Source of the DNA: Saksenaea vasiformis B4078
Taxonomy: Eukaryota; Mucoromycota; Mucoromycetes; Mucorales; Saksenaeaceae
Assembly: GCA_000697055.1 (NCBI GenBank)
Contig: JNDT01001795.1
Coordinates: forward strand, 1 to 45,135
DNA length: 45,135 nt
Direction: 5' to 3'
The position numbers and the translations under genes were made by a program. This document shows positions 1 through 45,135 of the stretch, in pieces; the first letter of the stretch is position 1, and each line of letters starts with the position of its first letter. Under the pieces are notes generated by a model, which saw only the letters and a program-made list of their open reading frames with translations, did not search any database and had not been told where the DNA came from.

Positions 1-4
1 CTTT

Positions 5-23
5 CCCCCCCCCCCCCCCCCCC
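5..23. repeat. poly-C homopolymer tract
   Basis: An uninterrupted run of 19 C residues lies at the extreme left edge of the window. It may be a true homopolymer beside an old retroelement or a sequencing/assembly edge artefact. No function is proposed. Confidence 0.9.
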
Positions 24-398
24 TGCTGGCATATCTCATGCCTCCTTTAGTTACTCAGTCTTTGAAGAACTTTCATCACACCCTCTGCGCCTTTGCGGGA
101 GCTCCTAACGATATACTTGCAGTTATCGACGATTTTCTCGTTTTCGCATAATGCATCTGAACAGAAGTACCTGTCTCATCACCTTCCTCTCCGAGATTTC
201 ATGTCGAATGGCAAGATTAACCTCCAGGACCCAGTCATCTTCTCCACTCTCCGTGCGGATACCACGGCTCATGGAATCGGTGCTTTCTTCTTTGAATACC
301 ATGGTGCAGTGTGTTGCACTCCTTTGTCATCGTGTATCTCGGATACCCGGTCTATAGCACACACAAAGGAACGAAAACATTTCCCGAACTTCAGATAA
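24..398 (+). pseudogene. degraded Ty3/gypsy-type reverse transcriptase-RNase H fragment
   Basis: Two reading frames give retroelement-like pieces. The first, about 26-149, ends in VIDDFLVF, like the YxDD strand (YLDDILVFS) of LTR-retrotransposon reverse transcriptases. A second frame, about 140-398, continues with a segment like the region after YxDD (NASEQKYLSHHL...). It then jumps to an RNase H-like stretch, where HGIGAFFFEYHG resembles the family motif DASxxGIGAVLxQ, and ends with SDTRSIAHTKERKHFPNF, like the SDTExRYxxxEKExLAIVF segment. The frame changes, a stop codon follows VFA, and the usual spacer between RT and RNase H is missing, so this is a dead, internally deleted copy. No LTRs, integrase or capsid region were seen. 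The family call rests on remembered motifs and is moderate. Confidence 0.5.
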
Positions 399-3300
399 AG
401 CTGTGTGAATGAGCCTACGAACGATTGCTGTTCATTTGATGGATAAATCTTAATCCTATCTGATGAACGAGTAGTTTGCCAATCTCTGCCACTGCTGTTC
501 AGAGAATCCAACCGTCTCTCCTTCCTTCTCTCGATTCCTAAGAGTTGATGACCAAAATGCACGCACAAAGCATCCTCCAATGGTTATACCATTTCTCCTG
601 AGGCAAGCGCTATATATGGTAGTCCAGAATACATAGCAATAAAGGACTTATTGAATGTATGTTGCGGTAAGCATTGGCCTACCTTTTTAACTACGAGATA
701 GATTTCTTCCAAGGTCAGCCTGGACCTCACCAAGAGAGATCTTATGACTTACAGCTGTGGACATCAGTTACGCATTGACATCAAGGTTTTATTTATGTCA
801 TGGCGTTATCGCAAATGAAAGTATGAAATCCCGTGGTGCGTGATCCCTCCGAACCACGAGATTCGCAGAACACAGGCTCGATTAGCCCATCAGTGCATCA
901 ATCCCGCATGCCGCTCCGCTTGCTTCTGTCATCCTCATATGCCACATAACTGAATCTTCTTTATAATTTCATGGAAACAGAGCATATCCTCTCTTTGGAA
1001 TAAGTATATTTCTCGTGGATGAAGAAAAATGATTCGGGAGATACAGAAGGACATTACGATTGGATTGGGTTCTATGGGCAATAGCTCCATTTTGCGTCAT
1101 GGAAAACGCTATGTGCACTAACGGTTAAGGTAGTGTATGCATAAACGGGCTTGTGCACTAAAAGTTGACACGTAGTGAATGAATGAGCTCGCGCCTCAAA
1201 AAATGCAGACGATGATTGGTTGAGGCTGTATGAGAACGAGCAAGTACCAAAGTGGCTCAAAGTTTTGGAGTGCAAGGTCACTAACCTTTAGTGCGCGTAA
1301 ACAACGCCCAAACGTACGAGATTCTGTTTTGTACTTTCCAGTTTTGCATTTATCCAATAGCTGGTTGTGTATCAATAGAAGTCCATTTTCCATAGTGTAA
1401 CTGTCTAATGATGCGCGATTTTTGCAGTTTTCGTTGATTAAGCGCTGCGTTAGATTTTCCCAAAGTGGCCTTAGTCCTCAAAGCCTACGATATTAGGTTT
1501 GTACGATGTCGCACACAGAGCGCAATGGCCGTGTCACCATGAAGGGGGGTCAATGCCTATTGCGGTTCTGCTTTTGTTGTTAGACACAAGCTTGGTTTGG
1601 GACCTTGTGACACGAAAGTGGAAAATATTCCGATTATTCGTAGGTGAACCGAGATACTCGAGAGCTTCTGTCCACTCATCCATGACTTGTCGTAGGATGA
1701 GAGGGATTTAGTATCAAACGCAGTAAGTTAAATCCTTTTGAAGTGCGTTTTGCTCGATGTGCTAGTTAAAGCACTGAGAATCTGACGGGTAAAGGGTACC
1801 AGTCGATACACTCCTATGCGAACACACGATGCGAGTGAAGGACAGAACCGAAGATCCCTCCAGTCGATGCGTCAGCAGAATGTCATTACTAAAATCCTAT
1901 GCTGGATTAGAATAACACGCGATATAACGTCTTTTGTTGACAGGTCGGCGATCCTTCTCTTTTTGTTTAAACTCCCTTCGTCGTTTCTCAATTGCTTCTT
2001 CTTCAGGTAACGTTGAATAGTACACAGAATTTATCAATCATTGAAGGCTTTTGTTAAGATAACCTTTACCGATAAATTGTCATGCTGGCACAAAGTTGCC
2101 GCTTTATATGACAACACCTCCTATAGGTAATACAAGCGATGTTTAAGATGGCTGACCATGGCGGCCCTTGAGTCAGGACAGTATTCAGACCATGAGAAAA
2201 TAGTAAGCAAATCTCTTTCTGTTGATCATGCGGTATGATACAGATTATATTATGTATGTATCATGGATTTGGATCCGACAAGGATCACACCACGACGAGC
2301 ATATTCCAATAGCGGCTACTGATGATGGCTACGGCCACGCGCGATAAAATAGGAAATGATGCGCATATGGGATATCAGCATTGGGCATGGCAAAGATGCA
2401 AGTTAGATAGATATGTAAAGACGTGTGACCGATTGAAAAATGCCGCAACACGAGGCTGTGTAAAGGGACATGTAGACTTGGCCGATCTCTAAGGAAAGTG
2501 AATTGAGCCGCAAAGATGTAACAATAAAACGGTTGATTGCATGTAAGATATCCATTTTAAAAATCGTAAGCAACAAGGATATAGTAGATGGGGAAGAACC
2601 AAGAAAGAACCGCGTCGCTCATAAGGGAAATAACGAAGCGCCAATTGATCTTGCACATCTGTGCTGGGTGGGAATATTATGGTTAACGATGATGTCAAGG
2701 ACCTAAAGCAGCTAGGAAATCCATACAAAACAAAAGATAGCCTGGAATTCTTTTTTTTTCTTCATCTGGTTGGTGAGAAGTCCTAAAGTCTAAGTGTCAT
2801 TTTGCCCAATAAAGTTTGATATTCGGCTACTACATTAAACAGATCTCCTTCGGTAGACAACCATTACTCCATATATCGACCGTTCAATACGGTGATGCTA
2901 CAGGCAGAAGCTCGAATCGTTTGAAAGATAATGTTTGAGCAAATATATACATATATATCAAGACCTTCTGTCCTGGATCGATCTTTTTAAGTAGAAAGCC
3001 GTGATAGCCAAACTCTGGTGTCATGTGCACGTAGCAAGCAAACAACGTTGTAAACAGAGTTGGGAATAAGGGCAAAACGGGATAACTAGTCCAAATGAAA
3101 TAGAGAGTAAATAGGTTTATGTAGCAGCTCCTACATTGATTACTTGGAAATATCCCAACTTTCTATCTAATATAACCATTGTCGTCTGAAAGGTCCAAGT
3201 GTCAAACTGTGATCCTTAAGTTTCCTTTTCTATACATTATAGCGAATCTGTATGCACCTGTTTAGCATCAAGGTCTGCATTGCCGTTTTTTTGAGGCTTG

Positions 3301-4190
3301 TTAGCCGAGTTGGGGTTCCTCAGATGATGCACTTATTTCCGCCTCATGAGAGAATTATGAAGCTGTCAGTGAAATTGACTGGTTTGCAAATCTCGTCATT
3401 CGTAACACAAGAAAAAATAACGCTTTGAATGAGGCGGAGCTGCAAAGGCTCATCAGCGAAACCAGCAAAAAGAAAGAGCCCAAAGTTGATGTGAATTATC
3501 TCCCCCAGAGAGAGGGACGCTACCATCTGTGTGCATTGCCTTTTGAGAAATTCAGTGCAAAACGATAAGGCAGGGTATGACTGTGAAAAAAACGGTAGAT
3601 TGTCAAGCCTGTGTTACCGAATGCGAGGTTTTATCAGTGATTGGATCGAGAAGAGACCAAAATAGTAAAAATAAGAAATCGAAGCGCTCTGCACCCTGGA
3701 ATATGCGTGCGTAGTGCAGTAAATCATGCGGATGGGTGCTTAGAATAACAGAGATAGCAGTAACTTTATTGCCTTGTACCTAGGAGCACCCATGATGTTC
3801 TATAAACCAGAAGCTGTTCAACCGCATAAAAGCCTCGGTTTCAGTTGTGGGGTGAATTGTTTGGCGCACTGCCCGAGCCGACTCTTTTTTTTTTTTTTTT
3901 TTTGACGGCTTCCAGACAGTAGGCGAGTTACGTATCACACCGAGCTCCCCAACCATTCCCAATGTCCGAACGGCTATATAGCGCCATCCACGTGTGGTAA
4001 ATTGTAACATGTAGCACTGTCTATTGTTTTCGCTATTGGATGAAAACCCCTCACTGTGGCTCCGTCTATCATCCATTGTCGATTTGTCCAATTTTACCAA
4101 AGCTTAGATTTTGAGAGATGCGCGAATATGCCCAGGATTGGCTAGAGACAAAAATGCCGATTTCTAGAAAGGGTGGATGAAGGCTTATCG
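399..4190. other. intergenic region without a supportable gene
   Basis: Only short, overlapping reading frames occur here and none matches a family I recognise. A possible coding scrap lies on the plus strand at about 3350-3543 (64 codons, charged and lysine-rich). A minus-strand frame of about 100 codons lies at 3780-4100 and is interrupted by a poly-T/poly-A tract (about 3885-3903). This may be decayed repeat DNA and the 5' region of the ATPase gene. Confidence 0.6.
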
Positions 4191-4200
4191 TTTTCCTCTG

Positions 4201-4208
4201 CTATAAAT
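4201..4208 (+). promoter_or_regulatory. candidate TATA element of the P-type ATPase gene
   Basis: The sequence CTATAAAT lies about 75 bases before the ATPase start codon at 4280, on the same strand and in an otherwise AT/CT-rich leader. The position fits a fungal TATA box, but the motif is short and could be chance. Confidence 0.35.
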
Positions 4209-4279
4209 TGCCGCAATTGAGAACATCGTTTATCTTTCTCGGCTGCTAATCCTTTCGATTTTTTCCCCTCCTATTTTCC

Positions 4280-7200
4280 ATGGCGCCGACCACCTCTCCA
4301 GACGGTCTCGAAGAGAGTTTGGATCAGAAAGTGATTCGATTCGATGAGATCGAGCAACCTTCACATAATGACAATGGTGATAAGGCGTCCATTTCGCCAA
4401 AGTCTATTCGACGCCACCCTTCTGTGAAAGGCCATAATATTATTGCCTATCGAACCTTGTCCATCACTGTATCGGAAAGTCAAGCTGCAGGCACTGTGAA
4501 GGACAAGAAAAAGAAAAAGGGCGATTTAGCGGATGGTAATAATTGAAGGAAGAAGAAAGAGAGCAAGCAGATAGCATTAACATGGTCATTTAGATATCGC
4601 CAGCGCCAATTATCATAATCTCTCTCCTTTGGAATTATCACAACAGTACAATACCAGTCTTGAACGCGGTCTTGACAAGGAGCAAGCAGCAAAACGTGTA
4701 GCTCAGTATGGTAAAAATTCAATTTCTCCTCCTCCAAGCAACTGGGGAAGGAAGATCTTTGGCTACTTCTTTGGCGGGTTCTGTAGTCTTTTATGGTTTG
4801 CAAGTATTATTTGCTGGTAAGCCCCTCCTCCTCCTCCTCCTCCTCCTCCTCCTCCTCCTCCTCCTTCTTCTTCTTCATCTTCTTCTTTTCGTTTCTTTAT
4901 TAAGTGTGCATTTAAAAAAAATTAGGATTTCCTGGAAGCCTCTTGGTGAACCAAACCCTTCCGCGGTGAATTTGGCTCTCGCTGTGATTTTGATGTTTGT
5001 TGTCTTTCTACAAGCTTTCTTTAATGCCTGGCAAGATTGGTCCACCAGCCGTATCATGGACTCTATCCATAACATGCTTCCCACGCAAACCTTAGTACAA
5101 CGTGACAACACGACCATGACTATTGATGCTGCGCACCTGGTTCCTGGAGACATTGTTCACATTAAAATGGGTGACAAAATTCCCGCAGATCTGCGTCTGG
5201 TCAGTGTCAGCGATGACCTTAAATTCGACCGCTCCATTCTTACTGGTGAATCTGAGCCTATTCCTGGCACGGTGGAAGCAACGGATGCTAACGTGCTCGA
5301 AAGTCATAACGTGGCCATGATGGGCACACACTGTCTCAACGGTTCTGGTACTGGTGTTGTGGTGTCCATTGGTGACAACACATTGATGGGACGTATTGCA
5401 CGTCTTTCCTTGTCCGATCCCAATGCTCGAACAACACTTCAAGTTGAAATTCTGCGCTTTGTCATTATTATTGCTGTTCTCTCTATCAGTGTCGGTATTA
5501 TTTGTATTATTACCTGGGCAGCCTGGTTACGCGTCGACTATCCCAATTATCTTTCACTCTCCAACGCATTGATTGATGTTATCAGTGTGATCGTAGCATT
5601 TGTACCAGAAGGTAAAAAGATAAGGCATACACACGTGATGCTTATCTCCCTTTCTTTTTTTTCTCTGGAATAGGTATGCCTGTGGCTGTTACCTTGGTAA
5701 GTTTTTCTTTTCCTCGAGATTATTTTAAAACTAACGCCATTTCAAAAGAGTCTTACGATCACCGCTCATCGCATGGCTAAGCATAATGTGCTCTGCAAGG
5801 TTCTGACAACCGTGGAAACTTTGGGAAGCGTGAATGTGCTGTGTTCGGATAAGACAGGCACTCTTACGGAAAACAAAATGTTTGTATCAGATGCCGGTAT
5901 CCACGGTCAGGAGTTTGTTTTGGCTGCGTGTCGCGATGTCATTGTGAAGGATTCTGATAACAGCGTCTCCTCATTGGGCCACCAAGTTCGTCTTTTGCAA
6001 GCTGCGTCTGCTCTGTGCAATGGCTCCCGGTTCGACCCAGAAACCATGGACCTGGAGGTGCAACTCCGCAAGACCTTCGGTGATGCGACTGACTCCGCCA
6101 TTCTGCGCTTTGCTGAGAGCGTGAACCCTAACCTGACTGTCAAGGATCTTCGCGGCCAAGCCGAAAAAATCTTCGAAATTCCCTTCAATTCCAAAAACAA
6201 ATGGATGCTGACCGTTCACCGTCCCACCGACCAACTCTTGGCCGATACCATGTCCACACGTTCCACCACCGTTGGCCTCGACGACTGGGTTCTGATTTGC
6301 AAAGGTGCACCTGATTATCTGCTTGATCGTTGCTCGTCCGTCCTAATGCCCGACGGCTCGGAAGAACCTCTGACAGACAAGCGCCGGGAGGTTATCTGCG
6401 ATTTACAAACACGTTGGGCCCATAACGGCAAACGTGTGTTACTGCTTGCACGTCGTGTCATCAAATCCAATGAAACACCAGCCGGTGCTCATACAGGCAC
6501 CTCCAGCTTTGGTTCCTGGGCTACCAGAATGAACCAGGAGTTGACGGTGGTTGGTTTATTGGCTATTGTGGATCCCCCTCGTCCAGAAAGTGCGGAAACG
6601 GTAAAGACATGTCGGGAAGCCGGTATGCGCTTCTACATGGTGACAGGAGGTAAAAATAAAATAAAAACTTTTTTTTGGAAGTGTAAGATTTTGCGTAGCT
6701 AAATAGAGGGTGTGGTCTTTTTTTTTTTAGATTTCCCTGCAACAGCAGCTGCTATTGCACGCCAAATTGGTATTTTCTCAACGGAGCATCCCAAAACGAT
6801 CTTGGATTTGAAACCTGATTTGCCAAGCGACCAAGTCGTGCAGTACAATCGTCAAGACTTTGTTGAAAAAGAGATGGCTACGGGCAATTCGTCGAAAACA
6901 GCGCTCGATGAGCATGAGTCTAGTTCGTTGTTGTTATCTGGCTCGGATCTTATCACGTTGAACGATTCCATGTGGGAACAAGTGTGCCAGTTTCAGGAAA
7001 TTGTGTTTGCCCGTACTTCACCTGATCAGAAATTGCGCATTATCAAAGAATTCCAGAAGCGCGGTAATGTCGTGGCGATGACCGGTGATGGTGTCAACGA
7101 TGCTCCCTCGCTCAAGGCAGCAGATATTGGTGTTGCAATGGGTGGAGGAAGTGATGTGGCTATCGAAGCGGCCGATGTGATTCTGCTAGGAAAGTTCTCG

Positions 7201-7998
7201 AGTATTGTCGTTGCGGTTGAAAACGGTCGTATGGTGTTTGACAACCTGAAAAAGGTGATCTTGTACTTGCTACCTGCTGGTTCCTGGTCCGAGTTGTGGC
7301 CTGTCATGGTGAATATTTTCCTTGGTTCTCCTCAGACACTCTCTTCGTTCCAGATGATTGTGATTTGTGTGTTTACGGATCTGATGCCGTCGTTGGCCCT
7401 GATGATGGAAAAGCCAGAAGCTGGTCTTCTGAAACGTCCTCCACGTCGGCCCAAAGAAGATCGATTGGTGAACTTCAAGCTGCTTCTCCAGGCCTACGGC
7501 TTTATTGGATTGATGGAAATGTTGACCTCCATGTTCAACTTTTTCCTCTTCTTCTCCATGAACGGTATCCCCCCTTCAAAGGTGTTCCTTTCTTTCAGTT
7601 ACCTGACCGATCCTAGCGGCTACATGGGCAAGACCGCGGATGAGATCACAACCCTAGTCAACACGGCTCAGTCCATCTACTTTATCAACCTTGTTATTTG
7701 CCAATGGGGCAACGTTCTCTCCACGAGAACACGCCGCCTTTCTCTAACCCAGGCCAATCCTCTCTGGGGTCCTAACCGCAACCTGTACTTGTTCGGAGCA
7801 ATGCTTGGCTCTCTATGTATTGCCCTCATCATCATCTACGTCCCAGTCTTTAATATCTACCTCGGAACCTCACCAATCCCTATCAAATTCTGGTTTATTC
7901 CTTTTGGATGGGCTGCCATGATCATGGTTGCCGATGAACTTCGAAAGCTCATGGCAAGAACGTATCCAAGTAGTATCTTTGGAAGACTAGCCTGGTAA
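4280..7998 (+). CDS. P-type cation-transporting ATPase, Na,K-ATPase-like (type IIC) alpha subunit
   Basis: Six exons (4280-4535, 4594-4816, 4926-5611, 5674-5696, 5749-6649, 6731-7998) join in frame to about 1118 residues, typical for a P2 ATPase. The exon-4 microexon is only 23 nt. Visible motifs are the actuator loop TGESEP (about residue 266), transmembrane FVPEGMPVAVTL (exons 3-5 junction), phosphorylation site CSDKTGTLT (Asp about 430), MVTGDFPATA, and hinge TGDGVNDAPSLKAADIGVAMG (about 814). About ten hydrophobic segments fit the P2 fold. VPEG followed by an AKRMA-like stretch, VETLGS and the C-terminal end resemble Na,K/H,K-ATPases more than the fungal ENA (type IID) pumps. The enzyme should move Na+ and/or K+ across the plasma or an internal membrane using ATP; ion specificity cannot be read from the sequence. 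No beta-subunit gene is seen nearby. The first ATG in a clean frame was taken as start; the N-terminal 85 residues are hydrophilic and variable. Confidence 0.93.
4825..4882 (+). repeat. CTC/CTT microsatellite inside ATPase intron 2
   Basis: About 13 CTC/TCC triplets followed by TTC triplets fill the 5' half of the second ATPase intron (4817-4925). Read as protein it gives poly-leucine, which is why an uninterrupted frame seems to run through the intron. It is a simple-sequence expansion within non-coding DNA. Confidence 0.85.
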
Positions 7999-8524
7999 AA
8001 CAAATTCCCCCTTTTTCACACGTTGATCTTTCTTTTTCAAATGTATATTTTCGTCCTATTGTAAACTTAATACATATGATTACCATTGCGACCCATTTGT
8101 CCAAGCGTGATGAAAGCCTTCGGAGATTGTAACAAAGGCCACAATTTTTCTTTTTCTTTCTCTTCGCGTCCGTTTCTTCCTTTTTTTTTTCTTGTTGTGA
8201 TCCCATTGTTAGGTAAGATGTTCTTTTTCTTTTGTAACAACAATGTCCGGTGATGAACCGTGAACCAAATCACGCTAAACACTTGGAACATGTGAGCGAA
8301 GAGCTGCAATTGAACTGTTGTTTTCTTTTTTTTTGTGACAATGGTCGCAGGGTCATTGCGATGATACATGTGCAGGGGTTCTGAGGACATGAGAACACAT
8401 CATGAATACTTGGCAACTAACATGAATAAGATAGGTAGAATCGCAAGGATAAACAATAGAGAAAGACAATAGGCATATCAAAAATATAAAGATGTAGAAT
8501 GACTTTTTATTGAACAAAATGAAT
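7999..8524. other. convergent 3' intergenic region
   Basis: This AT-rich spacer separates the 3' ends of the ATPase (+) and the sulfite reductase subunit (-). On the minus strand AATAAA (8506-8511) lies 14 bases past the MET10 stop and is a likely polyadenylation signal. There are several T-runs and no supported gene. Confidence 0.6.
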
Positions 8525-11500
8525 CTAATATACTTCGAGGACATATCTTTCTTTTTCCTTCCATTCTTCGATTAAAGCGGAAGCCTTTGCTTCATCGATG
8601 CCACCAAAGTTCTTGAGGCCATAGACCACAGCATCCTTGACGTCAGGGACTGGCCAAGTGGGACCACAGAGGTAGAAATGACCGTTCTTGTTGATCAGGT
8701 AATCGTGGAGCATTTCGGCGTCTTCCATCATCTTGTGTTGGATGTACACCTTTTGTTTCTGATCACGAGAGAACGCCAGACCCATATGAGAGAGCAGACC
8801 ATCGGCATGGTATGCTTCGAGTTCTTCGCCATAGAGGTACTCGTTGCTTCTGTTACGGGAACCAAAGTAGAGAACAACGGGACCAACTTCCTTGCCAGCA
8901 GCCTTGGCAATGGCACGTTCCTGGATAAAGGCGCGGAAAGGAGCCATACCTGTACCAAGACCAGCCATGATCACCGGTTGTGTGTCGAGAGGTGGCAGCT
9001 TCATCACCGAGGGCTTGATCGAGACGGTGACTTCCGCACCAGGGGCCAAGTTGGCAAGATAACGCGTGCACTGACCATAGCGCTTCTTGCCAGCAGCATT
9101 GTTCCATTCGACAGCGACGACCAGGAGATGGACCGAGTTGGCATGCATCTTTTGCGACGATGCAATCGAGTAATGGCGAGGTTTGATTGGCGTGATAATC
9201 TGTACCAGAGCTTCCAGTGGTGGTTTGGCCGAGGTAAATTCGCGCAACAGATCTTCATAGGTCACAGTATCATCCACACGCTTCTTGTATTCTTCCTTGC
9301 CTTCAGCGGACACCAAGTACAGCAGCTGTTCGCGTTCCTTGGGGTCGGTAGCATAAGTTGCCAACTTCTCGTAGAAGTTCTTGGAAGGACGGCCAAAGAT
9401 GTCGAGCGTTTGCGAGAACAATTGGAACACAGTGCGTGCTACCTTTCGATCGTTGTTCTTGACCAGAACGACATCATTTGCGCGGAGACCGTACCAGTCC
9501 AAGAAGTCTTGCACCTCTTGATAATCGTTGTGACCGTGTACACCCAAGGCATCACCGATTCCGTATTTCAGATTGGCATGGGTGGTGTCAAACTCAAGAT
9601 GGAACACGTTTCGGTCATAGGTGGTTGGTGTCAGTCGCTTGTTTTCGGTGAGTCGTACCACATGGGTTGTCTCATGCAAGTCGGGACGGATGGAAGCCTC
9701 CTTGCCATAGGCCTCGTTGAAGATGACATGCCAGGCTGCCTTGTGCCACTTGCCGGCCTCGGCGGTTCCCTGTTCGTCGTCCTCAAGCTCATCCACCGTC
9801 ACATCGTCTTCCTCCTCGTCCTCCTTGACAGCACGGTCGATGGGCACGCGTGGCAACGGTGTGTCGTTGACCTCGAGGATAGTCCAGGTTGGCAGCAGTT
9901 CGATGGCGGTAAGACCCTTGGCCACAGCCTCCACCAGTTCCTTGGTCAGGACACGCAGATCACGCTTGTCTTCGCCAACTTCGATTTCTTCATAAAGACT
10001 GGCCACACGATCAGCGATACTGGTTGCTGTCTTGGGCCGGGTCAATTGCAAGCAGGCGGCCTCCCACACAATGTGGCTCGACTTCTGATGCAGACCGAGT
10101 TCCTCAGCAATGCGAGCCCCGTCGATGGCGTATAGCTTGATACCCAGTTTGGTCAATGCCAGCTTGAACTCGTTGGTCAGATGTGCCTCAATCTCGTCGC
10201 CGTGGGTCCATGGTCCGTGCACCAAGACGGTTGCGTTCTTTTCTGCCAGCGCCAGTGTGTCGTATTCTTTGATGAGCGCTGTATGATGAATGCCGATGAA
10301 TTGTGCCTTGCTATGCTTGTTGTTTTGATGAATACTGATCTTGGTGTTCACCACAGCACCCCCAAGACGGTAGGCGTCACGGGTGGTCCTGGTCTCAATT
10401 GGAAGCGTAGGTGTTTGTACATGGAGAAGCTGGCTGATATGAGAAGCGGCCTTGGCAGAACCTTCTTTTTCAACATCCCAAAAGATGGCGCTCCAAGCAC
10501 CTTCTTCCTTTGCTTCTTCTTCCTGCTCCAATTGCTCAAGGAAGGACCCAGCTTGCAGATCGATGAATGTTTCAGTTTCAGCGTCCTTGACCAGCAGTGG
10601 AATGTGGCCTGCCTGGAGATGACCAAAGTCGCTTGCTTGTGCAGTGATCAACCGAGGACGAGCTTGGCGATCGAGAGAGAAGCGGATAGCGGCAGCGATA
10701 TCGAGATAGAGAGGACCGTTGAATGCAAAGAGACCGTCGCCTTCTTCCAACACCACAAGACGACGAGCGGATGTAGGCAAAGCGGCAACGAAGTCTGTTT
10801 CGGACCAGGGGCGATAGAGACGGACACTGAGAAGACCGACATTGGATTTGGCAGAAGCACGCACCACCGATGCGCGAAGGGAGGCCGTGCTTGCTTCCAA
10901 CGTGACCAGCACGGTTTCAGCCTGAGCGGCGCCGACATATTCGAACGGCTTGTAGTTAAATTGAGCAAGGAGCTTGGTAGCAATGGCATAGGCATCGGCA
11001 AACGCAAGCTTTCCTGGATGTGTGGCCTGGAACAGCTGCGAAAGATGATGGTAAGGAAGCAAACGGGCAGGCTGTGTTTCCTTTGTAGCGGTGACCCCAT
11101 CGAAGAAGTGAATGACTGGCAAACCCACTGCTCTTGCCAACACATGGGCCACCACGGCCAGATCATGCGATTCTTGCACACTGCTTGAAGACAAGAGAAG
11201 AGCACCAGTATTGCGAGCAGCCAAGACAGCATCGACATGAGAGTGAGCGACCAGATCTTGATCAACGGATTGAGCAGCAATATGGAAGACTACTGGTTGC
11301 CGTGCCAGTGCAAGTGCATGGATGTTTGGAATCATCGACAACAGAGCCTCAGAAGAAGCCAGAACCGTAGCCGTCTTGTTTTGATGTTGAGATAATGCAC
11401 CTTGAACAACTTGCAAGGCACCATCTCGGGTTTCCATCTCGATGACTTTGACCAACTGGCCTTGACTGTTGCGCACAGTTTGTTGGGCCCATTCAGAGAG

Positions 11501-11821
11501 ACCTTGACCAAGAGAGGAGGAGGAACCGGGATAGAGAAAAACCAAGTCGCTCAAAGCATAACTGACATAACCGATGGATTGATTGGCAGTGAGCAAGAGA
11601 CCTCCTTCGGCAAACAGGTCGATGAGTCGTGACTTGAGTAACAACGTTGATTCCTCGTCGACAATGGTAGTCTGACTACCGGTTGTTGAAGAAGCGGCAT
11701 CCGTTTCGACAGTATTTTCTGTGATGGCCCGATGATTTTGTGGTTCAGCGGCGGATGGTTCAGCGGCTTTCCCTTTAAATAGGGCTGCAACAAGGGCTGT
11801 AGAGGCTATCATGGCCGACAA
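8525..11821 (-). CDS. MET10: sulfite reductase [NADPH] flavoprotein subunit (alpha, Met10 type)
   Basis: An intronless frame of 1098 residues encodes the flavoprotein arm of assimilatory sulfite reductase. It passes electrons from NADPH through FAD to the hemoprotein subunit for the six-electron reduction of sulfite to sulfide (cysteine/methionine synthesis, cytosol). The N-terminal about 600 residues form a pyruvate:ferredoxin-oxidoreductase-like region, as in fungal Met10. An acidic linker (EDEEEDDVTVDELEDDEQ) lies at about residues 664-682. The C-terminal third is a ferredoxin-NADP-reductase-type module with the FAD motif RHYSIASSQ (about 881), the NADPH loop GLGTGMAPFRAF (about 950), YFGSRNRSNEYLYGEE, and the terminal FYLCGPTWPVPDVKDAV stretch. 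The last residues EWKEKERYVLEVY match the family's C-terminus. The length is slightly above the yeast protein. The catalytic hemoprotein partner (Met5) is not in the window. The ATG at 11821 is the first in frame and is preceded by a pyrimidine-rich leader on this strand. Confidence 0.95.
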   Translation of the reverse strand: MSAMIASTALVAALFKGKAAEPSAAEPQNHRAITENTVETDAASSTTGSQTTIVDEESTLLLKSRLIDLFAEGGLLLTANQSIGYVSYALSDLVFLYPGSSSSLGQGLSEWAQQTVRNSQGQLVKVIEMETRDGALQVVQGALSQHQNKTATVLASSEALLSMIPNIHALALARQPVVFHIAAQSVDQDLVAHSHVDAVLAARNTGALLLSSSSVQESHDLAVVAHVLARAVGLPVIHFFDGVTATKETQPARLLPYHHLSQLFQATHPGKLAFADAYAIATKLLAQFNYKPFEYVGAAQAETVLVTLEASTASLRASVVRASAKSNVGLLSVRLYRPWSETDFVAALPTSARRLVVLEEGDGLFAFNGPLYLDIAAAIRFSLDRQARPRLITAQASDFGHLQAGHIPLLVKDAETETFIDLQAGSFLEQLEQEEEAKEEGAWSAIFWDVEKEGSAKAASHISQLLHVQTPTLPIETRTTRDAYRLGGAVVNTKISIHQNNKHSKAQFIGIHHTALIKEYDTLALAEKNATVLVHGPWTHGDEIEAHLTNEFKLALTKLGIKLYAIDGARIAEELGLHQKSSHIVWEAACLQLTRPKTATSIADRVASLYEEIEVGEDKRDLRVLTKELVEAVAKGLTAIELLPTWTILEVNDTPLPRVPIDRAVKEDEEEDDVTVDELEDDEQGTAEAGKWHKAAWHVIFNEAYGKEASIRPDLHETTHVVRLTENKRLTPTTYDRNVFHLEFDTTHANLKYGIGDALGVHGHNDYQEVQDFLDWYGLRANDVVLVKNNDRKVARTVFQLFSQTLDIFGRPSKNFYEKLATYATDPKEREQLLYLVSAEGKEEYKKRVDDTVTYEDLLREFTSAKPPLEALVQIITPIKPRHYSIASSQKMHANSVHLLVVAVEWNNAAGKKRYGQCTRYLANLAPGAEVTVSIKPSVMKLPPLDTQPVIMAGLGTGMAPFRAFIQERAIAKAAGKEVGPVVLYFGSRNRSNEYLYGEELEAYHADGLLSHMGLAFSRDQKQKVYIQHKMMEDAEMLHDYLINKNGHFYLCGPTWPVPDVKDAVVYGLKNFGGIDEAKASALIEEWKEKERYVLEVY

Positions 11822-12619
11822 ATGAGAGGAAAAAAAAAAGAGGAAAGACGTTTGATGATAAGATGGTTAGATTGGGATGGGGTTGTCGTTTATAATGATT
11901 GAATTTTCGTGCCAGCACGCCATCGATCAATCATGGTCCATTCAGATCCTATGGAAATGGCGCAATTTTGTGGTCGAATGGACCCAACTCTCTCTCTCCA
12001 CAGTTGTGTGTCTTTGAAGTGCGTTGAGCGCCGCTTGAAATTTTTGATGGGTAAAATGAAAAAAAAAAGTCGTCTGCTTTGATCACCCATCTGAGGAAGG
12101 AACAGACAGACAGCCAGCCAGCCAGCCATACTTAGACCATGATGAGATAGGGTTTTTTTTTGTAGTTGAAGCAGCAGGTAAGCAGGATTTGCGTAAACGG
12201 TACAAGACAAGAAGACTTCTTTTGGCTTCAGATTATCCAAGTACAAGTCTCTTTTGTTACCAATCATTCTACAGCAAAATACTCACAAAGTTTTCTTTGC
12301 TATGGAGTTAGTCAGCAGGCAAAAAGTGACATGATCTGCTTTATCCATGCATTATTGATTCTCTTCCTTTTCTTTGTCCACTTGTCTAACCAAAGACGAA
12401 AAAAAAAAGAAGTCTATCCCTACCATCATTCATGTCTCATAGCGTAAATAAAAGGTAGTTCTCGGTATTGTCTCTCTTTTTATATCAAAAGGAAGAGTTA
12501 GTCGTTGTAGGATCGACGGTCAATCTCATTTTTCATTTTTCATGTTTTCTACCTCCGGTGCGGACGATTTTACCTGAGAGAGTTGTCGCAGTCCTTTTTT
12601 TGTTATTTGACCCAAGATC
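11822..12619. other. divergent promoter region between MET10 and the 12.6-kb gene
   Basis: About 0.8 kb between two start codons pointing away from each other. It holds T- and A-runs, a GACA/CAGC short tandem tract (about 12105-12128), and pyrimidine-rich stretches next to both starts. I saw no CACGTG (Cbf1-type) site that would mark sulfur control of MET10. No gene is supported. Confidence 0.5.
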
Positions 12620-13596
12620 ATGGCAGAGGACGATCTGACATTGGCATTTGATTTCGACGATGATGTTTTCCTTGATACGGAGAAGAAGAAAAAGAAGCTC
12701 GAACCGGAAACAATAGAGTACAGTGCAAAACAAGAGACGGAAGGCGCAAGTTCGGGCTTAGTCTTGTGATTCAGTCCAAACTCATACTAGCTATTTTATA
12801 GTGGTTCCATTCGACAAAGGATCTTGAGACACTCATGTTGGAGCATCATGGACCGAATCAAGTCAAGAATGCGATTGAACACGACTATTTACATAAACGT
12901 TATGAACGTGCGCTAGACATGGCTTTGGCGTATATTCGCATAGCCGAGACAAACGAAGCATGTAAAATCAGCAATACACGTGAAATGAGTGAAATTGCAG
13001 TTCATTGTGCAGCACGTACAGGAAGGATAGATGTCATAGAAGATATGCTTGATCGAAGACAAGTAAGAAAATAAGGGACACGCTTTTTTCTTTACTGACT
13101 GGGCGATGTGTATTATTAGCCAACACAAGAATTAGGATCCTTACTTTTGAAAGGGCGTATGTATCCTTTATGTGGACGATGGAAAGATGCGTTGACAGCA
13201 TTGATTGATTACAATAAACAGCGTAAACTGGATTACGCTGTATGGGTTCAAATGGCAAGAATCATTATGGAAGGAGGAAAAGAAGAGGAAGAGATCAGTC
13301 GCGATTTAGCGCAACTGTGTATCCAACGTGCACTACGAATTATGACATCTAGTCGGTGGAACAAATCCGTTGAATTTGCACGTGTTCGTTATTTGAAGGA
13401 AAAGGAGGCAGTGGAAGCAGAAGGTCAAACGATTCAAGGCGACGCACTCCAATTCATTGATTGGATGGATCAAGATAAGCCAGGATTAGAGATGTTTCGA
13501 CGTGAAGATCTGGAGTGGATCTATAAAGAATATACACAAAAACAAGAAGAGCAAGAGGAAGAGGAAGGTGGTGTTCGTGCAGTACGAGAATTATAA
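12620..13596 (+). CDS. small helical-repeat (TPR-like) protein, possible C8orf76-type homologue
   Basis: Three exons are proposed: 12620-12760, 12802-13062 and 13120-13596, about 292 residues. The second intron (13063-13119) has clean GTAAGA/TTAG borders. The first (41 nt, donor GTCTTG) is weak, so the first exon is less certain. The N-terminus is acidic (DFDDDVFLDTEKKKKK), followed by WFHSTKDLE and a run of amphipathic helices with TPR-like spacing (DYLHKRYERALDMALAYI, then a second pair around GRWKDALTALIDYNKQ). The end is a Glu/Gln-rich tail. The order acidic N-terminus, WF, then a GDLAYRRQEYQKALxxY-like helix resembles the uncharacterised human protein C8orf76. That is a remembered pattern, not a search result. 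Molecular function is unknown; a protein-binding scaffold is likely. AATAAA lies just after the stop. Confidence 0.75.
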
Positions 13597-14144
13597 AAAT
13601 AAATATTAAGTTGTGTCAACCTTGCATCTGAACCCCTTTTTTTTCAAACACGCTTAAGAGAAAAAGAGAGAAAAAGAGAGACAGAGAAAGAGGGTCCAAA
13701 AAAAGCTAACTTTTTGGGGGAGAAAGGGGGGTTAAAATGTGATTTTCTAACATCCCATGTGGCAATCCTATCAATTTTTTTTTTTTTTTGCCGTCTGATA
13801 AAGCAAGAAAGTAAGTAAGAAAGAAAGAAACCAAGAAAGATGAAGTCGTTCATTTTTAGAGTTGCACAAAGCCAAACAACACAAAACTCCCCAGCCAGAT
13901 TTTACTGTTTTTGATGCTTTTTTTTTTTAAAAAAAAAAGGTCACGATAAAAAAGAAAAAGAACACTGAGACTTAAGGAGGGGGGTGTGGGTGTGGAACAA
14001 GAAAGAAAGAACAAGAAGAAAAAAAAACATGTTTTTTACTCTGCGTTTTCTCCCTCATTTGCCTTTGCCTTTTCAGTCTTGTCGTTATCTATAATGATGT
14101 TATCTGTAAGAATGAGATTTTTCTTTTTTTCTTTATTACTACTA
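13597..14144. other. convergent low-complexity 3' region with a T10A10 palindrome
   Basis: This stretch separates two genes that end toward each other (the TPR-like gene and the 14-3-3 gene). It is full of GA-rich and A/T runs and contains a perfect ten-T/ten-A palindrome at 13919-13938. Placed between converging transcripts, that palindrome could act in 3'-end formation on both strands, but this is inference. No coding region is supported. Confidence 0.5.
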
Positions 14145-15333
14145 CTACTTGCCTTCTTGAAGATCAGAGGTCCAGAGTGTCAAATTATCTCTCAACAGCT
14201 GCATGATCAATGTAGAATCTTTGTAGGATTCTTCGCTGAGTTGGTCAAGTTCAGCAATGGCGTCATCGAAAGCTTGCTTGGCCAAGTGGCAGGCACGGTC
14301 AGGTGAGTTCAAGATTTCATAATAAAACACGGAGAAGTTCAAAGCCAGACCGAGACGGATAGGATGGGTGGTAGCCAGTTCAACCTGAGCAACATCCGTG
14401 GCTGTTTTGTAGGCTTCATGGGCAGCATTTGCAGCTTCTTTGCGTTCGTCACCTGTGGCGTACTCTGCGACATAGCGGTGATAGTCACCCTTCCTAATAA
14501 AGTTTTTAGTTGTGTGACCCCAAGATATGTAGGGGTTGAACTAACTCACATTTTGTAGTAGAAGACTTTAGCTTCACCTTCTTGCGAGGATGGAATCAAG
14601 TGGTCTTCAAGCAACTTCAGAATGTCGTTACAAACATCATATAGTTCCTGTTCAATCTTTTTTCTGTATTCCTTGATTTTGCCAGCTTGAGTCTCACGAC
14701 CTTTGCTGTCCTCCTTTTGTTCAATGGAGGAAACAATTCTCCAAGAAGCACGTCGTGCACCAATCACATTCTTGAATGCAACGGACAAAAGATTACGTTC
14801 TTCTACTGACAGATCAACACCCAACTATAAAAAAAAAGACGTGTATGTGTGTGTTATATAGATTAACATCTTTTTTTCTCTAATCCTATTTATAGATTCT
14901 TACCTTGGCGACATCTTTCATATAAGAGACCATTTCTGTGTGTGTGTGAGAGAGAAGGGGGGGAGAACATAGTCATAATAATAAAAAGGGAATCGGTTAA
15001 CCAAAAAAATTCACGGCACACAACACCTCGGGAGGGAGTCCGAGGCCAAAAAAAAAAAAAAAAGAGAAAATACAAAGAAGCGTATTTATCCTCCGCTTAA
15101 CGTACCTTCATAGCGTTCAGCCTGTTCGGCAATCTTGGCCATGTAGACCTAAATAGAAGTAGTAGTAGTTAAGTAAGGTTTGATTCGTAAAGGGTTGATG
15201 GGTAGATGGAGTTATAAGATGACGTTTTCTAATACCTTATCTTCACGTTCCTAAACAAAACATAAGCAAAGAGATGAGTACAAAAGGAAGCTAACAGGAA
15301 GATGTAGTGTGTTCATTAACTCACGGTAGCCAT
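14145..15333 (-). CDS. 14-3-3 family protein
   Basis: Six exons on the minus strand (15325-15333, 15236-15250, 15106-15148, 14904-14935, 14550-14824, 14145-14493) join in frame to 240 residues. The protein opens MATERED, then [17 protein letters not shown], and includes the canonical [20 protein letters not shown] (14-3-3 signature 1) and [15 protein letters not shown]. The second signature runs from [18 protein letters not shown] to the end DLQEGK. 14-3-3 dimers bind phosphoserine/phosphothreonine client proteins in the cytosol and nucleus. The Lys, Arg-Arg and Asn residues of the binding groove are present. The variable C-terminal tail is unusually short, stopping a few residues after helix 9. 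The first two coding exons are only 9 and 15 nt, which makes this gene easy to mis-annotate from ORFs alone. The start is fixed by the MATERED peptide. Confidence 0.95.
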
Positions 15334-16629
15334 GTGGGGTTTAAAACAAGTTGGGCGAGATGAGAAAGGAAAAAAAAGAAAAAGACGAAAGAAGCGTTTG
15401 GAAAGTCTTGAGCGGTCTAAAAAAAAAAAAGGATCATGCTGCATGTCGTCACTCGTTCAATTTTGCCGTGCATAATTTTTTTTTCTTTTTTTTTTTTTTC
15501 TGGACTCTCTCTCCCCTTTCTTAGAGCTTTTGAACTATAGTTATAACGCATCACTCCTTAACAGCTTAAAAAGAAAAAAGAGTTGATAAGTTGACTCTAC
15601 TGTGTTCTCAAAGAGTTAATATAGAGAGTGAATACTCTCTCTTTTTTCTTTTCTCTCCGCTTTTCCCACATGATAGATTTAACTATGGCAAGGGTTTAAG
15701 CTTCCGCTTAAAACAAAACCACTATGATAAGTTGGAATCAGCTGGGGGCCATTTCTATGTGATAAAAAAAAACATGTGTTGTATTGGAGAATATCAGGGT
15801 GACCTCAGTCTACTTTTGGCAATAACTCACCCGGGGTCTACGTACGTACTGTACTCACTCACTCACTCACTCAAATCACTCACTCAAATCACTCACTCAC
15901 TCACTCACTCACTCACTCACTCACTCAATCACTCTCTCTTTCTTTCTCTCTGACTAGATAGCCAACGAGTACCTTTGAAATTCTACCTAGGAGGTTTGCA
16001 TATCTCCCTACCTCAACCCAGCCAACCCCCTCCTCCGCCCCACTCTCTCTCTCTCTCTCTATCTCCCGGAAATTATTCGCCTTATGTCTTACCTTTTTTC
16101 CCTCTCTCTGAGAAAACTTTGCATACCTCTAAATAAACTCCGCGTAAAGGAAGACGGTTGGAAAGGTCTCAATTTTAACTAAATTGAACCAGAAGTCCCA
16201 CTTCCTACAGATTAACTGATGGCAGATAACGCGTTCTGACCAAAACTAGGATGTGTGTCCACTCTTTTAGTAGTAGTAATAGTAGTAGTAGCAAAACATG
16301 TTAAAGACACGACAAATCTTTCAACACAACATCATCATCATCATCGTAAAGCGGAGTTACTCTATTCTTCGTAACTTGTGAATCATTCCATTGGTCTTAG
16401 CTTATGAAACCCCCATTTCAAAAAACTTGACTATCATGAAAAAAAACCCACGGATTCCCTAACTGCATTTGCATTTGCGTACAGGAAACACCCTGCGTGG
16501 CACTGACTTCCTGGCATATAAATATGAGTCGCGCTTTCTGTTTTTAGTCTCTCGTGCCATGGAAGGAAAAAAAACGCCGAGTAGGATGTACATAACTTTC
16601 GTGTTTCAAAAAAAAAAACCATATACTTT
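15334..16629. other. upstream region of the 14-3-3 gene with simple repeats
   Basis: This 1.3-kb stretch between the 14-3-3 start and the 3' end of the transporter gene holds A/T runs, an ACTC array, a CT dinucleotide run (about 16041-16062), and short TAG and ATC triplet arrays (about 16268-16291 and 16330-16345). No reading frame with recognisable content was found. Confidence 0.6.
15853..15926 (+). repeat. ACTC tetranucleotide microsatellite
   Basis: A run of CACT/ACTC tetramers with two AAATC interruptions covers about 74 bases. It yields a meaningless THSLTHSL peptide in one frame and is simple-sequence DNA. Confidence 0.9.
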
Positions 16630-18232
16630 CTATACTGGACTATAACGGAACTGAGAACATTGTGCGATCAAATGGAAAAATTGCTTTGATATCGATGTTG
16701 TATGGATCAATAAACTGATCATCATGACGGCTGCTGTCAGTGACCACATTGTCTGTGCACCATACACCTCATAGACATAGCCGCCTAACGTGGATCCTAA
16801 CCCCCCTCCAATCCCGTTGAACGTCATATTCAACAATCCTTGAGCACTACTTCTTCGCCCTCTGACAGCAATCGCATCTGTATGCACTACCGCAGCACTC
16901 CAAATCAAAGAAAATGCAACACCTACAAATAAAATAAAAAAATAAAAAGGTGATGGGTTATCAAGTCAAACAAGGAAGAAGAAGAAGAAGAAGGAAAAAA
17001 GTCATACCGTGCAGTAGTTGGGTGCCCACCGCTAACCAGGCACCATTGTCGAAATTCATGGACACAACATAAGCTAAACACCGATAAAGAGTAATCAGTT
17101 GTGCCACCGTAAGCATCGAATGAGCACCCAGCGACCGGTAAATCTGATGCAATAAAAGTTTAAAAATCTTTTGACTTGGTCTTCCCCGGACTTGCCTCTT
17201 TCGAAAAAAAGAAACAAATCACTTCGGTACTGCTGCCAAGTGGCCCTAAAAGACCAATCAAGGCTGGTGTGGCTCCCAGATTCTCCCGAACAAAGAGAAA
17301 CAAAAAGGCAAGAATCAAGTTGATGGAGAAGCCCAGGAGGACCATGACTGTCAAAAACCGCAGTGTTTCCCCAGATTGCAAAAATTCCCACATTGACCCA
17401 GGTGCCTCTCGTTCCGCCCTTTCCGTGGCTCTTTGTTCTCTTTCTTCCTCTTCCGATGATGCTGGAAGAGCACGGTACGGCGTAAAACTCATACATGCGG
17501 TGGTCAGAATGCATCCTAATGCACATGCTGCAAAAACACCAAACAGGGCATAGGCTGTGCCCAGTTCTTCCATAAAAAATCCCGTCAAAAAGATAGAAAT
17601 GCCAAAGCCAATCGGGCACCCCACCTTCTGTCGGCCATATAATTCCCTCTGCTCACCCAACACCATCAAGGTCACACTGTCAACCATGGCAGTAATACAC
17701 GGATAACCAAAGAAGGCGTATCCGAAACACCCTAGACACACTAGCGTCACCACAGCCCATTCTGCTTCGGCCAACCGTGGTATCAACCCGATAAACAAGA
17801 CAGACTATGTTTTGTTGTTGTTGTTGTGGTTGTTGAAATGAACATGCCAGTTCTTTCATTCATTGTCTTACCAAAAGAGCAATGCTCATGTTCACCATGA
17901 AGATCTTCCTGTATTGCCGTGTCTGGTCTGCCAGAGAAGTCCAAAACGGAAACGCAACACATGATACCAATGGTGCTAAACCCGAAAAAAAAAAAACAAA
18001 ACAAAAAACGTTTCTTTTTTTGAGTCGTCGTCGTCCTATTTTTTTTTCTTTTTTGCATCACTGTATCGACGGACGTACTGATTGCATAGATAAATCCAAT
18101 CTTATTTGGTCCCAGACCTAGTACTGTTTTGTAAAACGTTGGAAGAAACAACTGCGCTGATCCGAGACATCCGATGGCGAAGATATTGAGCAATTTTAGC
18201 CCAAGAAAAAGTGGCACATCTTTTACTGCCAT
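16630..18232 (-). CDS. major facilitator superfamily transporter (MFS_1-like)
   Basis: Five exons on the minus strand (18079-18232, 17872-17975, 17196-17804, 17008-17143, 16630-16922) join in frame to about 431 residues with roughly twelve hydrophobic segments. The start reads MAVKDVPLFLGLKLLN, and the first loop carries SLADQTRQYRK, the MFS loop 2-3 motif. A long acidic/charged central loop (SSEEEEREQRATERAERE) separates the two six-helix halves. FFFSKEIYRSLGAH in the second half resembles the equivalent loop in the MFS_1-like family. The substrate cannot be inferred. Intron 3 (17144-17195) uses a GC-AG pair (GCAAGT donor), needed to keep the second-half loop in frame. An in-frame upstream ATG at 18373 exists, but the extra sequence is poly-T-derived and improbable, so 18232 was chosen. 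Confidence 0.88.
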
Positions 18233-19570
18233 TGATTGGGGAAAAGAAAAAAAAAGAATGAAGTTGATAAAGAAAGAAAAAAAAAGAAAAGAAAATGCAG
18301 TTGAACAAGAATTGAGTTTAAGCGCAAAGTGGCGCTCCGCCAGTCCCATTGCCAACTGCTTAAGGGGAACCACATCCTTTTCGCGAGAGAGAGAGAGAGA
18401 TGGATCTCCGAAACATTGAAAAAGATAACCTACTTTCGCTTTGGCATTTTCCTTATCTCACGACGAAAGAAAGATGGAACTATGTATGCCGAAGCATATG
18501 CCGTCCAACCAACCTATCCGGATAAGCAGACCCGTTTCTTTGTTTCGAGTAAAAAAAGAAATAAAAGCCCTTTGTATCGCACAAATGTTTATCTCTTAAA
18601 TGGACAGATAGAATACATAGATCAGCAGGTACTGTCAGCAAAAGTAGTCATGCTACGTAGTTAACTGTAATGGATCGAACGGAGAGCAATTGGGTACAGT
18701 CGAAGCAAATGTAAATAGAAGCAGCAAATGCTGACATCAGGTGAACCCAATCACGTTACTCCTGACCATGATAACGTGTAGCTGTTCATATCACTATCAT
18801 CATCATCCGTCCACTATTTTTTTTTAAAAAAAAAGAAAAGGTTCATCCATGCAACGATCTCATCTGCATGCCGATAGCTTACGTTTCTCGTCCTCGTGCA
18901 AGCTAATTTCTTTAGGGTCTCATTAAATATGTGTAGGGATGTGTGTGTGCGTGTGTGCGTGTGTAGGTATTCCATATTGCACAAAAGACAAGTGAGGCTT
19001 CTTTATCATATACTCCTACTTGATGCCATTCAAAATGAGGCCCAACCTGTCTCAAAGACCATCACAATTAAACCAATGACGCGTTGAACTGTTGATCTCA
19101 TCCAATCGTTTTAAGGGACCGCTTCAAACAATCAAAAGGAAAAAGGATGGGCCCCGAAAGGTGCCATTTTACGGTAGCGTTTTGAACCAAGCAGATGAGT
19201 GTTCCTTAGATGATCACTAAGGAGGTGCAGCCGGTTAGGAATAGACGAATGTGATGAATGCATTATCTTTGATAGAAAGTGCGCTATTTGCTGCGGCTGG
19301 TACATCCCCGACGATGCGCAGCCCATCCCGTTCCTCAGGTTTTATTTTTATCAAACGCTGCTGCTTTCCATCCTTTCTATACAAAGAGTACGATAAATTG
19401 GACTTTCTTCGTAACAGGACCCGATAGGATGATGCTGCGAATCCTAAGCCAAAGGAACGATGCCTGTCTGTGTTGAAAGCGTAGTCGCGGACAATGGGGT
19501 GACACAAACAAGAGAGCTGTTTGTTTTCTTCCATTGCAAACTCCTTACGATGGCTTCTTACATTTGGCAA
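18233..19570. other. promoter side of the transporter gene and unassigned DNA
   Basis: A GA repeat (about 18386-18400), a GT-rich run (about 18937-18963) and A/T runs occur here. Small frames, such as the one ending at 18664 and a minus-strand frame at 19235-19582, have no recognised content. The latter lies opposite the start of a transposon remnant and is probably a shadow. Confidence 0.5.
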
Positions 19571-19574
19571 AAAC

Positions 19575-20095
19575 ACAGACATGAAAATTCATGTAGCCAC
19601 GAGGTCAGATCAGACGTCGCATTTTGAGAAAGTTTGTCGTAACAAGTCTTCGTGTCACTTAAGCTTAAAAGACGACGCAATGATTTTCTCGATGTTTATT
19701 TTCCTTCTTCATTGCAACTTTACAGGGAAAAAAAAATTTCCTGGGTATTCAATCTTTATATGACACTGTTGTCAATGAGTATGACTGACCAGAAGCTGTG
19801 GATTATATATCGTCGATGAAGAGCAGTATGCTCTTGAAAGTGTGAGCTCTAACTCACAGTACCTGTCCCTAATTTGTCTCGCAATGCAGACAGATGCAAA
19901 GAATGAAACTGGTCAGTTATTAAAAGTACAGTGAAATGTAATGGCTTCTTGGAAAACGAGACGTTGCTGACGAGAATCAGCGAAGCATCTTGTATATCGT
20001 TTTGAAAATGGGCAACCTCGCGTAAAGCGAGCTAGCTTCCCTCAAATGAACGAATAGAAATTGGTCAGTTCTTCTGAAAGGACACGGAAAAGGCG
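19575..20095 (+). pseudogene. Tc1/mariner-type transposase remnant, copy 1 (internally deleted)
   Basis: This stretch aligns over most of its length with the minus-strand remnant at 23.36-24.15 kb. Shared blocks are GAAAATTCATG at the left, CAACTT.ACA.GG, CTTTATATG.C.CTGTTGTC.ATGAGTATG (peptide LSMSM), and the tail encoding TRISEAC followed by TTTTGAAAATGG.CAACCTC. Relative to copy 2, the part encoding the NAPIH and YSPxLNP catalytic regions is missing (about 250 bases lost between RNAD and the SVIKSTVK segment). Several in-frame stops are present. It cannot encode an active transposase. It lies in the opposite orientation to copy 2. Confidence 0.6.
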
Positions 20096-20368
20096 TAAGG
20101 TGGTATGAAGGACATGCACAACTTGGTGTCATCCAATAAAGAATGGAAAAATACAAGAAGGTATATAAACAATTAAAAACGACTAAAGACTTTCTTCGAT
20201 TTTTGCTCTTGACTCGGCTCGGCTGCTTGTTGGAGTAAAGAAAATGTCATGACGGAGGTTGGGTTGAGGGGTAACGATAGAAACATCAATTACTTCTCGA
20301 AGTCGATCCACATGTTGTTATTCGTTCAGAGAATATCCAGCCATTATGCCTGTTCGCAAAATGAAGTG

Positions 20369-20911
20369 CTACACTATTTCAATCAATGATTTCTGTGCCA
20401 GTTGTCTTCTCTCTTTCTTTTTTTTTGTGGGTACCTTGTAGCCAAAGAGAAGCCGCAGTGTATTCTTGAATTGAGCCATGCCACTCACACAGGTCGGGAT
20501 ATTTAAGATATCAACACTCTTCGCGACATATACACCATGATGATGAACCAAACAGTACGGATAACCGATGTTGCCTATGTCACGTAGGAAGAAAAAGTAA
20601 TTAATTAAATTAACTAATCGTTTGCGAGTGGCGATTAATAAGTCTTACCAATCCAGTCCATGGCGACCACGGCACCGATCTTTTTGTTGAGGCCATGAAG
20701 ATGGTTGAGGATGGCGCCATTGACACGCAATTTTTTGTTTTGTTGAGTGATGACTTGGGAAGTCGTGGTAGAAGGCTTTTTAAATTCGTTACTTGAGAGT
20801 TCCAACGATTTTATATTCTTCCCATAGCGGATCAAAGGTCATTCTTGCGCCCAAAAAGTTGACGATCAGTTGGGCATGAGTCAAAAACAATATCGTTGTA
20901 TTGTCGTTCAT
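20369..20911 (-). pseudogene. broken two-exon gene of unknown family (DWIGNIGY-containing)
   Basis: On the minus strand an exon ending DWIG (20649 side) joins across a 74-nt GT-AG intron (20575-20648, GTAAGA...CATAG) to an exon starting NIGYPYC and running to a stop at 20369. The joined motif is AMDWIGNIGYPYC, followed by YVAKSVDI and NTLRLLFGYK. Upstream, a frame from an ATG at 20911 (MNDNTTILFLTHAQL) is one base out of phase with the rest, so the copy appears frameshifted. I have an impression of similar conserved hypothetical proteins in Mucorales but cannot name the family or function. Confidence 0.4.
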
Positions 20912-22000
20912 TTTGAATGCAATCACAAGTAGTTTCTCCACTAACAAAAATCAAGTGCAAATAGTGAGTGCAAATAATGAGTCCAATTGCCTCTCTCTTT
21001 TTTTTTCTTTCGTTCGCTTACTCTGCCAGTTTCACTTGTGTGTCACGGAACATGAAGTCGAAAATACTAGCAATGCGTCAATAGATACAGTGTGTCCCTC
21101 TTAATTCAGTCACCGAACTTTTTATCCCTCGCCTATTTTCAGGATTTTGGCTGTGACCAAAAAAATACTTATAAAAACTTTCTGTTCCTCGCCAATGCCA
21201 ACATTCAAGGTGTTTTGGAGGGTTGAAAAAGAATCGGGGACCCCTTTGCGAGGCGTAAGACATACATATCAGAGAACTTTGACTATTTACTATGCCAATG
21301 TTTTATTGTTTGGAAGAGTATGAAGTAATCAAAAACTGACGTTGGCTATCCAACCACTCTTAATGCAGATTCTTCAGTTCTCCCTGTGTGACTACGGAGA
21401 CTTGCTATATCCAATCCGCAGAGTGAACCGCAGTGACCTTTCTCTTAATTCAGCGCTTCAAGTCTACAGCAAAAAAAAAAAAAAAAAGGATCAGCAACTT
21501 GGTCGCATCGTGTCACATCTCAATGTTCACTATCACAATGTCCTTACAAATATTCCACTACTTTCAACATGATGTATCCCTCAGTTTTTCTACCATCACT
21601 CTTCAAGAATTTCACTTTAAAGCATCAATTTGCAGCAGAGCAGGTTCAATTTGGCTTTCTCCAGATTCCCTATCCAAAGAAGGAAATTAAGACTCATGTC
21701 TTCGATCATCTCTCCCACCTAAGCTTGATACTTACAGGGCATCCAAAATTGATTGACACCTGGCTACTGTGTCGTTCTTCATTTCATGGTCTTTGACGGT
21801 ATTCACAGCATCATCAACATGAGATTGGTCAAAATTCCTTGGAAGACATGGCTTCACAGCATTAAATTGGTTTTTGTTCAATTGATTTGCGATCCCTGAT
21901 AACGATAACCTTATAAAAAGAGGCGAGATTGAATGAGAGAGAAAGGTTGATATGTTGACACGCTTAATTCATGTCATATTTTGTCTTCTTTCTATACCAC
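20912..22000. other. unassigned repeat-rich DNA
   Basis: Short frames on both strands, one poly-A tract (about 21471-21487) and no recognised domain. The region lies between the broken DWIG gene and the inverted YGPRKFHG fragments. Confidence 0.5.
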
Positions 22001-22019
22001 ACGACTTACTTCAACACCG

Positions 22020-22205
22020 AGATATCAGTATCAGTCAATGGGCTTCGCTTCTTCAACGATGAGACAACAGCACGAGACAGGGCCAAGTTGACGTTTAAGA
22101 ATGGTGATTCATCATCCAGATCATCGAGAGTTCTCTTCTTCAAGGTGCCCTACGGACCACGAAAATTTCACGGGATAAGATTAATCATTGGAATCCGCGT
22201 CTGAC
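22020..22205 (+). pseudogene. left member of an inverted pair of diverged coding fragments
   Basis: The plus-strand frame carries NDETTARDRAKLTFKNG and, 31 codons after DETT begins, YGPRKFHGI. A matching fragment lies on the minus strand near 22.87-23.06 kb. The two share GATGAGACAACAG and a 21-base stretch with one mismatch. The differences around YGPRKFHG fall at third codon positions, which suggests former coding DNA. The family is unknown. Confidence 0.4.
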
Positions 22206-22867
22206 TGTAATCCATACCTGGGCACCTTAACGGGCGCAGAGGCCCAGCCCATTTTTCTTATGGGCTCACATTTGGTCCAATGGTGTGGGCTGCTCCGCGT
22301 GCTTGAAGCTTGCAGTTAAATTGCGCAGCTTATCCAACACCTGTGGGATATAAGAAGAGTAAGAAATCAAATCGAATAGAGCGTTACAAAAAAAAAATAC
22401 CAAAGGACCAAAGGGTGTATTAAGAGACGGTCTCGATATCGTTTTACATGCAGAGATGGGAAGATGACTATTGCAGTTGCTCATCTTGACGTAAGTGACA
22501 AAGTGATTTGCTGAGAACAGTATTACTTTTGTAATGATGATGCCGCGTTTCATGGAAATTTAACGATACTGTTTATACAAAGAGCGTACAATAATATCAA
22601 ATACTACTGATCTACAACACGATGGTGGTCACACGCGTCGTATACGAATCCACTGAGATACAGCGACAGGGTTTATAATCACCGCCGGCAACAACAGTTT
22701 CCTGATGCATGAATTTATCTGTACCGATCATGGATTTACATGAAAAAATGGAACCAATGCGCTCGTAGTTCTATCTCCGGTCGCGTGCCTTCTGGAAATA
22801 ATACGATGCCCTATATTGAGACCGCTGGAAAGCACTAAAGCGAGGTTTCTTATATCGGATTGATCGT
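22206..22867. other. spacer between the inverted YGPRKFHG fragments
   Basis: About 660 bases with no recognised coding content; a minus-strand frame at 22266-22553 has no known motif. If the flanking repeats are terminal inverted repeats, this is the body of a non-autonomous element of about 790 bases (22151-22940, flanked by TA on both sides). Confidence 0.4.
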
Positions 22868-23060
22868 GCAAGGTTGGATTTCCTGGTATACGTGATAATC
22901 GGATAAATATGCTAACGCCGTGAAATTTTCGCGGTCCGTATGAAAACTGATCACCCAATTGTGTTCTCTTCCTTTGACTTCTTCAGCCAAGGAATCTACT
23001 GTTGTCTCATCGAGTGCACTGTAGTAGTTGTGCCATGACATGAAAATGAGCATGGGCAAC
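22868..23060 (-). pseudogene. right member of the inverted pair of diverged coding fragments
   Basis: On the minus strand a frame reads ALDETTVDSLAEEVKG and then, one base out of phase, SYGPRKFHGVSIF. The phase break means this copy is frameshifted relative to the left member at 22.02-22.20 kb. It is the mirror-image partner of that fragment. Confidence 0.4.
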
Positions 23061-23359
23061 GTCCTGAGTGAACATAGCTGGCGTCAGGTAGGGTCATTGA
23101 CGCCTTTATTGAACCACTGTTAGTAGCGCTGTTACCAAGAAGGCTCTCCAAAGGAAATTTCCTTACTCTGATATGGTACTACGAGCTCCAATTGAAGAGG
23201 GAAGCACATTTTGGTAAAGAGAATCCCTCGAATGGATATTTGTTACCGTTGGTTATTCTTTTGCGTGAAAGAAACAAACCATCACCTATGGATCCTTAAG
23301 CACCCAGAGGTCTTTAATTTCCGGATGACAGTCCGATAAGGAGGGAATGAGTAAAGCAA

Positions 23360-24145
23360 CTGAATACTCTGTGGTCATTTATCAGAACTATCCATTTCTA
23401 TTTCTCTGTTTGAGGGAGGATAGCTCACGTTACGTGAGGTTGCCATTTTCAAAAAGATATACAATTGCTTTTATTCATACTGATTTTTGGAGGCTAAAAG
23501 ATGCTTCGCTGATTCTCGTAACCAATGTCTTCTTTTTCTTTTCCAGGCGCTGATTACGTTCCACTTTATTCTTAACAACTGAGCAGAATTGTACAATTGG
23601 ATTGAGCACGGGAGAATATGGAGATAAATATGCATAACCATAACACCGAGATTCAATGTACTTGCCTACGTCTTCTCGTGTATGGATAGGTGCCTCATTC
23701 ATTACCAATCATGTTCCTTCATGTACGAATACTGATCCATCTTCATCCATTGTTGCCTTCAGAAAGCTTATGACTTTCATGACAACGTCAGTTTCACCCT
23801 TTACATTTGTCTGCATGACATCTGTCTCATTGTCTGCATTGCGAGGCAAATTAGACAAGTACTGTGGGTAAGAGCTCACTGTTTCAAGTGCATACTGCTC
23901 TTCATCAATAATATATATCCACGGCTTCTGGCCTGCCATACTCATCGACAACAGAGCCATATAAAAATTGAACATTCATGAAGCATATTTTTCCTTGTGA
24001 AGTTGCAATAAAGAAGAAAAACAAATGTTGAGAGAACCATTGGATCGTTTTTATAATCCAAGTGACGCCAAGTCTTGTGCGACAAAGTTTTCTGAAAAAT
24101 ACGACGTTTGGTTTATCATCGCGGCGACATGAATTTTCGTGCAGC
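23360..24145 (-). pseudogene. Tc1/mariner-type DDE transposase remnant, copy 2
   Basis: The minus-strand translation contains FLKATMDEDG, then a TGA stop, then LVMNEAPIHTREDVGKYI, YLSPYSPVLNPIVQF, SVVKNKVERN and TRISEA. This is the family order LVMDNAPIH ... YLPPYSPELNPIEQFWSVVKSKVKR ... RISEAC. Two catalytic acidic residues appear lost: D of MDNAPIH is N here, and E of NPIE is V. With the in-frame TGA this copy is inactive. Upstream sequence (to about 24145) is also homologous to copy 1. A perfect 15-base palindrome (CTCACGTTACGTGAG, 23425-23439) lies near its 3' end. Confidence 0.75.
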
Positions 24146-25987
24146 ATGACATTCATTAGGTGCAGTTTCGCTTCTGGGAGAGACACTTTACACTTATGGC
24201 AAATAGGACATGAAGATACTTGCAAGCAAAATATGACGTGAGGTGTCAACAACCTATGATACGGGGGAAAAAAAAGAATGATATAGTTGTGGCACGCGAA
24301 GTTCCCGGCACTAGCGTTTCCGAAATCATGTCCAGGTGCAAGCCCCTCTTTAAGAGTTCGGGACATCGACTTTTGAAACCTGAAGATCTGAACTCGATTG
24401 ACACGTGTGGAGAGACTTAAAATAAGAGCAGGATGTCTTAGTGTATAGGATCTAGGTAGATAATGCATTGTTTGAACCCTATAGAATCACCACTAGTTGT
24501 TGCCAACTTGCATCAAGCCATAGGTACAGCGATACAGCCAGACATGCTCTTTCTACAAGGCGAGGAATGCACCAAGTAAATAGGGCGATCGTATGATTCA
24601 TGAACCGTTCGCCTATCGCCGTATCAGGACAGATAATGCGTTATCATAGATAGATCTTTGAGATTTGACCCAATACTGTTTATTGAACAGATTTTCACGC
24701 TAATCTATATAAATTTTGCGCCCATGAAGAATCGCTTTTACGCTAAGAAAAGAGTCAAGGATGTGTTCGTTAATACATAGGTTGGCAACAAATTCATACA
24801 CTACTTAACATCAATGCGGTCCCTCGATAGACGCAAAATCATATAGACAGCATAAAATTCCATTCATGGTTAGCAAATGGAAATAATGCTTGGATGTCAT
24901 TTTACTTACTCCCGGAGGGAAATTCCACGAAATCATGGCGGCCGCACTTCGCACCGTAATGAGTGGGAGTGGGAGAATGGAGAAGATTAGCACTGAAAGT
25001 GTCCAATTGTAACGCACTGCAGAGGACTTGAAGCGATACCACGTCTAGCGGTCTATTATACAAGATGAGTGATGCTGAGTGCGACAACAGTTAGGTTACT
25101 TAAGTGATGGGTCATAAACGCCACCACAGCCGAGAAGGTTCGGGACAGAGGTCATACAGGCTAAACAAATACATCAAAAGACATGAGTGACCCTGGATGC
25201 GTATCCCATTGAAAGTACATACCGGGGATGCAAGATGAACAGAGTCAAAGAAAAAAAAAGAAAGAAAGGAAGGAAGGGTTCATGCGTGCCTTTAAGTACG
25301 GTCACTCTACGCGTTCGGATTGGTGCTTTGGGGAACCTATTACAATGGACCAGCGCAATGCATCTTTGATTTAGAAGTGAAAGGTATCTGCTTCTCTGCG
25401 CAAAGATACGCTGCCTCCTCACCGCAGGTTTGAGTTGGGTGTCGACGCAAAGTAATATTTGAATCATGCAAAATGTTTATTCAAAATCCAATATTATGCG
25501 TCGCCAGCGGACTTGGAGATGATCAATTTAACCTCCTTCGTGACCGAAGTACAGACCACTCGAATGAATAAAGTTTCACAAGATGAGTATTCTCGCCATT
25601 CCAAGCATAGCAGCTTGACGTCGGATGGTTATCGCTATGGCTGCCTATACAATGGTTACGATGCTCTAGCCACGCGCGGTCCATAGTGTCCTTTTCATCA
25701 ATCGAATCCTATTAAAACAGGAAAAGCGAAAAAAGAATTGGGAGAATTGTTCAAATCCTTTCCAAATGCCAAAACCCCATATTTGGAAAACTTTGACGTC
25801 ATTTACAAGAACAGTGGGTTTTTGCGCTACTCTCACATAAGCGTTTCTTCGCATCGCGCATTTAGCTATGCAACTTCCAAACGTACCATCAGGTGCTGGT
25901 AGCTGAACATGGAACTGTTTCTCACGTACTCTTTTGTTGTCGTAGGAAGGCAACGTTCCTGGTATTCAAACTGACGAATCACCACCA
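24146..25987. other. unassigned DNA upstream of the deubiquitinase gene
   Basis: Several medium frames occur on both strands, for example plus 25459-25686 and minus 25666-25953. None shows a recognised domain, and the larger ones overlap each other. A purine run lies at about 25242-25277. The stretch just before 25988 may hold the deubiquitinase promoter; a possible acceptor-like TAG immediately upstream leaves room for a 5' UTR intron. Confidence 0.5.
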
Positions 25988-30294
<4,307 letters not shown>

Positions 30295-31077
30295 CTTTTC
30301 TGTATCACGAGAAATAAATGTCAAGTGTTACCTGTTTTTTTTAAAAAAAAATAAGAATGTCCTTTTCTTTTTCGGTACATGACATCTAACCGTATCATTC
30401 TCCACACTATCAGTGGTTCTAATGGGTAGACTGCAACCCCAAATGAATGATGCACGTGGCTAGTGATTCCGAGAGTTAGTCCTTCCCAATTTAAGTATGG
30501 TCTTTAGAAGGGATGCGTTGCAGGGTCGCCCTGTGATAAGAGAAGGAGGTTGCTCTAGAAAAACTTTTTCATACCATTCCGATTGTGCTCGGGATGCTAA
30601 AAAGTTCCTTTTAAGTAGCCGCAGTTATTAGGGAGACAAATAAAAGGAACTGTGTGGAGAAGAATGGCTGCGATGGATGGATTACAGAGGTTGTTCATTT
30701 CTACGTAGATACCATACCAACCGCCCCAGTGCTCTTACAAATTATCCATCCTTTATGCTTTACCGAAAACCAAGAAAGAGAAAGGAAGAGAAAGAGACAG
30801 GAAAAGTTCATTGCATGCGTCCTAGAAAGTACGGTCGGGGCTTTAGTTACTTGCATGGGTGAAGATGCAAAGTCGTCATGCTGACAAGAGAGCTGGTCAA
30901 TGCGGCCGATCAAAGATCAGCAGGTAGCTTTGGAAAGTGAAAGGAAAATGTCATCTACCTTTCTTTTTTGTTTCTTTTTTTCTCTGTCTCTCTCTCTTTT
31001 TTTTTTCTTCCTTCCGCTTTTCCTCTCTTTTCTTTTCTTTCATCATTGACTACTATCTTTAAATAATTATATACCCA
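30295..31077. other. intergenic region with a long pyrimidine tract
   Basis: There is no recognised gene. The 3' part (about 30959-31050) is almost pure C/T on the plus strand and precedes the coiled-coil/PH gene, as often seen upstream of fungal start sites. Short overlapping frames at about 30654-30884 have lysine/glutamate-rich, low-complexity content only. Confidence 0.6.
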
Positions 31078-32373
31078 ATGATCAGGGCTCATTCAGACCA
31101 TCACCTAGATAGGTTATATATAAATCGCGCAAACCCCTTCTCCAGTTTGTCCGCCCTCCCAGATATTTCTTCTTCGTCTGATGTTTGCAGTGACATAATG
31201 GATTCCAACCAGGGGTTGTTAGGTGAGGTCCGCAAGATGCAGCGTCTCCTACAAACCCAGCAACAGCAAGACTCCCTGGCACGATTTGAACTTGAAAAAC
31301 AGCGGCAGCCAATATTTTCAGCCGTACAAGGTCTTGCTATCCTTTGTTTTTTTTCTTTTCTTTTATTAATGAATTTCTCTATAGATCATGTGGATATTGA
31401 TAGGATAGATAGGTTACATGATCATATTTGGCAGTTGGAATTGGACAATCAAGATCTGCGTGGCCAAGTGCACCGACTAACCCAACAAGTGGCACGACAG
31501 GCACGAGTGATGCGTCAGCAGAGTCTTTTGTCTCACGAGTTGGATTTACTGAAAGCCACACAAAAAAGTCAACAAGAAGATCATGAACATGAAATCCGCA
31601 CACTAAGACACGTCCTGGCGCGACTCACACGGGAACGGGACAGCCTCACACGACGGTTACAGCAAATTTCTAAAAGAAAAGACTCCTCCTCCTGCCAAGG
31701 ATCTGTCTCATCAGCCACCCTACTCCGTTGTCGATCCCTCGATGAAGATATACTCCGACCTACAACCACCACCATTACGACGGCAGCAGCAGCAGCGGAT
31801 AATCCACGCCGCAGAACGTGGACATTTGCAAGGCTTCCTTCCATAACAAACCATCCGAACGAGCTCTTGCCGAGCTATGGCGGTGACTGGATGTGGAAGC
31901 ACACACGCAAACTGGTTGGAGATAAGCGCCATCGCCGGTTCTTCTGGATCCAGCCTCAAACAAATACGTTACATTGGACGCGCGAGCATGGCAGCGAAAG
32001 CAAGAGCGGTAGGTCGAGGTTCACATAACGGAGTAGTAGTAGTAGTAGTAGTAGTAGCAGATCAGATAGACTTAACATTGCTTTTTTTTTTTTTTTTTTA
32101 GCTATCATTGAGTCTTTCGGCATAGAAGACCAAGACTCTTGGACACATCCACCCGTCCTCATTATCAGAACGTCCACACGTCCTGTCAGGATTCAGTGCA
32201 TGGATTTTGAATCCCATCGTTGCTGGGTGAAAGCACTGTTATCCTTAAAACCGAATGATCAAGAAAACACGCCCCAAAACGTCCCATCGCTGCGGCACCG
32301 GATCTCTCGTCGTTTCGGATTCACCAAACGTCCAACTTCATTTGTACCTTTTGATACCAAAATAGAGTATTAA
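31078..32373 (+). CDS. coiled-coil protein with C-terminal Num1/Mcp5-type PH domain
   Basis: Three exons (31078-31330, 31385-32008, 32102-32373) give about 382 residues. A Gln/Arg-rich coiled coil (from about HIWQLELDNQDLRGQVHRL to SLTRRLQQISKRK) leads into a basic linker. A PH domain follows, beginning GDWMWKHTRKLVGDKRHRR, continuing FFWIQPQTNTLHW, and ending with ESHRCWVKALLSL. This layout is the hallmark of the Mcp5/Num1 PH family, which binds phosphoinositides at the cell cortex and anchors dynein/mitochondria. The protein is much shorter than Num1 and lacks its repeats. Intron 1 (54 nt) is in frame without stops and has a weak GTCTTG donor, so retention would insert 18 hydrophobic residues. 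Intron 2 contains a GTA triplet array and a poly-T tract before its acceptor. MDSNQGLL at 31198 is an alternative start. Confidence 0.85.
32032..32057 (+). repeat. AGT triplet microsatellite in intron 2 of the PH-domain gene
   Basis: Eight AGT triplets followed by AG lie within the intron 32009-32101, upstream of a poly-T tract and the acceptor. Confidence 0.85.
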
Positions 32374-33480
32374 TTTAAACCATTTGCATTATTTAAAAAA
32401 GCATTTATAAATTTTGTTCATACGCGTCCTACTTAACTCCTTTTGTTGACAACAACAAACAACGGTTGCCTATGGAGGATGAAGAGTAACAGCAAACCAT
32501 CTCTAGCTATAGTTCTTTTGATTCTTCTTGAAAATGACGGTCCTCATTAGACAGCGTCTGCATGTGCTGTGCGTGAAGACGACTTCGTCATTTGAACATT
32601 GTTTCACAGACTACGTATAGAAATGCGTTGCGCAGTTAGCGCTGTATTGTAGGCTTCCCTAGAAAGACTAATTGACTGCGCTGGATAGAGTAAAACAAGC
32701 CAAGAAGACGCCTGATAGAGGTTCTTCTCTTTGATATCGGCAGATGTGGAGGAAGGATATGATAGACGAGACGAACTAGAACCTCTTTTTTTTTTAATAA
32801 TTTACTTCGATCTAAAGCTCTCAGTCTTCTGTAAATAGCGAGCCTTTCATTTTTTCAGTTTACTACGTAATTATCCTGGTTTTGAGTAGCGATAAAACTG
32901 CGGCAACGATAAAACCAGTATCTGTGTATATCCTAAAGTCTACAAAGAGGCAAGAACGTGCAAGATCTCTTGCCAATCCTATGATGCTCATGACGCCCGG
33001 TCGAGTTCACCAAATGGATATAGTTCTGTACTTCAAAAATAAAAAACGCTTTACCACAAGTAGGACGTCAACAGCTTCCATATAAAGCATGAGAAGCGAG
33101 GACTTGACAAAAACAGTCTTTCACTCCAAACGTGCCACCTCTGGCTTGATGAATATACGAACAGAGATCAGACGTTAGACAGGTTATAGCGCCATTTATG
33201 TTCGTCAAGCATATATCCTTGTTGTAAATACATACTGCTTTGCCATCCAATAAGATATGACGTAGATTCTCCAAAGGAATGCGCCTTTAAGCAGGACATT
33301 AAAAACTCGCTTACTGCTACTCTAACAACAACATTGATAGGAGGGAGCCAACACTCGTGCGCGTCCTTTGCATTTGATAATAATGCAACACCCGGGGGTC
33401 TACGAAAATTTGTTCTCTGTATAAAGACAGATATTCAAATTCGCGTTTACTGGACAGCATTTTATTCCAGGAACGTATTC
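32374..33480. other. intergenic region without a supportable gene
   Basis: Small frames on both strands (such as plus 32882-33085 and minus 33068-33274) show no recognised motif. AT-rich stretches dominate. Confidence 0.55.
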
Positions 33481-33486
33481 TTTTTC

Positions 33487-34500
33487 TCATTCTGGATTAG
33501 AGTTATGTCGGACAAACAGGTCGTATGTTGTACCAAATTACATCCAGAAGACGGGTATCTGTATAGAGATGTGTTAGCAATTAGATTTAAAGAATTTCGC
33601 TAAGCCGTGCTTCCTTTTCTTATACCTTCTACGATGCTTTTTCGCGATAGATCTCATTTCATCATTGAGGATGTCTTACAAGGACACGTCAGGCTATCAA
33701 ACTATGTAGAACAATCCATTATTCTACATAGTGCGTCTCGAAAAGACATCGCACTTTTTGAGTTGATCATTTATTCGGTAGGAGCATCAGATGAGGAAGA
33801 ATTACTTGAAGCGCTGCGAGCAACACTGTACGAAAAGCAATGGCCTGGGTGGCCGACCTTTTTCATGATGGTTTCCATTCGTGAAAGCAAGCTTCAAGTT
33901 TACCATCTCCACGAAGAATCTATCGATCCGCTATGCAATATCTCGCTGGAGAGTAAGGTTGTGAATCGACGTACCCTCTCGTTGCGGAAATCTGAGATCA
34001 GTCTTGAAACATTGTTTGCCCGATCCATCCCGAGCTTACGCGAAACAGCGGAGAATCAATCATGTTGTACATAGCGGGGTGTCCAGCAATCCATTTATTT
34101 GAGTTGATCATTTACTTCATGAGAGAGGAGGACGAAGAAGAGACAATCGGTAAACTAAATTACATACTTTACGATATGGCCTGGGAGAAGAGAGAAGGAA
34201 CGAGAGACGGAGACGGTGCCTCTTCGTCTCCTACTGATGATAGCACTATCAGACACCACAGCATAGAAGAGTTATTGGGTGAGGAAAGCGAAGATGGCAA
34301 GAAGGACTGTGGTTCCATCTAGCGTCGACGAGTACTCAAACTCGGGTTCTAGCTCTGATTTTGGCTTTGACGAAGTAACATATCAAACTATCCAAGTAGG
34401 ACCAAGCAAAGTGCAAGTATACAAGTTATACACGGTGAAAGATGGAATAGACTCTTTGAAATTGATCCGTCACTTAAAAAAAAAAAAAAGTCCGATATAA
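33487..34500 (+). other. coding-like region with an internal tandem duplication, family unknown
   Basis: Several plus-strand frames are open for 85-155 codons and share a repeated pattern. Unit 1 has ALFELIIYSVGASDEEELLEAL, then KLQVYHL. Unit 2, 341 bases later, has HLFELIIYFMREEDEEETIGKL, then KVQVYKL in a further frame. The DNA is identical over TTTGAGTTGATCATTTA in both units (33757-33773, 34098-34114), so this is a true duplication. Possible introns exist (a GTAAGG donor near 33953, a GTGAGG donor near 34280), but I could not build a complete gene. It may be an uncharacterised lineage-specific gene or a decayed one. Confidence 0.4.
33701..33732. repeat. perfect 11-bp inverted repeat (hairpin)
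   Basis: ACTATGTAGAA (33701-33711) and TTCTACATAGT (33722-33732) are perfect reverse complements separated by ten bases. It lies inside the coding-like unit 1, so it could be chance or a structured segment of the transcript. Confidence 0.7.
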
Positions 34501-35794
34501 AATGACTACAATCATAAGTTATATGTGGCCTTTGCTCTAAGAAAGCATTGCAATTCCTGGATAAAATGAGGACGCGTGCAGTAGACGTCAACTCCGCCTT
34601 GCCCTATCGAAAACAATGTGGCAAGTTCATTAAACCACCAATCGATCTTGAGTATGAGTGAAGGCATCCATTGTTGCTCAGCCATCTGGGGATATGCATC
34701 CAGTGGACTGATTTCTTCCCTCTACTAGCTCTTTTGCCTACAGCTCGCGACTTTCGTTATTCGGACATTTGTATCTTGTTTTCTTTGTACTGCGATCCTT
34801 TCTTCTTTCCCTTTTGCAAGCGGGATATCAGGAGAGCGGACATTGCAGACGAACAACGGTGGTCACCGAAATCGCCACTACCGCGGTCTTGGACAGAAAA
34901 CTGCCCTACGCGAAACCATTTTAATCGCAGACATGGGCCCCGCTTAAGATTTGACATGACAGAATCTGCTTTTGCTCGACAGATCCCCTTTTTTTTCTGC
35001 CGAAGAAAAAACTTGTTCCTGTAAGCTATCGTAGGATGGTATGAGAGCAACCAAATAGCATAGTAACACGTTGTTGTTTTTTTGAAAGAGGGCCTTTTTG
35101 TCCAATCTGAAGAACAACTCGTGCATCGATGCTCAATGTATAGAATGGTTAAAAGGAACCCAAACAGGGACAAATACAGGTCTATCTGTTCACTGTTCTC
35201 CTAAACGAGTGTTTTGAGATCATCCAACTTGCCCTGAAAGAACTCAGATGACTGTCACTATTCAGGACGCATGTTTCAGATAACTGTCTCCGAGCAGTGA
35301 AAATGTGCTTGAGCCAAAGAATGCTGTTCTTCTAAAAAGTAAATCGTAGACAACTTCTTCTGGGGACTTTATTCTTACTTCCCTTTGTTTTTTTTTTCGT
35401 CACTTTAAACTTCTTTTTGCTTCTCCTTTCGGTTGTCGGAATTCATGGCACTGGGAACGTCATAGTTGCTGAACTTTTTTTTTTTTTTTTTTCGCTGGCC
35501 GACAGGGGCAAATGGAGGATGCTGGAACAAAAGGTCCCGGGTTCCCCTAATGCCACAGTAAGTTAGTTAGTGACTGACTCATTATTCTCATTGTTCTGCG
35601 GATATAAACAGAGTCCCTGAATAATAAATAATAAAATAACCCATAACAAATTACCTTTTTGTTTATATTTTACCAGAAAAAGAGAAGCGTTGACAGGCGG
35701 TCCTTCAAATTTGTCGCTGTTATATACTTGTATAAAACTCCACCAAAACAAAAAAAGTTTTCCTTTTCCTCTCTCCCTCCCTCATTCACTACAC
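34501..35794. other. intergenic region upstream of the membrane-anchored CCCH gene
   Basis: Overlapping low-content frames (34671-35024 plus, 34757-35173 minus) and a T-run (about 35475-35492). A CT-rich leader lies just before the CCCH gene's start. No gene is supported. Confidence 0.55.
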
Positions 35795-38487
35795 ATGCTT
35801 GACCAGATCCACAAGACAATCATGGAATTCCTCGACGACATGCTGACCAACGAGCAGCAAGTGCTTGCGGCTGCCTTTGTGGTGCTTGTCACTGTAGCTG
35901 TCTACGTCTTTACAGCAAACTCAGGTTGGTAAAAACCACTAAATTTAAGCTTCTTGTTTCTTTGTTACTAACACAAACCAGGAAAGAAAACAGCGACTAT
36001 GCAGGTGAAGGAAACCAGTACAAGATCCATTAAGAAAAAGAAGACCATGACTGGCAAGACGGAAGCGTCTCCGCGATCTGTGAAAAAACGCGACGTTACA
36101 CCTTCAACAACTACTACCAAAGACTCAACCGAGACAACCGAGATCAACAAAGTCTCTATTACAGAGGATGTCCATCATACCGAATCCATTCATACCGAGA
36201 CAACACAGCAGCAGTCCACGGATGAAAAGGAAGCAACCGGATCGGACCAGAAGAAGGACCTGACACGCGATGTCACACAAGATACCCAACAACCAGACGG
36301 GGTCCTTGTGGAACCACTGAAAACCACAGAGACTGTAGAAATTGTAGAAACCGTGGAGGAACTGAAAGTGGAAGAGCATTCAGAACGTATCGAATGTGTG
36401 GAAATTGTTAAAGCCGTTGAAATCGAGAAAAAAGAAATGCCATTGGAGATGGTAGAGTTGGCAGAACAAGAGAAGGTTGCGGAGCCTGTGACACCTACAG
36501 AGCCCAAGACGCCAGCAACAATCGCTGAACCTGCGGGATCTGTCGAGACCAAACAGGAAATCACAGCATCTGTGACGCCTACAGAACCTGTGTTGAGCAC
36601 TGAAACTACCAGTTCCATTGAACATATTGAGAGTGCAAGATCGGTAGAGCCAGCGGAGATTGTTGAGTCCGTCAAGACTGAGGAGCCCATCAAGACCGAG
36701 CAACCCGTTAAAACCGAACTCCTTAAGGCTGAGGAACCTGTCCAAGTTGAGGAACCTACTAGCACGGAGGAACCCGCCAAGACCGAGAAGCCAGTAGAAT
36801 CTGAGGAACCGGCTAAAACTGAAGAACCAGTAAAGGTCGAGGAACAAGTGAAGATCGAGGAACCCGTTAAGGCTGAGGAGCCCGTTAAGTCTGAGGAACC
36901 TGCTAAGATTGAGGAACCCGTTAAGACTGAGGAACCCGTTAAGACTGAAGAACCAGTGAAGGTCGAGGAACCAGTGAAGGCCGAGGAACCAGTGAAGGTC
37001 GAGGAACCAGTGAAGGTCGAGGAATCAGTGAAGGTTGAGGAACCAGTGAAGGTCGAGGAACCAGTGAAGGTTGAGGAACCAGTGAAGGTCGAGGAACCAG
37101 TGAAGGTCGAGGAACCAGCAACGGCTGACAAAACAGCGAAGGTTGAAGAATCCGTTGAGACTGAGAAATCCGTTAAGATCGAGGAATCAGTTAAGACTGA
37201 AGAGACTTCTACTGTTGAGGAACACGCCAAGGTCGCTGAACCTGTCGAACGCCATATGCCCATCGAAGCTGAGAAACCCTCTGAAAACGAAAAGGACATC
37301 GAAGCCGAGAAGACTGTCGAACAGACCGAGCTGGCGGGTAAAACCACAATTACCGTGGAAGAGAGATCTATCGATAAGGGTAAAGATGAGAAGGCTGACA
37401 AGAAGGTTGTGTCTTCCGTTGAGAACGAAGTTTTGGCTGGTGTGTGCGGTGCGGCTGCTGCCACCGCTGTTATCTCGACTATTGCTGAAATGGTCAACGA
37501 GACTGCAATCAAGGAGGTGACACCTGTAGAAGACGTAGAGAAGGAGACAGTTTCAGAGGAGGTTGAGTCATCAGCATCCATTGCTACTGGAAATGACGGA
37601 GAGAAGGATAGCGATGCGATTATCACAGAAAATATCGCAATCAGCATGTCTTCGATTGATGTCAAGACTCACGTGCAAGCGGAGGCAACTACGGAGGTCT
37701 CTGAGGACGACCTCTGTCATACAAGCAAGGAAGCGAAGCCATTGTTGGATAGTTTGGAACAGTCTGCGTGCGAGATCTCAGTTGCTCAGGACTCTGAAAA
37801 CCAAGCTAAGACTTTGCTTGAACGAGCCGCCACTTGTGCAAACGGGAAAATGGAATCAAGCTCAGAAGAAGATCCTGCCTCTACCACAAAGGACTATACT
37901 CATACGGAAGCGGTAGAGCTGATCCCATCAAAGACGTCTTCCTATTCCTCTCACAAGAGCGACGCTTCAGGTGTTGTAACACCCCCGCAACGAACCGTGT
38001 TGACAAATGGGTATGGATGGAGTAAGCAACAGCAACAGGCTGGATTACCCATGCTACAGTACGGAATGCCGTGGCCTAGTCCGATCTATCAGCCCCAGTC
38101 TATCAACCAATATATGCAAGACACAATGGTTCCCATCACTGCAGATTCAAACCATCGAACTCGGTATCGTCTCTCACGCGCTGATAAAATTGACCAGCAA
38201 CGTCAATCCTATATTCCTCCCATGAAATCTCGCTGCGAATACTGGCCACACTGCACCAACAAGCATTGTAAATTCTGGCATCCTTTCAAAGAGTGCCGGT
38301 AAGTTATACCTGATCATTCCCTTGAGTTAACTGACAGAATTGACATAGTGCCGGAGATGAGTGTACCTTTGGTAAGCGATGTATGTTTTTGCATGCGAAA
38401 GATTTGGAAGAACCTCGTCAAAAGCGTAACAGTCGTCCACCTCAAAATACCCAACGACCTCGCTCAGAGATTGCAGAATCAGCTTAG
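35795..38487 (+). CDS. membrane-anchored EPVK-repeat protein with two C-terminal CCCH zinc fingers
   Basis: Three exons (35795-35924, 35982-38298, 38349-38487) join to about 861 residues. The N-terminus MLDQIHKTIMEFLDDML is followed by one hydrophobic helix (about 24-42, VLAAAFVVLVTVAVYVF), a probable signal anchor. Then comes a basic stretch (SIKKKKT), and about 600 acidic residues with a VEEPVK-type hexapeptide repeat densest at about 292-423. The C-terminus holds two CCCH fingers: C-x5-C-x4-C-x3-H in SRCEYWPHCTNKHCKFWH (about 793-811) and C-x5-C-x5-C-x3-H in ECRAGDECTFGKRCMFLH. The spacing matches the Nab2/ZC3H14-type fingers that bind poly(A) RNA. The second intron interrupts the join between the fingers, so a one-exon reading would lose the second finger. 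Inferred role: RNA binding at an endomembrane surface. No named family is recognised for the whole protein. Confidence 0.85.
36724..37118 (+). repeat. 18-bp coding minisatellite (EEPVKV hexapeptide repeats)
   Basis: About twenty imperfect copies of an 18-base unit (consensus GAGGAACCAGTGAAGGTC) lie in frame in the CCCH gene. The 3' units (36950-37110) are nearly identical and suggest recent unequal exchange. On the opposite strand they create long spurious open frames. Confidence 0.9.
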
Positions 38488-39627
38488 TTATTACATTCAC
38501 GATTGTCTTTCATTCAATGTAACATTAATTACCCTTCCCACTCCCTTTCATGTAATTACACACAAACAGCATTTAGTGTAGATACGCACTACATTTGATT
38601 AAAGATTTACTCCCTATCTTAACTTCGCGGCCTTGTGAGCAAACTGGTCTCTGCAATTTGTTGCAATGTTATTCATACTGGCTATGACTAATCTGCGTCT
38701 CATCCATTAAGTGTACGACCATTGAAGTTATAACACTCCTCTACGTGCATTCGCATACCTAAAAGTGCTGTAAATCCTTACAGAAAATTGCCCACGTAGT
38801 CTGTCTTTTACTCTAGGGCACTAATCAGTCTGAAATCTGCTACTCAGAAAAGCACGTTCTCGTGTCGGCGTTAATGCCCAACTTGCCTTTACAACCGGTC
38901 CTCGAAGCTTGTCGTTGGACTGTTTACAATTTGATCGTTGTTTGCCTGACGTTTGAGTATTTCTCGTGCTGCAAATAGGCCTGAACTCAAAGCACTGGTC
39001 ATAGACTGCCCGATCTTTTTTATATAACAGGCGCTCGGTTAGAAGATACCCATTCTGTACAAATTATATTCATCAGGGGGATATTATTCAAGTGGATAAG
39101 AGCGTGGTCAAATTATCAAGTCTGTTCTACCAACATTATCCTTGAGTATGATCTAAGTTTTATAAGTGGCTTCGTGAACCAGGTGTCTATTGTATTTGAT
39201 CCCTTTCTAGGGCAAACTTGATTCGCTCTACGGTCGTCGCCTCAAACCAGGGGGATAACACAATTTTCGTAACCGCTTCCAAAGTACTAGATCTCAAAAT
39301 TTTATCCAGACTCACAGCATACTGAACTTAGTGTCGATCCTTTAATTACGATACGTATGTGTTAAAACTTCAATCCATGTTCAAAATCGTCGCGACAGCC
39401 AGAATTAAACCGAAAAAATTCCCCTAGCGGTTTTCATCATCACTGTAAGTTGAACTAGCAAATCATGGTAATACATCGTTCGTTCATATTCACGTCGGCA
39501 AGCCTTTGTTCAAATCGCCAATCATAATATTCATGCGTGAGCCTTTTAAGTTCTGAAAAAATCTTTATTTTGCTCCTCCACCTGACCGCACCAAAGAAAC
39601 ATTAAGGCTAGATATCTTTTTTTTTTC
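38488..39627. other. intergenic region without a recognised gene
   Basis: This 1.1-kb AT-rich spacer between converging genes (CCCH protein, + and eL6, -) has no frame of note. Confidence 0.6.
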
Positions 39628-40435
39628 TTAGAACTTCATAGCGTGGGGGAATTGACCCTTGCTCAAGCTGAAGGTGGAAGCCAGGTACTGACGGAGGAAG
39701 GGAGTCTTGACAACAACTTCAAGAAGAGCCTTGTCAACGGCCTTTTGGTCGGCGGCCTTGGACTCGGGGAAAGCCTTCTTCTTCTGTTGAAAAAAAAAGA
39801 GTGTTAGTTGCTGTGCTCATCCTCACAATAAGACATACTTGTTCTTCACCAAGGAATTCTTCCTTCTTGGCAGCAACGGCCTTCTTGAAGTAGGCATCGT
39901 TGAACTTGGCATCAAGCTATTATACAGTCAGATTTATCAACAGGATTTCACGTAAGCTTACCTTAACAGTGGACAAGTCAATCTTGACGGAGGTAGCAAT
40001 GACATAGGCTTGGTTCACGCGTCTCAAGGGAACACCGTTGACCTTGAAGGGACCAGTGACGAGCAAAAGACCGCTGTCGAGCTGCTTCAAGACAATGACG
40101 CGCTTGCCCTGGTAACGGCCAGCCAACAAGATGACAACGGTACCGGGAGTGATGGAAGCGCGGACGGTAGGAGCCTTGGCGCTCTTGCGAGACACCTTGG
40201 GCTTGGGCACATCCTCAGCGGGGTAGAAGCGGGGAGCCTTCTCAGCGGGGATGACACGCTTGGCACCGTTCTTGGCACCCTTGACGTCCTTTGTCTTGTC
40301 AGCGACAACCTGCTTAGCGGGAGCAGCAACAGCCTTCTTCTGGCGCTTGTGCAAGGCCTTCTTGGCGTAGACGGTGGAGCGGCTGTAACGAGAGACACCG
40401 GGAACAAGGAAGCTGTTTCTGGGTGCGTGAGGCAT
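39628..40435 (-). CDS. RPL6: 60S ribosomal protein eL6
   Basis: Three exons (39962-40435, 39839-39916, 39628-39783) give 235 residues. The N-terminus is basic ([19 protein letters not shown]). The conserved core runs [22 protein letters not shown] ... [22 protein letters not shown], followed by VKIDLSTVK and an Ala/Lys-rich C-terminal half ending FPHAMKF. This is the large-subunit eL6 (L6e) protein of the cytosolic ribosome, an rRNA-binding component. Codon choice is strongly biased (for example GGC, AAG), as expected of a highly expressed gene. Both introns are 45-55 nt with standard borders. The start is the first ATG and matches the family N-terminus. TTTTAG six bases before the ATG resembles an acceptor, so a 5' UTR intron is possible. 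Confidence 0.95.
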
Positions 40436-41480
40436 TCTAGCTAAAATGGAAAAAAAAAGACATTAATCATTTTGCTCAACAACTGTCTTCCTCTCTTTCT
40501 CCCTCTCTCATAATGCTCCCTTCACGAAATCCGGCGTCCCGCCCCCTTTCATCCACAATGTCCATTCCACAATCACTTTTTAAGGTGAATCATCAATCGC
40601 GCATCCAACCCATGGCTACGATTCGAGATTATGGTTGTCTAAAATGTCCACGGCAAATCAGATTCATCCGTGGGTGTTCCGGTATCGCACGTTCATTCAC
40701 CCTTCGATATATAGTGGTGTGGATGGAAATTTTCGTCTTTTCCGTCGTATCTAGCCGGGGATCGTCCATTTGATATCATCACCCATCCCCACCCATCCTC
40801 TACGCCTCTCCCCATAAATCATCCGTCCCAGGTATGGCCATTACCTATGCAATGGGAAAAGAGGGCACGAATAATATGTCTGAGGGAGAGTTAAATTTCG
40901 GTCCGGTTTCGCTACACCCACCCCGCAAATGACGTCAACAGAACTAGCCAATCATTTAATTTTCTTACCTTCCGGACGCCGTGACGTTCCGGTTCCATCC
41001 CGAAAACAGCAAAACCGGGGCCCGACTGATGGGCTGGAAGACGGGTCCCTACCGCCTTACCACTCGTAGTGGATATGGGAGAACTGAGTCACAGCCGGAC
41101 CTGTAGCTTTTCATCCATTGTCTGATCATCGCTGCAAGTTCCAGGAAGTCCCTACTCTGTCGAATAGACATTGCTGAAAACTCCAAGAAACCCCTGCTCT
41201 GCTCAGTCGATCTACAAGAAAAATTTAGTATTTTCTCTTTTTTCTCTTTTACACGTGAATCAACACTTACGAAAAAGCCGTCTGGCTGAGACTGACCACT
41301 TGCAGAGACCCAACAAACCTGGGGGACCAACTTTATTGTAAGCCTCTGTAAGCGGTGTAAAAGAAGCCTAAAAAGATAGCTGTAGTAAATTGTTTCTTGG
41401 CAAAAAAAAAAAAAAAGAATCGTTACATTCCTGTCAAGTTGTCGTTGGATGCATGAATAAACAACCCAGGGTCACTTGAA
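40436..41480. other. promoter side of the eL6 gene
   Basis: CT-rich DNA directly upstream of eL6, then a GC-richer stretch (about 40500-41050) without a convincing coding frame. A small minus-strand frame (41049-41330) contains a short internal repeat (RGFLEFSAMSIRQSRDFLELAAMIRQ) and is of uncertain meaning. Confidence 0.5.
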
Positions 41481-41489
41481 AAGAAGTAC

Positions 41490-41708
41490 GTGTTCTTGTG
41501 CCACGTGGAAGAGAGTGAAGTACTCTATTTTTTCAAGTTGGCAGGAGTTGATTACAAACATAAACAGCTTACCAAGCTTGACACCATCCTTAAATCGCCT
41601 TTTTTGCGGAAACGTCGCCATCAGAAGATGCGCTTTTTATTGTACCTTTGTATATTCTGTATCAGAAAACGATGCCGAAACTGCTGCACACTTACCGATA
41701 AAGCATAA
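41490..41708 (+). other. short lysine/cysteine-rich reading frame upstream of the Fanzor-like gene
   Basis: A 72-codon frame ends RKRCRNCCTLTDKA and contains YFFKLAGVDYKHKQLTKLD. The C-terminal cysteines are suggestive but not enough for a zinc-ribbon call. It may be a scrap of a decayed gene; function unknown. Confidence 0.25.
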
Positions 41709-41781
41709 AATAAAATAAGATATGGAACGACAGAAAGAAAAAGAGAAGTGACGACAATCGAATGGAACAAAAAGAAAATCT

Positions 41782-42155
41782 TTAACGCGTCACCGTCCTG
41801 ATCTGTTCACACGGGATGTACTCAAATCGTAGATCTGTATCCCTTGTCGAATCAACTACTTCACCAAAGTCGTAAACTTCGCGTCTGGGATGCGCCCGCG
41901 CACCCTGTGTAACCGAACCCTCTTCCAAAAGATAATGGTGTTGGAATATTCGGAACTCTTGTCCTCGAAAGCATCCATTTTCAGATCCAGCGGTCACATA
42001 AAGACATTCTGAAGTGCTAAGGTTTCAAGCAGACCAATTTCATACAGATAAGCATGGCTTGGTACTGCTCTGAACCTGACAGCCGTGCTCATATAACTTC
42101 TGTTGTAAACGACAAACACGCAAGGGCCGTCATGACCTTGTGTATGTATTGGCTC
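41782..42155 (-). pseudogene. unrecognised coding fragment, frameshifted
   Basis: On the minus strand one frame (from about 42155) reads HTQGHDGPCVFVVYNRSYM ... SHAYLYEIGLLETLALQN. A second frame begins in the same place, LYVTAGSENGCFRGQEFRIFQ, continues HHYLLEEGSV and VYDFGEVVDSTRDTDLRFEY, and ends at a stop at 41782. Both look like real protein, but no GT-AG pair joined them in phase, so a one-base shift is likely. The family is not recognised. It lies next to, and opposite in direction from, the Fanzor-like gene. Confidence 0.4.
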
Positions 42156-42636
42156 GTTCTTTAATGATGATTAAGGTAGCGACGCAAATTGTATAATTTC
42201 TCTTCCTCTCAAAGGTGTTCACGTGCAGAGATAGATCCACAATCACAGGATTATTACTTGTCGACGTTCCTGAGAGCACCCTCAATAAGCATTTCCTTGG
42301 TAAGCACCCTGCCTTACAAGATCGATACTCCAGCGGTTGCTTTTATAAAATACAAATCACAGAAAATTGGCCCCATCAATCGCCCCAGATCTTTTATGTA
42401 ATCTAAATAGTACGTAAGACTTGAGATATTTGGTGTGGTTTTTATCAGTCAGGCAGATAGGAATCCTTTGAGACTCTTGTTTATTATAAGTAAAAAGGGA
42501 GGGAAAAAGCAAGGGTTGTCTGTTATACTGCTCTTAACTAACTGATGGTGTTATAATACACTTAGACGGTAATTACGACAAGAGTCAATTAAGTTGTCCC
42601 AGTTTTCCTGTTTGATGTGTAAAAATTGAATTTTTG

Positions 42637-45135
42637 ATGTACAGTGATATGAAGGACCGCTACCAAGACGGGAGAAAACAACGAATTTTCTTAAAAGAAA
42701 AGATCTCCTTATTCTTGATCATTGTGATGGAGCCACAGATTCTCAGAGCAGCCTTGCTATCGCGTAACGAAGGTCAATGTACCTTTATCGGCAGAAAAGA
42801 AAAGCTCAGTACACTGCTTCGGGACGATTATAAATATCTCCGGGTATGCACTGCTGCTCATAATTCGATTACCAATGATTATTAGGAGCATATGCGTGTC
42901 GCGGCAGAAGCATTCTCCGTCGCAAGACGTGATGCTCTTAATTTGGTGAACATCCACATTCGAAGATGGATAGAATCTGAGTTCAACACTTTCCCCCCAA
43001 TCGGCAGGGAAGTCTTCTGGTCTGTCTCCCTGAAGATGGTTCTGATTCCTCAAAACCAAGGAAGTATCATTCGTTATGTGAGTATCTATGCCGCAATAGC
43101 ATGTTGTAGTTCATGATGCATAATAGCCACGGGACCGGTGGGTAGACGATCTCCGTAGGACGTACAATGAATGCTTCATTCCAACAAGGCACCACGATTC
43201 GCCGGGACAGGGTGAATTAAAGATATACAACAAAAGATATGATGTCTCATGCAATAATGGAATAGCACTCACTGAAATCCTTCGGGTTCAGGCCAGAGTG
43301 TACGCGCCCACTGCTGCAGCAAGTCAGTATAATCTCTCAAGAAAATCTAATATTTATAAGTTTAACGGAAATAATCAGACGCTAGACAACATCTAACTTC
43401 GAATTTCACTGGCAATATGCGCAACTTATGGAAGCATTTTTTTTATGGATGCGAGATGAACTTTCGGTGGAACTTCCTCAAGGTCCTGTTACCCTTGGTA
43501 AGCACATTATGATAGTCACCATACAGCTGATCCACTCCGTGAAAAAAACAAATGGCAATAGCGAACATGGTTATCAGAAGCGTCGGGCAGCATACCGCGC
43601 CGGAGGATATAAACATTCTACAGCCGCATTTTGCTCAAGAAATCGTGCGCCAGTTCTATCAGTGAGTCCTAGAAAGGGACGACTGATACAGCAATGATAA
43701 CGCATAAATAAATATACAGGGCCTTGATGATAGAATTTGAATCGTTGTTTGGAGAACGCACACTTCAACAAATCGAAGAAGAAGAAGACGAAGATCTCCT
43801 GTCAAGCTTCGTGCTCTTCTCAGCTTGGTTGTTAGCGAGGCAAGAAATATTGGGTGGACAAGTGTGGTCGTTGATGCCACTACCTGGGCATCAAATCGGT
43901 AAACATAATACCAAACAAAATATATAATCTAATTCTAACACCTACGTGCAATTCAGTCTACGTACACATAGATACAGAAGCGTTGTATTATGTTCTAAGG
44001 GATGCCAGAAACGAGGGCAACCCACTTCCTGACGAGATCGCAGTAAGGCCTACGTTTTGTTTGAAGATACTCATATAACGTTAGTCCGTCATGGGCACAA
44101 AATCGATCTTCATGGATCATTATCGTGGGGCGCATCGCAAAGAGCGACTATGGGAAACTATCTTCAATATTGACAGTGTTGAACCTAGAAGGCGTCGGCA
44201 TCAAAGTAACATAGCCTCGTTTGTAAATATACTAAAAGCATGTAGATCTCTATACTGTAAATCAACAGATGCGCCCAGTGGAATTTGCGAACACAATTCA
44301 GACGGACGGAGCAATGGTGAGCGTCCGCTTCTACATAAGAAGGACAGGTATGTTGGTCTGTGCACAGGTCTTATAATTATAACCCAATATTTGGCATTAC
44401 AGAACAATATCCATCATCTCAAAGAGAATTCCGCCTCCTTAAAAGAAATGAGGACCTTTCTAACAGAGAGAGAGGGATAACCCATCTGAAAAAGGAACCA
44501 GTAGGATTCACTCCGGATGAACTGCAGGAATGTAGGATCGTGGGGATCGATCCCGGTACGTTCTTAACATCCGACCACTGTCATTTGACAATTTGTACTA
44601 GGGATCCGGTCTTTAGTAACGACGGTTGATACATCAGAAGGTCTTCAAAACCGATATCACCGAGAAGCGCATACCTTCTCCCAAACAAACACTGATTACC
44701 AGTAATGCTGCGGTTGCATCTGTCATAGATATTAATTAGCACTGGGATAGAATTCGTTCAATGTTTCGATGGGCACAACAGCTAGAGAAGAAGCACAGAG
44801 GACGTAGCGGCATTCAATCCGTATATGATAACTTGAGCACGTATCCAGGAAGAGTTCTGACTGCTCAAGCATTCAAAGATCATCTGCTGGTGTTCCACAG
44901 AAATCACCCAAAGTAAGGGGCTTATATGGCTTTGCTAGTGCTAACTGGTCCTACAGACTATTTAACTTCAGCAGGAGATACAGGCACAGAGAGACGAGAG
45001 GCACACTTTTCTCTGCACGCCAGTCGGCAATGAGCACGATAGCAAATAAGCTATCGGGAGCCTACCCGTCGGTGCCACTGGTATTCTTCGATAGACTTTA
45101 ATGAATGCATGGTACTTACTAGTGCTACTGTAGCC
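42637..45135 (+). CDS. Fanzor-like protein (eukaryotic TnpB homologue, RNA-guided nuclease), 3' end beyond window
   Basis: About fifteen exons join in frame at GT-AG sites with no stop: 42637-42843, 42886-43077, 43127-43211, 43266-43297, 43386-43497, 43562-43661, 43720-43898, 43957-44042, 44085-44222, 44269-44347, 44403-44555, 44602-44701, 44751-44912, 44957-45080, 45123 onward. More than 550 residues are present. An N-terminal helical region (KLSTLLRDDYKYLREHMRV, RDRWVDDLRRTY) is followed by SLMPLPGHQIVYVHIDTEALYYV. Next come the strand motif FANTIQTDGAMVSVRF (about residue 382-397) and RuvC-I IVGIDPG then IRSLVTTVD (Asp about 452). A basic helix follows (FRWAQQLEKKHRGRSGIQ), then FNFSRRYRHR. 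This order (helical lobe, TDG strand, GIDPG) is that of fungal Fanzors. The last RuvC residues and zinc ribbon lie beyond the window. MEPQIL at 42727 is an alternative start. The intron 43212-43265 is in-frame, and the junction 43298-43385 is the least certain. Guide RNA and transposon ends were not identified. Confidence 0.78.

Follow-up and report, generated by a model that had tools for sequence, protein, structure and literature searches.

At the right edge of the window, by which we mean the whole of contig C377 (45,135 bp), lie 14 short exons separated by 13 GT-AG introns of 42-64 nt, which together span positions 42727-45080 of the forward strand (Table 1). The exons were joined at frame-keeping GT-AG sites, and the missing 3' part of the gene was modeled from a sister copy on contig C182 (locus L015) of the same genome, a 38.7-Mb assembly of 666 contigs that we searched. 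The window copy corresponds to the 5' three quarters of the gene, and the window ends two bases into exon 15. The first-pass annotation had placed here a spliced gene in short exons, invisible as a single reading frame, and both the exon model and the sister copies bear this out. It had counted about fifteen exons of 32-192 nt; short they are, but there are 14 of 61-192 nt, plus the two nucleotides of exon 15. Similarly, the TDG, GIDPG followed by IRSLVTTVD, and RRYRHR motifs that it listed are all encoded, but the FNFS that it read in front of the last is intron 13 in our model; the "VFFDRL" near the window end is intron 14 sequence. The ATG at 42727 is likely the start codon. In-frame ATGs also exist upstream of it in the window, and we prefer 42727 because its counterpart in C182 is, by eye, the first in-frame ATG, the upstream ATG in that copy being out of frame and reaching a stop.

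Table 1. The gene and its element in the window, with further copies in the same genome (query, 42637-45135).
Feature	Position or extent	Strand	Basis
Left terminal-repeat core GGTTTCGCTACAC (C182: GGGTTTTGCTACACGCACCCC)	40905..40917	+	motif and end comparison
Element 5' part, upstream of gene	40919..42726	+	homology to C182, C315
Exon 1 (likely start ATG)	42727..42843	+	homology to C182, spliced alignment
Exon 2	42886..43077	+	C182-based model
Exon 3	43127..43211	+	C182-based model, spliced alignment
Exon 4	43266..43326	+	C182-based model, spliced alignment
Exon 5, one base fewer than C182 in T-run 43437-43444 (frame break)	43386..43497	+	C182 comparison
Exon 6	43562..43661	+	C182-based model, spliced alignment
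Exon 7	43720..43898	+	C182-based model, spliced alignment
Exon 8	43957..44042	+	C182-based model, spliced alignment
Exon 9	44085..44222	+	C182-based model, spliced alignment
Exon 10, TDG motif (putative Fanzor1 WED-domain mark)	44269..44347	+	model; meaning of TDG from available text of PMC10711439
Exon 11, ends in GIDP/G (RuvC-I aspartate)	44403..44555	+	model, motif scan
Exon 12, G/IRSLVTTVDT	44602..44701	+	C182-based model, spliced alignment
Exon 13	44751..44912	+	C182-based model, spliced alignment
Exon 14, basic stretch RRYRHR	44972..45080	+	C182-based model, spliced alignment
Exon 15, initial two bases, then contig end	45134..45135	+	place taken from C182
C182 (L015)	90% over query 4-2499; runs past window's end		same-genome search
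C501	92% over final 896 nt of query		same-genome search
C315	first 132 nt of query		same-genome search
C185	80%, last 168 nt of query		same-genome search
C138, contig beginning at exon 17	90%		later search with 3' part

Elsewhere in the window, Pfam identifies a P-type cation ATPase (4702-7998, +), a flavoprotein with POR_N and FAD_binding_1 domains (8525-11866, -), and an MFS transporter fragment (17160-17804, -). Internal direct repeats, 68-75% alike, occupy 36657-37253 inside a 776-aa frame that has no Pfam match, and a ribosomal protein L6e frame lies at 39920-40462 (-), the element described below starting ~440 bp from its upstream end.

With 42637-45135 as the query, the genome yielded four other places, on C182, C501, C315, and C185. 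The C182 gene is complete, with 19 exons, 18 introns of 42-60 nt, and a frame of 755 aa that stays open up to its terminal TAA, and it supplies the parts that lie beyond the window: an alternative RuvC-II glutamate, two C-x2-C pairs, and a RuvC-III NRD. When the C182 protein was used as the query of a spliced protein-to-DNA aligner (on C182 itself it recovered the 18 introns unbroken, a consistency check only), all 13 window introns agreed with those of C182 in place and phase, which upholds the earlier claim of in-phase GT-AG junctions; C182 intron 14 in the aligned span comes after exon 14 and is thus outside the last aligned window exon. The same introns recur in more distant relatives. In L056-L063, respectively, 12, 14, 11, 12, 7, 15, 12, and 13 of the 18 C182 introns (of 12 for L060, which is cut short by its contig) are found in the same phase within two residues, and 18, 18, 16, 16, 10, 17, 13, and 16 within six residues in any phase. 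These relatives display apparent stops, frame breaks, or protein gaps (gaps only in L056), a tally that pools real lesions with aligner faults at an identity of about 40%.

As for coding constraint, the window and C182 copies differ at 159 of 1673 exonic and 69 of 665 intronic sites, with one gap column in exons (in exon 5) versus 18 in introns, and their proteins are 88.9% identical. Over 557 codons, dS is 0.252 and dN 0.059, giving a dN/dS of 0.235 (0.170-0.337 in 500 bootstraps). From exon 10 to exon 19, C182 and C501 differ at 97 of 1197 exonic sites, gap columns being absent, and at 32 of 476 intronic sites, with four gap columns; the 398 codons are free of premature stops, and dN/dS is 0.229. 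Both ratios indicate that the reading frame has been selected, as had been suspected. On the other side, the raw synonymous difference between the window and C182 (21%) is twice the intron difference (10%), and the element 5' part differs by 12%. Constraint on the introns or gene conversion might perhaps account for this excess; the near-identity of exons 10, 13, and 14 (0, 3, and 1 mismatches) would fit the latter.

The window copy has a single lesion over the 557 codons compared with C182, one missing base in a run of eight Ts (43437-43444), which breaks the frame in exon 5. Its supposed freedom from stops therefore does not survive at the conserved splice sites; nor do we find support for calling the copy intact, given this break and its truncation at the contig end, or recent, given an intron difference of ~10% from C182. 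With splice sites chosen freely, the gene stretch does contain a stop-free path of 1776 exonic nt with 12 introns, and the earlier reader probably followed one of these freely spliced paths. However, offsets 1 and 2 yield open chains as well (1770 and 1728 nt), despite the frame break in the conserved model, so an open chain alone says little. In a chance control that accepted any end-to-end stop-free chain with introns of 38-65 nt and exons no shorter than 30 nt, six of the 200 dinucleotide shuffles were open, none reaching 1776 nt, and the reverse strand of the gene stretch gave no open chain at any of three offsets. Among 40 other window stretches (20 positions on both strands, best of three offsets, possibly including ordinary genes), 11 were open and 7 as long as 1776 nt. 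Stop-freeness alone is weak evidence, and the sister copies are strong evidence.

These controls bear directly on the possibility that the locus is ordinary decayed transposon debris, its open frame a chance product of free splicing. The permissive search indeed opens some shuffles, over a quarter of the other stretches, and two further offsets of the gene itself, and most aligned relatives have apparent breaks, but chance does not explain why intron places recur across copies at ~40% protein identity, why C182 and C501 differ by indels in introns only, or why dN/dS is near 0.23. The sister copies in the main refute this explanation, and we give it almost no credence. An intact window copy is a different matter: the lone lesion sits in a homopolymer, where the missing base could be an assembly error, the remaining gene could continue beyond the contig end, and the dN/dS of 0.235 would suit a working gene. 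Set against this is the assembly as it stands, one base short of C182 at the T-run. C138, which starts at exon 17, was not accepted as the continuation, its right flank (GTGCGTGCA) differing by eye from the window left flank (ATTTCGGTC). We regard an intact copy as rather unlikely, if well worth keeping in mind; the window copy is probably a recently broken member of the family, truncated by the contig end.

What family this is can be read from the motifs. In the window, TDG falls in exon 10 and DPG straddles exons 11 and 12; RuvC-II, the zinc ribbon, and RuvC-III are unreadable there because the gene runs to the contig end. These motifs, which the first-pass annotation had proposed to seek beyond that end, are found shortly past the corresponding point in C182 and C501, the sister copies. 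The C182 protein has TDG at 369, DPG at 433, and E630 six residues before C637-x2-C640, followed by LC708EEC and by WNRD with D724, that is, a C4 zinc ribbon and then a RuvC-III RD (CSRC...LCEEC...WNRD), from which two sequences depart, L062, whose model has no second C-x2-C, and P0001, with C-x3-C. Relatives that extend far enough likewise have DPG, TDG, the glutamate, and RD. DPG, TDG, and the RuvC acidic positions D433, E630, and D724 (C182 numbering) are invariant in five aligned sequences. The alternative RuvC-II glutamate before the first C-x2-C is present in C182 (EYMTSKACSRC) and in 10 of 12 other sequences, the window copy and the partial L060 ending before it. In the available text of Yoon and colleagues (PMC10711439), Fanzors are described with DPG and a glutamate that precedes the zinc finger by six residues, and Fanzor1 with a TDG in the WED domain; the TDG of C182 and the window would be this Fanzor1 mark, judging from the sequence.

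Published patterns capture the family unevenly. An older Fanzor signature, D-X(125,275)-[TS][TS]xx-C4-X(5,50)-RD (PMC3627910, available text), coded here with up to 90 residues permitted within the C4 finger, matched 7 of 13 sequences; on reading, the six misses are four partial sequences (the window copy, L060, P0002, and P0003), L062 without its second C-x2-C, and P0001 with its C-x3-C. The pattern DPGx(120-160)ExxxxxxCxxCx(12,18)CxxCx(4,8)D, which in the available text of PMC10711439 is a search pattern and not a definition of Fanzors, matched 0 of 13, four of these being partial and unable to match; spacing is the reason, the corresponding C182 distances being 194 and 67. The HMM search of the joined protein that had also been proposed passed only weakly: run on the C182 protein, PF07282 scored 19.1 bits (E 0.0015), below its cut-off of 26.3 bits, which is a detection threshold and not a definition of Fanzors. 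P0001 also stays below it (21.9 bits), and all five aligned members match at E ≤0.1 (best 1.1e-4).

Neither the C182 protein nor the family profile has a sequence match in the PDB, and an AlphaFold prediction of P0001 with P0002 and P0003 reached a mean pLDDT of 32, so that no fold supports the assignment. Homology to Fanzor/TnpB is instead supported by a profile bridge. The family alignment (A1) aligns from DPG to NRD, with hhalign (97.4%, E 1.1e-11), to A2, which is built from fragments of same-genome proteins that are PF07282-positive, three in all (L003, L007, and L008; two near-identical copies are combined in its first row), and A2 in turn matches chains of TnpB, Cas12f, and SpuFz1 (8gkh, E 1.4e-4). 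The Fanzor-type identity claimed at first reading is thus upheld by the motif set in the sister copies and by this link to PF07282-positive proteins. Taking these results together with the element described below, we conclude with high, if not complete, confidence that this apparently mucoralean fungus carries a divergent Fanzor1-type gene of 19 exons and ~755 aa within a MuDR/Mutator-like DNA transposon.

The zinc ribbon is distinctive. The two C-x2-C pairs are separated by 67 residues in C182 and by 62-70 across the eleven sequences covering the region. Within this insertion, C654, C673, and C687 (C182 numbering) are invariant in the five aligned sequences, and cysteines at the C673 and C687 positions are, by eye, also present in P0002 and P0003. 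These three cysteines could perhaps form a second zinc site, and the insertion would account for the failure of both PF07282 and the x(12,18) pattern to find the family.

The family is abundant in this genome. Peptides from exons 1/2 match at 86 places and those from exons 11/12/14 at 109, together clustering into 107 loci, and for 48 of the 86 exon 1/2 matches a downstream exon also matches, 0.5-4.5 kb away in the same orientation. The zinc-ribbon exons gave at least 137 exon matches at no fewer than 110 loci (150 of 191 candidates scored), and PF07282 itself gave at least 137 matches (150 of 388 candidates scored). Among the PF07282 matches listed, none has a same-strand exon match of the 107 loci within 5 kb. 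Adding the zinc-ribbon matches produced one coincidence among those listed, at C584:65945, which is sub-threshold for PF07282, and one listed match lies 4.8 kb from a zinc-ribbon match on C382. Both the overlap and the counts may be understated, because only 150 of the 388 and 150 of the 191 candidates were scored. About a hundred same-genome relatives escape the standard family search.

The gene is carried by a mobile element. Homology among copies starts at window 40919, C182 matching over 40919-45135 at 88% and C315 over 40919-42768 at 92%. The C182 element, 6069 bp long (36040-42108), starts with GGGTTTTGCTACACGCACCCC and finishes with GTGCGCGTAGCCAAACCC; it has terminal inverted repeats, and the 9-bp target duplication CTCAGGGTC flanks it on either side. 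Paired ends with a target duplication come from this one element, and the window has only a left end. C138 also has a right end. In a C425 element (L065) the gene is absent, and the left end and part of the right-end region are retained; we found no right terminal repeat there. No transposase family was recognized in the seven C182 upstream ORFs scanned of the 16 listed (≥50 aa), where two sub-threshold matches were to unrelated families, or in the window ORF at 41049-41471. The element is MuDR-like and non-autonomous, and we do not class it as a MuDR element since it is without a recognized transposase. MULE transposase (PF10551) matches elsewhere in the genome number 48. On C276, C421, C624, and C540, such a match precedes a same-strand exon-2 match of the wider family by 1489-1554 nt, where chance alone would give about 1.07 pairs at distances of up to 5 kb; these four loci are likely copies of one arrangement and possibly autonomous relatives. 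PF07282-positive zinc ribbons are also found ~0.6 kb from MULE matches, on the opposite strand, at L001 (C531) and L004 (C599). In the available text of Bao and Jurka 2013 (PMC3627910), MuDR-like Fanzor1 elements with 9-bp target duplications and without transposase are described from Rhizopus, Phycomyces, and Mucor. Selection on the frame, and the ~440 bp between the element start and the L6e frame, might instead suggest a domesticated host gene at the window locus. Such a gene would hardly be multicopy, bounded in C182 by terminal repeats and a target duplication, and broken in the window, and we consider domestication extremely improbable.

At their right ends, the elements of L056-L059, L061, and L063 end alike ~100-130 nt past the coding end, with flanks that differ right after. 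Most of the five relatives' right ends that we folded have a terminal hairpin (GGGCT...AGCC), a candidate end of a guide-RNA scaffold; as it gains no support from fold z-scores of 0.22 to -1.63, we treat it as a lead only. The C182 right end is no more stably folded than its shuffled versions (z -0.30), and the 3' stretch at L015 5200-5345 has a z of -1.58. L015 had a single Rfam match, which was sub-threshold and is put down to chance. Within the 3' part of the C182 element (L015 about 5121-5963) there is a repeat of ~840 bp, matched at ~40 scored places in the genome, which may have displaced an older right end. A ~840-bp repeat copy also occurs in the window at 24673-25495 (81% to C185:33947-34746), similar in size and sharing at least one end with the repeat in L015.

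The function of Fanzors is given in the available text of PMC10432273 as RNA-guided DNA cleavage, possibly aiding the spread of the element. By analogy with the family, the protein would bind a guide RNA that its own element produces from the right end and cut DNA matching the element flank, for example an empty site, and repair from the copy-bearing chromosome would then keep or multiply the element. Mobilization would fall to a MuDR transposase acting in trans, perhaps in cis in some relatives. The protein could alternatively be a nuclease-derived regulator that binds under guide direction and silences the transposase or host sites rather than cutting them. That no transposase was recognized in the element would be in keeping with such a role, but all three RuvC acidic positions (D433, E630, and D724) are invariant in the aligned sequences, and we find a regulator improbable.

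A broader proposal concerns the family as a whole, namely that it is a large, overlooked mucoralean Fanzor1 clade with a zinc-ribbon insertion and perhaps a second zinc site, missed by PF07282, the published pattern, and single-frame reading owing to the insertion and the introns, so that Fanzor numbers are understated. We offer this tentatively, at slightly less than even chances. If functional, the family would add to Fanzor1 a group of distinct structure, of which one 19-exon copy at least is complete. It also illustrates that a standard profile can overlook an entire clade. The same genome holds ~107-110 family loci besides at least 137 PF07282 matches and 48 MULE transposase matches and, again if the family is functional, would suit asking what RNA-guided nucleases do for DNA transposons.

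A literature search for the C182-type family found it in no title or start of an abstract, most subscription papers and all supplements lying outside that search. In the protein database, the C182 protein found one protein (P0001, 34% over 61%), the family profile found zero, and P0001 found three including itself, the best 7992 candidates by shared words being scored. These proteins, P0001, P0002 (Radiomyces spectabilis), and P0003 (Apophysomyces sp. BC1015), belong to the same family and all have the long zinc-ribbon spacing; at 416, 287, and 232 aa they are probably partial gene models, uncharacterized and without a family name. Their hosts are the grounds on which this fungus is tentatively called mucoralean. 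The A2 proteins of the same genome (L003, L007, and L008), although they align with the family from DPG to NRD (hhalign E 1.1e-11), have in contrast a short zinc ribbon and score above the PF07282 cut-off. Compared by description with ROr-4, PBl-3, and MCi-4 (PMC3627910, available text), the C182 element is alike in its Fanzor1 gene, terminal inverted repeats, 9-bp target duplication, lack of a recognized transposase of its own, and fungal hosts of seemingly the same broad group, whereas the C182 gene documents 18 introns and a long zinc-ribbon insertion. With the characterized SpuFz1, GtFz1, and PpFz1, the family shares the DPG of RuvC-I, the alternative glutamate before C-x2-C, the zinc ribbon, and the RuvC-III aspartate (PMC10711439, available text), as well as a eukaryotic transposon setting (PMC10432273 and PMC11423790, available text); unlike them, it has no sequence match to any PDB chain. 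SpuFz1 is described in the available text of the latter two papers as a single ORF, in contrast to the 19 exons of the C182 gene.
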